This document shows positions 1-64,000 of a stretch of DNA of 64,000 nucleotides, piece by piece. Within the stretch, counting starts at the first letter, position 1. Every line of letters begins with the position of its first letter. Position numbers and translations under genes: made by a program. The DNA is taken from contig JAAXUP010000004.1 of assembly GCA_013335935.1 (NCBI GenBank), positions 1 to 64,000 of the forward strand, written 5' to 3'. The notes below the pieces were generated by a model. That model was not told where the DNA came from and searched no databases. It saw nothing but the letters and a program-made list of their open reading frames with translations. This DNA comes from Eubacteriaceae bacterium (GTDB taxonomy: Bacteria; Bacillota; Clostridia; Eubacteriales; Alkalibacteraceae).

Positions 1-254
1 ACCAAGTTTTGATTGAAAAATCTGTTCTTACAAATAAAAAACGTACCACTGCTTACTATGCGCATCCCTATAGTTCATGGGAAAGAGGCAGCAATGAAAA
101 CACGAATAAAATCATCAGACGATTTGTACCCAAAGGTTCAAATATCGGAAACTACAGCAAAAAAGCGATTAAACAAATCGAACAATGGATCAATAACTAT
201 CCACGCAAAATCTTAGGTTATCAGACTGCATCTGAAGTATACGAAGCAGCATAA
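1..254 (+). mobile_element. IS30-family transposase, C-terminal part (cut by window edge)
   Basis: The frame is open to the left edge and ends in TAA at 252-254, so only the C-terminal ~83 residues are visible. They carry the IS30 DDE-transposase ending: a YYAHPYSSWERGSNENTN stretch with the catalytic glutamate, then RRFVPKG and a WINNYPRKILGYQTASEV tail. In this family the enzyme cuts and joins the ends of its own element. The following bases (about 285-325) include AAGTTGGACATTTAATATTG, which may be the right terminal inverted repeat, but the left end is outside the window so this cannot be confirmed. Whether the gene is intact upstream is unknown. Confidence 0.85.
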
Positions 255-343
255 GTAATGAATGAGAACACTATAATATTTATTTAAAAAAGTTGGACAT
301 TTAATATTGCACTTTTTATGACAAGGGACTAGCGACTATTGCC

Positions 344-372
344 TTGACAGCGGTAGCAGATAACAATATAAT
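344..372 (+). promoter_or_regulatory. Sigma-A promoter of the raiA-type RNA
   Basis: TTGACA at 344-349 and TATAAT at 367-372 are both perfect consensus hexamers separated by 17 bp. Transcription should begin near 379, where the 5' arm of a long-range stem starts. There is no open reading frame with a ribosome binding site between this promoter and the terminator at 586-614. Confidence 0.85.
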
Positions 373-377
373 GTATA

Positions 378-615
378 TGCTTCAGGTCTGTGGTTGAAAA
401 TCGATGCCAGTCGCAGGCGAAACGATCCACGTAAGGTACCTTAAAATAAGTGATGCTGAGCATGGTGCGGCTTAGAAGTAAGACCGGCCAGTATAAAGCT
501 GAGAGAAGAAGTTGTGATGGAGATCCCTGAGCTAAACTTCCAGCCGGCGGGTGTGGGGGCAAAGACCAGGTCAGCTGAAGCAGATCCGATTGAATATTTT
601 CAATCGGGTTTTTAT
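378..615 (+). ncRNA. raiA RNA: Structured noncoding RNA upstream of hpf, probable raiA-motif RNA
   Basis: A consensus promoter and an intrinsic terminator (stem CCGATTGAA 586-594 with TTCAATCGG 599-607, then a T-tract) delimit a transcript of about 235 nt. Its two ends pair: TGCTTCAG at 378-385 with CTGAAGCA at 575-582, and GGTCT next to it with AGACC at 563-567. The interior is GC-richer than the surroundings and has no convincing coding frame. The next gene is hpf (raiA), which is the defining context of the raiA-motif RNA known from Clostridia and Actinobacteria. The identification rests on context, size and closing stem; I did not match the consensus base by base. Alternatives such as 6S RNA, SRP RNA or tmRNA were considered, and their hallmark motifs are absent. 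Confidence 0.7.
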
Positions 616-616
616 T
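586..616 (+). terminator. Terminator of the raiA-type RNA
   Basis: A perfect 9-bp stem (CCGATTGAA/TTCAATCGG) with a 4-nt loop is followed by a T-rich run. It separates the RNA from hpf, which has its own TATAAT at 651-656. Confidence 0.85.
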
Positions 617-702
617 TTTATCCCGTATGTTTTCATTAAGGCGTGAGGGGTATAATATTAGAAATACACACAACTATATTTAAGCTAAAGGAGTTGTTAT
701 TT

Positions 703-1254
703 ATGCGTGTAATAGTGTATGGAAAAAATGTTGACGTAACAGCAGGATTAAAGAGTATGCTGGACACAAAACTTGCCAAGTTTGACAAGTATTTCGATCC
801 AGAAACTACTGAAGTGACCGCAACTTTAAGTACTCAAAAAGGAAAAAGGGGAGCGGCTAAACATATCCTGGAAGTGACTATAATACCTATTAACGGCACT
901 ATCCTAAGGGCTGAAGAGGCGACTGAAGACATGTACGCATCTATCGATATGGCGGTAGATACATTAGAAAGGCAGATGAGAAAGCACAAAACCAGGTTGG
1001 AGAAGAAGTTGAAAGATCATGCATCCATAAGGGTGGATTTATCTTCCATTACTCCTGAACCCAAATATGAAGAACCTAGTTTGGTCAAGACAAAAAGATT
1101 CCCTGTTAAACCCATGTCAAGTGAGGAGGCTACACTGCAAATGGACCTCTTGGGTCACAGCTTTTTCGTTTTCTTAAACAGCGAAACAGAAGAAGTGAAC
1201 GTGGTCTATAAAAGAAAAGACGGCAATTACGGTTTAATAGAACCAGCCATATAA
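703..1254 (+). CDS. hpf: Long ribosome hibernation promoting factor HPF
   Basis: A 183-residue long-form HPF (RaiA/YfiA family). The N-terminal domain (about 1-95, beginning MRVIVYGKNVDVTAGL) binds the decoding region of the 30S subunit. The C-terminal domain (about 125-183, with RFPVKPMSSEEATLQM and GHSFFVFLN) is the part that pairs two ribosomes into 100S dimers. Length fits the long Firmicute form. The ATG at 703 is preceded by AAAGGAG at 687-693; an in-frame upstream start at 643 lacks a ribosome binding site and would add 20 residues foreign to the family. A TATAAT at 651-656 probably gives it its own promoter after the RNA terminator. It stands alone, followed by a terminator. Confidence 0.95.
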   Translation: MRVIVYGKNVDVTAGLKSMLDTKLAKFDKYFDPETTEVTATLSTQKGKRGAAKHILEVTIIPINGTILRAEEATEDMYASIDMAVDTLERQMRKHKTRLEKKLKDHASIRVDLSSITPEPKYEEPSLVKTKRFPVKPMSSEEATLQMDLLGHSFFVFLNSETEEVNVVYKRKDGNYGLIEPAI

Positions 1255-1285
1255 GAAAATAAAAACTGAATATGATTAATATCAA

Positions 1286-1320
1286 ATCCCCTGCACTTAT
1301 TTGCAGGGGATATTTATTTT
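1286..1320 (+). terminator. Terminator of hpf
   Basis: A perfect 10-bp stem, ATCCCCTGCA (1286-1295) with TGCAGGGGAT (1302-1311), is followed by a T-rich tract. Confidence 0.9.
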
Positions 1321-1463
1321 AGATCAGGGAAATTTAAATAAACAATTTAAAGTTTATGATTAATTATGGTATAATAATAAATATTCATTATCTTAAATTT
1401 ATATAACAATTTTCGTACTTTAATGTTAATATATAAATAATAGCCAAAATGGAGGTTTCGAGG

Positions 1464-2096
1464 ATGACCACAGGAAAAGCCAGTATACAGGATATTGAAG
1501 GACTAATAAACAAAATCATCAGTGTTATCAATTCGAGAGTCGTCTCCAATAAAGACGACCAGATCATTGAAATTCATATTCTGGCCAGCAACCAGCGGTC
1601 AGCTAAACAAATCATCAGAGATGTGCAATCGGCACTCATGTCGCAATTCAATCTTAAGGTGGATCATAAGATCATAAGCATTGCTCAGGTATATGAGGAG
1701 TCAGAAAATTTCCTGAGTCCAAGACTGATGATAAAGTCCGTGGAATACACAAGTCTGGATATCACAGGCAGGGCGAAAGTGATCCTCGAATACGATGAAC
1801 ATCAGTTTATCGGTGAAGCGGAGGGTGTGCACTCCTCATCCCAGGCTCATCGACTTGTTGCCCAGGCAACTTTGAACGCAGTGGAATTATTCGTTCAGCA
1901 TAATAAAAGATTTATTATTGAAGAAATCAAAGTGATCCCTATCGCTAATCGAAGCGTAGTAATATCCGGTATTTCTCTGGTCCATAACAATTCAGAGAAA
2001 ATGCTGATTGGAAAGTGCATTGTTGAAAATGACATCAACAGTGCAATCACCAAATCGGTCCTCGACGCCATCAACAGGATGATCGAGGTCGCTTAA
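1464..2096 (+). CDS. Conserved protein of unknown function
   Basis: A 210-residue soluble protein that I do not assign to a named family. GGAGG at 1451-1455 lies 8 nt before the ATG at 1464, so this start is better than the in-frame ATG at 1449, which overlaps that site. The first ~85 residues alternate short helices and strands and are rich in charged residues. From about 90 on there are two similar strand-helix units (around ITGRAKVILEYDEHQFIGEAEG and NNSEKMLIGKCIVENDIN), each followed by a helix of the type AHRLVAQATLNAVE or AITKSVLDAINRM. This tandem pattern suggests an internally duplicated small-molecule-binding or dimerisation fold; that is inference. It has no signal peptide or membrane segment. 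It lies ahead of the HD-GYP gene, about 275 bp away. Confidence 0.75.
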   Translation: MTTGKASIQDIEGLINKIISVINSRVVSNKDDQIIEIHILASNQRSAKQIIRDVQSALMSQFNLKVDHKIISIAQVYEESENFLSPRLMIKSVEYTSLDITGRAKVILEYDEHQFIGEAEGVHSSSQAHRLVAQATLNAVELFVQHNKRFIIEEIKVIPIANRSVVISGISLVHNNSEKMLIGKCIVENDINSAITKSVLDAINRMIEVA

Positions 2097-2221
2097 TTTA
2101 GAAACTCGGCCGGTAAAAATGCAATGTTTTATATTCAAATCCATAAAAACAAGCGAAGCGGATTAAGATTGTTTACTAGCGAAAACAGTCCCATTATTAA
2201 TAATAATAAGGGGGCACACAC

Positions 2222-2302
2222 ATGAAAGCTAAATTAATCCAAATATTAATGGTTGTTGTAACATTGGTAATGGCTGGTGGCGCAGGCTTTAAACTAATTT
2301 AA
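2222..2302 (+). CDS. 26-residue hydrophobic micropeptide
   Basis: ATG at 2222 follows AAGGGGG at about 2208-2214. The reading frame is MKAKLIQILMVVVTLVMAGG followed by six more residues and TAA. After two lysines it has one hydrophobic span long enough to insert in a membrane. It sits alone between two larger genes, 70 bp before the HD-GYP gene. Function unknown; it could be a small membrane protein or a leader peptide. The strong ribosome binding site and membrane-like composition are the reasons for calling it. Confidence 0.5.
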   Translation: MKAKLIQILMVVVTLVMAGGAGFKLI

Positions 2303-2372
2303 TTAGTTAACCAGTAAAATTTTCGAAATTACCGGCCTTGTTTTATACTCTTGTGGAAGGAAATCAGCTTAT

Positions 2373-3635
2373 ATGAGTTCAATAAGTAAAGAGTTTAAGA
2401 ATTTATTAGTATTCTTGGGTATTCTAAGCATTTCCTTGACCGCTTATATTTTTTTTAGATATCCTTTAAAATTTAATAGCGACTTCATGCTTTTCATCGT
2501 ATTAACGATCATTGCAGAATCCCTGGTAATTGTCACCTCTACAAGAGGGGGAGTCACATTGGGATTTGGAGTAATCATTCCGGTAGCCATTATTTTTGGT
2601 CCCAAAGGAGCGATCATATGTGCTGCATTCGGAAATCTGTTATCAATCTATAAAGTGGATAACCAATACAAGCACTTATTTAACATCGATGTCCATAAGA
2701 CCATTGGAAACTCAGCGAATTACATCATCAGCAGTGCAGTGAGTTCATTGTTTTATGTGATGATCAATGGCGAAATAGGAGTAACCAATATCTATAACTC
2801 CATGATTTTAATGCTTCTGACATCCTTGGTGTTTGTTGTGACAAATATGACCATCACAGGCTTTTTTATCATTAAACTCACCGACTACGATCCTAAGGAT
2901 GTATTTAAAGAAAATTTCAGCGGCCTCATCCCTAATGTGCTGGGGGTTAGCGCAGTCAGTATAATCATCGTTATCGCATATATCAATTTTGGCGTTGAAG
3001 CAGTCCTTCTTCTCTTCTTCCCATATCTTCTTATCAGATATTCCTTCCAGCTTGTGTTCGATATGAGACAAGCATATATCAATACAATAAAGGCGCTGTC
3101 ATCAGCATTGGAAGAGAAAGATCCTTACACACAAGGCCATTCAGAAAGAGTGGAAAAATATTCAGCTATTCTTGCCAAAGCCACAGGAAGAAAAATTGAC
3201 ATGCAACAGCTTCAATATGCTGCGATTTTCCACGATATCGGGAAAATTGGCATAATGGATACCATACTGAATAAGCCGGGAAAGCTTACCATTGAAGAGT
3301 TCGATGCCATTAAAGAACACCCTTCCAAAGGAGTCAGAATACTGGATAGTGTATCCTTCCTTAAGAAAGCAAATGAAATTATTGGTTCACACCATGAACA
3401 TTATGATGGAACGGGGTATCCCAATGGCCTGAAAGGTGATGAAATTCCTTTCGAGTCAAGAATTATCACAGTTGCAGATATTTTCGATGCGGTTACCACG
3501 GACAGGCCTTACAGGGGAGCAATGACTGACCAGGAGGCTTTGGAAATCATCACACAAGAATCGGGACGAAAGCTTGACCCCTATTTAGTTGAGCGGTTTC
3601 TTACATTATATAACGAAGGTAGGTTTGCAGAATGA
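2373..3635 (+). CDS. Membrane-anchored HD-GYP phosphodiesterase
   Basis: A 420-residue protein with about six to seven membrane segments in residues 10-225 (a MASE-like sensor region) and an HD-GYP domain in 245-415. The catalytic motifs are present: HDIGK at 287-291 and HHEHYDGTGYP at 340-350, so an active enzyme is expected. HD-GYP proteins hydrolyse cyclic di-GMP, in some cases other cyclic dinucleotides, using a two- or three-metal centre. The protein should therefore lower c-di-GMP at the membrane in response to an unknown signal. The downstream DUF5317 gene starts inside its stop codon (ATGA overlap at 3632-3635), implying translational coupling. I looked for a c-di-GMP riboswitch upstream and saw none. 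The ligand of the membrane part cannot be read from sequence. Confidence 0.9.
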   Translation: MSSISKEFKNLLVFLGILSISLTAYIFFRYPLKFNSDFMLFIVLTIIAESLVIVTSTRGGVTLGFGVIIPVAIIFGPKGAIICAAFGNLLSIYKVDNQYKHLFNIDVHKTIGNSANYIISSAVSSLFYVMINGEIGVTNIYNSMILMLLTSLVFVVTNMTITGFFIIKLTDYDPKDVFKENFSGLIPNVLGVSAVSIIIVIAYINFGVEAVLLLFFPYLLIRYSFQLVFDMRQAYINTIKALSSALEEKDPYTQGHSERVEKYSAILAKATGRKIDMQQLQYAAIFHDIGKIGIMDTILNKPGKLTIEEFDAIKEHPSKGVRILDSVSFLKKANEIIGSHHEHYDGTGYPNGLKGDEIPFESRIITVADIFDAVTTDRPYRGAMTDQEALEIITQESGRKLDPYLVERFLTLYNEGRFAE

Positions 3636-5227
3636 TCGTAATAGGATTACTTTTAATAGCGATAGTTATAGGATATATTAGAAAAGGGAAAATCATGAAT
3701 ATTGCTCACCTCAGGATAAGGTTGGTGCCCTTGATGGTGCTTGCTTTTCTGCTGCAGGGAGCGATCTATGCGGGATATGCTTATGATATTGGAATAATTA
3801 AAGAGTATGATATTCTCCTTCATTTTGTCAGCTATATCATTTTATTTGCAGCATTGATGTCTAACTTTGAGAACAAATGGTTCATCCTCCTGACAATGGG
3901 GGTAATCATGAATTTTATTGTGATCTTTTTAAATGGCGGGAAGATGCCCGTATCTCTTACAGCAGCTGAAACTATTGGCATCACTGATGGTTTGCAGGAG
4001 CTCTTTCTTAAACGGGGTGGAACTCATCAGGAGCTAACCAATAGTACGATACTTTGGTATCTTGCGGATATCATTCCTGTGAAACTACCGGGAATATTAT
4101 CGTTTTTCAATAATATATTAAGCGTTGGGGATTTGGTAATATACCTTGGCGCGATGGGCGTGATCCAGGGTGCCATGCTGGTGGATGAAGATTACTATGA
4201 TGAATTAGGCGAACTGGAAGATGAAGATGTCTTTGCAAAAGCTTCACCAGAAGATGAACAATATAGAGATTATTTTGATGACAGTGAAGATTTGGACAAC
4301 CGAAAAACAGCAAATGCTGGCCAAACCGTTACGGAAGAAACGATAGCTATCGGAAGCATCATAAAGAATCTTGAAATGACCGAAAACATGATGGAAGAAA
4401 ATGAATACGAAGAGATTCACACTCAGGAAGCGGACATAGTAGTAAGTCTGGCTGAAGAGATCAACGAGCCAGATGAAGATATTGAAAAGACCCAGGTGAT
4501 TCATAGGGATGCAATAAATTCAGCACTGACCAATCTGGAAGGTGCAGAAGAACCATTTGCGGAAACATATATGGCAATAGAGCCGGAGGCTGAAATACTT
4601 CAAGCGGAATTCATCCCAGATGAAACCACACCTGAAACTGAAGTTGTGGAGCTCCCTTTAGCTGAGGAGGCTGAACAGGAAGAGGGAATTCCTGAGCTCC
4701 TTCAGGAAGCGGAACATACTGAGGAATCCGAGGTGCCAATACCTGACGTTCCAAAAGAATTTGAAGCGGCTGCCATTGAACCGGAAGTGGTTCAATTAAA
4801 CAAACCCATAGCAGCAGTTCCTGTTGATACCGTTCATCAATTTATCATCATCGACGGAAGAATCGTGGAAAATCCAAACTACCATAAAAAGTTCAGTGAG
4901 CTTGAAGCCGCTGAGAAAGCATCAGAGGAAGAGATGGAAGTGTTCGGCCCTGAAGAACTTGAAGTAGAAATTGAAGGCGCAGAAGTTTTAGAGGAGGATG
5001 TCCCCCAGAAGGAACTGGAGATCCCATTCAAATTCACTTCCATTGCAGATTTAAATGAAAATTTTACTGAAAAGCCAAAGGAAGACGGGAATCTGCTTCA
5101 GAGGATTTCAGACAGCGAACGTGTTGAGCTAATGAAGAAAATGCGTGAGAGAAAAGAAAATGGATACAGCCTTGAACAGGTGACTGTCGGAGATAAACAA
5201 ATAAGTTTCTGGAAAAAAGACTTGTAG
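3632..5227 (+). CDS. DUF5317 membrane protein with long acidic tail
   Basis: A 531-residue protein. Residues 1-190 hold about five hydrophobic segments and the LNGGKMPVSL motif typical of DUF5317. Residues ~190-480 are strongly acidic and low in complexity (many Glu, with repeated EEA, EPE and EAE patterns), so probably disordered. The last ~45 residues regain a basic, ordered look. Typical DUF5317 proteins are only about 170-200 residues, so the tail is an unusual addition. The start overlaps the HD-GYP stop by 4 nt; the stop codon lies inside the terminator hairpin. The pairing with an HD-GYP enzyme suggests a shared signalling role, but the biochemical function of DUF5317 is not known to me. 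Confidence 0.8.
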   Translation: MIVIGLLLIAIVIGYIRKGKIMNIAHLRIRLVPLMVLAFLLQGAIYAGYAYDIGIIKEYDILLHFVSYIILFAALMSNFENKWFILLTMGVIMNFIVIFLNGGKMPVSLTAAETIGITDGLQELFLKRGGTHQELTNSTILWYLADIIPVKLPGILSFFNNILSVGDLVIYLGAMGVIQGAMLVDEDYYDELGELEDEDVFAKASPEDEQYRDYFDDSEDLDNRKTANAGQTVTEETIAIGSIIKNLEMTENMMEENEYEEIHTQEADIVVSLAEEINEPDEDIEKTQVIHRDAINSALTNLEGAEEPFAETYMAIEPEAEILQAEFIPDETTPETEVVELPLAEEAEQEEGIPELLQEAEHTEESEVPIPDVPKEFEAAAIEPEVVQLNKPIAAVPVDTVHQFIIIDGRIVENPNYHKKFSELEAAEKASEEEMEVFGPEELEVEIEGAEVLEEDVPQKELEIPFKFTSIADLNENFTEKPKEDGNLLQRISDSERVELMKKMRERKENGYSLEQVTVGDKQISFWKKDL

Positions 5228-5244
5228 AGATACAAGTCTTTTTT
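5213..5244 (+). terminator. Terminator, probably bidirectional
   Basis: A perfect 14-bp palindrome, AAAAAAGACTTGTA with TACAAGTCTTTTTT around a GAGA loop. The TAG stop of the preceding gene (5225-5227) lies within it. It is followed directly by a remnant of the dispersed repeat described below. Confidence 0.9.
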
Positions 5245-5255
5245 ATGAGTCGAAA

Positions 5256-5276
5256 ACGCTGTTCTTGTGATATAAT
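5256..5276 (+). promoter_or_regulatory. Extended -10 promoter of secA, overlapping a repeat remnant
   Basis: TGATATAAT at 5268-5276 is an extended -10 element (TG, one base, TATAAT). The TG is the last part of ACGCTGTTCTTGT (5256-5268), which matches the right arm of the second hairpin of the dispersed repeat at 12 of 13 positions. No good -35 is visible 17 bp upstream, as expected for an extended -10 promoter. Confidence 0.5.
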
Positions 5277-5335
5277 CTACCTTGTAGAAAAATTATAATC
5301 AACATATTATGTAAAACATTTGAGAGGTGAAGAAA

Positions 5336-7843
5336 TTGTCTTTTTTTAAAAAAATATTTGGTGACTTTGATGACAGAGAAATCAAAAAACTTATGAAGAC
5401 CGTTGAACAAATAGAAATGCTGGAAGAGGAAATCCAGCAGCTTGATGACGACAAGCTAAAGGCAAAAACTCAGGAATTCAAAGAGAGACTTGAAAAAGGA
5501 GAATCGGAAGATGAGCTCCTCACAGAAGCCTTCGCGGTGGTCCGGGAAGCCTCCTGGAGAGTGCTGAAAATGAAACATTTTCCTGTACAGCTTTTAGGCG
5601 GACTTGTACTCCATCAGGGAAGAATTTCCGAGATGAAGACAGGGGAAGGTAAAACCCTGATGGCCACACTTCCGGCATATCTGAACGCGTTGAGCGGCAA
5701 GGGTGTGCATGTGGTAACCGTCAATGATTATCTGGCACGTAGAGACAGCCAGTGGATGGGACAGATCTATAATTTCCTTGGACTTACTGTGGGACTGGTC
5801 GTCCATGGCATCAGCTTTCAAGAGAAAAAAGAGGCATACGGAGCCGATATCACCTATGGGACAAACAACGAGTATGGGTTTGATTATCTCCGGGACAACA
5901 TGGTCATCCAAATCAGTCAAAGAGTACAAAGAGAGCTGAACTATGCCATCATCGATGAAGTCGACAGTATACTTATTGATGAGGCGAGAACGCCTCTGAT
6001 TATTTCGGGAAGCGGAGAAAAAAGCACTAAGCTTTATAATCTCGTTGACCATTTTGTAAAAAAACTAAAAAATGAGCAGGATGTTTCGATAGACGAAAAA
6101 GCGAGTTCTGTCGTCCTTACGGATGAGGGTCTTGTAAAAGCCGAAAAAGCCTTTAATATCGAAAATCTGGCCGATATGGAAAACATGGAGCTTTCCCATC
6201 ATATCAATCAGGCCATGCGGGCAATATTTATCATGAAAAGAGATAAGGATTATGTTGTTGCTGATGGACAGGTCATAATTGTTGACGAATTCACTGGAAG
6301 ACTGATGCCTGGCAGAAGATATTCCAATGGACTGCATCAGGCAATCGAAGCCAAGGAGAATGTGAAAGTGGAAAGGGAGTCAAAAACCCTTGCTACCATC
6401 ACCTTCCAGAATTATTTCAGAATGTATAAAAAGCTTTCCGGAATGACCGGTACCGCTAAGACGGAAGAAGATGAGTTTAAAACCATCTACAATATGGACG
6501 TCCTTGGCATTCCTACCAACCGGCCGATGATCAGGGAAGATTTAAGCGATGTCATCTATAAATCGGAAATGGGTAAGTTCAAAGCGGTGGTAGAGGAAAT
6601 CGCAAGCCGTTATCAAACAGGCCAACCTGTGCTGGTTGGAACAATTTCCATCGAGAAATCAGAGGTCCTCAGCAGCATGCTTAAAAGGACAGGGATTCCC
6701 CATGAAGTGCTGAACGCAAAGTTTCATGAGAAGGAAGCTGAAATCATAAGCCAGGCTGGACAGAAAGGTCAGGTCACCATTTCCACCAATATGGCGGGAA
6801 GAGGTACGGACATCATCCTTGGGGAAGGCGTTAAGGAGCTGGGAGGATTACATATCATTGGCACGGAAAGGCATGAATCACGCCGTATCGATAACCAGCT
6901 TCGAGGCAGGGCAGGAAGGCAGGGAGATCCTGGTTCCACCCAGTTTTTTATCGCCCTGGAAGATGATATCATGAGGCTTTTCGGATCGGAAAAAATCATG
7001 GGACTTGTTGAGAATATCGGACTGGCAGAAGATATGCCCATTGAGACGAAAATTCTCACCAGGGGGATCGAAAATGCCCAGAAAAAAGTGGAGGGACGCA
7101 ACTTCGATATCCGGAAGCATGTCCTTCAATATGATAATGTCATGAACAAGCAAAGGGAAATCATCTACTCCCAAAGAAAGAAAGTCCTGGAAGGCGGAGA
7201 CATTCACGATCAGGTTCTGAAAATGTTTGAAAGTTTTGTAGAAGAATCCGTATCCATCTACACAGGAACCAGCGAATACGCCGAAGAGTGGGATTTTAAA
7301 GGTCTTGAAGAGCATTGCAGGAATTTATTCCTGGAGGACGGTCAGCTTGAGCTAAACCTTGAAGGGCTGACGAGGGATGCCCTTACGGATCTGCTTTATG
7401 ACAAGGGAATCGCCATACTTGAAACAAAAGAAGCTGAAATCGGGAAAGAGCAGTACAGGGAGCTTGAAAGGGTAATCCTTCTAAGATTAGTCGACAGCCG
7501 ATGGATGGATCATATCGATGATATGGAACAGCTTAAGCAGGGCATCGGCTTGAGGGCTTACGGCCAGATCGATCCGGTCATCGCTTATACCAATGAAGGT
7601 TTCACCATGTTCGAAGAAATGAACAGAAACATTCAGGATGATATGGTACGATATTTGTTTCATATGGAAATCAAGAAAGAACCCATCGAAGACAAAAGGG
7701 ATGTCCTGGAGAATGTAACAACCAATAGGGATGAAGCTTCAAGAAAAGAACCGGTGATCAAAAAAGACAAGCCCGGAAGAAACGACCCATGCCCATGCGG
7801 AAGCGGGAAAAAATATAAAAAATGCCACGGTAAAACCGAATAA
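5336..7843 (+). CDS. secA: Preprotein translocase ATPase SecA
   Basis: An 835-residue SecA, the motor that pushes preproteins through SecYEG. Visible motifs: Walker A GEGKT at 103-107, [16 protein letters not shown], the [18 protein letters not shown] segment, [25 protein letters not shown] and [15 protein letters not shown]. The C-terminus carries the zinc-binding [14 protein letters not shown] motif that contacts SecB-like partners and phospholipid. I choose the TTG at 5336: GAGAGGTG at 5322-5329 is well spaced from it, whereas the in-frame GTG at 5327 lies inside that site. It is followed by prfB after 16 nt, the common secA-prfB order of Firmicutes. Length and motifs are normal. Confidence 0.97.
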
Positions 7844-7859
7844 GAAGAGGTGATTAATA

Positions 7860-8982
7860 ATGCTGGAACTGCAGGAATATACAAAGCTGCTTAAGGAACT
7901 TAGGGACAGGATCAATGAAATCGGTGATTCACTTTGACTTGGCTGGCCTGGAATTAAAATCAGAAGAGCTCAATGAAAAAGTGAACGATCCAAATTTCTG
8001 GAATAACCAGGAAAATGCCCAGATCGTGCTGAAAAAACAAAATGAAATCAAAGTCAGACTGAATAAGCACAATGAACTTTTAAAAAGACTTGACGATGCC
8101 GATGTTCTGGCGGAGATCCTGGCTGATGAAAGCGACGAGGATATGGCCGCTGAACTGATTGAAAGTGTGGATCAGCTGAGCAGGGAATGCGAAGCGTATG
8201 ATCTGGAAATCATGCTCAGCGGGGAATATGACCATTCCAACGCCGTTCTTTCCATCCATCCCGGAGCTGGGGGAACGGAGTCCCAGGATTGGGCGGAAAT
8301 GCTTCTCAGGATGTATATCCGTTGGGCTGAGAAGAAAAAATTCAAGGTTAAGACCCTGGAATACCAGCAGGGCGATGAAGCTGGAATAAAAAGTGTGACC
8401 CTCGCCATCGAGGGGCCAAATGCTTATGGATTCCTTAAAAGCGAAAAAGGGGTTCATCGTATGGTGAGGATATCACCCTTCGACTCTTCCGGGAGAAGGC
8501 ATACGTCCTTCGCCTCCATAGATGTGACACCGGAAATTGATGATACCATCGTAGTGGATATCAATCCGGAGGATCTGAAGATCGATACCTACCGCGCTAC
8601 CGGAGCAGGAGGCCAGCATATCAATACCACGGACTCTGCTGTAAGGATCACACATATACCCACAGGTGTCGTGGTGCAATGCCAGAATGAAAGATCCCAG
8701 CATAAAAACAAGGATACCGCCATGAAGCTTCTTATGGGTAAACTTATTGAACTCAAAGAGAGGGAACATAAAGAACGGATCGAGGATCTAAAGGGCGAGT
8801 ATGGACAGATCGCCTGGGGAAGCCAGATCAGATCCTATGTTTTCCACCCCTACAATATGGTAAAAGATCACAGGACAAGTGCTGAAGTAGGCAATATTCA
8901 GAGTGTCATGGATGGAGATATCGATATTTTCATCAATGAATATCTGAAGCAAAATGCCGGATCGAAAGACGGAGAGGATTGA
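7860..8982 (+). CDS. prfB: Peptide chain release factor 2, made by programmed +1 frameshift
   Basis: RF2 ends translation at UGA and UAA. The ATG at 7860 (RBS AAGAGGTGA) opens 25 codons ending in CTT, followed in frame by TGA at 7935-7937 and then C. This CTT-TGA-C is the classical RF2 autoregulatory slip site; a +1 shift continues at GAC 7936 and gives about 373 residues. A Shine-Dalgarno-like GGTGA at 7923-7927 sits 4 nt upstream of the slippery codon, as needed to stimulate the shift. After the junction the protein has the anticodon-like SPF tripeptide (RISPFDSSGR) that reads UGA and the catalytic GGQ (TGAGGQHINTTDSA). The coordinates span the frameshift, so a simple translation stops at codon 26. 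Lies directly behind secA. Confidence 0.96.
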
Positions 8983-8986
8983 TTTT

Positions 8987-9718
8987 GTGAAGCCGATCAT
9001 AGGAATTGTGACAGAGTATCTAGGAGTAACCCATAAATATCCAGGGAACGATTATAATTTCATCGAGGAGAGTTATGTGGACAAGGTCCATAAAGGCGGG
9101 GGAATCCCCCTTCTTATACCCACTCGGCCATCCCTTTTGGAAGATGTACCGGAGCTTATTGAAAAGCTCGACGGGATAATCCTTTCGGGAGGAGTTGATG
9201 TACATCCTTCCTATTATGGAGAAGAGCCTATGCGTATGCTGGGCTATGTGGATGTTGTCAGAGATGAATTTGAAATTGCCTTGTTCAAGCAGGCTCTTGA
9301 AAGAAAAATTTCTGTTTTTGGGATATGCAGAGGCATGCAGCTGATGAATGTGGCTCTTGGGGGCACACTTTATCAGGATATTCCTACACAAATAGAGGAA
9401 AGCATACAGCATAATCAGATGACGAAAGGTCATATACCCAATCACTATGTTCATTTCGATGGGGAGTCATTCCTTCGGGAAATTTATGGTGAGAAAGGTT
9501 TTGTAAATTCCTTCCACCACCAGACCATAAAGGCTATCGCTGATGGTCTGGTTCCTACGGGATGGTCGAAGGACAGGATCATTGAAGCTGTAGAATATAA
9601 AGGGAACAGCAATGTTTTTGGCGTCCAGTGGCATCCTGAACTTACGGATGACAAGGAGTCATTTGAGTTATTTAAATATTTCATTCAAAACATTGAATGT
9701 AAGGAGTGCAGGGTTTGA
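8987..9718 (+). CDS. Class-I glutamine amidotransferase-like peptidase C26
   Basis: A 243-residue cytosolic protein of the gamma-glutamyl-gamma-aminobutyrate hydrolase (PuuD/C26) group. It has the nucleophile elbow FGICRGMQLMNVALGG with Cys114, LDGIILSGGVDVHPSYYGE before it, and VQWHPEL near residue 220 supplying the histidine of the triad. Family members hydrolyse gamma-glutamyl amides, for example in putrescine or folate-polyglutamate turnover; which substrate applies here cannot be read. The GTG at 8987 follows GGAGAGG (8971-8977) 9 nt away, preferred to the ATG at 8954 inside prfB. Its end overlaps the tex start (TTGA), indicating an operon, although no functional link to tex or prfB is evident. 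Confidence 0.88.
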   Translation: MKPIIGIVTEYLGVTHKYPGNDYNFIEESYVDKVHKGGGIPLLIPTRPSLLEDVPELIEKLDGIILSGGVDVHPSYYGEEPMRMLGYVDVVRDEFEIALFKQALERKISVFGICRGMQLMNVALGGTLYQDIPTQIEESIQHNQMTKGHIPNHYVHFDGESFLREIYGEKGFVNSFHHQTIKAIADGLVPTGWSKDRIIEAVEYKGNSNVFGVQWHPELTDDKESFELFKYFIQNIECKECRV

Positions 9719-11871
9719 GCAATCTAATCATTAAAAGGCTTGCAGAGGAGTTAAACGTTAAAATTTCACAGGTAAAAACCGCTGTGGAGCTAATCGATGA
9801 AGGGAATACCATTCCTTTTATCGCAAGATACCGGAAAGAGGCAACGGAAAATCTGGATGACGTCGTCCTGAGGGATCTTAATGAGCGCCTGGCATACCTG
9901 AGAAACCTTGAAAAAAGAAAAGAAGAAGTCATCAGACTGATCGAAGAACAAGGAAAATTGACAGATGAACTCAAGAAAAGCATCAGTCAGTCCATGATTC
10001 TGCAGGAAGTGGAAGACCTGTATTTGCCTTACAGGCAGAAAAGGAAGACGAGGGCCTCTATTGCCAGGGAGAGAGGACTGGAACCTCTAGCTGATTTGAT
10101 TTATAAAAATGCCCATAAGGATTCATTGATCCTGCTGGAAGCAGAGAAATTCATCATCCCTGAAATGGGAGTGGAAGATGCTGATTCTGCAGTCCAGGGC
10201 GCTATGGACATTATTTCGGAAAATATTTCAGACAATGCCTTGTTTCGAAAAAAGATCAGGGAAATGATCACCAATCAGGGAATCATTGAAACGAAAGATA
10301 CGAAAAATAAATCGGAAGATGCGGCTGCCTTCGAAATGTATTTTGATTTCAAAGAGATGGTTTCGAAAATTGCCAATCACCGGGTCCTGGCCATCAACCG
10401 GGGGGAAAAGAAAAAGTTTCTTTCTGTTAAGATCGACATGGACGAGGATAAGGTTGTCTTCTATCTGGAAAAACAGATCGTCAAAAATGGCGGTGATGCC
10501 GGTTACCTGAAGGCAGCTATACGAGATGCTTACAGGCGGCTTATTTTTCCTTCCATTGAACGAGAAATCAGAAACACACTGACGGAGCGTGCTGATAAGT
10601 CGGCCATCAAGGTATTTGCTGAAAACCTGAAAAAATATTTGATGCAGCCTCCTGTAAAAGGAAAAGCTGTTATGGGTTACGATCCGGCTTTTCGGACAGG
10701 CTGCAAAATCGCCGTTGTCGATCAGTATGGCGAGTTTTTAAGTGCTGAAACCGTATATCCCACTGCACCCCAGAATAAGGAAAGGGAAGCAGGAGAGCGG
10801 CTGATGGATCTGATCAAAAAGTACAATGTGGACCTGATCGCCATTGGAAACGGTACGGCAAGCAGAGAGTCGGAGGCTTTTGTGGCGGAACTGATAAAAA
10901 CAAAGGATCTGAAGGTAGAATATATTGTCGTAAATGAAGCTGGGGCTTCTGTATATTCTGCATCAGTCATTGGGAATGAGGAATTCCCGGAGCTTAACGT
11001 ATCCTTAAGAGGAGCCGTGTCCATCGCAAGAAGGCTTCAGGATCCCCTTGCAGAACTTGTAAAAATCGATCCCAAGCACATAGGAGTTGGACAGTATCAG
11101 CATGATGTAGACCAGAAAGAGCTGGCTAAAGCCCTTGATGGAGTCATCGAAGATGCGGTAAACTCCGTTGGAGTAGATATTAATTCGGCTTCCACTTACC
11201 TTCTGTCTCATATATCAGGGCTCAATAAGACAACGGCGCAAAATATCATTGAGTTCAAAAGGGAAAATGGAGCATTCACCAATAGGTCTCAGATTCTGAA
11301 GGTCAAAAAAATAGGACAGAAAGCCTACGAACAGTGTGCAGGCTTTTTAAGGATCTCTAACGGTGACAATCCTCTGGATAACAGTTCTTTGCACCCGGAA
11401 TCCTATCCTGCAGCTAAAAGTATACTCAAAAGTGTCGGCCAAAAGCTGAATGATTTTAAAACCCGGCAGAAAGAAATATCTGCCATGCTGGAAAACCTGG
11501 ACATGGAAAAAACAGCTGCAGAATTAGGTATTGGAACCATCACACTGACAGAAATCCTGAAGGAAATGAAAAAGCCTGGCAGAGATCCCAGGGAAGTATT
11601 CCAGAAGCCAGTTTTCAAATCTGAAGTCATGGAAATCAATGATCTGAAGCCAGGGATGGTGCTTACAGGAACGATTAGAAATGTTATTGATTTTGGCGTC
11701 TTTGTGGATATTGGAGTTCATCAGGATGGGCTGGTGCATATTTCACAAATGAGCAACAAGTTTATTAAAAATCCAATGGAAATAGCTTCGGTAGGGGATA
11801 TCGTTTCGGTTAAGGTCATGGAGGTAGACCTTAAGCGGAAAAGAATCGCCCTTAGCATGAAAGATATATGA
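9715..11871 (+). CDS. tex: Tex-family RNA-binding transcription accessory protein
   Basis: A 718-residue Tex/Spt6-like protein. Order of domains: Tex N-terminal helical domain, a YqgF/RuvC-like domain (about 320-450, beginning KGKAVMGYDPAFRTGCKIAVVD), helix-hairpin-helix region (around VNSVGVDINSASTYLLSHIS and FTNRSQILKVKKIG), and a C-terminal S1 RNA-binding domain (GMVLTGTIRNVIDFGVFVDI to KRIALSMKDI). Tex proteins bind nucleic acid and act with RNA polymerase and ribonucleases. The TTG at 9715 is placed 8 nt after AAGGAG (9701-9706); the in-frame GTG at 9706 overlaps that site. Length is typical. Confidence 0.95.
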   Translation: MSNLIIKRLAEELNVKISQVKTAVELIDEGNTIPFIARYRKEATENLDDVVLRDLNERLAYLRNLEKRKEEVIRLIEEQGKLTDELKKSISQSMILQEVEDLYLPYRQKRKTRASIARERGLEPLADLIYKNAHKDSLILLEAEKFIIPEMGVEDADSAVQGAMDIISENISDNALFRKKIREMITNQGIIETKDTKNKSEDAAAFEMYFDFKEMVSKIANHRVLAINRGEKKKFLSVKIDMDEDKVVFYLEKQIVKNGGDAGYLKAAIRDAYRRLIFPSIEREIRNTLTERADKSAIKVFAENLKKYLMQPPVKGKAVMGYDPAFRTGCKIAVVDQYGEFLSAETVYPTAPQNKEREAGERLMDLIKKYNVDLIAIGNGTASRESEAFVAELIKTKDLKVEYIVVNEAGASVYSASVIGNEEFPELNVSLRGAVSIARRLQDPLAELVKIDPKHIGVGQYQHDVDQKELAKALDGVIEDAVNSVGVDINSASTYLLSHISGLNKTTAQNIIEFKRENGAFTNRSQILKVKKIGQKAYEQCAGFLRISNGDNPLDNSSLHPESYPAAKSILKSVGQKLNDFKTRQKEISAMLENLDMEKTAAELGIGTITLTEILKEMKKPGRDPREVFQKPVFKSEVMEINDLKPGMVLTGTIRNVIDFGVFVDIGVHQDGLVHISQMSNKFIKNPMEIASVGDIVSVKVMEVDLKRKRIALSMKDI

Positions 11872-11883
11872 TGAGGTGTATAA

Positions 11884-12684
11884 ATGAAAATATTTGATAG
11901 AAAATTTCTTCAGTACCAACTCGCTGCCCTAAAGCATAATAAATACAAAAATTCCGTACTCATTCCTAATGTTTTAGTCATATTGGCAGCCGTATTTTTA
12001 AGAGAAAATATATTCGCAGTGACCCTGCTTTTGGTGATTGCCGCTGGAGTCATCGCATACGGACATCTCCGGTTTAAAAAAGAAGCTAATTCCGATGAAA
12101 ATTCTTTCGATCTTGCTCTGGAGAAGAAATTCTCGGAAACTCAAAAACAAATGAACAAAAAAGGAAATACCGGACTTACCCTTCAGTACTATGCCCTGGG
12201 TGTAGAACTTGAAAAAATCGATCTGGATGAAGCCATTGCAAAAATTACAGAAGCAGTCAAGGCAGACCCGGAGTCAAAGCGATATGGGTACAATTTTCTT
12301 CTGACCATGCATATCCTAAAATCAGGGAAGGATTATAAAAAAATTCCCATCGAATATATTGAGTACCTGGATAAAGTTATGAAGAATGAGAAAAACATTA
12401 ATGTCCTCACGGAAGCCACCAAAAATGCTTTATTGCTGGGAGAGAATGCAAAAGCACTTAATCTGGCTAACAAAGCGGATGAAGAGCTTAAAAGCGTTAA
12501 AAAGATCAAAAAACCAGTTTTTAACGCCGTATACAGGACAAATATCATTATGGTGCCCTTCTATAGAGGACTAGCCTATAAGAATATGGGCAGCAGAAAA
12601 AAAGCTGAGGATAGCTTTGAAGAGGCGCTGAAGAACTGCAAATCAGAGAAGCTTCGGATGATCATCCTGAACGAAAAGAATTAG
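11884..12684 (+). CDS. Membrane protein with TPR-like cytosolic domain
   Basis: A 266-residue protein of unknown function. Residues ~22-60 form two closely spaced hydrophobic segments (IPNVLVILAAVFL and IFAVTLLLVIAAGVIAYG), a hairpin anchor. The rest is helical and charged, with repeated pattern units such as LEKIDLDEAIAKITEAVKAD and GLAYKNMGSRKKAEDSFEEA, which resemble tetratricopeptide repeats. A TPR domain would mediate protein contacts at the inner face of the membrane. GATGAGGTG precedes the ATG by about 5 nt, and it starts 12 nt after tex, so it is probably co-transcribed with it. No specific partner is suggested by context. Confidence 0.75.
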   Translation: MKIFDRKFLQYQLAALKHNKYKNSVLIPNVLVILAAVFLRENIFAVTLLLVIAAGVIAYGHLRFKKEANSDENSFDLALEKKFSETQKQMNKKGNTGLTLQYYALGVELEKIDLDEAIAKITEAVKADPESKRYGYNFLLTMHILKSGKDYKKIPIEYIEYLDKVMKNEKNINVLTEATKNALLLGENAKALNLANKADEELKSVKKIKKPVFNAVYRTNIIMVPFYRGLAYKNMGSRKKAEDSFEEALKNCKSEKLRMIILNEKN

Positions 12685-12707
12685 ACCAATATTTTGATGA
12701 AAAGTTA

Positions 12708-12736
12708 TTGATATTTTTTTACCCCAGTGATATAAT
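12708..12736 (+). promoter_or_regulatory. Sigma-A promoter of the ribU transcript
   Basis: TTGATA (12708-12713) and TATAAT (12731-12736) with a 17-bp spacer. It would start transcription just before the FMN aptamer. Confidence 0.8.
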
Positions 12737-12756
12737 TCTACAAGAATAATATTTTA

Positions 12757-12866
12757 ATCTTCAGGGCAGGGTGAAATTCCCGACCGGCGGTAAAGTCCGC
12801 GAACCTTAACAGGTTGATCTGGTGAAATTCCGGAACCGACAGTAAAGTCTGGATGGGAGAGGATTG
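12757..12866 (+). ncRNA. FMN riboswitch (RFN element)
   Basis: All hallmark blocks of the RFN aptamer are present in order: TCAGGGCAGGGTGAAATTCC, CCGACCGGCGGTAAAGTCC, GCGAACC, CTGGTGAAATTCCGG, ACCGACAGTAAAGTCTGG and ATGGGAGAGGAT. The aptamer binds flavin mononucleotide. The terminator at 12885-12911 follows directly, so binding should cause premature termination before ribU, a riboflavin transporter gene. This agrees with the known use of the element in Firmicutes. Confidence 0.97.
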
Positions 12867-12884
12867 CACTTATAACGATAAGCG

Positions 12885-12911
12885 GCTCCTGAAGAATTTC
12901 AGGAGCTTTTC
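12885..12911 (+). terminator. Riboswitch-controlled terminator before ribU
   Basis: A perfect 9-bp stem, GCTCCTGAA with TTCAGGAGC, is followed by TTTTCT. It lies between the FMN aptamer and ribU and is the likely expression platform. Confidence 0.88.
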
Positions 12912-12958
12912 TATTACCCTCGAGCTTAACGCAAGTCTTGATAGAGAAGGAGATCAAA

Positions 12959-13549
12959 ATGGAAAAGAACAGAACAAAATATTTAACAAGGGTAGCCGTA
13001 CTTACTGCTATCGCAGTCGCACTTATGCTTTTGGAATTTGTCATTCCAATATTCCCGGGATTTTTGAAATTTGATGCAAGCGATGTGGCTGCACTAATGG
13101 GGACTTTTGCACTGGGACCAATTGCAGGGGTCATCATTGAAGGATTGAAGAACGTCATATTTATGGGTCTTAGAGGTTCCATGACTGGAGGAGTGGGTGA
13201 ATTCGCCAACTTTGTGATCGGCAGCGCATGGATGATTCCGGTAGGATTGATTTACAAAAAAAACAAAAACAAAAAGTCGGCGATTATCGCACTTGCTGTC
13301 GGAGCGGTTTCCATGATCGTATTTGCCGCGGCAATCAATTATTTCGTAATGCTTCCGCTTTATGCAAAAATAATGCCGGTAGAAGCAATTATCGGAATGG
13401 GTTCTGCAGTTAACCCAAATATTGTAAGTTTGGAGACCCTGATCTTGTTTGGGATCACCCCATTCAATATTTTCAAGACCGTTACCATATCACTGATCAC
13501 TGTGCTTTTGTACAAAAGAGTATCACCGGTACTACACAAAAACATGTAG
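12959..13549 (+). CDS. ribU: Riboflavin ECF transporter substrate-binding subunit RibU
   Basis: A 196-residue integral membrane protein with five to six hydrophobic segments. The N-terminal TRVAVLTAIAVALMLLEF and the PGFLKFDASDVAALMG stretch are typical of RibU, the S component that captures riboflavin and docks on the shared ECF energising module. No ECF ATPase or T subunit is encoded nearby, consistent with a group-II system using a module encoded elsewhere. GAAGGAG ends 6 nt before the ATG at 12959; the upstream in-frame TTG (12938) is not supported by an RBS. Expression is under the FMN riboswitch upstream. Monocistronic, followed by a terminator. Confidence 0.95.
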   Translation: MEKNRTKYLTRVAVLTAIAVALMLLEFVIPIFPGFLKFDASDVAALMGTFALGPIAGVIIEGLKNVIFMGLRGSMTGGVGEFANFVIGSAWMIPVGLIYKKNKNKKSAIIALAVGAVSMIVFAAAINYFVMLPLYAKIMPVEAIIGMGSAVNPNIVSLETLILFGITPFNIFKTVTISLITVLLYKRVSPVLHKNM

Positions 13550-13577
13550 GAACCCATAAACAAACAAAACCTGAGGA

Positions 13578-13614
13578 AGTAGTCCACTGCATAGCGCAGG
13601 GACTGCTTTTTTTG
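13578..13614 (+). terminator. Terminator of ribU
   Basis: An imperfect 12-bp stem (AGTAGTCC and CTGC against GCAG and GGACTGCT with one bulge) is followed by seven T. Confidence 0.85.
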
Positions 13615-13642
13615 GCGATATGATGCAAGAAGTGATATCTTT

Positions 13643-13651
13643 TGGTATAAT
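13643..13651 (+). promoter_or_regulatory. Extended -10 promoter of the metH-tsaEB run
   Basis: TGGTATAAT (TG, one base, TATAAT at 13646-13651) lies 44 nt before the MetH-like start. No recognisable -35 hexamer is present, which extended -10 promoters tolerate. No S-box or other riboswitch was seen here. Confidence 0.55.
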
Positions 13652-13694
13652 TAAGTATTAATAATCAAACAAATACTGAAAAGAGGGTGAAAGT

Positions 13695-15407
13695 ATGTCC
13701 TTTATGGAAAATTTAAATAAAAGGCTTCTATTTTTTGACGGAGCCATGGGAACACTGATTCAGAAAGCGGTTGCGGAAGTTATGCTGCCGGAAACCGTAA
13801 ATATAAAATATCCTGAAGTAATAAAGGAAATCCATCGGCAGTACAGCCTTGCAGGAGCAGACATCATCACCACAAATACCTTCGGGGCGAACGAATTCAA
13901 ACTTGAAAAAACAGGTCTGACACTGGTTGAAGTGATCCAGGGAGCAGTCAGATGCGCAAAGGAAGCCGCTCCGGATAAATATATCGCCCTTGATATCGGG
14001 CCCCTGGGAAAAATGTTTGAACCGGGAGGATCCCTAACCTTTGACGAGGCGTACAGCCAGTTTAAAAAACAGGTACTGGCAGGGGTCAAGGCAGGCTGCG
14101 ATCTGATCATTATTGAGACCATGTCGGATCTGTATGAAGCGAAAGCTGCCATATTAGCGGCAAAAGAAAATTCAGAGCTTCCAGTGATATGCACAATGAC
14201 ATTTACCGAAAACAACAAGACCTTCATCGGTACTGATCCCCTCACCATGGTGGCTGTGCTTGAAGGACTTGGTGTGGATGCACTTGGTGTAAACTGCTCC
14301 TTCGGACCAGACCGGCTTATGCCTGTGATCAAGGAGGTCCTGAAATATGCGTCAGTCCCAGTGATCGTTCAGCCAAATGCAGGTATGCCTGCCTTCAGAG
14401 AGGGTGAAACAATCTACGATATTTCAAAGGAACAATTTCTGGGATATATGAAGGAAATCGCTGAAGCAGGAGCGTCCATTCTTGGCGGCTGCTGCGGAAC
14501 AACGCCTGAATACATTGAAATGCTGACCGGAAATTTGAAAGACGTTCCAGTCAAAACTGTTGAATTCAAGAAGGATACCATCGCGTCCTCTTACCGAAAA
14601 AGCGTTGTTTATGATGGAAAGATCGTTATCGCAGGGGAAGGGCTGATCACAACCGGGAAGCCAAAATATTGTGAGGCTTTGCTTAAGGGAAATTACCGAT
14701 TTATCGTAGCTTCAGCAAGAGACCAGAAAAATAAAGGGGCAGATCTGGTGAATATCAACACATTTATCCCCAAAACGGATGAGAAAGAGTTTATGCTCAA
14801 AAGTATTTATAATATACAAAAATCATTAGATATCCCTCTCCAGATCGACAGTTCTGATCCGGAAGTCATGAAAGAAGCACTTCGATATTACAATGGAAAA
14901 GCAGTGGTAAATTCCGTAAATGGGACAAAGAAAAGTATAGAAGCCATTTTACCAGCTGTGAAAAAGTATGGTGCAGTGGTGATTTGCATGCCTTTCGATG
15001 AAAAAGGCATTGCCTTAAAAGCGGAAGAACGTCTTGAAGTCGCCCGAAAAATAGTTGAGGCAGCCTCTGGCTATGGGATCCACCGAAAAAATATCATCAT
15101 TGACTGCCTTTCACTGGCAGCAAAAAACAGTCAGGAATACCTGATGGAGGGAATAAAAGCGCTTGCGTTAATTAAAAAAGAGCTTGGGGTCAAGGTTATG
15201 CTTGGCGTTGGAAATATTTCCTTCGGCATGCCCCAAAGAAGCCTCATGGACAGGACCTACCTGGCAATGGCACTTGGTGCAGGAATGGATACCCTTTTAA
15301 TGAACGTAGATGATAATGAAATGTGGGATACTATCCATGCGTCCAGGCTCATCCTGAACATGGATCAGGGGGGCGAGGAATATAAAAAGAGATATCTTGA
15401 AATTTGA
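13695..15407 (+). CDS. Short methionine synthase-like protein: homocysteine and pterin domains only
   Basis: A 570-residue protein matching only the N-terminal half of MetH. Residues 1-290 form the zinc-dependent homocysteine methyltransferase barrel: DGAMGTLIQ, TNTFGAN, GVNCSFGP with the first zinc cysteine and GGCCGTTP with the other two. Residues ~300-560 form a pterin-binding barrel. The cobalamin-binding and reactivation domains of ~1200-residue MetH are missing, so a separate corrinoid protein would be needed. The pterin barrel is divergent: the usual GERTNVTG reads GEGLITTG and the usual IDVN reads VNIN, although IDSS and VNS are kept. It may use a different methyl donor or transfer methyl groups between corrinoid proteins. 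RBS GAGGGTGA precedes the ATG. The tsaE start overlaps its end. Confidence 0.85.
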   Translation: MSFMENLNKRLLFFDGAMGTLIQKAVAEVMLPETVNIKYPEVIKEIHRQYSLAGADIITTNTFGANEFKLEKTGLTLVEVIQGAVRCAKEAAPDKYIALDIGPLGKMFEPGGSLTFDEAYSQFKKQVLAGVKAGCDLIIIETMSDLYEAKAAILAAKENSELPVICTMTFTENNKTFIGTDPLTMVAVLEGLGVDALGVNCSFGPDRLMPVIKEVLKYASVPVIVQPNAGMPAFREGETIYDISKEQFLGYMKEIAEAGASILGGCCGTTPEYIEMLTGNLKDVPVKTVEFKKDTIASSYRKSVVYDGKIVIAGEGLITTGKPKYCEALLKGNYRFIVASARDQKNKGADLVNINTFIPKTDEKEFMLKSIYNIQKSLDIPLQIDSSDPEVMKEALRYYNGKAVVNSVNGTKKSIEAILPAVKKYGAVVICMPFDEKGIALKAEERLEVARKIVEAASGYGIHRKNIIIDCLSLAAKNSQEYLMEGIKALALIKKELGVKVMLGVGNISFGMPQRSLMDRTYLAMALGAGMDTLLMNVDDNEMWDTIHASRLILNMDQGGEEYKKRYLEI

Positions 15408-15858
15408 ATCAAATTCTCCTGAACAGACGGGAAAACTGGGTATCGCCATAGGGAAGTCCCTGGTAAAAGGGATGGTAGTCTGTTTAGATGGGGAAATGGG
15501 TGGAGGGAAAACCGCACTCAGCCAGGGGATTTTAAGAGGACTTGGCGTTGAAGGCTACATAACAAGTCCCACGTATAATATCGTTAATGAATATGAAAAG
15601 GATGGGATCATGTTTTACCACTTTGACGTCTATCGATTAGAATCCGTTGAGGAACTTTACGATATCGGTTTTGAAGAATATCTGGAAGATTCCATCGTGA
15701 TCATCGAATGGGCTGAAAAATTCAGAGACCACATCAACGGCAATATTCTCGATATTTTCATCGAGAAAACCGGAGAAATCAACGGAAGGATCATCATCCT
15801 CCGGGGGGATCAGGAAATCCTCCGTAAGATCAAAGAAGACAGCCAACAAGGAGAATGA
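15397..15858 (+). CDS. tsaE: tRNA t6A modification ATPase TsaE
   Basis: A 153-residue P-loop ATPase with Walker A GEMGGGKT at 32-39, followed by TSPTYNIVNEY and FYHFDVYRLE, and IIEWAEK near residue 108; these are the standard TsaE (YjeE) motifs. With TsaB and TsaD it makes the t6A base at position 37 of tRNAs reading ANN codons. The proposed start is TTG at 15397, overlapping the upstream gene by 11 nt; only a weak purine run precedes it, so translation is probably coupled. The tsaB gene follows at once. Length is normal. Confidence 0.95.
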   Translation: MKFESNSPEQTGKLGIAIGKSLVKGMVVCLDGEMGGGKTALSQGILRGLGVEGYITSPTYNIVNEYEKDGIMFYHFDVYRLESVEELYDIGFEEYLEDSIVIIEWAEKFRDHINGNILDIFIEKTGEINGRIIILRGDQEILRKIKEDSQQGE

Positions 15859-15860
15859 AC

Positions 15861-16571
15861 ATGAATATACTTGCTATTGATACATCCACCGCATCGACCT
15901 CTGTCGCTGCCATCAATGAAAAGGGACTTATTGCAGAAATCACTGTGAACAGAAAACAAACTCATTCAGAGAAACTCATTGAACTCATCGAGGTGATGAT
16001 GAAAAGGGCATCCATGAAAATTGGGGATATTGATTTGTTTGCATGCACCATTGGACCAGGTTCGTTTACTGGACTAAGAATTGGAGCTGCAGCTGTAAAA
16101 GGACTTGCACAGGTTTTTAATAAGGAAATCGTCGGCGTATCGACCCTTGAACTTATGGCCTATTCCGTTCCAGCCCAGGATGAACTGGTGTGCCCAATGC
16201 TGGATGCCCAGAGGGATCAAGTCTATAGCGGGCTGTATGTGTGGAAAAATGGACAGCTTTCCAACCAGTTGCCTGAAGGGATCTATCAAGCTGATGAACT
16301 GGTTGAGTCTCTTAAGGAGTTGGAAGATAAGGTTCTGTTTGTGGGTGAAGGTGTTAAAAAAGTAAAAGCGGATACCTTCATGAAATATTCAAAAAAATTT
16401 ATTGCGGTGCCGGAAGTTTTCAATACTCCCAGAAGTTCCTTTCTCGGAGGCCTGGCCTTGGAAAAATACAGACAAAGCATCCAGATCTTTTCCTATGATG
16501 AATTTGAACCGGAGTATTTCAGAAAGTCTGAAGCCGAAATACAGTTTGAGAAAAAAAACAGCAGGGAGTAA
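15861..16571 (+). CDS. tsaB: tRNA t6A modification scaffold TsaB
   Basis: A 236-residue ASKHA-fold protein beginning MNILAIDTSTASTSVAAI, with THSEKLIELIE and TIGPGSFTGLRIGAAAVKGLA, characteristic of TsaB (YeaZ). It dimerises with TsaD to form the core of the t6A synthase and lacks the metal-binding HxxxH of TsaD. AAGGAG at 15848-15853 is 7 nt from the ATG at 15861; an in-frame ATG at 15855 overlapping the tsaE stop lies too close to it. Ends 2 nt before the next gene, so the run is one operon. Confidence 0.95.
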   Translation: MNILAIDTSTASTSVAAINEKGLIAEITVNRKQTHSEKLIELIEVMMKRASMKIGDIDLFACTIGPGSFTGLRIGAAAVKGLAQVFNKEIVGVSTLELMAYSVPAQDELVCPMLDAQRDQVYSGLYVWKNGQLSNQLPEGIYQADELVESLKELEDKVLFVGEGVKKVKADTFMKYSKKFIAVPEVFNTPRSSFLGGLALEKYRQSIQIFSYDEFEPEYFRKSEAEIQFEKKNSRE

Positions 16572-16573
16572 GG

Positions 16574-17659
16574 ATGAAAGAGGTAACTTTTCTACATACA
16601 GCAGATATCCATCTAGGTGCAAGTTTCAGCCACAGTTGTTTGCCCCCATCATTAGTTCCCGGGCTAAGAGCGGATTTGTGGAGGTCCTTTGAGTCGATCA
16701 TTGAAGAATGCGGTCGGGAGAAGCTCCATATACTCTTCATAGCAGGAGATCTTTTTGAAGATAATTCCATTAGAATTTCAGACCTGAAACGCGTTGAACA
16801 GCTCTTCAGGTCTATTCCAGATACGAAAATCTATATATCTCCCGGTAATCATGATAACTGGGGAAGCCATTCACCATATCAGTTTACCCAATGGAGCGAA
16901 AATGTCATAGTTTTTGAAAGCGGCGAACTTGGGAAACGTGAATACAATGAATGGCTGGACATCTGGGGGTACGGGTGGAAGGAAAGAATCATAAAAACCA
17001 ATGTCCTCCACGGGAATGACTTTGATGCTTCTAAAACCAATGTCCTGTTGATCCATGGTGATATCACTGGATCCGGTTCTTCCTATTTGCCGGTTGGAAG
17101 GGATGACATCATCCTTAACAGTTTCGATTATGCAGCTTTGGGTCATATTCATAAGCCCATGGCTTTTGGTGAAACAGTCAGGTACCCGGGATCTCCGGAA
17201 CCCTTTGACTTCAGTGACATCGGCGACAGAGGTATCATAAAGGGAACGATATCCCCCGGGAAAGTAAGCACTGAATTTTTTTCCCGGTCATTAAAAAGAT
17301 TCTGTATAGAAATCGTGGAGATCACTCCTGAGATGACGTATTACCATATCCTGAATCAAATTCGAGCCCGGGCAGACAAACCGGAGAGGGATTTTTACAG
17401 GATCGTTCTCAAGGGACTGATGGACAGAAATATCGATCTGGAGGATCTGTCAAACCAGTCGCTGGAAGAGTTCAGATATATGGAATTGAAAGATGAGACC
17501 CTAAAAGATTATGATCTGGAAAGCTTGTACCAGCATCATCAGGATGATATTATCGGCTGTTTCATCAGCGAAATGATGAAAACGGGATTATCCGATCCTG
17601 TTCATCGGGACGCCCTGTATTATGGGCTGGAAGCACTTTTGAAGGAGTACGATCTATGA
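16574..17659 (+). CDS. YhaO-type metallophosphoesterase (SbcD-like nuclease)
   Basis: A 361-residue calcineurin-like phosphoesterase with all metal-binding motifs: HTADIHLG (residues 8-15), IAGDLFED, SPGNHDNW, LLIHGD and ALGHIH, followed by YPGSPEP. This is the pattern of YhaO/SbcD/Mre11 nucleases that process DNA ends. The next gene encodes an SMC-like ATPase and starts inside its stop codon (ATGA), which is the normal arrangement for the nuclease-ATPase pair. The C-terminal ~110 residues are the capping/partner-binding part and are less conserved. GGGAGTAAGG precedes the ATG. Confidence 0.9.
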   Translation: MKEVTFLHTADIHLGASFSHSCLPPSLVPGLRADLWRSFESIIEECGREKLHILFIAGDLFEDNSIRISDLKRVEQLFRSIPDTKIYISPGNHDNWGSHSPYQFTQWSENVIVFESGELGKREYNEWLDIWGYGWKERIIKTNVLHGNDFDASKTNVLLIHGDITGSGSSYLPVGRDDIILNSFDYAALGHIHKPMAFGETVRYPGSPEPFDFSDIGDRGIIKGTISPGKVSTEFFSRSLKRFCIEIVEITPEMTYYHILNQIRARADKPERDFYRIVLKGLMDRNIDLEDLSNQSLEEFRYMELKDETLKDYDLESLYQHHQDDIIGCFISEMMKTGLSDPVHRDALYYGLEALLKEYDL

Positions 17660-20115
17660 TTACATTTGAGGGACTAAGGCTCACCTCCTTCGGCAAGTTT
17701 AAAAATTTCTCCACTGAATTTACTGATGGGATCAATGTGGTCTATGGGCTAAATGAAGCAGGAAAATCCACTCTTCATAAATTCATAGAGGGAATGCTTT
17801 TCGGTTTTTACAAAGAAAGCCGGGCTAAGCGTATCTACAGTGATGATCATGAAAAGTATCTTCCGTCTGCAGGAAGTGATTACAGGGGCAGCCTGTTATA
17901 TAATAGTAATGGGAAAAGGATCCGAATCGAGAGAAATTTATTTAAAGGTTCGGATGACCTTAAGATTTATGACGATATTACCGGAGAAGACATCACTACT
18001 GACCATTATTATGATAATGGGATAAAGCTGTATTTCCCTATGGATCCGGCTTTGTTAAATCGCACCTTATACAACAGTACCATCAGCATTTCTCAGCTCC
18101 ACAGCCGCCCTGAGAGCAGTCTCGCTGATGAACTCAAGGAAAGACTGGCAAATTTCAGTTTTTCGGGAAGTGATATCTCTCTGAACAGGGCGCTTCAATC
18201 ATTAAAAAAACTTTTGGAAGAAAATGGGACAGATAAGCGAAAAAATACGCCTTTTTATGAGGTGTCCAGAGAAATTGCAGCGCTTAAAAGTGAAAAACAG
18301 GAGTCTGAGAAAATATATGGGGAACTTTTAAAAAGCATACAGGTGTTAAATGATTTAAAAGAAGGCATCCATCAAAGAAAAATCCGCCTCACTGAAATAG
18401 AAGACCGGATCCTATTATTTGAGAAAGCAGCAATGAATAAAAAGATCGCGGACTTTGATCAGATCTTGGATGAAATAAAAATACTAAATAGTGAAATAAG
18501 CAAGCTCAATCCAAAGGCGTACATCCCGGAGGGGCTTTTGAATCGGCTGACCGTAACAAAGAGCATGGCAGACAGACTGACCACGGAAGGGGAAAAGACA
18601 CTTGCCGAAATCAATGCCCTGGCTGAAGAAATCCGTGGGAATAAGGCAGAGGAGAATCCCTCTGGGAAAAGCTTTGATATGGATGATCTCAGAGACGATT
18701 ATGAAAAACTTTTTGAACTTCGGGAAGAAAAAGCTTACTTAAAACAAAGAATAGCAGGGATAAATCTCAGAGAGTCCAATGAACAGATTAAAAAAAGCCA
18801 AAAGGTATTAAAAAATTCCTATTTGACTGCAGTATTCTCACTTCTGACGTCAGGCGCTGCATTGCTGGCAGGGATAATCTCCGGCACTAGCTTCATGTAT
18901 TATACATCTGGGATTTTTGGAGTTTTTATGGTTTATGGCATTGTAAAAAGTGTTTCCTTGAGAAGCGCCATAGGAGAAAAAAGGTTGGAAAGTGAAGAGA
19001 AAACTTTCACCTACAAAGCCTTGTCTTCTGAAATTGATGAAATTGACAAAAAAACAGGAGGATTATTCCGAAAATATGGAGTATCAGGATTTGATGGGTT
19101 TTCCGAGTTTCTGAAAATGGCAGAAGAACTGAATCAGAATGAGCAGTCGGATGTCTTGAAAATCATCGCTCTGGAGGACAGAAAATCTTACCTTATGAAG
19201 GTCCTGGATGAAAAAAAGGACGAGTTAAGGATTTTGACAAACACACTTCAAAGTGAATTGAAGGAATATGATCTAAAAAATCTTGATGACTTGGAAGATA
19301 TGATCATGAAGCAGGATCTTAAAAAGGCCATGGAGATAAAACGAAACAGTCTCATAAAATCACTTGACCTGATCATGACAAAGGAAGAATACCTTAAAAA
19401 GAAAAGTGAAAGCGGATCGGGATTTGATTTTGCCGATGATTTAAAACAAGTCCCAAATGCCGCCTCAGAGGATCTTCAGGAATTGGCGGCAGAAGCCAAA
19501 AAGCTTGATGAAGAAATAAGGGAGCTCTGCAGGAAAGCGGATATCCTACAGGGGACAATCTTAAACACGGAGAACAGCACAAGAAAGCCAGGAGATATAT
19601 TAAGCGACCTGGAATACAAGTTAAGCATCCGTGAAAAGCTGACCCATAAAATGAATGCCCTAAACCTGGCAATGGAAAAAATCAATTCAATTTCAGAAGA
19701 AATACACAGCGAGATCGCACCAGATCTCAACAAAAGTATGAGCAAGGTTTTAAAGGGCATCACAGGGAAATATGATGAAGTCAAGGTTTCAAAGAATATG
19801 GAAATCCGCGTGGAAGATCCGGTCACAGAAATTATGCTCAATGGCCAGAAGTTAAGCAACGGAACCATCGACCAGCTCTATCTGTCATTGAGACTTGGGA
19901 TCATCGATCTTTTAAATTTGAAGGAGATGCCTTTGATTTTTGATGAAGCCTTTCTTCAGTATGATGACGAGCGATTGAAAAACACGCTATTATGCATTCA
20001 GGAATTAAGCAAGGAAAGACAGATCATCATCTTTACTTCCCAGAAGCGGGAAAGCAGATTTTTCAAGGAACTGGGGATAAAGACAAACGAGATTTTATTA
20101 ACTCAGGAGGGATAG
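17656..20115 (+). CDS. YhaN-type SMC-like AAA ATPase with internal membrane segments
   Basis: An 819-residue protein built like a Rad50/SbcC half: N-terminal Walker A GLNEAGKST (about 31-39), coiled coils of roughly 200-380 and 440-700, and a C-terminal ABC signature (LSNGTIDQLYLSLRLG) with Walker B (MPLIFDEAFLQYDD). It should dimerise and gate the nuclease encoded just upstream. The middle (about 385-430) is strongly hydrophobic (TAVFSLLTSGAALLAGIISG and the next ~20 residues) and could form two membrane spans where other SMC-like proteins have a zinc hook or hinge. A membrane-anchored DNA-end machine is known for the Bacillus YhaN group. No CXXC zinc hook is present. Confidence 0.88.
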   Translation: MITFEGLRLTSFGKFKNFSTEFTDGINVVYGLNEAGKSTLHKFIEGMLFGFYKESRAKRIYSDDHEKYLPSAGSDYRGSLLYNSNGKRIRIERNLFKGSDDLKIYDDITGEDITTDHYYDNGIKLYFPMDPALLNRTLYNSTISISQLHSRPESSLADELKERLANFSFSGSDISLNRALQSLKKLLEENGTDKRKNTPFYEVSREIAALKSEKQESEKIYGELLKSIQVLNDLKEGIHQRKIRLTEIEDRILLFEKAAMNKKIADFDQILDEIKILNSEISKLNPKAYIPEGLLNRLTVTKSMADRLTTEGEKTLAEINALAEEIRGNKAEENPSGKSFDMDDLRDDYEKLFELREEKAYLKQRIAGINLRESNEQIKKSQKVLKNSYLTAVFSLLTSGAALLAGIISGTSFMYYTSGIFGVFMVYGIVKSVSLRSAIGEKRLESEEKTFTYKALSSEIDEIDKKTGGLFRKYGVSGFDGFSEFLKMAEELNQNEQSDVLKIIALEDRKSYLMKVLDEKKDELRILTNTLQSELKEYDLKNLDDLEDMIMKQDLKKAMEIKRNSLIKSLDLIMTKEEYLKKKSESGSGFDFADDLKQVPNAASEDLQELAAEAKKLDEEIRELCRKADILQGTILNTENSTRKPGDILSDLEYKLSIREKLTHKMNALNLAMEKINSISEEIHSEIAPDLNKSMSKVLKGITGKYDEVKVSKNMEIRVEDPVTEIMLNGQKLSNGTIDQLYLSLRLGIIDLLNLKEMPLIFDEAFLQYDDERLKNTLLCIQELSKERQIIIFTSQKRESRFFKELGIKTNEILLTQEG

Positions 20116-20118
20116 GAA

Positions 20119-20547
20119 ATGTTAAAAGAACATGCTGAAAAATATGTAAACAGCGAATTCCTGCATGGTGAAGAACACAGTCTTTACCACTACAATTGTG
20201 CGGAGACACTTCTCAACAGCTGCAATGACGAATTCGAATTGGGTATCGACCAGAAGGCAATGAAAATGATCGTTCCTTTCGGCGGAGGGTTTTATTCGGA
20301 GAGAGCCTGCGGAGTCCTTACAGGCGGGCTGGCGGCGCTGGGAGTGATGTACGCGGAAGACCGGCCGACAGACAATAAAAAAGTAAAAGAGATATCCCAG
20401 AAATGGGTCAAGGCGTTTGAAGAAGAATTCGGTTCAATCAACTGTGATTACATTAAAAAGCACCACAGGCATGAAACAAAGAAATGCGGCCCGGTTATGA
20501 TCAGAGGCGCCGAACTTCTCCAGAAGGTGATAGAGGAGGAGCTTTAA
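20119..20547 (+). CDS. C_GCAxxG_C_C family putative redox protein
   Basis: A 142-residue cysteine-containing protein. The cysteines lie in the family pattern: NCAETLL near residue 27, GGGFYSERACGVLTGGLAALG at about 56-76, INCDYIK near 113 and KKCGPVMIRGAELL near 127. The family is thought to bind a metal or act in redox chemistry, often with an adjacent redox partner, but its reaction is unknown to me. Starts 3 nt after the YhaN-type stop with RBS GGAGGGATAGGAA overlapping the end of that gene, so it belongs to the same operon. Confidence 0.8.
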   Translation: MLKEHAEKYVNSEFLHGEEHSLYHYNCAETLLNSCNDEFELGIDQKAMKMIVPFGGGFYSERACGVLTGGLAALGVMYAEDRPTDNKKVKEISQKWVKAFEEEFGSINCDYIKKHHRHETKKCGPVMIRGAELLQKVIEEEL

Positions 20548-20557
20548 ATACTTTTTG

Positions 20558-20590
20558 GGTGGTTAGGTGACCAGGTGGTTGGGTGGTTGG
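20558..20590 (+). repeat. GGTGGTTG-type simple repeat
   Basis: A run of near-tandem GGTGGTTGG and GGTGACCA units directly after the C_GCAxxG_C_C gene. Similar units recur at 20838-20872 and just before the second MITE copy (22166-22175). A related AGGTGAATAGGTGATT pattern lies at 20925-20951. No coding frame. Confidence 0.7.
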
Positions 20591-20594
20591 CAAA

Positions 20595-20742
20595 ACAATG
20601 TACAATGTACAGTGTATAATTTACAATGATGGTTCATTTTAGAAAACACATCATGGATAATCTCTAATTAAAGATTATTTTCTAAAATGTTTTAATTCTA
20701 AAAACCTCAATAATTGTACATACTAAATTGTACATCGTAAAT
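20595..20742 (+). repeat. MITE-like element, copy 1 (internal deletion)
   Basis: About 148 bp. Its first ~105 bp are nearly identical to copy 2 at 22181-22385. It contains a 12-bp inverted repeat, CATTTTAGAAAA (20635-20646) with TTTTCTAAAATG (20678-20689), with ATAATCT/AGATTAT nested inside. The ends (ACAATGTACAATGTACAGTG at the left, ATTGTACATACTAAATTG at the right) are imperfect terminal inverted repeats. No protein is encoded. Compared with copy 2 it lacks about 58 internal bases. Confidence 0.75.
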
Positions 20743-20792
20743 ATAGAAAGCAGGAATGCTGTATTGCTGATATGCCTGAATCTGGCATATTT

Positions 20793-20834
20793 ACGACTTG
20801 CGACTTACGACTTACGACTTACGACTTATGACTT
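20793..20834 (+). repeat. Six tandem 7-bp repeats (ACGACTT)
   Basis: Six head-to-tail copies of ACGACTT; copy 2 reads GCGACTT and copy 6 reads ATGACTT. It is preceded by a hairpin (ATATGCC/GGCATAT, about 20769-20790) and followed by the GGTGGTTG repeat. There are no spacers of CRISPR type. Confidence 0.9.
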
Positions 20835-21043
20835 GTTTGGTGGTTGGGTGACTAGGTGGTTGGGTGGTTGGCCAAAAACAAAAGCGTAAAAAATGCATAA
20901 GTGTTGAAGTGGTGAAATGTTTTTTAGGTGAATAGGTGATTAGGTGAATAGCAAATACAAAAACGTTGAAATGTTGAAGTGCGAAGTGCAAATATGCATA
21001 AATCTGGCATACTAGGGACTAGCGACTCATTTAAGCATTTTAA

Positions 21044-22165
<1,122 letters not shown>

Positions 22166-22180
22166 GGTGGTTGGCAAACA

Positions 22181-22385
22181 ACAATGTACAATGTACAGTG
22201 TATAATTTACAATGATGGTTCATTTTAGAAAACACATCATGGATAATCTCTAATTAAAGATTATTTTCTAAAATGTTTTTAACTCAACAAAGAGTTTTTA
22301 GAATTCAATATGAATATTGATTCTTCAAAATTATCATTCTAAAAACCACAATAATTGTACATTCTAAATTGTAAATCGTAAATCG
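22181..22385 (+). repeat. MITE-like element, copy 2 (full length)
   Basis: About 205 bp in the same orientation as copy 1. Outer inverted ends: the left ACAATGTACAATGTACAGTG region and the right ATTGTACATTCTAAATTG region match at roughly three quarters of ~33 positions when one is reverse-complemented. It has two internal inverted repeats: CATTTTAGAAAA (22221-22232) with TTTTCTAAAATG (22264-22275), and GTTTTTAGAAT with ATTCTAAAAAC around 22293-22346, the latter in the part missing from copy 1. No gene inside. Confidence 0.75.
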
Positions 22386-22484
22386 TTAAAGCTAGCAGCT
22401 AATCGCAGTCAGCTAGATATTTAAGCCAGATTTAAGATTAATAACATAGAATACCCTAAAATCCAAAGGTTTTGGGGTGTGATT

Positions 22485-22577
22485 ATGAAATCACGAAGTC
22501 TGTTAATTTCAGGATTCATTTTAGCATTTGCAGTGGTCATAATTTTAGCTAATAATTTTTTAACAATTGTTAATTAA
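22485..22577 (+). CDS. 30-residue hydrophobic micropeptide
   Basis: ATG at 22485 with GGGGTGTG at about 22474-22481, reading MKSRSLLISGFILAFAVVII and ten more residues to TAA at 22575-22577. A positively charged start and one hydrophobic span suggest a single-pass membrane peptide. It ends 19 nt before the response regulator gene and may be its first cistron. The function is unknown; it resembles in design the micropeptide at 2222-2302 but is not obviously homologous. Confidence 0.5.
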   Translation: MKSRSLLISGFILAFAVVIILANNFLTIVN

Positions 22578-22596
22578 TTTTACAGGGGGAAGCAAG

Positions 22597-23268
22597 ATGA
22601 AAATACTTTTCGTAGAAGACGAAAAAAAGGTAACCGACGCTCTTCAGGAGCTTTGTAAAATGCAACACATTGAATGCGACATCGCGAATGATGGTGAAGA
22701 GGGCCTTATTTATTCGGAAAACAATATCTACGACGTGATCATTCTTGATATCATGCTTCCTCACATGAGCGGCATTGAAATTTTAAAGGAAATAAGGAAA
22801 CATGGAAATAAAACCCCGGTGCTTATGCTTACGGCAAGGGATACTGTTGAAGATAAGGTCAAGGGCCTTGATGCGGGGGCAGACGATTATCTGGTCAAAC
22901 CGTTTTCTGCGAAAGAACTCTTTGCCAGGATACGTGCCCTGGGCAGAAGAATAGAGTCGGACTATGTGGAAAAGCTGATCAAGATCGATAATTTCCAGTT
23001 CGATACCATGAATTATGTTGCTGAAATAGACGGTCAGCCCCTGAAATTATCCTATAAAGAGGGTATGCTCCTGGAGATGCTCATAAAAAGGCCTGACCAG
23101 GTATTTACCCGGGAGCAGATCCTGGACCGGGTCTGGGGATTTGATGCGGAAGTCAATGAAAACAATATCGAGATCTATATCCATAATTTAAGGAAAAAGC
23201 TCAAGGATACGAAAATCAGGATCGAAACCTTGAGGAGCATCGGATATAAATTGAAGGTGGTCAATTAA
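22597..23268 (+). CDS. OmpR/PhoB-family response regulator
   Basis: A 223-residue regulator. Receiver domain 1-115 has the acidic pair near residues 7-8 (VEDE), the phospho-acceptor Asp51 in IILDIMLPHMSG, the T in LTARD and Lys101 region LVKPFSAKEL. A winged-helix domain follows (about 130-223, with FTREQILDRVWGF and NNIEIYIHNLRKKL). The ATG at 22597 follows GGGGGA (22585-22590). The histidine kinase gene begins on the last base of its stop codon, so the two are coupled. The target genes are unknown; the CapA-like gene downstream is a candidate by position. Confidence 0.93.
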   Translation: MKILFVEDEKKVTDALQELCKMQHIECDIANDGEEGLIYSENNIYDVIILDIMLPHMSGIEILKEIRKHGNKTPVLMLTARDTVEDKVKGLDAGADDYLVKPFSAKELFARIRALGRRIESDYVEKLIKIDNFQFDTMNYVAEIDGQPLKLSYKEGMLLEMLIKRPDQVFTREQILDRVWGFDAEVNENNIEIYIHNLRKKLKDTKIRIETLRSIGYKLKVVN

Positions 23269-24545
23269 TGTTTAAAGACCTATACAGAAAACTCACCATT
23301 ACGAATGCACTTATTCTGATCACATTTTTATTGATTTTTTCTTATTCAATAGTGGGGTTTTCAAATGCTGCCTTTGATGCATCTGCCAAAAATGCGCTGA
23401 CCGGAAGATTGAATAAAATCATTGAAATTGTGCTCAGATACAATTCATTGGAATTCACACTAAACGATGAGACGACGAAGCCAGAGTACAATGAGCGTAC
23501 CCATATCGACTACATCATTTGGGATAAAAATTTAAAACTGGTCAACCTTTCAACAATTCAGGAGGACCTTGTAAGCAAGGCTTATCAGAATGCCCTGGAG
23601 GTCAGCAAAACAAAAGGCAGCAGTTATAACACTGTCAATATTTCAGGGGCAAAATACAGGCTGTATACCGTCTATTTCAGAATGGCAAATGGTGATGGGG
23701 TGGTGGCGCAGGTCTATCAGTCGAGAGAAATCGATGATCTGATCATCCGGCAGCTTTTCCTGGTGATCATGGCAATTGGAACCTTCAGCGCAGTGATCCT
23801 TATTTTTATCAGTTCCCATCTTGCGAAGAAATCCCTCGAACCTGTCAGAAAGTCCTACGAAAGTCAGAAGGAGTTCATTGCTGACGCTTCCCATGAACTG
23901 AGAACACCACTGACGATCATAAAGACCACAGCAGAGCTTCTTTCCATGAAAGAGAATGAGACCATTGGGGAAAACGAGAAATGGCTGAATAATATACAGA
24001 GCGAAACAGAAAATATGAGCAGGCTCATTCAAAGTCTTCTTACGTTAGCCCAGGCGGATAATAACCAGATCCCTGTAAAAACAGAACCTGTGAATCTCTC
24101 TGAATTGATAAAAGATTTGTGCGGTAAGTTCGAACTGGTCGCCAGAGAGAAAGAAATCGCATTCGACAGCATAATTTCTGAAAATGTTCAGGTTATCGGG
24201 GACAAAGACAAGCTTAATCAGCTTCTTGTGATCCTGCTGGATAATGCCATGAAGTACACGCCTGAAAAGGGGACGATCACGGCTACTTTGATGCATACTT
24301 CGGATAAGGCGGTGATAACCGTCAAAGATTCGGGGATGGGCGTTAAGGACGAGGATAAAAAGAGGATCTTTGAGCGGTTCTACAGGGTAGATAAGGCAAG
24401 GTCTCGGGAACAGGGGGGAGCTGGTCTGGGACTGAGCATAGCCAATTGGATCGTCAGAGAGCATAAGGGTAAAATATGGGTGGAAAGTGAAGAAAACAAG
24501 GGCAGCAGCTTCATCGTGGAACTCCCTAAAAAAAGAAAAATATAA
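23268..24545 (+). CDS. Sensor histidine kinase
   Basis: A 425-residue membrane kinase. Transmembrane segments at about 12-30 and 161-183 flank a ~130-residue extracytoplasmic domain. HAMP-like linker follows, then the dimerisation helix ASHELRTPLTI with His209, and the ATPase domain with N (LDNAMKYTPEKG), G1 (VKDSGMGVKDED), F (FERFYRVDKARSREQGG) and G2 (AGLGLSIANWIV) boxes. All catalytic motifs are intact. It should phosphorylate the regulator encoded immediately upstream. The stimulus is not deducible; the sensor domain lacks a recognisable PAS or Cache signature to my eye. Confidence 0.93.
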   Translation: MFKDLYRKLTITNALILITFLLIFSYSIVGFSNAAFDASAKNALTGRLNKIIEIVLRYNSLEFTLNDETTKPEYNERTHIDYIIWDKNLKLVNLSTIQEDLVSKAYQNALEVSKTKGSSYNTVNISGAKYRLYTVYFRMANGDGVVAQVYQSREIDDLIIRQLFLVIMAIGTFSAVILIFISSHLAKKSLEPVRKSYESQKEFIADASHELRTPLTIIKTTAELLSMKENETIGENEKWLNNIQSETENMSRLIQSLLTLAQADNNQIPVKTEPVNLSELIKDLCGKFELVAREKEIAFDSIISENVQVIGDKDKLNQLLVILLDNAMKYTPEKGTITATLMHTSDKAVITVKDSGMGVKDEDKKRIFERFYRVDKARSREQGGAGLGLSIANWIVREHKGKIWVESEENKGSSFIVELPKKRKI

Positions 24546-24613
24546 ATACTCCTTGAACTCACTCTGCAATTATTAATATAATAGGTAAGGAAGATAATGA
24601 AAAGAGTGATTTC

Positions 24614-25855
24614 ATGTTAAAAAAGAAAATTAAAATAAATTTTATAAGACTGGGTATGATAATGCTGATCCTCATTGTGAGCGGATTCGGACTTAAGAAT
24701 TTGATTTTTAAGGATGATTTTCAGGCTCCTGAACTGAAGGCGGATATCCCCCAGTCTGATTTTATGGAAAGTGTTTTTGCGTTTCGAGAGGAGATCACAA
24801 TAGACAAGGTATCTAAAGTGACTCTGATTTCCAATGGAGATATTATGTTTCATGGTACCCAGATCACAAATGCTTACGATTCAGCAAAAAAATCCTATGA
24901 TTTTGATAATAGTTTCAAGTATGTGAAAAAATATCTTCAGGCAGCAGATATTGCGTCGGGAAATTTTGAAACCACAACGGCAGGAGGAGCTCCTCAGGGA
25001 TATCCTGTTTTCAATGCTCCTGATGAGGTACTGGACAGTATCAAGAATGCAGGATACGACGTTCTGACCACGGCTAACAACCACACCCTGGACAAGGGAA
25101 AGAATGGGATATTGAGGACCCTTGAGCAGATCAAAAATAGAGGGCTGATATCCACAGGGACCTTCAGCGAACCTGAAGGAGATATCACCACTGTAGAAAA
25201 GAATGGCATAAAACTGGGGTTTTTAGGGTATTCCTACGGATTTAACGGTATGGAAAGTCTGTTGTCAGCATCCGAACTGGATTATATGGTCAATACCGTG
25301 GACGAGGAAAAAATCAAAAGGGACATTGAAAAGGCGAAGAATCAAAATTGCGATTTTATCATCCTCATGATCCATTGGGGCAGTGAATACAGCAGGGATC
25401 CAAGTGAAGATCAGAAAGCCCTAGCTAAAAAGATTTTTGAGTGGGGAGGAGATGTGATCCTGGGAAGTCATCCTCATGTGATACAAAAATCAGAAATTAC
25501 AGAAGTAGATGGGGAAAAGAAGTTCGTTGTCTATTCTCAGGGGAATTTTCTTTCCAATCAACGAAGAGAAACACTACCCTCAATCGCTAATCGCAATTAT
25601 ACGGAAGACGGCGTGATGGTGAATATTTCCTTTGAAAAGGATCTTCTTACGAATAGAAGCAGGATTTCGGGAGTCAGCTATACACCCACCTGGGTCAACC
25701 GGTATACAAGCGGAGGGAAACTCAAATATGAGATTCTCCCTGCCAAAGAAGCTGCAGGGGATAGCAGTATAAATCAGGAAACAGTGGAAAAGCTGAAGGC
25801 ATCCTATAGTCAGACCATCAGTAAAATGAAATACTATAACAGCGCCATCGAATAA
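24614..25855 (+). CDS. CapA-family membrane-anchored putative poly-gamma-glutamate/capsule protein
   Basis: A 413-residue protein with one N-terminal membrane segment (about 10-27) and an extracytoplasmic metallophosphoesterase-like PGA_cap domain: LISNGDIMFHG, ASGNFETT, TTANNHTLDKG, LMIHWGSEY, ILGSHPHVIQ and YSQGNFLSNQ. CapA/PgsA proteins take part in poly-gamma-glutamate capsule production, but many homologues in Clostridia stand without the other cap genes, as here, and may be hydrolases acting on cell-surface polymers. The ATG at 24614 has a weak purine run (GAAAAGAGTG) before it. Lies 68 nt downstream of the two-component system. Confidence 0.85.
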   Translation: MLKKKIKINFIRLGMIMLILIVSGFGLKNLIFKDDFQAPELKADIPQSDFMESVFAFREEITIDKVSKVTLISNGDIMFHGTQITNAYDSAKKSYDFDNSFKYVKKYLQAADIASGNFETTTAGGAPQGYPVFNAPDEVLDSIKNAGYDVLTTANNHTLDKGKNGILRTLEQIKNRGLISTGTFSEPEGDITTVEKNGIKLGFLGYSYGFNGMESLLSASELDYMVNTVDEEKIKRDIEKAKNQNCDFIILMIHWGSEYSRDPSEDQKALAKKIFEWGGDVILGSHPHVIQKSEITEVDGEKKFVVYSQGNFLSNQRRETLPSIANRNYTEDGVMVNISFEKDLLTNRSRISGVSYTPTWVNRYTSGGKLKYEILPAKEAAGDSSINQETVEKLKASYSQTISKMKYYNSAIE

Positions 25856-25866
25856 GGAGGTAAAAA

Positions 25867-26304
25867 ATGATAGAATTTCTTTCCATGACAGAATCGGATG
25901 TCGAAGAAATCGCAAAACTGGAGAAGCTATCTTTTGCCTTGCCTTGGACGGAGAGCATGCTATGGGATGAACTTGAAAACCCAATTGCAGAATATACGGT
26001 GATGAAAATCGACGGGAAGCTGGCCGGATACGGGGGCATGTGGCATATCCTGGAGGAAGGTCATATTACCAACATAGCCGTTTCCCCCGATTTTCGAAAA
26101 TCAGGGTTTGGCAAAATGCTCCTTGATGAGATGATACGGAAAGCGGAAGCAAAAGAAATAAGCTCTTTCACCCTGGAGGTTCGAAGAAGCAATACGGATG
26201 CAGTCGATCTCTATAAAAGAGCGGGATTTATTGAAGCAGGTGTCAGAAAGGGTTATTATACAGACAACAACGAAGATGCAATAATCATGTGGAGGCAAGG
26301 ATGA
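25867..26304 (+). CDS. rimI: Ribosomal-protein-alanine N-acetyltransferase RimI
   Basis: A 145-residue GNAT acetyltransferase. The acetyl-CoA site is ITNIAVSPDFRKSGFGKMLLDEM (V motif with RKSGFG), followed by FTLEVRRSNTDAVDLYKRAGF and the terminal GYYTDNNEDAIIMW, diagnostic of RimI, which acetylates the N-terminus of ribosomal protein S18. It has a strong RBS (AAGGAGG) before the ATG at 25867. The gene precedes tsaD with one membrane-protein gene between, a variant of the common tsaB-rimI-tsaD order. Confidence 0.92.
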   Translation: MIEFLSMTESDVEEIAKLEKLSFALPWTESMLWDELENPIAEYTVMKIDGKLAGYGGMWHILEEGHITNIAVSPDFRKSGFGKMLLDEMIRKAEAKEISSFTLEVRRSNTDAVDLYKRAGFIEAGVRKGYYTDNNEDAIIMWRQG

Positions 26305-26981
26305 TAAAGCGACTGATCATAGTGTTACTTATTTTAATTACTCCAGTACTTGTGATTCTAACAAATACAGAATATACAGTGAAATCGGATAAATTTTTTA
26401 ATGGGCAGTACAATGAAAATGATGTCATGTATTCAACAAGAATGGATATTGATGAACTCATGAAACTTACGGATGAAATCCAGGATTTTCTGTTTGATAA
26501 AAGGGAAGATTTCAGGATCGAAGGCGTTGTGGACGGGGTGAAGGGACAGATATTCAATGAACGGGAAATCGTACACATGGACGATGTGAAAGTGCTCTTT
26601 CAAAAAGGGATCGCCCTTCGTAATATACTTGCCGTGATTTTCCTGGCGATTTTGGTTTATGGGTTCAAGACCAGGCGACCCTATGTCTTTAAAGCACTTT
26701 TGATAAGTGCTGTGGTTTATTTCATTTTTATGATCGTGACGGGTTCACTTCTGTATTTTGATTTCAATAAGTATTTTAATTTATTTCATGAGATATTTTT
26801 CAAAAATGACTATTGGATCCTTGATCCGGATGAGAGCGTCCTGATCAATTTAGTGCCTTTGAATTTTTTTATCAGCATTACATTAAGGATCGTAGGGTTT
26901 TCCAGCCTTTGCATGGCAATTATTGGATCAGGGTCATTTATGATAGCAAAAAAAATGGAGGGGAAATATGGGAGAAAATAG
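26301..26981 (+). CDS. TIGR01906/DUF1461 integral membrane protein
   Basis: A 226-residue membrane protein with about four hydrophobic spans (3-22, ~105-123, ~130-150, ~190-215) and a ~75-residue outside loop carrying the [21 protein letters not shown] region, which fits the DUF1461 family. The family has no established biochemical activity known to me; members have been linked to lipoprotein processing genes in lactic acid bacteria. GGAGG at 26292-26296 and the ATG at 26301 overlap the rimI stop (ATGA). The tsaD start lies within its last codons. Translation with its neighbours is therefore coupled. Confidence 0.8.
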
Positions 26982-27984
26982 CAATTTCATCCTGGGTATC
27001 GAGACGTCTTGTGATGAAACCTCAGTATCCATCGTAAGAAATGGCAGGGAAGTGATTTCAAACATTATTTATTCCCAGATAGCCATTCATCAGCCTTACG
27101 GAGGGGTTGTCCCTGAAATCGCATCCAGGAATCATATCAAAAAGATTTCAGCAATAACGGATCAGGCTTTTCTGGAAGCCGGATTAAAATATCATGATGT
27201 GGACGCTGTTGCAGTCACCTATGGACCGGGGCTGATCGGCAGTCTTCTGGTAGGTCTTTCCTTTGCCAAATCCTTTGCCTATGGGATCGGGAAACCTCTT
27301 ATGGGAGTCAATCATATCGATGCCCATATTTGTGCGAATTATATAGGAAATGAAGAGGTCAAGCCTCCATTTGTGACCTTAGTCGCTTCCGGGGGACACT
27401 CTCATCTGATCCTGGTGGAGGATTACAACCGCTATAAAGTTTTAGGTCAGACAAGGGATGATGCCGCAGGGGAGGCTTTTGATAAGATTGCCCGGACGCT
27501 GGGTCTGGGTTATCCAGGGGGACCGGCAATCGACAAAATCGCTTTGACCGGTAATCCGGAAGCCATAAATTTTCCAAGATCCTACCTTGAGGAAAACAGC
27601 TATGATTTCAGTTTCAGCGGTTTAAAATCAGCAGTTCTGAACTATCTGAATTCTATGCACATGAAAAATCTGGAATATAAGGTGGAAGATGTCGCAGCAA
27701 GCTTCCAGATGGCTGTCGTTGAGGTTTTAGCCTCTAAAACGGTAAGAGCTGCAGTTGAGTACGGAACTGATCTTGTATGCCTCTCTGGGGGCGTTGCCTG
27801 TAATTCCCTGCTCCGGAAAATTACCGGTGAACTTTGCACAAAAAACGGAATAGCTCTCAGCTATCCTTCATTGGAATTATGTACGGACAATGGGGCAATG
27901 GTAGCCTGTGCAGGGTACTATAAATTTATAAATAAGGAGTTTTCATCTTTCGATATTACTGCGAAGCCGAATCTGAAAATCTAA
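26968..27984 (+). CDS. tsaD: tRNA t6A threonylcarbamoyltransferase TsaD
   Basis: A 338-residue ASKHA enzyme that transfers threonylcarbamoyl to A37 of tRNA. It begins with [16 protein letters not shown] and has the [14 protein letters not shown] block, the metal-binding NHIDAHI near residue 112, [12 protein letters not shown], and [11 protein letters not shown] with [10 protein letters not shown]. Length and motifs are standard. Its start lies inside the end of the membrane-protein gene, with GGAGGGG just before the ATG. Partners TsaB and TsaE are encoded about 11 kb upstream on the same strand; TsaC is not in the window. Confidence 0.97.
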
Positions 27985-28059
27985 AATTTTAGAAAAATAT
28001 TGAACATAAATTGATAAAATGGTAATAAGATACAGGTGATTATTAATTATTTTTAAAAT

Positions 28060-28215
28060 TGTGGATAAGATATTTAACAGCCTCAGAAGGTTGTTTGTAA
28101 CCGAAATGTAACTGGCGGCTGATTGTGGATAAGTGGGTGATATCAAGCAGTATCAGTAGTTTTAATGTGGAAAGTTGTTGATAACTGCGTTGATAACTGT
28201 GGGATTTGTGCATAA
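28060..28215 (-). promoter_or_regulatory. Cluster of DnaA-box-like sequences
   Basis: The 439-bp gap between tsaD and the ferritin gene holds two perfect DnaA boxes (TTATCCACA on the minus strand; TGTGGATAA at 28060-28068 and 28124-28132), a one-mismatch box (TGTGCATAA at 28207-28215) and a weaker one (TGTGGAAAG at 28166-28174), all in one orientation. GTTGATAACTG occurs twice between them (about 28177 and 28189). The flank at 27985-28060 is very AT-rich. No gene is present. Possible roles are DnaA titration, DnaA-controlled transcription or a replication-related site. The rest of the gap (28216-28380) shows nothing I recognise. Confidence 0.6.
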
Positions 28216-28378
28216 CATCATGAAAATGGTTCTGATGTCAACAAGTTTCGGGAATTTTGCAAAGGCAATCTCTTCAAGCCTTTCAACGTTGTCAAGCATA
28301 ATTTTTATGTAATTTCAATCATGTTTTAGCTTTGTAAAAATTTGTTTATTCAAATTGATGTTTAAAGGAATTTCTTGT

Positions 28379-28387
28379 TGGTATAAA
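28379..28387 (+). promoter_or_regulatory. Candidate extended -10 promoter of ferritin
   Basis: TGGTATAAA (28379-28387) lies 37 nt before the ferritin ATG. No clear -35 and no obvious Fur or PerR box was seen. Confidence 0.4.
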
Positions 28388-28423
28388 TATAGTATGCGAA
28401 TAATTATACAAGGAGGGTTTTAA

Positions 28424-28933
28424 ATGTTAAGTAAAAAACTGATCGATGAAATTAACGAACAAATAAAATATGAATTTTTTTCAGCACATCTCTATCTTTC
28501 AATGGCGAGTTTTGCAGCAAATAATGACTTGCCAGGTTTTGAGAACTGGTTTATCGTTCAGGCAGATGAAGAAAGATTTCATGCCATGAAGTTCTATCAC
28601 TTCCTGAACAGCAGAGCTGAAAAAGCAGTGCTTAAAGGATTTGATGATCCAAAAGAAAACTATGATGATATCATCGATGCTTTCGCTTATTCTTTGGAGC
28701 ATGAAAAGTTCGTTTCTTCCAGAATATACCATTTAATGGATATTGCACAGGAAGAGAAGGAATATGCAACCATCAGTCTCCTGAACTGGTTTGTAGACGA
28801 GCAGGTTGAAGAGGAAGATAATTTTGGAAGGATTTTATCCCAGCTTAAGAAAATTTCGGGAAATGAAGACGGGCTTTTCAGACTGGACAGAGAGCTTGCA
28901 ACAAGAGTATTTGTTCCACCGGTAACCCCATAA
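28424..28933 (+). CDS. ftnA: Non-haem ferritin
   Basis: A 169-residue iron-storage ferritin, a four-helix-bundle protein forming a 24-mer shell in the cytosol. Ferroxidase residues lie in YEFFSAHLYLSMASF (Glu about 17), QADEERFHAMKFY (Glu-Glu and His about 49-53), the FVSSRIYHL helix and the DEQVEEEDNF helix. Length and spacing fit bacterial FtnA, not Dps or bacterioferritin (no haem-binding Met context is visible). It has a strong RBS, AAGGAGGG, before the ATG at 28424. It is monocistronic with its own terminator. Confidence 0.94.
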   Translation: MLSKKLIDEINEQIKYEFFSAHLYLSMASFAANNDLPGFENWFIVQADEERFHAMKFYHFLNSRAEKAVLKGFDDPKENYDDIIDAFAYSLEHEKFVSSRIYHLMDIAQEEKEYATISLLNWFVDEQVEEEDNFGRILSQLKKISGNEDGLFRLDRELATRVFVPPVTP

Positions 28934-28939
28934 AAAATA

Positions 28940-28977
28940 GCTGTGAACTGAAATTTCGGTTCACAGCTTCTTTTTTT
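28940..28977 (+). terminator. Terminator of ferritin
   Basis: Stem GCTGTGAAC/GTTCACAGC (9 bp) followed by CTTCTTTTTTT. A copy of the AAAGTTCGACTAGC repeat begins about 10 nt after the T-tract. Confidence 0.88.
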
Positions 28978-28983
28978 AGTTTA

Positions 28984-29002
28984 GGGAAAGTTCGACTAGC
29001 TC
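28984..29002 (+). repeat. Dispersed repeat, solo copy (GGGAAAGTTCGACTAGCT)
   Basis: GGGAAAGTTCGACTAGCT matches the left arm end and loop start of the two full palindromic copies (34230 and 36650). Here no right arm follows. It lies directly after the ferritin terminator and before the end of the convergent PPK2 gene. Confidence 0.65.
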
Positions 29003-29013
29003 CTTATAGGAAG

Positions 29014-29901
29014 TCAGCCCTCAGGGTGGATTTCCTTTACAAGCGCTTCTTTCAAAGTTTCAAGTTCAAGGCGGTGGGCTTCGGTGGAAACAGGATAGCT
29101 GAGATTCATATCGTCGATGGTTTCAAGTATGATATCCGATATGATCAGACGGGCATTCATTTTATCATCAGCGGGGACAATATACCAGGGGGATTTCTCG
29201 GTGCTGGTAGCGGTGATGCAATCCTGGTAGGCTTCCATATATTGATCCCAATATTCTCTTTCCTTCAGATCGCCAATCTGCATTTTCCAATTTTTATCCG
29301 GTTCGTTGATCCTTGCCAGAAATCTTCTTGCCTGCTCATCCTTTGATAAATGAAGAAAGATTTTAACGATCCTGGTTCCGTTTCTATGCAAGTGTTTTTC
29401 AAAGTCTTTTATGGATTCATATCGCTTTTCCCAGACTTGCGGATCTGAACGGATCTCTTCCGGGAGAGGCTGGTTTTTCAGGATCGAGGGATGAACTTTT
29501 ACGATAAGTACCTCTTCATAGTAAGAACGATTGAAAATTCCGATCCGTCCTCTTTCAGGGAGTCGGCCGCTGGACCTCCAAAGGAAATCATGGTCAAGTT
29601 CCTCAGGGCTTGGCGCTTTGAAACTGAACACCTGGCACCCCTGTGGATTTACCCCTGACATGACATGCTTGATAGCGCCGTCCTTGCCGGCCGCGTCCAT
29701 GGCCTGAAAGATCAGGAGCAGGGAGTATTTATCCGAGGCGTATAGCACATTCTGGTGGTCTGAAAGATCTTCCACCGACTTTTCCAGAAAAGCCTTGTAC
29801 TTTGCTTCGCCATCATATAATTTGCCCACATTGGTGTTCCAAAGCTTCAAATCGACCTTTTCGCCTTCTGGGACTCGGAATTTGGATGACTTAATTTTCA
29901 T
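29014..29901 (-). CDS. ppk2: Polyphosphate kinase 2 family protein
   Basis: A 295-residue cytosolic PPK2-type phosphotransferase. It has the P-loop FQAMDAAGKDGAIKH (residues 66-80), the lid-type GIFNRSYYEEVLIVKVHP and the RRFLARINEPDKNWK stretch. PPK2 enzymes move phosphate between polyphosphate and nucleotides. The sequence style resembles the class that can phosphorylate AMP and ADP, but the class cannot be fixed by eye. It starts 11 nt inside the end of the ABC-F gene, so both are one minus-strand operon; the link between them is unclear. Confidence 0.9.
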   Translation of the reverse strand: MKIKSSKFRVPEGEKVDLKLWNTNVGKLYDGEAKYKAFLEKSVEDLSDHQNVLYASDKYSLLLIFQAMDAAGKDGAIKHVMSGVNPQGCQVFSFKAPSPEELDHDFLWRSSGRLPERGRIGIFNRSYYEEVLIVKVHPSILKNQPLPEEIRSDPQVWEKRYESIKDFEKHLHRNGTRIVKIFLHLSKDEQARRFLARINEPDKNWKMQIGDLKEREYWDQYMEAYQDCITATSTEKSPWYIVPADDKMNARLIISDIILETIDDMNLSYPVSTEAHRLELETLKEALVKEIHPEG

Positions 29902-31819
29902 TGATCAACGCCTCCAGTTCAATTTGTTTTTCAGTCCATAAATCCATCAGTTCAGATAATTTTACTTTTAACCCTTCATACTCCATATTTATTTTTGAAG
30001 AATTCTCATAGTCATCATAAAAACCTTCGCTGCAAATCTGCATTTCAAGTTTTTGAATGGAGTTTTCCGTTTCAGAGATGCTTTCCTCATATACTTTGAC
30101 TTGATTTTTTAGGGCAGTCAATTCCTTTTTCTGCTGGTTTTTCACTTTTTTCAGGTTGACGGTTTCGGTTTTCGTCATGACGGGACCTTGTTCCCCAAGC
30201 TTTCTAAGCATTTCCGCTTCTTCGGTTTTCTTCACATAATAATCGTAATTCCCATTATAGATTTCAAGTCTGCCGTTGTTTAAAACAAACAGGATGTCCA
30301 CCGTTTTATTAAGGAAGTATCGGTCATGGGAGATGATAAACAGCGTACCGGAATAATCTGACAACGCTTTTTCAAGGACATCCACGGTGCTCATATCCAA
30401 ATGGTTTGTGGGTTCGTCCATAAGGATGAAATTTGAACCCTTCAGCATCAGTCGTGCAAGGGCTACCCGGCTCATTTCACCCCCGGATAGTACGGAGATA
30501 TCCTTAAAGACATCTTCATCATAAAATTTAAAATAAGAAAGGGTATTGCGAATCGCCGTTTCAGAAACATAGGGACTAGCATCCCATACTTCATCAATCA
30601 CGGTACTTTCCATATTCAAACTTGCATTATCCTGCCTGAAGAATACGGGTTCTACATTATGCCCAAAAGTCACGGTTCCTTTATCAGGAGAGACCAGACC
30701 TTCGATGATTTTAAGCATGGTGGTTTTTCCACTGCCATTCAATCCAATAAAACCCACCCTGTCACCTCTGTAGATTTCAAAGCTGACGTCGGAGAAAAGG
30801 TTTTTATCATAAGACTTTGCCAGGTCTTTGACTTCAAGAACCAGTTTCCCGCTTTTTACTTTTGGTTCGAAATTTATGGAAACGCTGCTTTCGTCCATGA
30901 AGGGCATTTCAGTCTTTGGCATTTTCGCCAGCAGCTTTTCACGGCTTTCCGCTCTTTTGATGCTTTTTTCACGGTTGAACTCCCGAAATTTCTTGATGAT
31001 CTCTTCCTGTCTTTTGATTTCCTTTTGTTCGATCTTGAACTGATGCAGCATGATTTCCAAATTTTCTTTTTTTCGGTTCACATAGTTTGTAAAATTTCCG
31101 TTGTAAATAGTGATTTTTTTATTCTCCAGTTCGAAGATCGTTTCTGTTAGTGAGTCAAGAAAGTATCTGTCATGGGAGATGATCATATAACCTCCCTCAT
31201 AGCCTTTTAAATAGTTTTCCAGCCATTGTATGGTATCAATATCCAGAAAGTTCGTAGGCTCGTCAAGCAGCAACAAATCAGGCTTTTTCAGGAGGAGCTT
31301 TGCCAGAGAGATCCTGGTTTTTTGTCCGCCGCTGAAGGCTTTGATTTCAGTATCCAGATCCTCCCGGGAGAACCCAAGGCCGTTTAGGATCCCTTTGGTC
31401 CGGCTTTCATATTCATAGCCTGAAAGTTTGTCAAAACGTTCCGTAAGAAGGGCGTATTTATTCATCATGCCAGTAAGATCATTTTTATGACTGGCGGAAA
31501 TCTGTTTTTCCAGACTTCTGATTTCATTTTCAAGGTCCATTAAAGGCTTGAATACACCCAGGACTTCCTGGTAAAGGGTATTCTCGGGATCAAGATCCGA
31601 AAGCTGAGCAAGGTACCCCACGGTGACGTTCCTGCCATAAACGAGATTGCCTGAATCGTAGGTCATTTCACCGGAGAGAATTTTAAACAGGGTACTTTTT
31701 CCCGTTCCGTTTTTACCAACGATACCGACCTTTGAATGTTCATCTATATTAAAACTGACATCCCTGAGAATATCATCAATTCCAAAGCTTTTATTCAAAT
31801 TGCTGACGCTTACTAGCAT
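29891..31819 (-). CDS. ABC-F family ATPase (Uup/YdiF type)
   Basis: A 642-residue protein with two ABC domains and no membrane segments, the ABC-F layout of ribosome-associated factors. First domain: GKNGTGKST, FSGGQKTRISLAKLLL, LLLDEPTNFLDI. Second domain: GLNGSGKTT, LSGGEMSRVALARLML, LMDEPTNHLDM. The linker between them (about 240-330) is highly charged, and the C-terminus (about 550-642) is a coiled coil, as in Uup and YdiF. Such factors act in the ribosomal E site to relieve stalling. I start at the second ATG (31819) because GGGAGG precedes it, whereas the ATG at 31831 overlaps that site. Drug resistance is possible but not indicated. Confidence 0.9.
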   Translation of the reverse strand: MLVSVSNLNKSFGIDDILRDVSFNIDEHSKVGIVGKNGTGKSTLFKILSGEMTYDSGNLVYGRNVTVGYLAQLSDLDPENTLYQEVLGVFKPLMDLENEIRSLEKQISASHKNDLTGMMNKYALLTERFDKLSGYEYESRTKGILNGLGFSREDLDTEIKAFSGGQKTRISLAKLLLKKPDLLLLDEPTNFLDIDTIQWLENYLKGYEGGYMIISHDRYFLDSLTETIFELENKKITIYNGNFTNYVNRKKENLEIMLHQFKIEQKEIKRQEEIIKKFREFNREKSIKRAESREKLLAKMPKTEMPFMDESSVSINFEPKVKSGKLVLEVKDLAKSYDKNLFSDVSFEIYRGDRVGFIGLNGSGKTTMLKIIEGLVSPDKGTVTFGHNVEPVFFRQDNASLNMESTVIDEVWDASPYVSETAIRNTLSYFKFYDEDVFKDISVLSGGEMSRVALARLMLKGSNFILMDEPTNHLDMSTVDVLEKALSDYSGTLFIISHDRYFLNKTVDILFVLNNGRLEIYNGNYDYYVKKTEEAEMLRKLGEQGPVMTKTETVNLKKVKNQQKKELTALKNQVKVYEESISETENSIQKLEMQICSEGFYDDYENSSKINMEYEGLKVKLSELMDLWTEKQIELEALINEN

Positions 31820-31986
31820 AGTGCCTCCCATAAGTCTAAGATTTTTGTCTCATATAAAATATACTATAGACTCATGCCTCTTTCAATCAACTTATTCAGA
31901 AATTGCCCTTTAATGAATAATAATGGGAATAATGCACCGCGCAGTTGTGGATGCAGAGAATTTTAAATTGCTGTTAAATTAAAAAT

Positions 31987-32015
31987 TTGACAATGAATTT
32001 TTGCATTGTTATAAT
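31987..32015 (+). promoter_or_regulatory. Sigma-A promoter of rex
   Basis: TTGACA (31987-31992) and TATAAT (32010-32015), both perfect, with a 17-bp spacer. I did not find a convincing Rex operator (TTGTTAA-type palindrome) overlapping it. Confidence 0.85.
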
Positions 32016-32054
32016 GAATATTGAAGTTTTTAACCTGTGGAAAGGGGTATTTGT

Positions 32055-32699
32055 ATGCAGAGAAATTCAATTAAAGTTTCTATGGCCGTAGTAAGAAGAT
32101 TACCAAAGTATTATAGATATCTGGGTGAGTTGATACAAAATGACATTTTAAGGATCTCTTCCAAAGAACTGGGGAAGATTATGGGACTGACTGCATCTCA
32201 AATACGTCAGGATCTAAACTGTTTTGGAGGATTTGGCCAGCAGGGATACGGTTACAATGTTGTGGAACTCCAAAAAGAGATCGGAAATATTTTAGGTTTG
32301 AATAAGACGTACAATTGCGTTATCGTCGGAGCTGGAAATCTTGGGCAGGCAATCACAAATTATGAAGGGTTCAGAAGAGAAGGGTTTATCCTGAAGGCTA
32401 TGTTCGATGTGAATCCCCGACTTATCGGAAATACCATAAGAGATATCAAGATTCACGACATCATGGAACTTGGGGAGTACGTAAAGGAAAATCAGATCGA
32501 GATCGGAATCATCTGCGTACCCAAAGAATTCAGCCAGAAAGTTGCTGACACTTTAGTAGAGAACAACATCAAAGCAATCTGGAATTTCGCTCCTGCAGAT
32601 GTCAATGTACCTGAAAGTATCGTAATAGAAAATGTTGCCATCAGCGAGAGCCTTTATACCTTGACGTATCTAATGAATGAAGACAGTCTGAATTTATAA
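32055..32699 (+). CDS. rex: Redox-sensing transcriptional repressor Rex
   Basis: A 214-residue repressor. The N-terminal winged helix (1-75) contains ISSKELGKIMGLTASQIRQDLNCFG with the DNA-reading helix, and the Rossmann domain starts with VGAGNLGQAI (91-100), which binds NAD(H). Rex releases DNA when the NADH/NAD+ ratio rises and controls fermentation genes in anaerobes. AAAGGGG at 32041-32047 supports the ATG at 32055; an in-frame GTG at 32037 lies upstream of this site. The iron alcohol dehydrogenase gene at 47758 is a conceivable target, but no operator was seen there. Confidence 0.95.
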   Translation: MQRNSIKVSMAVVRRLPKYYRYLGELIQNDILRISSKELGKIMGLTASQIRQDLNCFGGFGQQGYGYNVVELQKEIGNILGLNKTYNCVIVGAGNLGQAITNYEGFRREGFILKAMFDVNPRLIGNTIRDIKIHDIMELGEYVKENQIEIGIICVPKEFSQKVADTLVENNIKAIWNFAPADVNVPESIVIENVAISESLYTLTYLMNEDSLNL

Positions 32700-32713
32700 A
32701 ACATTTAAAATTC

Positions 32714-32742
32714 TTGACATGCATTTGTTTTGTAGATAGAAT
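32714..32742 (+). promoter_or_regulatory. Sigma-A promoter of glnA
   Basis: TTGACA (32714-32719) and TAGAAT (32737-32742) with a 17-bp spacer. It leaves a ~110-nt leader before glnA containing the terminator hairpin at 32778-32823. Confidence 0.8.
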
Positions 32743-32777
32743 TAATAACATAAACAAGTTCATAAAAAAGACAATGA

Positions 32778-32823
32778 CGTCTATATTGAGGAGTGTTGGC
32801 TCTTACTATAGACGCTTTTTTGT
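32778..32823 (+). terminator. Leader terminator (attenuator candidate) before glnA
   Basis: CGTCTATA (32778-32785) pairs with TATAGACG (32807-32814); inside, GAG and CTC close a 6-nt TGTTGG loop. A run of T follows. It stands between the promoter and glnA, so readthrough must be regulated or partial. A nearby ANTAR protein gene (35213) suggests RNA-binding antitermination, but the loop lacks the A1/G4 pattern of known ANTAR targets. Confidence 0.7.
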
Positions 32824-32861
32824 TTTTAATCCATTATTATATATTAAGGAGGTAATATTTT

Positions 32862-34190
32862 ATGTCAATAACAAAAGAACAGGTATTGCAAAATGCCTCA
32901 GACTTGGGTGTAGAATTTATTCACCTTCAATTTACGGACTTGATGGGTGTAATGAAAAACCTGTCAATAACCATTGAGCAGCTTGATAAAGCCCTGGATG
33001 GAGAAATCATGTTTGATGGATCTTCCATCGATGGATTTGTTCGGATTGAAGAGTCCGATATGTATCTAAGGCCTGATTTGAACACATTTGTAGTTTTTCC
33101 TTGGAAACCTCAAATTGGCAGAGAAGCAAGACTGATCTGCGATATCTATAATCCGGATGGAACGCCCTTCGCAGGCTGCCCAAGAAATATCCTGAAGAGG
33201 ACGATCAAGGAAGCTGACGCCATGGGATACACCATGTATGTCGGTCCAGAATGTGAATTTTTCCTTTTTGAAGTGGATGAGAACGGCGCACCAGCCCTTC
33301 AAACCCATGATAACGCAGGATATTTTGATCTTGCACCTGTTGATCTGGGAGAAAATGCCAGAAGAGACATGGTTCTGACACTGAAGGAAATGGGCTTTGA
33401 AATTGAAGCTTCCCATCATGAAGTCGCTCCCGGACAGCATGAGATCGACTTTAAATATGCGGATGTTTTAGCCGCAGCAGACAATATCATGACCTTTAAA
33501 ATGGTGGTCCGAGTGATTGCCCAACGACATGGCCTTCATGCGACCTTCATGCCTAAACCTGTGTATGGGATCAATGGTTCCGGAATGCACTTAAATCAGT
33601 CTTTGTTTAAAGATGGGGAGAATGCTTTCTACGATCCAAATGGAAAATTTGAACTGAGTGAGACTTCTTACAAATATATCGCAGGGCTTATCAAGCACGC
33701 AAGGGCTATGGCTGCCCTGACAAACCCCACGGTTAATTCCTATAAACGTCTGGTACCTGGTTATGAGGCGCCGGTATATATCGCATGGTCACCAAAAAAC
33801 AGAAGTCCGCTGATCAGGATCCCTGCCAAAAGAGGCGCATCTACAAGGGTAGAAATGCGAAATCCAGATCCATCAGCAAATCCATACCTTGCCCTTGCAG
33901 CAAACCTTGCGGCTGGTCTTGATGGTATCAAGAACAACCTGGTAGCACCGGAACCTGTGTTTTCAAATGTTTACCACTTGAGTGAAGTTGAAAAAGAAGA
34001 GAGCGGCATCGACTCCCTGCCAGGAACCTTGATTGAAGCTATTGAAGAACTTAAAAAAGATGAGTTGCTCCTGAGTGTCCTGGGAGACCATGCGAAGGTG
34101 AAATACATCGAAGGCAAGGTTGAAGAGTGGGACAGATATCGAACAAAGGTTTCTCAATGGGAACTTGATGCATACCTGACGACGATATAA
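32862..34190 (+). CDS. glnA: Glutamine synthetase type I
   Basis: A 442-residue GSI-alpha enzyme that makes glutamine from glutamate, ammonia and ATP as a dodecamer. Visible: FDGSSIDGF, the metal-binding [60 protein letters not shown] and [24 protein letters not shown]. It lacks the ~25-residue insertion and adenylylation tyrosine of GSI-beta enzymes, so control is by feedback and gene expression. AAGGAGG precedes the ATG at 32862. Regulation probably involves the leader terminator upstream. Confidence 0.97.
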
Positions 34191-34196
34191 CCAAAG

Positions 34197-34224
34197 AAAA
34201 GCCGATAGATTAATCGGCTTTTTA
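34197..34224 (+). terminator. Terminator of glnA
   Basis: GCCGAT/ATCGGC stem, flanked by AAAA and TTTTT, so it may also serve the convergent lipoprotein gene. A full copy of the dispersed palindromic repeat begins 6 nt later. Confidence 0.85.
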
Positions 34225-34229
34225 ATTTT

Positions 34230-34311
34230 GTGACAGTAAAGTTCGACTAGCTCGCTGAGGTCCAAACTTTACTGTCACACGAGAATAATGCGTCAAGGAC
34301 GCTGTTCTCGT
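34230..34311 (+). repeat. Dispersed palindromic repeat, full copy A (two hairpins)
   Basis: Hairpin 1: GTGACAGTAAAGTT (34230-34243) and AACTTTACTGTCAC (34265-34278) are perfectly complementary over 14 bp around a 21-nt loop containing CGACTAGCTCGCTGAGG. Hairpin 2 follows at once (34279-34311): ACGAGAA and GCGT pair with ACGC and TTCTCGT. Copy B at 36650 has the same loop and architecture with a different but equally complementary stem. No coding potential. Confidence 0.85.
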
Positions 34312-34322
34312 CACAAGTAAAG

Positions 34323-35120
34323 TTAGTAAGGGATTCTTTTTTCTTTTATCTGCTGGAGAAGAAGGTTGATGCGAAGAGTGCTGTTGGTGGCGCCGGTTAT
34401 CCCGTCCACTTTTTCAAGATTATTTTGTTTGATCACGCTTTTAGCCAGCTTGTCGTAAATTTCCCGTAGAGACACGGAATAATACTCTTTGTAATTCTCG
34501 TCGATTTCGTCTGCTTCCTCTTTTTTCAGGCCGTTTTTATCGGTTTCATTATATTCTGCATTTGTGATCACATTATTGATGAAAGTTACGCTAAGTGCAC
34601 CTTTGAAGCCGCTTTCGTCATAGTCTGACTGGGCATAATAGATTTCATCCATTGGAAGGACTTCTTTATCTTTTGTGTCGTGTATCGCATTGTTTAAAAT
34701 ATTGTCCGACAGCAGTTTGAAATAATTGACGGTATCAGGGATCTCTTTTAGGGAAGGAAGATCTGATGACGACTGAGCCTGGATAAGGGAGTTATAAAGA
34801 CGGCTGTACAAACTTTTAAGATCCGTATTGTAGGTTTTTGCGAATTCCTGATTGAAATCCGCATTTTCAATTTTATCCAAGCCGTCTGTGCCGATTTCCC
34901 TGTACCAAACTTTTGTGATGACGCCGTTGAAAATGGTAACCCTAAGTTCAGGCCGATACCCGTGGTCATCACCATGAGAAAAGGTGGAATAATATTCGCC
35001 ATCGACATATTCCGGTGATGTGCCACCTCCTGGTATCTGGCCATTTCTGTCATTGATATAGTCGCTGGAACATCCGCCCAGAAGCAGAATGGTTATTATG
35101 ATTAATAATATTTTATTCAT
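34323..35120 (-). CDS. Lipoprotein with two FMN-binding-type repeats
   Basis: A 265-residue exported lipoprotein. The signal MNKILLIIITILLLGGCSS has a lipobox with Cys17. Two similar domains follow (about 45-140 and 150-255), each opening with a DGEYYSTF/DYDESGFKGALSV strand and a VITKVWY/VITNAEYNE unit. The second ends in DGITGATNST (239-248), a D-x-TGA-T type motif at which FMN can be attached covalently to threonine by a flavin transferase; in the first the equivalent site (EIPDTVNYF) is lost. It may take part in extracytoplasmic electron transfer. The ATG at 35120 (minus strand) has GGAG before it; the ATG at 35141 does not. Divergent from the ANTAR gene. Confidence 0.82.
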   Translation of the reverse strand: MNKILLIIITILLLGGCSSDYINDRNGQIPGGGTSPEYVDGEYYSTFSHGDDHGYRPELRVTIFNGVITKVWYREIGTDGLDKIENADFNQEFAKTYNTDLKSLYSRLYNSLIQAQSSSDLPSLKEIPDTVNYFKLLSDNILNNAIHDTKDKEVLPMDEIYYAQSDYDESGFKGALSVTFINNVITNAEYNETDKNGLKKEEADEIDENYKEYYSVSLREIYDKLAKSVIKQNNLEKVDGITGATNSTLRINLLLQQIKEKRIPY

Positions 35121-35173
35121 GGCTTTCTCCGTAGGTTTCATTTACTCTGGAAATATAATATAATTAAAGGAAA

Positions 35174-35193
35174 GTTATAATGTTCATTATAAC
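35174..35193. promoter_or_regulatory. Palindrome carrying divergent -10 elements
   Basis: GTTATAATG and CATTATAAC form a perfect 9-bp inverted repeat with 2 bp between. The left half contains TATAAT on the plus strand (35176-35181) and the right half TATAAT on the minus strand (35186-35191). It lies between the divergent lipoprotein and ANTAR genes and could be both a paired promoter and an operator. Confidence 0.5.
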
Positions 35194-35212
35194 ATAAATC
35201 AGGTTGGTAAAT

Positions 35213-35782
35213 ATGATGATAAAGAATGTAATTGTAAGTTTGAATAATAAAAAATATGAGGCTTCACTGGTCAATATGATGAAGCAGAATGGGTATCATC
35301 CAATCATCTGCGATGATGGGAATACGCTTATTCGAACTGCCCGCTCACGAAATATCGACTTGATCATATTGGATGAAGATGTTAAAGGGTTTCGAACCAT
35401 AGATATCGTGAATTCAATATATGTTGAAAAAATATGTCCCATTCTCCTTGTGGCAAACCAGGTAAGAGCTAATTATATGGATTGGATCGAAAAGGGCTGG
35501 ATCTATATGTATGTCAGTTCGAATTTTGATCTGAATGAAATGATCAAGCTGGTTCAGAGCTCCATTATAACCGGTAATCGAATGATGATGCTGGAAAATG
35601 AAATTTTGAAGCTTAAAAAAACCATAGCCGACCGAAAAATCATTGAAAAGGCTAAAGGGATCGTTATGGAAATGAAGAAATGCTCTGAAGACGATGCTTA
35701 CAAATATCTCCGGACCTGCAGCATGGAAAAGAAGGTTTCCATTGAGAATTACGCCCAGGCAATCATCAATAAATTCGCATAA
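35213..35782 (+). CDS. ANTAR-domain RNA-binding regulator
   Basis: A 189-residue protein. Residues 1-120 are a receiver-like domain (IKNVIVSLNN, then LIILDEDVKGF with a possible Asp near 54) in which the usual acidic pocket at the start of strand 1 is missing, so phosphorylation is doubtful. A short coiled coil (about 122-140) leads to the ANTAR domain (RKIIEKAKGIVMEMKKCSED and the following AYKYLRTCSMEKKVSIENYA), which binds paired hairpins in RNA to prevent termination. Clostridial relatives control glutamine synthetase; glnA with a leader terminator lies 1 kb upstream. Start: ATG at 35213 or 35216; no strong RBS. Confidence 0.85.
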   Translation: MMIKNVIVSLNNKKYEASLVNMMKQNGYHPIICDDGNTLIRTARSRNIDLIILDEDVKGFRTIDIVNSIYVEKICPILLVANQVRANYMDWIEKGWIYMYVSSNFDLNEMIKLVQSSIITGNRMMMLENEILKLKKTIADRKIIEKAKGIVMEMKKCSEDDAYKYLRTCSMEKKVSIENYAQAIINKFA

Positions 35783-35792
35783 AAATAATACT

Positions 35793-35821
35793 TTGCATTA
35801 ACCATTGTTTTGTGGTAATAT
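35793..35821 (+). promoter_or_regulatory. Sigma-A promoter before the 54-residue gene and tdk
   Basis: TTGCAT (35793-35798) and TAATAT (35816-35821) with a 17-bp spacer, starting just after the ANTAR stop. Confidence 0.5.
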
Positions 35822-35876
35822 CGTTATATTGTTTATTTGCAGGGATACTATTTTTGTTTATTTTGGAGGGTTAGAA

Positions 35877-36041
35877 TTGAAAGGCTGCTATTACAGCGTT
35901 GAAAGAAAAAACACCTGTTACACCGAATGGAAAGATTTTAAAACATCAGCGGATTTATGGTTTTGGAAGTTAAGTCTAATGCGATATGGATGGAAAGTAA
36001 GTATCATGCAGGAGAATCAAGTCAGTAATGAACACAAGTAA
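35877..36041 (+). CDS. Small protein of unknown function (54 residues)
   Basis: TTG at 35877 is preceded by GGAGG (35865-35869) at 7 nt. The product starts MKGCYYSVERKNTCYTEWKD and is rich in aromatic residues (four Trp, five Tyr) with a central FWKLSLMRYGWKV segment. No family recognised. It lies 16 nt upstream of tdk and may be co-transcribed with it. The strong RBS and separate promoter support a real gene; the lack of recognisable homology keeps confidence moderate. Confidence 0.5.
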   Translation: MKGCYYSVERKNTCYTEWKDFKTSADLWFWKLSLMRYGWKVSIMQENQVSNEHK

Positions 36042-36057
36042 AAAGTGAGGGCATAAT

Positions 36058-36627
36058 ATGGCTCAATTATATTACCGGTATTCAACCATGAATGCCGGTA
36101 AATCAATAGAAATAATAAAAATTGCTCATAATTATGAAGAGCAGGGCAAAAAAGTCAGGATCTATACTTCAGAACTTGACGACAGGTACGGAAAGGGCTT
36201 TGTAGCCTCCCGGATAGGTATCAAAAGGCCTGCGGAATTATTTGGAAGAAATACGGATATTTTTAAGGAAATCAGCGAAATTGGAATAAATCTGAGCTGC
36301 GTACTCATTGATGAAGGACAGTTTCTCACAGCAGAGCAGGTTCTTCAGCTGACAAGGATCGTAGATGAACTGAACATTCCGGTGATCGTGTATGGTCTGA
36401 AGAATGATTTTCAAAACAAGCTTTTTGAAGGCAGTGAAAATCTCCTGATTTATTCGGACAAAATCGAAGAAATAAAAACAGTCTGCTGGTATTGTGATAA
36501 AAAAGCTACCATGGTCCTCAGAATGGCCGATGGAAAGCCAGTTTACCAGGGGGAACAAATAAAGATCGGTGGGAATGACAATTACGTCCCGGTATGCCGC
36601 AAATGTTATTATCATCCAAAAATATAA
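36058..36627 (+). CDS. tdk: Thymidine kinase, type II
   Basis: A 189-residue enzyme that phosphorylates thymidine in the salvage pathway. It has Walker A STMNAGKS (9-16), the Walker B-like VLIDEGQFL with the catalytic Glu, the lasso-type VYGLKNDFQ and a zinc site made by CWYCDKK and CRKCYY. Length and motifs fit TK1-like bacterial kinases. AGTGAGGGC before the ATG is a moderate RBS. Followed by a terminator. Confidence 0.95.
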
Positions 36628-36649
36628 AATGCCCCAGGGCATTTTTTTT
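36626..36649 (+). terminator. Terminator of tdk
   Basis: AAAATGCC/GGCATTTT stem with a short CCAG loop and eight T. The repeat copy B starts on the base after the T-tract. Confidence 0.85.
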
Positions 36650-36729
36650 GTGCAAGAAAAGTTCGACTAGCTTGCTGAGGTCCAAACTTTTCTTGCACAC
36701 GAGAATAGCGTAGTTGATGCTGTTCTCGT
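36650..36729 (+). repeat. Dispersed palindromic repeat, full copy B (two hairpins)
   Basis: Hairpin 1: GTGCAAGAAAAGTT (36650-36663) and AACTTTTCTTGCAC (36685-36698) are perfectly complementary around a 21-nt loop that differs from copy A at one base. Compared with copy A the arms differ at several positions, each compensated on the other arm. Hairpin 2 (36699-36729) again pairs ACGAGAA with TTCTCGT. Confidence 0.85.
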
Positions 36730-36735
36730 GTAAGG

Positions 36736-36752
36736 CGGAAAAGTTCGACTAG
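36736..36752 (+). repeat. Dispersed repeat, solo copy next to copy B
   Basis: CGGAAAAGTTCGACTAG, same strand as copy B and 7 nt after its second hairpin. It runs into the stop codon of the minus-strand membrane-protein gene. No right arm follows. Confidence 0.65.
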
Positions 36753-37186
36753 TATTTTTCGTATTTCAGGTCGGTTACTTTAAGGTATGCGAAGGAAATG
36801 ACTAATATGCTGGGAATGAGGGGGATGAACTGTTTAAGCGTATAAAACAGATAAGCCTGGTCAAAGCCGATATTGGGGATATAGAAAAAAAGCTTTAAAC
36901 TATTTAAGGCGATAAAAACAATGCATACAAAGTATTCAAAGAAAAGGTAAAGTTTCGACGTTCTAATGAGGATGATGCTGATGATAAAAATAAAAAGAGA
37001 CAAAGCCAGAAGCGTGAAAAACTCAATGACGCTGGCATCTGCCATAGGCAGGCTTAAAAAACTATATTCATTTCCTGCAATAAAATAAGACAGAAACTCC
37101 ACAAAATTTGCGGCGCAGGCAATAACGAAAAGTACAGCCATTACAGCTGATTTGATATAGGATGCAAGTTTGTTTTTTGCGAACAT
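36749..37186 (-). CDS. Small integral membrane protein, unknown function
   Basis: A 145-residue protein with four hydrophobic spans (about 12-32, 45-70, 75-100 and 112-135) and short charged loops; both ends are probably cytosolic. No family recognised. The minus-strand ATG at 37186 is preceded by CGGAGAATAAAC, a good RBS. It is convergent with tdk; its last codons run into the dispersed repeat, so the original C-terminus may have been altered. Single gene, divergent from the OGG gene. Confidence 0.7.
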   Translation of the reverse strand: MFAKNKLASYIKSAVMAVLFVIACAANFVEFLSYFIAGNEYSFLSLPMADASVIEFFTLLALSLFIFIISIILIRTSKLYLFFEYFVCIVFIALNSLKLFFYIPNIGFDQAYLFYTLKQFIPLIPSILVISFAYLKVTDLKYEKY

Positions 37187-37295
37187 GTTTATTCTCCGTT
37201 TCGTATGGGCAATTAGCTAATGTAGTTTATGTCTAAATTATAGCAAAAAAATAAGTAATTGTGTTATTATAATTAAAAAACGATGTGGTGATGGG

Positions 37296-38162
37296 TTGAT
37301 TGAATATTTAGAAGAAGACAAATCCAGTCTTACAATACGGACAGAAAATTTTGACCTGAAGCAGACCTTCGAATGCGGTCAGTGTTTTCGCTGGGTGAAA
37401 TCCGGTGAAAACAGGTATACCGGGGTTGTAGAAGGAAAGGTAATAAGAGTCAGGCAGGATGGCAGCATTTTTACCTTTGAAGGCATAAACAAACAGGAAT
37501 TCGACAATCAATGGATCCACTATTTTGACTTGGACCGGGATTATGCATCCCTGATAAGCCAGATTTCCATAGATCCCCTCCTTAAAGAAGCCGCCGAGTT
37601 CGGCAAGGGAATCAGGCTGTTATTGCAAAATGAATGGGAGACCACGGTGTCCTTTATTATTTCATCAAATAATAATATTCCAAGGATCAAAAAAATCATT
37701 TCCAGCCTTTGCATTCAGTTTGGTGACCGAATTGAGTCGAATGGGGAGACCTACTACACTTTTCCTGCTCCTGAGAAGCTGGCGACCGCGGATTGTAAGG
37801 ATATGGATGAAATCAGGTGCGGGTACCGGTCCGCCTATATTATAGACGCCGCTGGAAAAGTTTCCGGGGGTGAGGTACGGTTATCGGAAATCAGAAAAAT
37901 GGGATATGAAGAAGGAAGAAACGAGCTTTTGAAAATAAAGGGAGTAGGCCCTAAAGTAGCTGATTGCATCCTGCTTTATGGAGCAGGCAAGTATGAAAGC
38001 TACCCGGTTGATGTCTGGGTCAAGAAGGTGACGGAGCAATTGTTTCTTAAAAAAGATTCTACCATGAAGGAAATAAAAGAATTTGCATCTTCAAAATGGT
38101 CAGATGCAGCAGGTTTTGCACAACAATATTTATTTTATTACGCGAGAGAAAAAGGACTTTAG
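37296..38162 (+). CDS. ogg: 8-oxoguanine DNA glycosylase (OGG1 type)
   Basis: A 288-residue DNA glycosylase/AP lyase of the eukaryote-like OGG1 group found in some anaerobes. N-terminal OGG domain with FECGQCFRWVK (about 25-35), then the helix-hairpin-helix LLKIKGVGPKVADCILLYG with the Schiff-base Lys220 and PVDVWVK with the catalytic Asp239. It removes oxidised guanine from DNA. The start is TTG at 37296 behind GGTGATGGG; an ATG start is not available in this frame near the family N-terminus. The DUF554 gene follows after 14 nt. Confidence 0.92.
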   Translation: MIEYLEEDKSSLTIRTENFDLKQTFECGQCFRWVKSGENRYTGVVEGKVIRVRQDGSIFTFEGINKQEFDNQWIHYFDLDRDYASLISQISIDPLLKEAAEFGKGIRLLLQNEWETTVSFIISSNNNIPRIKKIISSLCIQFGDRIESNGETYYTFPAPEKLATADCKDMDEIRCGYRSAYIIDAAGKVSGGEVRLSEIRKMGYEEGRNELLKIKGVGPKVADCILLYGAGKYESYPVDVWVKKVTEQLFLKKDSTMKEIKEFASSKWSDAAGFAQQYLFYYAREKGL

Positions 38163-38176
38163 AGCGGAGGTATTCA

Positions 38177-38854
38177 ATGACAGGAAATATCGTGAACGCC
38201 CTGGCTATCTTATTGGGAAGCCTGACGGGTATACTTTTTAAAAATAAGATTTCAGAACGATTTACATCCATTATGGTGGAAGGATTAAGTCTGGCAACAA
38301 TGGTATATGGGATCAGCCAGGGGATCACAACAAAAAACCCCCTCATTCTTTTTATCAGCATTGCTGCAGGAGCCATCATAGGAGAAGCGTTTGACCTGGA
38401 GGAAAAGCTCCAGAGGATAGGCGATTATTTTCAGGAAAAATTCCAAAATTCCAATAATGTGGCTCAGGGGTTCGTTACGGCATCACTTTTATTTTGTGTC
38501 GGTGCCATGGCCATCATGGGCGGCTTGGAAAGTGGACTTCAAGGCACTCATAACATATTATTTGCAAAATCACTTCTTGATGGAATCATGTCCGTGGTTT
38601 TCGCCTCTGCCATGGGTATTGGAGTTGCCATATCGGCGGTTTCCGTATTTCTTTATCAGGGAAGCATTGTACTTCTATCAGGAATCCTGAAGCCGTTTTT
38701 GGTCCCGGGGGTAGTCACGGAAATGACTGCGGCGGGAGGTGTGCTGATCTTTGGCATCGGATTAAACATGCTTAAAATAAAAAGGCTGAAGCTTGGGAAT
38801 CTGCTGCCTGCAGTATTTATTCCCATTATCATAAATCTTTTTTATCATATCTGA
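38177..38854 (+). CDS. DUF554 membrane protein (YdfK/YqgA type)
   Basis: A 225-residue membrane protein with about seven hydrophobic segments, starting MTGNIVNALAILLGSLTGIL and containing CVGAMAIMGGLESGLQG and ASAMGIGVAISAVSVFLYQG. These match DUF554 (YqgA), whose function is not established; a transport role is suspected from the fold. GCGGAGGT precedes the ATG at 38177, which I prefer to an upstream in-frame start inside the OGG gene. Probably co-transcribed with ogg. Confidence 0.87.
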   Translation: MTGNIVNALAILLGSLTGILFKNKISERFTSIMVEGLSLATMVYGISQGITTKNPLILFISIAAGAIIGEAFDLEEKLQRIGDYFQEKFQNSNNVAQGFVTASLLFCVGAMAIMGGLESGLQGTHNILFAKSLLDGIMSVVFASAMGIGVAISAVSVFLYQGSIVLLSGILKPFLVPGVVTEMTAAGGVLIFGIGLNMLKIKRLKLGNLLPAVFIPIIINLFYHI

Positions 38855-38882
38855 AACTCTTCGAAAATGTTAGCATTACCTG

Positions 38883-38911
38883 TTGACATTTTTATTTTAT
38901 TTTTGTATCAT
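38883..38911 (+). promoter_or_regulatory. Sigma-A promoter of groESL
   Basis: TTGACA (38883-38888) and TATCAT (38906-38911) with a 17-bp spacer. The CIRCE operator covers the expected start site region just downstream. Confidence 0.75.
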
Positions 38912-38922
38912 TATAAGTACGA

Positions 38923-38949
38923 TTAGCACTCGACGCGAATGAGTGCTAA
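38923..38949. promoter_or_regulatory. CIRCE operator (HrcA binding site)
   Basis: TTAGCACTC (38923-38931), nine bases, GAGTGCTAA (38941-38949): a perfect CIRCE element. HrcA repressor, encoded elsewhere, would bind it and link groESL to heat and misfolding stress. Confidence 0.97.
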
Positions 38950-38988
38950 CAACAAAAATAATTTTTACTATATCCAAGGAGGTATTAA

Positions 38989-39273
<285 letters not shown>

Positions 39274-39282
39274 TAAGATTAA

Positions 39283-40941
<1,659 letters not shown>

Positions 40942-40951
40942 TTTCCACTTG

Positions 40952-40983
40952 AGAAAGTCTCGAAAGAGACTTTCTTTTCTTTT
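40952..40983 (+). terminator. Terminator of groESL
   Basis: AGAAAGTCTC/GAGACTTTCT stem with a GAAA tetraloop and a T-rich tail. Confidence 0.9.
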
Positions 40984-40999
40984 ATTACCCTTAGACATA

Positions 41000-41028
41000 T
41001 TGACAAATATAATGAGGAAGATTATACT
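41000..41028 (+). promoter_or_regulatory. Sigma-A promoter of guaA
   Basis: TTGACA (41000-41005) and TATACT (41023-41028) with a 17-bp spacer. It leads into a ~130-nt leader with a terminator-like hairpin. Confidence 0.8.
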
Positions 41029-41054
41029 TATAAAAATATCAATACCAAGTCGGA

Positions 41055-41089
41055 GACAAGTGGAGCGTGAACCCTATTTGTCTTTTTTT
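41055..41089 (+). terminator. Leader terminator (attenuator candidate) before guaA
   Basis: GACAAGTGG (41055-41063) pairs with CTATTTGTC (41074-41082, two G-T pairs) and is followed by seven T. It lies about 20 nt after the expected start of transcription and 80 nt before guaA. The preceding sequence is too short for a known purine riboswitch. Confidence 0.6.
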
Positions 41090-41095
41090 AGAGCA

Positions 41096-41123
41096 GGAAA
41101 GTTATCGGAGACGCTATTCTTGT
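41096..41123 (+). repeat. Dispersed repeat, degraded copy in the guaA leader
   Basis: GGAAAGTT at 41096-41103 and ACGCTATTCTTGT at 41111-41123 match the end of the hairpin-1 left arm and the right arm of hairpin 2 (11 of 13 bases), with the conserved loop missing. It lies 6 nt after a T-tract, like the other copies. Confidence 0.45.
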
Positions 41124-41168
41124 GAATAGGTAAGTTTGAAAAGGTAGTTTAATCATAGGAGGCGAATA

Positions 41169-42704
41169 ATGGATAATCAAGAGTTAGTGATCGTTCTGGA
41201 TTTCGGGGGTCAATACAACCAGCTGATAGCCAGAAGAGTTAGGGAAGAAAACGTGTTTTGTGAGATACTGCCGTACGACACGACAGTTGAAAGAATACTT
41301 GGTAAAAACCCAAAGGGAATCATATTCACTGGAGGACCTTTGAGTGTGAATACTGAAAATGCACCTCAATGTGATAAAAAAATATTTGAACTGGGCATTC
41401 CCATCCTTGGAATATGCTACGGAGCCCAACTGATGGCTCGCTCATTGGGTGGTTATGTAGAGAAAGCAGAGATTCGGGAGTATGGAAAGAAAGAACTGAA
41501 AGTCCTTAAGGAAAGCCTGCTGATTGAGGATTTTATGGACGGATCCGTTACCTGGATGAGCCATACGGATTTCATCAAGGAGGTTCCTGAAAATTTCTCG
41601 ATCACAGCAATAACCGATACCTGTCCGGTAGCGGCAATGGAAAATCCAGAAAAGAAGCTTTATGCGGTACAGTTCCATCCGGAAGTCGAGCATACAGAGT
41701 ATGGAAAGAAAATCATTTCAAATTTCCTTTATGAGGTTTGCGGATGCAGCGGAAATTGGACAATGACAAATTTCGTCCATGAACAGATCAAACTTATCAA
41801 AGACAAAGTTGGAGATAAACGAGTTCTCTGTGCATTAAGCGGGGGTGTGGATTCCTCAGTTGCTTCCGTACTGATGCATAAAGCCATCGGCGACAACCTT
41901 TATTGCATATTTGTAGATCATGGGCTCCTTCGAAAAGATGAAGGCGACCAGGTGGAGCACATCTTCAAAAACAGATTCCGAATGAATTTTATCCGGGTGA
42001 ACGCCCAGGACAGATTCCTTGGCAGACTTGAAGGCGTGTCCGATCCAGAAACGAAAAGAAAAATAATTGGCGAAGAATTCATCCGGGTATTTGAAGAAGA
42101 AGCCAAAAAACTGGAAGGAATTGATTTTCTGCTCCAGGGAACCATCTATCCTGACGTGATCGAAAGCGGAACAAAGGACGCAGCAGTCATCAAAAGCCAC
42201 CATAACGTTGGGGGACTGCCTGAAGATCTGGATTTCGACCTGATCGAGCCACTGAGGGATCTGTTCAAGGACGAGGTCAGGGCAGTTGGCGAAGAACTGG
42301 GGATACCGAAGGATCTTGTGTGGAGACAGCCTTTCCCGGGACCAGGTCTGGCAATCAGGATCATTGGAGACATCACCAGAGATAAAATCGCGATTTTACA
42401 GGAGGCTGATTTTGTTTTCAGAGATGAAATCAAAAAATCTGGACTTGAGAATCAAATCTGGCAATATTTTGCCGTTCTTCCAGGAAACCGAAGTGTGGGT
42501 GTCATGGGTGACGAGAGAACCTATGATTACACCATTGCATTACGAGCAGTAACCAGTACAGACGGAATGACCTCAGACTGGGCAAGGATCCCTTTCGATG
42601 TTCTTGAAAGGATTTCTACAAGGATCGTCAATGAAGTCAAACATGTCAACCGCATCGTGTACGACATCACCAGCAAGCCCCCTTCTACGATTGAGTGGGA
42701 ATAA
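41169..42704 (+). CDS. guaA: GMP synthase (glutamine-hydrolysing)
   Basis: A 511-residue enzyme turning XMP into GMP. The N-terminal class-I amidotransferase has [29 protein letters not shown] with Cys83 and QFHPEVEHT; the ATP pyrophosphatase part has [13 protein letters not shown]; the C-terminal dimerisation domain ends in [26 protein letters not shown] gives a strong start. A 51-bp copy of its 3' end occurs again at 42991-43041 (see that entry), so the gene end has been an integration or recombination site, while the gene itself is intact. Confidence 0.98.
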
Positions 42705-42712
42705 CATGAAGA

Positions 42713-42757
42713 AACGCTGCAACCCAGTAAAATCAGGGATTGTAGCGTTGTTTTTTT
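42713..42757 (+). terminator. Terminator of guaA
   Basis: AACGCT, CAA and CC pair with GG, TTG and AGCGTT (small mismatches), followed by seven T. It sits inside the segment bounded by the duplicated guaA tails. Confidence 0.85.
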
Positions 42758-42990
42758 ACACAGCAGCATGCCATCAGCCTCGCAAGCACGAAAAAAGCTT
42801 ATGTCTCGAGAAAATCGATCTTCAATACCTTCAGAATTTCTTACGCTCATATTCACTGTGAAAACATCCTGTTTTTCCCGAAAATCTTCGATATTTCAGA
42901 GGATTTTCTGACCTCGCCAACGCAAAAATTTCTTAGCTTGCGATACTGATATGCTTGCGCATTTTGCTACTCGCCTGACAGACCAATAGT

Positions 42991-43041
42991 CATCGTGTAC
43001 GACATAACCAGCAAGCCCCCTTCTACGATTGAGTGAGAATA
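42991..43041 (+). pseudogene. Duplicated 3' tail of guaA (att-like scar)
   Basis: These 51 bases match the last codons of guaA (42653-42703) at 49 positions. The two differences change ATC to ATA and the last Trp codon TGG to TGA; nothing upstream of the match is guaA-like. The copies are direct repeats with 287 bp between (42704-42990) that hold no gene beyond the guaA terminator and a short hairpin. The 3' end of guaA is a known integration site of genomic islands, so this looks like the far attachment site left after an island was lost or decayed. Confidence 0.75.
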
Positions 43042-43076
43042 GTTTGTAGCCATTTTCCTGGATTTTTTACTTACAT

Positions 43077-43105
43077 TTGATTGAAAAATTATGATAAAAT
43101 ATAGT
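43077..43105 (+). promoter_or_regulatory. Candidate promoter before a strong hairpin
   Basis: TTGATT (43077-43082) and TATAGT (43100-43105) with a 17-bp spacer. The expected start is at the foot of the hairpin at 43112. Confidence 0.4.
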
Positions 43106-43111
43106 AGTAAC

Positions 43112-43160
43112 GTGTAGTTCTGACGAACGTAAGTCCTGTTGTCAGAACTACACTTTTTTT
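43112..43160 (+). terminator. Strong terminator-like hairpin
   Basis: GTGTAGTTCTGAC (43112-43124) and GTCAGAACTACAC (43141-43153) form a perfect 13-bp stem with a 16-nt loop, followed by seven T. No gene ends just before it. With the candidate promoter upstream it could be a ~50-nt RNA; otherwise it is an orphan terminator left by rearrangement. A repeat copy follows after 9 nt. Confidence 0.75.
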
Positions 43161-43165
43161 AGGGT

Positions 43166-43190
43166 GGGAAAGTTCGACTAGCTTATTGAG
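43166..43190 (+). repeat. Dispersed repeat, solo copy before the 60-residue ORF
   Basis: GGGAAAGTTCGACTAGCTTA followed by TTGAG matches the loop region of the full copies; no right arm follows. It ends 7 nt before the ATG at 43197. Confidence 0.65.
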
Positions 43191-43196
43191 CTTACC

Positions 43197-43379
43197 ATGT
43201 CCATCTATGCTAAGAAGCAGTATTTGGAACAGCAGCAACGCAAATTCGGAGCGATAGACGAACAGTTTATAAAACGGGGAGAGGAATTGCTTTTCGGGGA
43301 GCTTGCTGCTGCGCTGGATATTCCAAAGGAGAGCGTACCGGATTACATTGCTGGAAGAATAGGAGGAAGGGAAGAATGA
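43197..43379 (+). CDS. Small protein of unknown function, possibly 5'-truncated (60 residues)
   Basis: A 60-residue frame starting MSIYAKKQYLEQQQRKFGAI, helical and charged, with no family I recognise. The ATG at 43197 has no ribosome binding site; directly upstream lies a repeat copy. The gene may have lost its original start to the repeat. Its stop overlaps the start of the next gene (ATGA at 43376-43379), and that gene has a good RBS inside this frame, so the two were evidently an operon. Confidence 0.55.
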   Translation: MSIYAKKQYLEQQQRKFGAIDEQFIKRGEELLFGELAAALDIPKESVPDYIAGRIGGREE

Positions 43380-43759
43380 ATAAAGTGAAAGTACTAAATA
43401 ATAAAGTGCATCATGATAAATTTGGGGAGGGGATCGTTACCGATCAAACGATATCCAAGATAACGATACAGTTTTCAGAAGAATTTGGGGAAAAGAAATT
43501 CATGTACCCCTCCGCATTTGAGTCATTCTTGACGATGGGGAATCCTGCTTTACAGGAAATGATTGATGATGAATTGCGCACAATACGTAAGCAGCTGGAG
43601 GCTGAGGGGAAGCAACGCGAGGAAGAAGCCGAGCAGCGCCGGATTGAGGAACAACGGGCGCTGCTGAAGAAAAAGCTGTCTGCCAAAAAGTGCACTGCCA
43701 AAAGAAAAGCTCCAGCTATACCAAAAACTAAGCCGGTCAGCACGGAATCTGACGCTTAG
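43376..43759 (+). CDS. Small protein with Tudor-like N-terminus and charged coiled coil
   Basis: A 127-residue protein. The first ~50 residues (VLNNKVHHDKFGEGIVTDQ, then ITIQFSEEFGEKKFMYPSAF) follow the same pattern as the C-terminal Tudor-like domain of PcrA encoded at 48930 (VEHKVWGEGTVI and later VAFPGLGIKKI), a fold that contacts RNA polymerase or nucleic acid. Residues ~60-127 are a Glu/Arg-rich coiled coil ending in a basic Lys/Pro-rich tail. GGAGGAAGGG precedes the ATG. Function unknown; possibly nucleic-acid associated. It lies just beyond the guaA scar and may be island cargo. Confidence 0.65.
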   Translation: MNKVKVLNNKVHHDKFGEGIVTDQTISKITIQFSEEFGEKKFMYPSAFESFLTMGNPALQEMIDDELRTIRKQLEAEGKQREEEAEQRRIEEQRALLKKKLSAKKCTAKRKAPAIPKTKPVSTESDA

Positions 43760-43879
43760 AAGACGAGACGTTTGAGAAGCAGTCTGTTGCATAATAAATG
43801 CAACAGACTGCTTCTTTAAATTATGTAAAATTGGTATAATGAGGATATAGCTAATCACCTGCCTGAAAGGGGGAGGAAT

Positions 43880-44647
43880 ATGGTCAATCTGACTTCTGTG
43901 TTTTTTATTTTTATTTCTTTTCTGCTATCTTTCATATTTCCTTTTGTTCTTCTGATTTATATGAAAAAGAAGTACAAGACATCCCTTGTTTTTGTCCTTG
44001 CAGGGGCGATCATCTTCGCTGTTTTTCAGCTGATTGTCAGAATACCGCTGATCGGCTGGCTGAACGGAAATTTCTGGTTTTATACAAATGTGGTAAGCAA
44101 TAATGTTCTCTATGGTCTTTTCCTGGCATTCACAGCAGGTCTGTTTGAAGAAAGCGGAAGATACCTGGCGTTTCGATTGATCGGCGGCAGAATCAACTGG
44201 GCAAATTCCGTGGGCTATGGGATTGGTCATGGGGGATTTGAATCCGTCGCGCTTATCGGCACAACATACCTGGCCAATCTGATCGCAGTGGGGTATCTGA
44301 ATTATGGATTGTTCGGAAATATCATTAATTGGCTGCCTCAGATATTTAACAATATGGAAGCAATCAAAGAAATCTTTCGTTCGACACCTTCCTACTATTT
44401 TCTTTTAGGCGGAATCGAGCGAGTGATGACCATCATCATTCATATTGCCCTTTCGCTGTTAGTGGCAAAAAGTTTTATCCGGAAAAAACCGTTGTACCTG
44501 TTGTATGCGATCCTGATCCATACGCTGATCAATCTGGCTGCGGTATTTTCTCCCAATATATTGATCGCAGAATTTTCTGTTCTGATATTTGCATTGATTT
44601 CAGGGTATTACATCAATGAATCGAAGTATACGTTTGGTTCGTGGTAG
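43880..44647 (+). CDS. YhfC-family putative intramembrane metalloprotease
   Basis: A 255-residue protein with about seven to eight membrane spans. The motif set FEESGRYLAF (near 91-100), GYGIGHGGFES (near 113-123), a later HIALSLLVAK and IHTLINLAAV places it in the YhfC family, relatives of CPBP/Abi intramembrane proteases in which paired glutamates and histidines bind zinc. The substrate is unknown. GGGGGAGG precedes the ATG at 43880. The lipoprotein gene follows after 22 nt, so an operon with the lipoprotein and LspA-like genes is likely. Confidence 0.85.
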   Translation: MVNLTSVFFIFISFLLSFIFPFVLLIYMKKKYKTSLVFVLAGAIIFAVFQLIVRIPLIGWLNGNFWFYTNVVSNNVLYGLFLAFTAGLFEESGRYLAFRLIGGRINWANSVGYGIGHGGFESVALIGTTYLANLIAVGYLNYGLFGNIINWLPQIFNNMEAIKEIFRSTPSYYFLLGGIERVMTIIIHIALSLLVAKSFIRKKPLYLLYAILIHTLINLAAVFSPNILIAEFSVLIFALISGYYINESKYTFGSW

Positions 44648-44669
44648 CTTAGAAAATGGAGGGATCGAC

Positions 44670-45110
44670 ATGAAAAAAAGTTTATTCTTTGCAGTAATCC
44701 TGATGATGGTTACCCTGACTGCCTGTTCTTCAGGTCCGAGTATTGATGAGGTCGCCGCTTATGGGGATCCAAAGGTCGAAAGCATGCTTCAAGGCTATAA
44801 TGAAGACGACTTTGCATTGTTCAGCAGGGATTTTGGGCCAATGATGAAAGCCGCTCTAAATGAAAAATTGTTTGATACCGTTATAAAGGTTCAGGTAAAA
44901 GAGGTTATTGGAGAATATCAGACTAAAAAACTGGTAAAGATAACCGAGAAGACTAATGAAGGTAAAAATTATGTCGTCGCGATTTACAGGGCAAAATTTT
45001 CTAAGGAGGAAGGGGATGTTGCCATCACTGTGTGGTTTACAGATGATGAACTGAAAAATATCGAAACCGTTCTTTTCAGTTCTCCCCGGTTGATAGAAGC
45101 CAATGGATAA
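44670..45110 (+). CDS. DUF3887-type lipoprotein
   Basis: A 146-residue exported lipoprotein: signal MKKSLFFAVILMMVTLTACS with lipobox TAC (Cys19). The mature part is a small alpha/beta domain with the YNEDDFALFSRDFGPMMKAA block seen in DUF3887 proteins, which resemble the NTF2-like fold. GGAGGG at 44658-44663 supports the ATG at 44670. It overlaps the following LspA-like gene by 8 nt. The neighbour is the type of peptidase that would mature such a lipoprotein. Confidence 0.82.
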   Translation: MKKSLFFAVILMMVTLTACSSGPSIDEVAAYGDPKVESMLQGYNEDDFALFSRDFGPMMKAALNEKLFDTVIKVQVKEVIGEYQTKKLVKITEKTNEGKNYVVAIYRAKFSKEEGDVAITVWFTDDELKNIETVLFSSPRLIEANG

Positions 45111-45549
45111 TCTCGTAATTTATATCGCAATATTTGTATTTGGGTTTTCTCTGGATCTCGTAACGAAAAAAATTGCCAACGAAAAGCTTCTCATGCTGCG
45201 TCCGGTAAAACTGTGGGGACCCTTTTACTTTGTCCTTCTTCACAATACCGGTGCTGCCTATGGATTCTTAAAGAACAGGAGAGGTCTTCTTCTGTTGCTT
45301 TCAACGATTTCCATTATCCTTTTGATTATCATTTTCCTTGCTGCCTTGTTTCTGAATTATGGGATTTTGTTTCTGGCGTCACTGATCACCATCATCACTG
45401 GAGCCATAGGCAACTATACGGAGAGGGTTTCAGGGGGAAAAGTCACGGACTTTATTTTCATAAAAGTAAAATATTTTCCTGTTTTCAATTTGGCAGATCT
45501 TTTTATTTTTTCAGGAACGATCATGCTATTGATTGCAGCGAATAGTTAA
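45103..45549 (+). CDS. Signal peptidase II-like protein, divergent
   Basis: A 148-residue membrane protein with four spans and the LspA motifs: LDLVTKKIANEKL near the N-terminus, HNTGAAYGFL (47-56), GNYTERVSGGKVTDFIFIK (103-121) and FNLADLFIFSG. The catalytic aspartates in VTDFI (Asp116) and NLAD (Asp132) are both present. The conserved GNxxDR, however, reads GNYTER, with Glu for Asp. Signal peptidase II cleaves lipoprotein signal peptides. As it is coupled to a lipoprotein gene and not in the common lspA-rluD setting, it may be a dedicated or second peptidase. Confidence 0.8.
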   Translation: MDNLVIYIAIFVFGFSLDLVTKKIANEKLLMLRPVKLWGPFYFVLLHNTGAAYGFLKNRRGLLLLLSTISIILLIIIFLAALFLNYGILFLASLITIITGAIGNYTERVSGGKVTDFIFIKVKYFPVFNLADLFIFSGTIMLLIAANS

Positions 45550-45572
45550 TAAGGCATAAAGGTCCAAAAAAA

Positions 45573-45602
45573 TAATATAAAGAGGCAAGCCTCTTTATAT
45601 TA
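45573..45602. terminator. Perfect palindrome, probable bidirectional terminator
   Basis: AATATAAAGAGG and CCTCTTTATATT pair perfectly over 12 bp around a 4-nt CAAG loop. The T-tract is short, so termination efficiency is uncertain. Confidence 0.55.
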
Positions 45603-45689
45603 TCTCTATTGGAACCAGACTAAATGAAAAAATCATTAGTTTTGGAAAGGGAAAAGGGGGTTGGTTCCAGTTAGTATTCTCTTCACCAC

Positions 45690-45723
45690 TATAATACTAC
45701 GTGAACCTTAACTGAACCTTTAA
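45690..45723 (+). promoter_or_regulatory. TATAAT and direct repeats before the second two-component system
   Basis: TATAAT at 45690-45695 is followed by two adjacent 11-bp direct repeats, TGAACCTTAAC (45702-45712) and TGAACCTTTAA (45713-45723). Tandem repeats with 11-bp periodicity are the usual binding site form of OmpR/PhoB regulators, so autoregulation by the regulator encoded at 45760 is plausible. No good -35 was seen. Confidence 0.5.
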
Positions 45724-45759
45724 ATTCAAACAAATCAAAATAAAATTTCGGGGGCCAAA

Positions 45760-46446
45760 ATGAGAGTTCTGCTTGTTGAAGATGAAAAGGCACTGGCTCA
45801 GGCAATGGCGAAACTTCTAGAACGAAACCACATCCTGGTGGATGTGGTTTATGATGGTCTTGAGGGGAAACTGCTTTCCTGTGAAAAAATATATGATGTC
45901 GTTATTCTTGATATCATGCTGCCCACAATGGATGGCTATGAGATTTTAAACAGCATCAGGGAAAAAGGAATGAACACACCAGTGCTGTTTCTGACGGCTT
46001 TGGACAGTGTAAAGGATAAAGTCAAAGGACTCAACAAGGGTGCAGATGACTATCTGGTAAAACCATTTGATACTGATGAGCTTTTGGCCAGGATAAGAGC
46101 ACTGGGCAGAAGGCCCAAAGACATCTATGTGGACAATTTTATCAGTTTTGCAGATATTAAGCTGAATATCAGCAACAGTGAACTTTCTATCAATGACTCA
46201 CCAAAGAATCTGACGGCGAAGGAAGCTCAGCTGCTGGAAATGTTTCTCAGAAGCCCTGGAGTGATCATCTCAAAAGATCAGATCCTTGACCGGATCTGGG
46301 GGATAGAAAGTGAAGCTGCTGAAAATAGCGTGGAGATTTATGTCCACTATCTTCGGAAGAAGCTATTGAAATCAAAAGCGGAAATCCTGACCATCAGGGG
46401 GTTGGGCTATGTGTTGAAGGAGCGAAGAAAAGTAGATGCTAAATAA
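45760..46446 (+). CDS. OmpR/PhoB-family response regulator
   Basis: A 228-residue regulator with the receiver motifs VEDEK, Asp51 in VILDIMLPTMDG, FLTALDS and LVKPFDTDEL, and a C-terminal winged helix (ISKDQILDRIWGIESE, NSVEIYVHYLRKKL). It is similar to the regulator at 22597 but clearly distinct. TTTCGGGGGCC precedes the ATG. It overlaps the kinase gene by 11 nt. Direct repeats upstream suggest that it binds its own promoter region. Confidence 0.93.
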   Translation: MRVLLVEDEKALAQAMAKLLERNHILVDVVYDGLEGKLLSCEKIYDVVILDIMLPTMDGYEILNSIREKGMNTPVLFLTALDSVKDKVKGLNKGADDYLVKPFDTDELLARIRALGRRPKDIYVDNFISFADIKLNISNSELSINDSPKNLTAKEAQLLEMFLRSPGVIISKDQILDRIWGIESEAAENSVEIYVHYLRKKLLKSKAEILTIRGLGYVLKERRKVDAK

Positions 46447-47755
46447 GCTTAGATTGAACCTGGCTGTTCTAAATACCGTAGTCCTCACATTGATCCTTAT
46501 TGCTATTTCAGGATTTTTGTATATCACCATGCTGATCAATATCAAGACCGATGTAGACAGCGAACTGGTTACGGCGTCAGAAGAGGTAGGCATTTATGTG
46601 AATTACTTTGATGGAATCAGAGAAGGAGCCCCCAGGGAATCTGAGAAAGACAAAAACTATGATGAAATCATGCAAAAACTACTGAATAAAAATATTACAG
46701 CAATCATATGGAATGATCAGTTTGAGGTCATTCAAAGCCCTATCTACCAGCAAATGCCTGACGATATACTAAAGGATGTCGCTGTCTACAACTTTAAAAA
46801 TGGTATGATCGGAACACAAAAAGTAACGAACTATCGATATGGTATAATTGATATGAAAATTTACACCACATCTTTTGTAAATACTGATGGGGAGCTCAGA
46901 GTCGTTCAGACATTAAAGAATATGAATGCAGAAGTCAGCTTTCTGAACTGGCTGACAAGAATCATTATCATCTCTGTGATCATTGGGATGACCTTGTCTT
47001 TTTTTGGAGGATATTTCATCTCTGGAAAGTCGATTATTCCTGTGAAGAATTCCATCGAAAAACAGCAGGAGTTTGTTGCCAATGTTTCCCACGAATTGAG
47101 GACACCTCTGGCAGTCGTCCAGACGAATCTGGAAGTAGTGAAAAGCTCCGGGGATGAGAGCATCAAGGATCAGATGATGTGGATAAACAATGCCTACGAT
47201 GAAACGAAAAGGATGCAAAAGGTTGTAACAGATCTGCTTTTTCTTGCCCGAGCAGATGCGGGGCAGCTTCTTCTGATGCGAGAAAAGTTTAATCTTGATT
47301 ATCTGGTGACGGGTACCTGCGAAAAACTGATGGGCCTTGCTGCCAGAAAAAACATCAGCATATTCACGAATATCGACGACAAGATCCATCTGTTTGCGGA
47401 CCAAAACAAGATGATCCAGCTCATCGTGATCCTTGTGGATAACAGTATCAAATACAGCCCGGAAAAGACAGGGATCACAATTACTTCCATTAAAAACAAG
47501 AATTTCATTCATTTAACCTTTAAAGATCAGGGGATCGGCATCTCTGAAAAAGATCTGGAAAGCCTCTATGAGCGGTTTTTCCGGGCGGACAAGGTGCGTT
47601 CAAGGGAAGCGGGAGGGACCGGCCTGGGTCTTTCCATTGCCAAGTGGATCGCAGATGAACACGATTGGAAAATAAATATAGCAAGCGAGTTGGGAAAAGG
47701 AACAACAGTAACTTTATCAATCCCCGCTGAACAGACAATATATGAGGAGGAATAG
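46436..47755 (+). CDS. Sensor histidine kinase
   Basis: A 439-residue membrane kinase with spans at about 10-32 and 173-196 and a ~140-residue outside domain. Dimerisation helix VSHELRTPLAV with His219; ATPase boxes VDNSIKYSPEKT, FKDQGIGISEKD, YERFFRADKVRSREAGG and TGLGLSIAKWIA are intact. It should act on the regulator just upstream. The iron alcohol dehydrogenase gene follows 2 nt after its stop, which hints that the system and the enzyme share a transcript, but the signal is unknown. Confidence 0.93.
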   Translation: MLNKLRLNLAVLNTVVLTLILIAISGFLYITMLINIKTDVDSELVTASEEVGIYVNYFDGIREGAPRESEKDKNYDEIMQKLLNKNITAIIWNDQFEVIQSPIYQQMPDDILKDVAVYNFKNGMIGTQKVTNYRYGIIDMKIYTTSFVNTDGELRVVQTLKNMNAEVSFLNWLTRIIIISVIIGMTLSFFGGYFISGKSIIPVKNSIEKQQEFVANVSHELRTPLAVVQTNLEVVKSSGDESIKDQMMWINNAYDETKRMQKVVTDLLFLARADAGQLLLMREKFNLDYLVTGTCEKLMGLAARKNISIFTNIDDKIHLFADQNKMIQLIVILVDNSIKYSPEKTGITITSIKNKNFIHLTFKDQGIGISEKDLESLYERFFRADKVRSREAGGTGLGLSIAKWIADEHDWKINIASELGKGTTVTLSIPAEQTIYEEE

Positions 47756-47757
47756 CA

Positions 47758-48900
47758 ATGAACAGATTAAGATTGCATGGAACAGAAATTATTACAGGAC
47801 TGGGAAGCATCAGCGCCATCAATGAGCTATGCTTTGAAAGATATTTTATCGTGACAGGACATAATTCCATGTTCAAAAACGGAACCATCGATAAAATTAA
47901 AGAAATGCTGGACCGAAAGGGCAAGGAATATCTCATATTCTCTGGAGTGGGCGCAAACCCGAGCACGGATGAAGTTTTAGAGGGTTTGAAAGCAATCAAC
48001 AAAATCAAACCGGACTGTGTCATTTGTGTAGGGGGCGGTTCAGCCATTGATGCCGGGAAGGTTATGACCATTTTGTATGAATACCCTGAACTTAACCTTG
48101 AAAAAGCCAAGACTGAGATCATGGAGCTTGAAAGAGAAAAAACCTGTCTTATCGCAATTCCATCCACTTCAGGAACAGCAACAGAAGTTACCAAAACAGC
48201 AGTGATCACCTATCAAGGGATCAATCTTAAAATCGGGCTGAAATCCTATGCCTTCATTCCAGATATTGCGATACTTGACGGAGAACTCACCCTGTCCATG
48301 CCGAAAACCGTTGCCGCCTACACGGGAATGGATGCCATGACTCATGCGGTGGAGTGCTATACCAACGATAAGCTTGAAGACTTCAGCGAAGTCCTGTGTT
48401 CAGGCGCTATTGAAGGACTATACAAATACCTGCCTTCGTCTTACGAGAATGCTGATCTGGAGAGCCGGCAAAAAGTGCACAATTATCAGGCCATCGCGGG
48501 TATGGCTTTTCATAATATCGGCCTGGGAATGGATCATGGCATATCCCATGCTTTCGGCGGAAAATTCGGATATGGCCACGGGCTGTTGAATGCGGTGGGG
48601 CTTCCTTACGTCCTGAGGTACAACAGCCGGGACAGCATCGTAAAAGAAAAACTGGAAAAACTTGCCGAGCGATTAAAAGTTCCTGATTTCGTCGAGGCAA
48701 TTGCCGAACTGAACAGACGTCTGAATATCCCTGCTTCTTTCATGGAAATGGGAATATCCGAAGAAGAGTACTTGAGTAACTTCCAGGAGCTTCTAGAAAA
48801 CAGCATGCTGGGTTCCACCCGGGGGAATCCCGTTTTAATGGATAAAATTGAAATGAAAAAGGTGCTTGATTCCATATACTATGGTAAAATAGTTTTTTAA
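47758..48900 (+). CDS. Iron-containing alcohol dehydrogenase
   Basis: A 380-residue group-III (iron-dependent) dehydrogenase. The NAD(P)-binding region has GVGANPS and VICVGGGSAIDAGK (88-101); the metal ligands are Asp192 and His196 in GMDAMTHAVECY, His260 in GMDHGISHAFGG and His274 in GYGHGLLNAV. Such enzymes reduce aldehydes to alcohols or the reverse, commonly ethanol or butanol in clostridia; the substrate cannot be told. GAGGAGGAATAGCA precedes the ATG. Position directly after the histidine kinase suggests co-transcription. Confidence 0.92.
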   Translation: MNRLRLHGTEIITGLGSISAINELCFERYFIVTGHNSMFKNGTIDKIKEMLDRKGKEYLIFSGVGANPSTDEVLEGLKAINKIKPDCVICVGGGSAIDAGKVMTILYEYPELNLEKAKTEIMELEREKTCLIAIPSTSGTATEVTKTAVITYQGINLKIGLKSYAFIPDIAILDGELTLSMPKTVAAYTGMDAMTHAVECYTNDKLEDFSEVLCSGAIEGLYKYLPSSYENADLESRQKVHNYQAIAGMAFHNIGLGMDHGISHAFGGKFGYGHGLLNAVGLPYVLRYNSRDSIVKEKLEKLAERLKVPDFVEAIAELNRRLNIPASFMEMGISEEEYLSNFQELLENSMLGSTRGNPVLMDKIEMKKVLDSIYYGKIVF

Positions 48901-48929
48901 GAATTGTAAATTGCATTTGGGAGGAAATA

Positions 48930-51131
48930 ATGGATCTTATTAAAGGACTTAATGAAAGACAGAAGAAGGGCGTGCTTGCTACAGACGGGCCAGTGCTGAT
49001 TCTTGCAGGAGCAGGTTCCGGAAAAACAAGGACGATCATTCACAGGATCGCTTATATACTTCAGCAGAATAAGGCCAAACCCTGGGAGATACTCGCTCTT
49101 ACGTTTACGAACAAGGCAGCTGAAGAGATGAGAAATAGAATTAGAGAAATGAATATCGAAGGCGCCAACGATATCTGGATGAGCACCTTTCATTCCATGT
49201 GCGCAAAGATCCTGAGATTTCACTGCAATCTTATCGGGTATGATCGAAATTATGTAATATATGATACTTCAGACGTAAAAACCGTTATTAAGAATTGTCT
49301 TCAAGCCCTTGCCCTTGACGAAAAAATGTACAGTGTAAGTGCCATGATTTCCAGAATATCTGATTTAAAGGAAAAAGGCATCCTTCCGGAAGAGTTCCTG
49401 AAGCAAAGCGCAGGGGACTATCGGGAGGAAAAAATCGCTGGGATTTATGAGATGTATCAGAAGACGCTTTATTCCAATAATGCCATGGATTTTGATGATC
49501 TTCTCCTGAACACGGTCAGACTCTTTGAAAAAAATCCTGACATCCTGGAATATTACCAGAATAAATTTAAGTACGTGGTTGTTGACGAGTACCAGGATAC
49601 CAATCCTATCCAATATAAGCTTACGGAAATGCTGGCAAAAAAACACCGGAATATATGCGTGTGCGGTGATGACGATCAGAGCATCTACGCTTTCCGAGGC
49701 GCCGATATAAAAAATATCCTCGACTTTGAAAAGAACTACCCGGAAGCGGCTGTCATCAAGCTGGAGCAAAACTACAGGTCTACCCCAAACATCATTGAAG
49801 CGGCGAATAATGTCATTCAAAACAATGCCAAGAGGAAAGACAAACAAATGTGGACAGACAAGCTGGAAGGGGAAATCATTGAATGTCACCAGCTTAATGA
49901 TGAACGAGACGAAAGCAATTTCATTTCAGGTGAGATCAAAAAACTGGTGAAGACAGGCAAGTACGATTTCAAGGATATTGCGGTCTTATACCGGACAAAT
50001 GCCCAGTCCAGGGTATTTGAGGAGTCCTTCATCGCGGCCCATATCCCTTATAAAATGGTTGGGGGAACAAAATTCTATGCACGGCAGGAAATCAAGGACA
50101 TCATGGCCTATCTGATTGTTCTGGACAACAACCGGGACGATTTAAGTATCCGAAGGATCATCAACATGCCTAAAAGAGGAATTGGGGAAGCTACCATCGA
50201 CAAACTCCAGCAGTTCGCGGAATTCAAAAGATGGTCCCTGTCCGATGTCATTCTTAACATCGATGAGATGGTGGGGCTTTCCTCAGGGGTAATGGCAAAA
50301 CTGAAGGAATTTTCTGAAATGATCAAGGAATTCACCCGGAAAAAAGATGAAATCAAGCTCAGTCAGCTGATTGAAAAAGTAATTGTCGATTCCGGTTATC
50401 TTTCCATGCTGGAAAGCGGGAAGATGCAAAATGCCCAGTCCAGAGCTGAAAATCTTAAGGAACTGGTTTCCGGTGCTGTGGAATTTGAAAAGAATTCACT
50501 GGATAAGGATCTGACCTCCTTCCTGGAGAATGTGGCGCTGTATTCTGAAACCGATAAAATCGATGCGGAAGGTGGAGAAGTCCTCCTCATGACGCTGCAT
50601 AATGCAAAAGGTCTGGAATTCCCGGCCGTATTCATTCCAGGATTGGAAGAGGGGATTTTTCCCCACGACAGGTCCAAAGACAATGAAGAGGAGCTTCAGG
50701 AGGAAAGAAGACTTTGCTATGTAGGGATCACCAGAGCCAGAGAAAAACTGTATCTGACCTATGCCAAATACCGTACCGTTTATGGCAGATTGAACTACAA
50801 TATCAAATCCAGATTCCTTGACGAAATTCCAGTGCACCTCCTTGAGGTGAACGAGGCGGAAGTGGTTCAGAGCAGAACCGTCAGCACAATAAATACCAAT
50901 AACAAGCAGAGCATCAATAGCCAGATGGGCAGATTCATGAAACCGGAAAAAGCAACGGCTTCCCAGGAAAAAAATATCCTGGAAGGCTCCAAAGTTGAAC
51001 ATAAAGTGTGGGGAGAAGGCACAGTCATCTCCTTGTCCGGCGAAGGGGACAAACAGGTCGCTACAGTTGCCTTCCCGGGTCTGGGAATTAAAAAGATACT
51101 CGTCAGCATGGCGCCAATTAAGATTCTATGA
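48930..51131 (+). CDS. pcrA: ATP-dependent DNA helicase PcrA
   Basis: A 733-residue UvrD/PcrA superfamily-1 helicase. It has Walker A ILAGAGSGKTRTI (about 27-39), LTFTNKAAEEM, VVDEYQDTNPIQY, CGDDDQSIYAFRGA, LEQNYRS, LMTLHNAKGLEFP, EERRLCYVGITRA and a C-terminal Tudor-like domain (VEHKVWGEGTVI to the end) that contacts RNA polymerase. It unwinds DNA in repair and removes RecA. GGGAGGAAATA precedes the ATG. The ligA gene starts 14 nt later, and this pcrA-ligA-gatCAB order is common in Firmicutes. Confidence 0.97.
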   Translation: MDLIKGLNERQKKGVLATDGPVLILAGAGSGKTRTIIHRIAYILQQNKAKPWEILALTFTNKAAEEMRNRIREMNIEGANDIWMSTFHSMCAKILRFHCNLIGYDRNYVIYDTSDVKTVIKNCLQALALDEKMYSVSAMISRISDLKEKGILPEEFLKQSAGDYREEKIAGIYEMYQKTLYSNNAMDFDDLLLNTVRLFEKNPDILEYYQNKFKYVVVDEYQDTNPIQYKLTEMLAKKHRNICVCGDDDQSIYAFRGADIKNILDFEKNYPEAAVIKLEQNYRSTPNIIEAANNVIQNNAKRKDKQMWTDKLEGEIIECHQLNDERDESNFISGEIKKLVKTGKYDFKDIAVLYRTNAQSRVFEESFIAAHIPYKMVGGTKFYARQEIKDIMAYLIVLDNNRDDLSIRRIINMPKRGIGEATIDKLQQFAEFKRWSLSDVILNIDEMVGLSSGVMAKLKEFSEMIKEFTRKKDEIKLSQLIEKVIVDSGYLSMLESGKMQNAQSRAENLKELVSGAVEFEKNSLDKDLTSFLENVALYSETDKIDAEGGEVLLMTLHNAKGLEFPAVFIPGLEEGIFPHDRSKDNEEELQEERRLCYVGITRAREKLYLTYAKYRTVYGRLNYNIKSRFLDEIPVHLLEVNEAEVVQSRTVSTINTNNKQSINSQMGRFMKPEKATASQEKNILEGSKVEHKVWGEGTVISLSGEGDKQVATVAFPGLGIKKILVSMAPIKIL

Positions 51132-51136
51132 TGTAG

Positions 51137-53134
<1,998 letters not shown>

Positions 53135-53212
53135 AATTTGTAATAAGAAAAAACTTGGAATATAATTAAGTTTAAACGAAAATCATGAATAATTATTAAT
53201 AGAGGTGATCAA

Positions 53213-53500
53213 ATGAAACTTACGAAGGAAGATGTGAAGTACGTTGCTGATCTTGCTAGACTGGAATTCACCAATGAAGAAATCGATCGTTATGTTCATC
53301 AGCTTACAGATATCCTTGAATATGAGGAGCAGCTAAATGAATTGGATACATCAAATGTTGCCCCCACCGCCCATGTTCTGCCCATACACAACGTGTTCAG
53401 AGAAGATGTGGTAACACCATCCCTCGACCGAGAAAAAGCGCTCATGAACGCGCCGGAACAGGATAAAGGCTGTTTCAAGGTGCCGAAAGTTATTGAATAG
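53213..53500 (+). CDS. gatC: Glutamyl/aspartyl-tRNA amidotransferase subunit C
   Basis: A 95-residue subunit with the typical start MKLTKEDVKYVADLARLEF and LDTSNVAPTAHVLP and REDVVTPSLDRE blocks. It holds GatA and GatB together in the complex that converts Glu-tRNA(Gln) and Asp-tRNA(Asn) to the correct amidated forms. RBS AGAGGTGATCAA. First gene of gatCAB, 12 nt before gatA. Confidence 0.97.
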   Translation: MKLTKEDVKYVADLARLEFTNEEIDRYVHQLTDILEYEEQLNELDTSNVAPTAHVLPIHNVFREDVVTPSLDREKALMNAPEQDKGCFKVPKVIE

Positions 53501-53512
53501 AGGAGGAGACCA

Positions 53513-54961
53513 ATGGAAAGAATAAGCACAATTCACGAAATTAACGACCTGATCAATAAAAAAGAAATCACATATAAGGAAGTAACCAATGCCTATATCC
53601 ACAGGATAGAAAGCGTTGAAGAAAAAGTCCAGAGCCTCTTGAAATTCATGCCTGAGGAAGCCTTGAAAAAAGCTGAGGAAGCTGATGAAAGCGGAAATAC
53701 CCTGTCTCCGTTAAATGGGATTCCTTACGGGCTAAAAGATAATATCTGTACGGAAGGCTACGAGACCACATGTGCGTCAAAGATTCTATACAATTTTGTA
53801 CCTCCCTACAGTGCCGCTGTGGCGGAGAACCTGAATGCTTCCGGTGCGATTTTGTTAGGAAAAACAAACATGGATGAGTTTGCCATGGGATCATCCAATG
53901 AAAACTCCTCTGTAAAGAAAACCTTCAACCCATGGGATATATCCAGAGTGCCAGGGGGATCAAGCGGAGGGTCTGCAGCCAGCGTCGCAGCTGAGGAAGT
54001 TGTATTTTCACTTGGTTCCGATACCGGGGGGTCCATCCGACAGCCCGCATCCTTTTGTGGCGTGGTAGGTCTGAAACCTACTTATGGTCTTGTTTCAAGA
54101 TACGGTCTGATCGCTTTTGCCTCATCCCTCGATCAGATAGGACCCATTACCAAGGATGTCACAGACTGTGCCATCGTCCTTAATACCATCGCCGGCCATG
54201 ATAAAAGGGATTCCACATCAGTCAGCATGGAAAAGAAAGATTACACGACCTTCCTTAACCGGGAGATCAAAGGTATGAAAATAGGGATCGCAAGAGAATA
54301 TTTTGCGGAGGGACTGAATTCCCAGGTGGAAAGTCTTCTGAAGGAGGCCATCAAAACCTATCGGGATATGGGAGCCGAAATCGTAGAAACCAGTCTTCCT
54401 TACTCCAAATATGCCCTTTCCGCATACTATATCATCTCCTCCGCTGAAGCAAGCTCAAATCTTGCCCGGTATGACGGCATTCGATACGGTTACCGGACGG
54501 AAGAATTTGACAACCTTCTTGACCTTTACAAGAAAACCAGGAGTGAAGGCTTCGGCGAGGAAGTCAAAAGAAGGATCATGCTGGGAACCTATGCCCTTAG
54601 CTCAGGGTACTATGATGCCTATTATAAAAAAGCGCTTCAGGTCAGAACGCTGATCAAAGAAGATTTTGACAATGCTTTCAAGTCCTGCGATGTGCTTTTA
54701 TCGCCTACCTGTCCGACCACCGCCTTCAAAATCGGAGAAAAAAGTGCAAATCCTCTGGAAATGTACTTATCGGATATTTATACAGTTCCAGTGAATATTG
54801 CAGGGATCCCTGCAATCTCCGTCCCCTGCGGATTTGACCGGGAGGGTCTCCCGGTCGGCATGCAGCTGACGGGCAGGGCTTTTGGAGAAAATGATATTTT
54901 AAAGGCGGCTTATGCTTTTGAACAGGCAACGGACTTCCACAAAAAAAGAGCGGTCATATAG
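53513..54961 (+). CDS. gatA: Glutamyl/aspartyl-tRNA amidotransferase subunit A
   Basis: A 482-residue amidase-signature enzyme that frees ammonia from glutamine. The Ser-cisSer-Lys triad lies in GLKDNIC (Lys about 78), [12 protein letters not shown] (Ser about 153) and [16 protein letters not shown] (Ser about 177). GGAGGAGACCA precedes the ATG. Ammonia is passed to GatB, encoded directly downstream. Length is standard. Confidence 0.98.
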
Positions 54962-54974
54962 GGAGGAAAGATTT

Positions 54975-56396
54975 ATGGATTATGAAATCGTAATAGGACT
55001 TGAAATACATTCTGAGCTGGATACAAATTCTAAAATATTCTGCGGCTGCAGCACCACCTTTGGGGCGGAAGAAAACACCCAGACCTGCCCTGTATGTCTG
55101 GGGCTGCCGGGGACACTACCGGTATTAAATAAAAAAGTGGTGGAGTATGCGGTCAGGGCGGGTATCGCTATGGACTGTAAAATCGCAAATTTTTCAAAGC
55201 TGGACAGGAAAAATTATTTTTATCCTGACCTTCCCAAGGCTTACCAGATCTCCCAGTTTGACCTTCCCATTTGTCAGCGAGGGGATGTGGAAATCGAGGT
55301 TGGAGATTATAAAAAAACCATCGGGATCACCCGTATACATATCGAGGAGGATGCAGGAAAGCTTATCCACGACTCAGGAGAGGGAACTTTAGCAGACAAC
55401 AACCGATGCGGAGTGCCCCTGATCGAGATCGTTACAGAGCCTGACATGAGAAGCGCTGCAGAAGCCCGGACCTTCGCTGAAAAAATCAAGTCCATTCTTG
55501 AATATACCGAGGTTTCCGACTGTAAAATGCAGGAAGGTTCCTTACGATTCGACGTCAATCTTTCGGTAAGGAAGAACGGGACAAAAGAACTGGGCACAAG
55601 AACAGAAATGAAGAACCTAAACTCCTTCAGAGCACTGGAAAGAGCTGTGGAAGCAGAATCCAGAAGGCAGATCTTTGAACTGGAAAGAGGAAACCGGATC
55701 ATCCAGGAAACCCGAAAATGGGACGATGACAATGGGGAAAGCTTCTCCCTTCGAAGCAAGGAAGAAGCCCATGACTACAGATATTTCCCGGATCCTGATC
55801 TGGTGCCCATTGTCCTGGAGAACTCCTATATCAAAGAAATTGAAGATCATCTGCCAAAACTTCCCTGGGTGAGAAAGAAAGACTACATGGAAAAATGGAA
55901 CCTTTCAGAATACGATGCGGACGTGCTGACGGTTTCAAAAGACACCGCAAGTTTCTTTGAAAAAACGGTTGAAGCCTGTGGAGACCCTAAATCCGTTGTT
56001 AACTGGATCATGGGAGATATCTCTGCCGCCCTCAATGAGCAAAATATATCCATGAAAGATGTGAAATTCTCACCTGGAGACTTAGGAGAATTGATCGGAC
56101 TGATCAACAAAAAAGCGATCAGCGTCAGCATTGGAAAACAAGTGCTTAAACAAATGATGGAGACAGGAGAGTCACCTTCGAAGATCGTTGAAAAAAGCGG
56201 TTTGTCCCAGATGAACGACGAGGACGAGCTCAAAAAAATCGTTCTGACCGTTTTGGAGAAAAATCCGCAGTCCGTTGAAGATCTTAAAAATGGCAAAGAA
56301 AAAGCCATAGGCTTCCTGGTAGGACAAATCATGAAGGAAACAAAAGGGAAAGCAAATCCTCAGGTGGTCAATAAACTCATCAAGGATAACATTTAA
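54975..56396 (+). CDS. gatB: Glutamyl/aspartyl-tRNA amidotransferase subunit B
   Basis: A 473-residue subunit that activates and amidates the aminoacyl-tRNA. Visible: YEIVIGLEIHSELDTNSKIFC with the first metal cysteines, TCPVCLGLPGTLPVLN, RKNYFYPDLPKAYQISQFD, IHIEEDAGKL, SLRFDVNLSV, RYFPDPDL, and the C-terminal YqeY-like tail (LVGQIMKETKGKANPQVVN). The true start is the ATG at 54975 after GGGAGGAAAG; the same frame is open upstream into gatA but without an RBS. The terminator follows. Confidence 0.98.
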   Translation: MDYEIVIGLEIHSELDTNSKIFCGCSTTFGAEENTQTCPVCLGLPGTLPVLNKKVVEYAVRAGIAMDCKIANFSKLDRKNYFYPDLPKAYQISQFDLPICQRGDVEIEVGDYKKTIGITRIHIEEDAGKLIHDSGEGTLADNNRCGVPLIEIVTEPDMRSAAEARTFAEKIKSILEYTEVSDCKMQEGSLRFDVNLSVRKNGTKELGTRTEMKNLNSFRALERAVEAESRRQIFELERGNRIIQETRKWDDDNGESFSLRSKEEAHDYRYFPDPDLVPIVLENSYIKEIEDHLPKLPWVRKKDYMEKWNLSEYDADVLTVSKDTASFFEKTVEACGDPKSVVNWIMGDISAALNEQNISMKDVKFSPGDLGELIGLINKKAISVSIGKQVLKQMMETGESPSKIVEKSGLSQMNDEDELKKIVLTVLEKNPQSVEDLKNGKEKAIGFLVGQIMKETKGKANPQVVNKLIKDNI

Positions 56397-56432
56397 AATT
56401 ACTCTAAACAGCATCTGAATGATAATTTCAAG

Positions 56433-56465
56433 GATGCATTGTTCGTGGAACAGTGCATCTTTTTA
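56433..56465 (+). terminator. Terminator of gatCAB
   Basis: GATGCA and GTTC pair with GAAC and TGCATC (2-nt mismatch) and are followed by TTTTTA. The rest of the 329-bp gap to oppB is AT-rich with no gene seen. Confidence 0.85.
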
Positions 56466-56670
56466 TCATGATCCCTATACTAAAAATTATGTATAAATAT
56501 ACTAAAATTTGATTTTGAATCAAGAGAATAGGGGTATAAGTAATATCGTGAGTAAAAACCTGGCATAAAATTATTGCACTATAATTTTTTTGATGATATA
56601 TTATTTAATGTTAAATTCTCACAACGCAATTAAACCCTTGAAGTTATCACTATTTAACATGGAATAACAA

Positions 56671-56679
56671 TGTTATAAT
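56671..56679 (+). promoter_or_regulatory. Extended -10 promoter of the opp operon
   Basis: TGTTATAAT (TG, one base, TATAAT at 56674-56679) lies 47 nt before oppB; TATTTA at 56651-56656 is the only candidate -35. Confidence 0.6.
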
Positions 56680-56725
56680 GGTTTTATCTTATTTCAGGGA
56701 AATAACATTTAGGAAGTGATCACAA

Positions 56726-57643
56726 TTGTTTCAGTATATTATTAAAAGACTTGGATATACGCTGCTCACCATCGTCATCATCTCTACTATCACATTCTTT
56801 CTGATGAATCTTGTACCAGGAGGCCCTTTTTTAAGTGAAAAAAGTCCTTCCCCTGCAGTTTTAGAAGCTATGAATGAAAAATACGGTCTGGACAAACCTC
56901 TTGGTGTCCAGTATAAAAATTACATGCTTAAGCTTGCTCAGGGAGATCTGGGGATTTCCATCAAGAAAAAAGGAAGATCGGTTAATGATATTATCGCCGA
57001 AAAATTTCCGGTCTCCGCTAAAGTAGGCGGGGTAGCTGTTGGAATCGCTATTTTCTTAGGTATTCCCATGGGCGCTGTTGCCGCTTTGAACAGAGGAAAG
57101 TTTTTGGATAATGGGCTGATGTTCATATCCACACTGGGCATCGCCGTACCCGGCTTTGTTGTTGCCACATCCCTGATGATCATATTCGGGGTCAAGTTAA
57201 GGCTCTTGCCCACTTTTGGGCTTTCCAGCCCGCTCCATTATATTCTCCCGGCCTTGACTCTGGCTTTTTATCCCATGTCCTACATGGCAAGACTGATGAG
57301 ATCCAGCATGCTGGATGTCCTGGGACAGGACTATATCAGAACTGCAAGAGCAAAAGGGGTCTCTGAATTTACCATGCTGTTCAAGCATGCCCTCAGAAAT
57401 GCGATCCTTCCCATCATAACCTATCTTGGACCACTCCTTGCTTATGTTTTGACGGGCAGCTTTGTTGTTGAAAAAATCTTTACGATCCCTGGCCTGGGGG
57501 GAGAATTTATCAGTTCCATTACCAACAGGGATTACCCCCTGATCATGGGCACCACCATATTCCTGGCTGCATTTTTGGTACTTATGAATGTACTGGTTGA
57601 TATCATGTATAAACTTGTTGATCCCCGGATCAAACTAAAATAG
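56726..57643 (+). CDS. oppB: Oligopeptide ABC transporter permease OppB
   Basis: A 305-residue inner-membrane permease with about six spans. It begins MFQYIIKRLGYTLLTIVIIS and has the ABC-permease EAA loop (YIRTARAKGVSEFTMLFKHALRNA) and FVVEKIFTIPGLGGEFI, typical of DppB/OppB. AGGAAGTGAT lies before the TTG start at 56726. First gene of oppBCDFA, a complete peptide importer. Confidence 0.95.
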   Translation: MFQYIIKRLGYTLLTIVIISTITFFLMNLVPGGPFLSEKSPSPAVLEAMNEKYGLDKPLGVQYKNYMLKLAQGDLGISIKKKGRSVNDIIAEKFPVSAKVGGVAVGIAIFLGIPMGAVAALNRGKFLDNGLMFISTLGIAVPGFVVATSLMIIFGVKLRLLPTFGLSSPLHYILPALTLAFYPMSYMARLMRSSMLDVLGQDYIRTARAKGVSEFTMLFKHALRNAILPIITYLGPLLAYVLTGSFVVEKIFTIPGLGGEFISSITNRDYPLIMGTTIFLAAFLVLMNVLVDIMYKLVDPRIKLK

Positions 57644-57659
57644 AAAGGCAGGCAAAATA

Positions 57660-58718
57660 TTGGAAGAAAACAGACTAAACACCAATCCTTTGAGTTTTCA
57701 TCTCAAGGCGGAAGATTTCCTGCCTGCGGATGCCAGTGAAAAAAAAGAACTTGTAGTTATGCGTGAAAGCGTCTCCTATTGGAAAGACGGTTTCACCAGG
57801 CTGCTTAAAAAGAAGCTTGCCATGACAGCGCTGGCTTTTATTGTTTTTGTACTGTTCTTTGCATTTGTATTTCCAAGCTTTTACCCATACCGTTATGAGC
57901 AGCAAATCAGAGGAAGTGAAGACCTCCGGCCTTTTGAGTATTCTCAGGAGGAGCAGGCAAAAATAGACGGCGGCGAAAGTGTCGCCCCCCATTATCTTGG
58001 CACGGATAGCCTCGGGAGAGACATGATGATTCGGATCATGATGGGAACAAGAATTTCCCTTCTTGTGGGGCTGATCGCAAGCTTTATCATTCTGATCATT
58101 GGATCAGTCTACGGAGCGATTTCAGGATACTTCGGTGGGCGGACGGACATGATCATGATGAGGATCGTGGATATCATTTATACGGTACCCGATATTCTGG
58201 TGATCATCCTCCTTATGGTGACCTTGAAGGAACCTCTTAAGATTTTATTTGAAAAGAACGAATTTTTAAGCAAATTGGGAGTCATTGGACCTGGCTTGAT
58301 CGCAATATTTATCACCTTTAGTCTTCTTTACTGGGTAGGCATGGCAAGGATCATACGTGGTCAGGTCATGATGATCAAGGAACAGGAATTTGTTACCGCA
58401 GCGAGAGCATTGGGCGCATCCTCCTCCAGGATTATCACCAAACATCTTCTGCCCAATTGTATCGGAACGATCATCGTAACAACCACCTTACAGATCCCTT
58501 CGGCAATATTTACAGAATCCTTTTTAAGCTTTTTGGGTCTGGGTGTATCTGCGCCCATGCCAAGTCTTGGCTCACTGGCAGCAGATGCCATAAGCGGGAT
58601 CACATCGTACACCTATCGGTTGATTGCCCCCGCGGTAGTCATCAGTATTATAATACTTGCTTTTAACCTCTTAGGTGACGGATTAAGAGATGTATTCGAT
58701 CCAAAGCTGAAGAAGTAG
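57660..58718 (+). CDS. oppC: Oligopeptide ABC transporter permease OppC
   Basis: A 352-residue second permease. A cytosolic N-terminus of ~50 residues precedes the first span (MTALAFIVFVLFFAFVF), then a periplasm-side loop, LGTDSLGRDMMIRIMMGTRISL, and five further spans with the EAA loop FVTAARALGASSSRIITKHLLPN. It pairs with OppB. The start is TTG at 57660 with a modest AAAGGCAGG upstream. The OppD gene starts 10 nt after its end. Confidence 0.94.
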   Translation: MEENRLNTNPLSFHLKAEDFLPADASEKKELVVMRESVSYWKDGFTRLLKKKLAMTALAFIVFVLFFAFVFPSFYPYRYEQQIRGSEDLRPFEYSQEEQAKIDGGESVAPHYLGTDSLGRDMMIRIMMGTRISLLVGLIASFIILIIGSVYGAISGYFGGRTDMIMMRIVDIIYTVPDILVIILLMVTLKEPLKILFEKNEFLSKLGVIGPGLIAIFITFSLLYWVGMARIIRGQVMMIKEQEFVTAARALGASSSRIITKHLLPNCIGTIIVTTTLQIPSAIFTESFLSFLGLGVSAPMPSLGSLAADAISGITSYTYRLIAPAVVISIIILAFNLLGDGLRDVFDPKLKK

Positions 58719-58728
58719 GAGGAAGAAA

Positions 58729-59733
58729 ATGAATAATAAAGAATTATTACTTGATATCAAAAACCTGAGCATATCGTTTTTTACTCCCTCTGGAGAGGTC
58801 AAGGCCGTAAACGATGTGTCTTACCATATGTATGACGGAGAAGTCCTGGGCATTGTTGGCGAGTCGGGAAGCGGGAAGAGCGTATCTTCCTATTCCATCA
58901 TGGGACTGATCAGCGATCCCGGAAAGATCGTCAATGGAAGCATCATGTTCAACAATCACCAGATCGATAAAATGACAGAAAAAGAGCTTCAAAAAATAAG
59001 GGGGAAGGAAGTCAGTATTATCTTCCAGGATCCCATGTCCTCTTTAAATCCGGTTTTCACCATCGGACATCAGATATCCGAGGTATTGAAGCTCCACACG
59101 AAATTATCAAACGAAGAAATCAAAAAAAGGTCAATTGAGCTACTGGAACTTGTTGGTATGAATGAACCTGTAAAAAGGTATTCCCAGTATCCCCACGAAT
59201 TTTCCGGCGGGATGAGACAAAGAGCGATGATCGCAATGGCGCTGGCTTGCGAACCCAAAATGCTGATTGCAGACGAGGCGACAACAGCGCTGGATGTGAC
59301 AATTCAGGCGCAGATCCTGGAGCTTATGGTTGAACTCAAGGATAAAATCGGAATGTCCATCATCATGATCACCCATGACTTGGGTGTGGTGGCAAGCATG
59401 TGTGAAAAGCTTGCGGTCATGTATGCAGGCAGGATCGTCGAGTTTGGAACCGTGGAAGATATATTTTACAATACGAAACACCAATATACGCTGGGACTCT
59501 TAAAATCAATTCCAAAAATCAACGCAGATGAGCATGAAAGACTTATTCCCATCGAAGGCACGCCAGTTGATCTTCTTTATCCCCCTGAAGGGTGTCCCTT
59601 TGCCCCCAGATGCGAGAAGACCATGAAGATCTGTCTGACCCAGATGCCCGGATATACCTACCTTTCCGACGAGCATTACAGCGCTTGCTGGCTCCTCGAC
59701 AAGGAGAAATTCGAAGGGGAAAAAGGTGAATGA
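58729..59733 (+). CDS. oppD: Oligopeptide ABC transporter ATPase OppD
   Basis: A 334-residue ATPase with Walker [11 protein letters not shown]-loop [11 protein letters not shown], signature [15 protein letters not shown], Walker [14 protein letters not shown] and H-loop THDLGVVA. The C-terminal extension carries the cysteine cluster ([14 protein letters not shown]) that binds an iron-sulfur cluster or zinc in OppD/DppD. Works as a heterodimer with OppF. GGAGGAAGAAA precedes the ATG. Confidence 0.95.
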
Positions 59734-59734
59734 A

Positions 59735-60703
59735 ATGACAAAAAAATTACTTGAAGTTAACGGCTTAAAGCAATATTTCCCGGTAAAAGATGGATTCCTG
59801 AAGACCAATTACGTCAAGGCTGTGGACGGGGTAACTTTCCATATCGATAAAGGCGAGACTTTAGGGCTGGTAGGAGAAAGCGGCTGCGGAAAAACGACCG
59901 TCGGAAGAACACTACTTAGGTTATATGAACCTACAGAGGGGCAGATCATCTATGATGGTGTGGATATCACCAATGTGAACATGCTCCCATACCGAAAAAA
60001 GATGCAGATCGTATTCCAGGATCCCTACGCTTCCTTGAATCCAAGGATGACAGTAGGGGATATTGTAGGGGAACCCATCGATATCCACAATCTTGCAAAA
60101 AATGCTAAAATAAGAAAAGAAAAAATTATCAGTCTGCTGGAAACCGTAGGCTTAAACAGTGAACATGCCAACCGGTATCCCCATGAGTTTTCCGGCGGTC
60201 AGAGACAGCGAATCGGTATCGCCAGGGCCCTGGCCGTTGACCCGGAATTTATCGTGTGTGATGAACCCATATCCGCACTGGATGTTTCCATACAGGCACA
60301 GGTCATTAACATGCTGGAAGATCTTCAGAAAGAAATGGGCCTCACCTACCTTTTCATTGCCCATGACCTTTCCATCGTAAAGCATATCAGCAACAGGGTG
60401 GGGGTCATGTACCTGGGAAAAATCGTTGAACTGGCAGGCAGTGACGACATGTACAGGAATCCTTTGCACCCGTATACACAATCGCTTCTTTCAGCCATTC
60501 CCATACCGGACGTCAGGCTGTGTCGGGAACAGGAACGTATCATATTGCAAGGGGATGTGCCCAGTCCCCTGAATCCGCCTTCAGGCTGCAGTTTTAGAAC
60601 CAGATGTCCTTATGCGAAAGAAATCTGCGCAAAAGAGATCCCGCTATTTAAAGAATATGGGAATAACCATATTGCAGCATGCCATAGGATCGGAGAAATA
60701 TAA
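59735..60703 (+). CDS. oppF: Oligopeptide ABC transporter ATPase OppF
   Basis: A 322-residue ATPase starting [20 protein letters not shown], with Walker [52 protein letters not shown] and [11 protein letters not shown], plus the C-terminal cysteine cluster ([14 protein letters not shown]). AAAAGGTG (59721-59728) is placed for the ATG at 59735; a GTG at 59726 lies within it. The start lies 1 nt after the OppD stop. Confidence 0.95.
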
Positions 60704-60736
60704 TATTTTAAGATTAATGCAGCATAGCATATTTTA

Positions 60737-60745
60737 TGTTATAAT
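60737..60745 (+). promoter_or_regulatory. Extended -10 promoter of oppA
   Basis: TGTTATAAT with TATAAT at 60740-60745, 43 nt before the oppA ATG. It would give the binding protein extra expression over the membrane components. Confidence 0.6.
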
Positions 60746-60787
60746 CATGTTATGTTGATTAATAAATTTTAAATGGGGGGAACTAAT

Positions 60788-62413
60788 ATGAAGAAAAAAG
60801 TACTTTCTTTGTTACTTGTGGTATTCATGGTAGTCGCGTTATTAGCTGCCTGCTCTTCAGCACAAGTACCAAAAACTGAAATGCTTTCGGTCAATGTTGG
60901 ACCGGAACCAGAGAGCATAGACCCAGCTTTTAACGAAGCCGTTGATGGAGCTACGCTGTTGGTGCACGCATTTGAAGGTCTGATGACTCTTGACAAGGAT
61001 GGCATGCCTGTACCTGGACAAGCGGAATCGTATAAAGTTAGCGACGATGGTCTGACTTATACCTTTACACTAAGAGACGACATCAAATGGAGCGACGGAG
61101 AAGATGTAGTTGCCGAAGATTTTATCTACGCCTGGAAAAGAGCAATCGATCCAGTGAATGCAACCTCTTATGGGTATATGTTTGACGTAATCAAAGGTGC
61201 CGGCGACATCTATAATGGCACTGAAGGCGCAAAAATGGAAGATTTTGGCGTTAAAGCAATAGACGATAAGACAATCGAAATTACCCTTATTGCTCCAACA
61301 CCTTATTTCCTTGAACTGTGCGCATTCCCTAACTATTTCCCAGTAAGACAGGATATCGTTGAAGAAAATGAAGCATGGGCAACTGATCCTGCTACTTATG
61401 TTTCAAACGGCCCTTATAAACTTGAGAGCTGGACACATGATTCAGAAATGGTTTATGTGAAAAATGAAAATTATTACAATGTAAAAAAATTGGGACCAGA
61501 AAAAATCAGATTCATCCTGATGGCTGATGACAATGCAATTTTAGCAGCCTTCCAAAATGGAGAAATCCTGTTTGCAGATTCCATGCCTCAGGCAGAAATC
61601 GATGCATACAGAGACAAACCGGAATTCAACCTGGAAGGTCAGCTTGGAACGTACTATATTTCATTCAACACCGAAAAAGCACCTTTTGATAATGAGAAAG
61701 TAAGAAAAGCCTTGTCATTGGCAATCGACAGAAACTTTATCGTAACGCAAATCGGTAAAGCAGGACAGCAACCTGCAAGCGCATTCGTATCCACAGGACT
61801 GTCAGATGCTGATGCAGAAAAAGAATTCCGTACAGTTGGCGGAGACTACTACTCAATAGATGCTGCTGATTATGAAGCAAATGTTGCGGAAGCAAAACAA
61901 CTTCTTACTGAAGCTGGATATCCTGATGGAAAAGGCTTCCCGAAATTTGAGTACATGTATAACGAAGGTGGCAGCCATGGCGAAATCGCTCAGGCACTTC
62001 AGGATATGTGGAAAGAAAAATTAGGAATCGAATGCACACTGGCTTCTCAGGAGTGGAGCGTATTCCTTACAACAAGACAAGAAGGAAACTATCAGGTAGC
62101 CCGTGACGGTTGGCTGGCAGATTACAATGATCCTATCACTTTCCTTGACATGTACAGATCCACTAGCGGAAACAACAATTCCCAGTGGAAAAATCCTGCA
62201 TATGACAAACTGATCGATAAGATCAAAGCATCCAGCGACAAGGAAGAAAGATTTAAACTGATGCATGAAGCCGAAGACATATTGATGGCTGAAGCGCCAG
62301 TAGCACCAATCTACTTCTATGTGGATATCTTCCTTAAGAGTCCTAAACTTGAAGGATTCTACTCTTCACCGCTTGGATACAAATACTTCATGTATTCATC
62401 AGTAACCGAATAA
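60788..62413 (+). CDS. oppA: Oligopeptide-binding lipoprotein OppA
   Basis: A 541-residue solute-binding lipoprotein of family 5. The signal peptide MKKKVLSLLLVVFMVVALLA ends in the lipobox LLAAC (Cys22). The mature protein has the family markers NVGPEPESIDPAFN, WSDGEDVVAEDFIYAWKRAIDP, NGPYKLESW and FNTEKAPFDNEKVRKALSLAID. It captures peptides outside the cell and hands them to OppBCDF. The ATG at 60788 follows GGGGGG (60775-60780); the in-frame ATG at 60773 overlaps that site. Terminator follows. Confidence 0.96.
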   Translation: MKKKVLSLLLVVFMVVALLAACSSAQVPKTEMLSVNVGPEPESIDPAFNEAVDGATLLVHAFEGLMTLDKDGMPVPGQAESYKVSDDGLTYTFTLRDDIKWSDGEDVVAEDFIYAWKRAIDPVNATSYGYMFDVIKGAGDIYNGTEGAKMEDFGVKAIDDKTIEITLIAPTPYFLELCAFPNYFPVRQDIVEENEAWATDPATYVSNGPYKLESWTHDSEMVYVKNENYYNVKKLGPEKIRFILMADDNAILAAFQNGEILFADSMPQAEIDAYRDKPEFNLEGQLGTYYISFNTEKAPFDNEKVRKALSLAIDRNFIVTQIGKAGQQPASAFVSTGLSDADAEKEFRTVGGDYYSIDAADYEANVAEAKQLLTEAGYPDGKGFPKFEYMYNEGGSHGEIAQALQDMWKEKLGIECTLASQEWSVFLTTRQEGNYQVARDGWLADYNDPITFLDMYRSTSGNNNSQWKNPAYDKLIDKIKASSDKEERFKLMHEAEDILMAEAPVAPIYFYVDIFLKSPKLEGFYSSPLGYKYFMYSSVTE

Positions 62414-62422
62414 TACAAAATG

Positions 62423-62450
62423 AGCCGCCGCAGAAATGGGGCGGCTTTTT
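62423..62450 (+). terminator. Terminator of the opp operon
   Basis: AGCCGCC/GGGCGGCT stem followed by TTTTT. Confidence 0.88.
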
Positions 62451-62517
62451 AAATGTTTTCAACTTGGAAGAAAAACATTATAATAATACAGAAAGACATT
62501 GTAAATGGAGTGACGTT

Positions 62518-63525
62518 ATGAAAATCGGTAAAATATCTAATGAACTGCTCAATGAAATCATATTTTCAAAAATTAAATATAAACATAAAGATGTACTTGC
62601 TGGCTCCGGCCTGGCAGAGGACTGCAGCCTGATAAAATTCAGCGATGAAATCTGCGTCATTTCAACAGACCCCATAACGGCAACCACCAGCAATATCGGG
62701 GAATTGTCCGTTCTGATCTCCGGAAATGATGTGGCTACAAAAGGCGTCAAGACCTTCGGAATATTAGTGACCATTCTTGCCCCGCCTTCCACAGAATTAG
62801 ACGAGCTGAAAACCGTCATTACGGATATCATAGAGACGGCAAATAATAATGAAATTCAGCTGATCGGAGGTCATACAGAGGTAACCGATGCGGTCAATCG
62901 AATCGTCATCTCCACGACCTGCCTGGGGAAAGGCAAGCGCTCCGAGATCGTCTATGACCGGGAAGTGCTGCCCGGAGACCAGCTGATCATGACAAAATAT
63001 GGAGCTTGTGAAGGAACGGTTATTCTTTATGATGATTTCAAAGGCGAACTGGACGAACTATTAAATGACAAAGACAGGGAAGAATTGGCGATGCTGAAAA
63101 AAATGATCAGTGTCTCTGAAGAGGGAGCTATATCGGGAAAGCATGGCGCAAAATATATGCATGATGTGACCGAGGGCGGCATCTTAGGTGCTGTCTGGGA
63201 AGTGTGCGAAAAGTTTAAAAGAGGAGCAACCATTGATAAAAATAAAATCCCCCTTTTAAGCGCCACTAAAAAAATTACAGGGTATTTCAATATGGACCCC
63301 CTGAAACTCATATCAAGCGGAGTAATGCTTATAGCCGCTGACAGAAAAACAGCAGCAAAAATCATCATGGAACTTGAAGGAAGAAATATAAAAGCAGATA
63401 TTATCGGTGAATTCACTGAAAAAAATTGTTATATTAAAGATGAAGAACGATTAACATTGATCGATCCGCCACAGAGTGATGACCTTTATCTGGCGTATCA
63501 CCGAAAAGGAGAAAAAAATGAATAG
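62518..63525 (+). CDS. AIR synthase/HypE-related protein
   Basis: A 335-residue protein of the PurM/HypE/ThiL superfamily: an N-terminal [21 protein letters not shown] block, [27 protein letters not shown], and a C-terminal half with [19 protein letters not shown] and SSGVMLIAA. Members use ATP to activate a carbonyl or thiocarboxylate. It lacks the C-terminal PRIC tail of true HypE and no hydrogenase genes are near, so its substrate is unknown. TGGAGTGAC supports the ATG at 62518; TATAAT at 62479-62484 is the likely -10. It overlaps rph by 8 nt. Confidence 0.82.
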
Positions 63526-64000
63526 AATTGATAACAGAAAAAATGATGAAATCAGAGATATAAAAATCACACGAGGCTTTACCGTATACGCCGACGGGTC
63601 GGTGCTTATAGAAGCTGGGAATACTAAAGTTATCTGTACCGCCATGGTTGAAGAGAAGGTGCCCATGTTCATGCGGGGAGAAAACCGGGGATGGATCACA
63701 TCGGAATACAATATGATTCCAAGCTCCACCATGATCAGAAAGGCCAGAGACATGAGCAAGGGAAAAGCTGATGGAAGGACCGTAGAAATACAAAGACTAA
63801 TTGGCAGAACATTACGTTCGGTGGTGGACCTTTCCAAGCTGGGCGAAAGGACAATCTGGGTGGATTGTGACGTGATCCAGGCAGATGGGGGTACAAGGAC
63901 AGCTTCCATTACCGGAGCCTTCATTGCCCTGATGGAAGCCTTCTATAAGCTAAAAGAGAAAGGCCTTATCAAAGAGATTCCTGTCAAGACCTATGTCGCA
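63518..64000 (+). CDS. rph: Ribonuclease PH (3' end beyond window)
   Basis: The frame starts at the ATG at 63518 behind AAAGGAG (63505-63511) and is open to the right edge; 161 residues are visible of about 240 expected. It shows the RNase PH pattern: [74 protein letters not shown] and [11 protein letters not shown]. The enzyme trims tRNA 3' ends with phosphate. It overlaps the upstream gene by 8 nt, so translation is coupled. Confidence 0.93.

Follow-up and report, generated by a model that had tools for sequence, protein, structure and literature searches.

A structured RNA encoded directly upstream of hpf, the gene of a ribosome hibernation promoting factor, raises the question of whether the RNA is a switch that controls its neighbor in cis or an independent transcript that acts elsewhere in the cell. 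The locus considered here lies at the start of a contig (C213) in the draft genome of a Eubacteriaceae bacterium (2.6 Mb in 268 contigs, 98% complete), of which a window of 64,000 nucleotides was analyzed; positions refer to this window unless stated otherwise. A preliminary description had proposed that an RNA of the raiA type is encoded between a sigma-A promoter and an intrinsic terminator, and had taken this class to be rare and of poorly understood function. The first of these attributes does not hold, since more than 2,500 species, distributed over Bacillota and Actinomycetota, have such an RNA (PMC11706538), and it was present in 63 of the 293 genomes that we sampled from the host's class. 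The second now applies only in part, as cryo-EM structures, action in trans and phenotypes of the growth phase have been published (PMC11706538; PMC11751092; PMC12286853). The RNA class itself is already known, and what the locus adds is comparative evidence on the purpose of the class.

Identity and Fold of the RNA

The assignment to raiA had been made dependent on a search with the Rfam covariance model, and this search returned a full-length match. It extends end to end over model positions 1-209 of RF03072 and places the RNA at 377-583 on the forward strand, with a score of 184.7 bits (E = 4e-47) relative to a gathering score of 101.3 bits. A genome-wide search recovered this single copy of raiA in the host. 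When the full Rfam collection was run against the 64 kb window, two matches exceeded their thresholds, raiA and an FMN riboswitch. The latter (12753-12868) precedes a gene (12938-13549) for the substrate component of an ECF transporter and presumably belongs to an ordinary riboflavin uptake system.

The long-range closing stem that had been proposed for the RNA is present, as 378-385 and 575-582 (forward strand) are paired at all eight positions and form the outer part of the Rfam P1 helix. This helix has a pair probability of at least 0.96 in the folded ensemble of the window RNA and shows compensatory changes at 10 of its 12 pairs, with 88% of cells paired, in an alignment of 41 homologues, drawn both from the host's order and from other Clostridia. 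A further pairing of 7 bp, which is drawn as a helix in Rfam, joins AGUCGCA at 409-415 to UGCGGCU at 466-472 on the same strand; all seven pairs are standard in the window, and 95.5% of the corresponding cells are paired across the 41 sequences. According to the description of the cryo-EM structure (PMC11751092), this pairing is the pseudoknot pk-1, which connects the P3 loop to the P5-P6 junction. Over the entire Rfam structure 85.3% of cells were paired in the 41 homologues, compared with 30-49% for structures slid by 1-3 columns and 75.3% for shuffles, and cells changed on both sides numbered 254 as against 92.8 ± 8.5 in shuffles. In addition, about 80 invariant columns, which make up a highly conserved core, are common to the window RNA and the 40 other homologues. 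The weak part of the structure is the helix in alignment columns 50-92, where 52% of cells are paired among the 41 homologues, and the pairs of the P4/P5 region of the window RNA are imperfect in the Rfam alignment. Since published structure models disagree over the region of columns 50-92 (PMC11706538) and the stem there is variable, this weak helix makes no case against membership in the class. The P5 region varies among functional orthologues as well (PMC11706538). In summary, the window RNA is a well-supported additional member of the known raiA/ModT class. Among the class-level genomes, unusual sizes of raiA were encountered in five genomes of family f39 (335-348 nt) and five of family f6 (164-178 nt), the size elsewhere being about 205 nt.

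Transcription of the RNA

The promoter at 344-372 on the forward strand (TTGACA-N17-TATAAT) agrees with the SigA consensus at 12 of 12 positions, as the preliminary description had it, and is the sole perfect match in the first 3 kb. Promoters of this type, counted at a threshold of at least 10 of 12 matches, immediately precede the RNA in 51 of 59 raiA loci but occur in only 1.8% of shuffled upstream sequences; the 59 loci comprise the window, 22 relatives and 36 named hpf loci, with one locus entering twice (as L002 and L024). The intrinsic terminator that had been noted beyond the RNA, at about 584-616 on the forward strand, consists of a stem-loop at 582-611 (core 586-607) and a T-rich stretch, and its hairpin forms jointly with P1 at a predicted probability of at least 0.99. 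The transcript is predicted to run from about 377-379 to about 615 and thus to measure approximately 235-240 nt, in agreement with the length expected in the preliminary description, and as judged by these signals raiA is here a transcription unit of its own, extending from a SigA promoter to its own terminator. An antisense open reading frame at 329-673 (114 aa) was rejected as a gene, being an open frame without further support.

Upstream of the promoter, the contig starts with the right end of an IS30-family element (1-311, forward strand), which comprises the 3' part of the transposase gene and the right terminus and was recognized by a match to NF033563. Comparison with a second copy on contig C202 places the right boundary at about 311, which leaves approximately 33 bp to the -35 box of raiA. 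Because the element ends there and relatives that lack the insertion share the conserved promoter (344 in the window), the possibility that the IS30 element supplied the promoter was rejected. The copy on contig C202 is itself partial and starts that contig, upstream of a glutamine synthetase-like gene. The short distance between the insertion and the promoter, together with the imperfect pairs of the P4/P5 region, might also be taken to indicate that the RNA is a degenerate passenger copy that has lost its function. However, its score ranks third of 23 among the relatives, its promoter is perfect and its terminator is intact, and the P5 region is, as mentioned, variable in functional orthologues too, so that loss of function appears extremely improbable.

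A Separate SigB-Type Promoter of hpf

As described earlier, the RNA is followed by hpf (703-1254, forward strand). Its product, a long-type ribosome hibernation promoting factor of 183 aa, contains the Ribosomal_S30AE domain and the associated C-terminal domain (PF02482 and PF16321) and passes the NCBIfam cut-off for HPF/YfiA (TIGR00741). On the 3' side of the RNA terminator, a SigB-type promoter (GTTTTC-N13-GGGTAT, 629-653, forward strand) precedes hpf and fits both the consensus of Bacillus subtilis (GTTTAA-N15±2-GGGTAT) and that of the wider Bacillales (KTTTW-N12-17-GGGWAW; PMC9847131). An element of the form GTTT-N14-17-GGG(T/A)A precedes hpf in each of the six family members examined and in a total of 25 of 100 hpf loci. 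Its frequency was 0.7% in mononucleotide shuffles, and the reverse strand yielded no occurrence. A stricter pattern, GTTTTN-N12-14-GGGTATAAT, occurs once genome-wide, in front of hpf. The host encodes one sigma factor of the SigB/F/G type (contig C68; TIGR02980, 254 bits at a cut-off of 234), which is part of an rsbV-rsbW-sigB operon, and in both the host and one relative GTTTAG-N13-GGGTAT lies just upstream of the first gene of this operon. The SigB-type promoters of hpf (629-653) and of the host sigB operon (around position 5446 of locus L114, minus strand) have spacers of equal length, 13 nt. These features suggest that hpf is transcribed separately from the RNA, from a SigB-type promoter; the dependence on SigB itself we infer, because the sigma factor scores below the SigB equivalog cut-off (195 vs. 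315 bits). A further SigB-like sequence, GTTTTT-N13-GGGTAT at 32026-32050, is located a few bases in front of a Rex-like frame that starts with MQRNSIKVSMAVVRRLPKY, and may be due to chance.

The arrangement of these signals bears directly on the possibility of a cis-acting riboswitch or attenuator, in which ligand binding to an aptamer at 377-583 would decide between termination and readthrough into hpf. Such a function would agree with the position of the RNA, which directly precedes hpf, always on the same strand, in 20 of the 23 genomes analyzed from the host's order, with the terminator placed between the two, and with the Rfam type label of the family ('Cis-reg; riboswitch'). However, the terminator is predicted to form alongside the closed RNA, and a search for an antiterminator competing with the window terminator found none, the longest competing complement within the RNA being one 8-mer; no substantial alternative pairing, and hence no coupled expression platform, was found. 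Moreover, a conserved promoter that belongs to hpf lies beyond the terminator, raiA also occurs without hpf, and in several relatives no terminator is clearly visible. Complementation in trans excludes cis action of the C. difficile homologue ModT in its own host (PMC11706538), and by the account given in the same paper of work cited there, trans complementation likewise excludes it for C. acetobutylicum raiA. This published trans action in two species therefore makes a cis-riboswitch of hpf very unlikely. The earlier proposal that the RNA is transcribed apart from hpf, and that this speaks against a simple cis-riboswitch, is thus strengthened by the conserved SigA promoter, the terminator and the separate promoter of hpf, as far as sequence signals can tell, as well as by the lack of an antiterminator and the published trans action.

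Genomic Neighborhood

In the remaining three of the 23 loci (L005, L012 and L013), raiA is not followed by hpf. The next gene was identified in two of these and encodes a glycosyltransferase in L005 and a small HD-domain protein weakly similar to RelA/SpoT in L012. In both L005 and L012 raiA lies downstream of a radical SAM maturase of the SCIFF peptide, as found by family search in L012 and by sequence likeness in L005. ComFC is a frequent upstream neighbor of raiA in the literature; of the 36 named raiA loci, 23 have it upstream, compared with 8 of the 32 hpf loci that lack raiA.

Downstream of hpf, a putative c-di-GMP phosphodiesterase with MASE9 and HD-GYP domains (2373-3635) is encoded within the hpf-secA cluster, three genes on from raiA. 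A link between this gene and raiA, which suggested itself because ModT alters c-di-GMP, was rejected: HD-GYP genes were equally frequent among hpf loci without raiA (6 of 39) and with raiA (6 of 33), and the gene is therefore linked to hpf and secA rather than to the RNA. A protein of 215 aa with no Pfam or NCBIfam match is encoded between hpf and the HD-GYP gene (1449-2096); it is kept in several distant Clostridia (31-39% identity), both with and without raiA.

Comparison with Known raiA/ModT Systems

Among the closest known systems, ModT of C. difficile is driven by SigA, expressed in the exponential phase and about as abundant as housekeeping RNAs (PMC11706538). The window RNA resembles ModT in its full-length match to RF03072, in the canonical SigA promoter directly upstream, in the stem-loop terminator just past P1 and in a transcript length of about 240 nt, which for the window is predicted. 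It differs in its downstream gene, which is hpf here and a PTS antiterminator gene in C. difficile, and in its single predicted terminator, with two isoforms as in C. difficile (215 and 260 nt) not being evident from the sequence. In addition, no ComFC gene is visible upstream of the window RNA, because the contig ends in the IS30 copy, and Spo0A was, unlike in C. difficile, not detected in the host genome. The raiA RNA of C. acetobutylicum, for which cryo-EM structures (9CXF, 9ELY) show a compactly folded monomer with two pseudoknots (PMC11751092; PMC12286853), shares with the window RNA the closure by P1, the 7-bp pk-1, the conserved core and a size of approximately 205-210 nt; however, it has no long isoform or predicted terminator (PMC11706538), whereas the terminator of the window RNA is strong. 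Within the host's own family, the raiA locus of Alkalibaculum sporogenes (L002/L024; NZ_WHNX01000004.1) has the same order as the window, namely the RNA, hpf with a SigB-type promoter, ORF2, the HD-GYP gene, a DUF5317 gene and secA. In contrast to the host, in which no Spo0A and one SigB/F/G-type factor were found, the A. sporogenes genome encodes Spo0A and three strong factors of this type.

Retention of raiA in Relation to Spo0A, GGDEF Proteins and SigB

Because Spo0A went undetected in the host genome and only one SigB/F/G-type factor was found, the host is very likely non-sporulating. Sporulation therefore cannot explain why raiA is retained in this apparently non-spore-forming organism, which does encode GGDEF proteins. 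Likewise, across the 293 sampled genomes, 63 of them with and 230 without raiA, sporulation was rejected as the reason for retention, as Spo0A was rarer with raiA (45 of 63) than without it (195 of 230), with p = 0.025 and no correction for kinship, and 18 of the 63 genomes keep raiA without Spo0A. c-di-GMP was similarly rejected as a conserved target, since GGDEF domains were present in 53 of 63 genomes with raiA vs. 169 of 230 without (Fisher p = 0.10, not corrected for kinship), and 10 of the 63 raiA genomes lack GGDEF domains altogether. One relative with a 97% complete genome (G016, locus L023) carries raiA 270 nt upstream of hpf, and neither Spo0A nor a GGDEF domain nor a SigB-type factor over the cut-off was found in it, so that none of the three can be the universal function of the class.

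Proposed Function

In C. difficile, deletion of modT extends exponential growth and raises the levels of tRNA and 5S RNA, reduces the expression of about 25% of the SigB regulon and of 45% of those genes that have a SigH promoter, changes c-di-GMP and impairs sporulation (PMC11706538). From the published trans action, growth phenotype and monomer structure, we take the window RNA to be a trans-acting RNA of the growth transition, and the explanation as a whole, that of a stand-alone, SigA-transcribed raiA/ModT RNA of about 237 nt that acts in trans and is no cis-switch on hpf, is one that we consider probable. According to this explanation, SigA would transcribe the RNA as a unit that stops at its own terminator. 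By homology to C. difficile, where this has been published, the RNA would be very abundant during growth and required for timely exit from the exponential phase. It would most likely be a scaffold to which a protein or ligand binds, with an input into the programs of stationary phase and stress, while hpf, expressed from its separate SigB-type promoter, would provide ribosome hibernation as one stationary-phase output. Three observations stand against parts of this explanation: the frequent adjacency to hpf is left unexplained by a function purely in trans, the c-di-GMP link in the published chain of effects is not universal, given the raiA genomes without GGDEF domains, and terminators are more obvious in some relatives than in others.

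Alternatively, the RNA might be a ribozyme or processing RNA that catalyzes or assists tRNA or rRNA processing or turnover as growth slows down. Its highly conserved tertiary fold would fit such an activity, which has been suggested from the structure (PMC11751092) and was raised as a possibility by the authors of the ModT study in view of the elevated tRNA and 5S RNA of the C. difficile mutant (PMC11706538). However, cleavage activity is not reported in the published ModT/raiA work cited here, and the changes in tRNA levels may be an indirect consequence of longer growth, so that we regard a catalytic role as unlikely.

For the preferred trans-acting RNA, a more specific, conserved role in lineages without sporulation is conceivable, in which raiA/ModT would time the entry into a state of SigB-dependent general stress response and ribosome hibernation. 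The SigA-transcribed RNA and the SigB-type hpf gene would then constitute a two-step switch, the RNA promoting the activation of SigB as growth slows and SigB subsequently bringing about the production of HPF. Such a switch is in line with the reduced SigB regulon of the C. difficile modT mutant and with the SigB-type promoter of hpf in the window, but it cannot be the whole story, since G016 keeps raiA beside hpf and has no SigB-type factor over the cut-off; we therefore put it forward as a tentative and rather doubtful extension.

Given that raiA is retained without Spo0A in 18 and without GGDEF domains in 10 of 63 genomes, and without a SigB-type factor in one, the effects on sporulation and c-di-GMP described in the model species are most plausibly outputs that lie downstream of a more fundamental role in the growth transition. 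The authors of the ModT study had argued from the occurrence of the RNA in non-spore-formers that its function is more basic (PMC11706538), and the present counts support this argument and extend it to c-di-GMP. A non-sporulating host such as the one described here would accordingly be a cleaner, and moderately useful, setting in which to find the basic role of the RNA and its binding partner.
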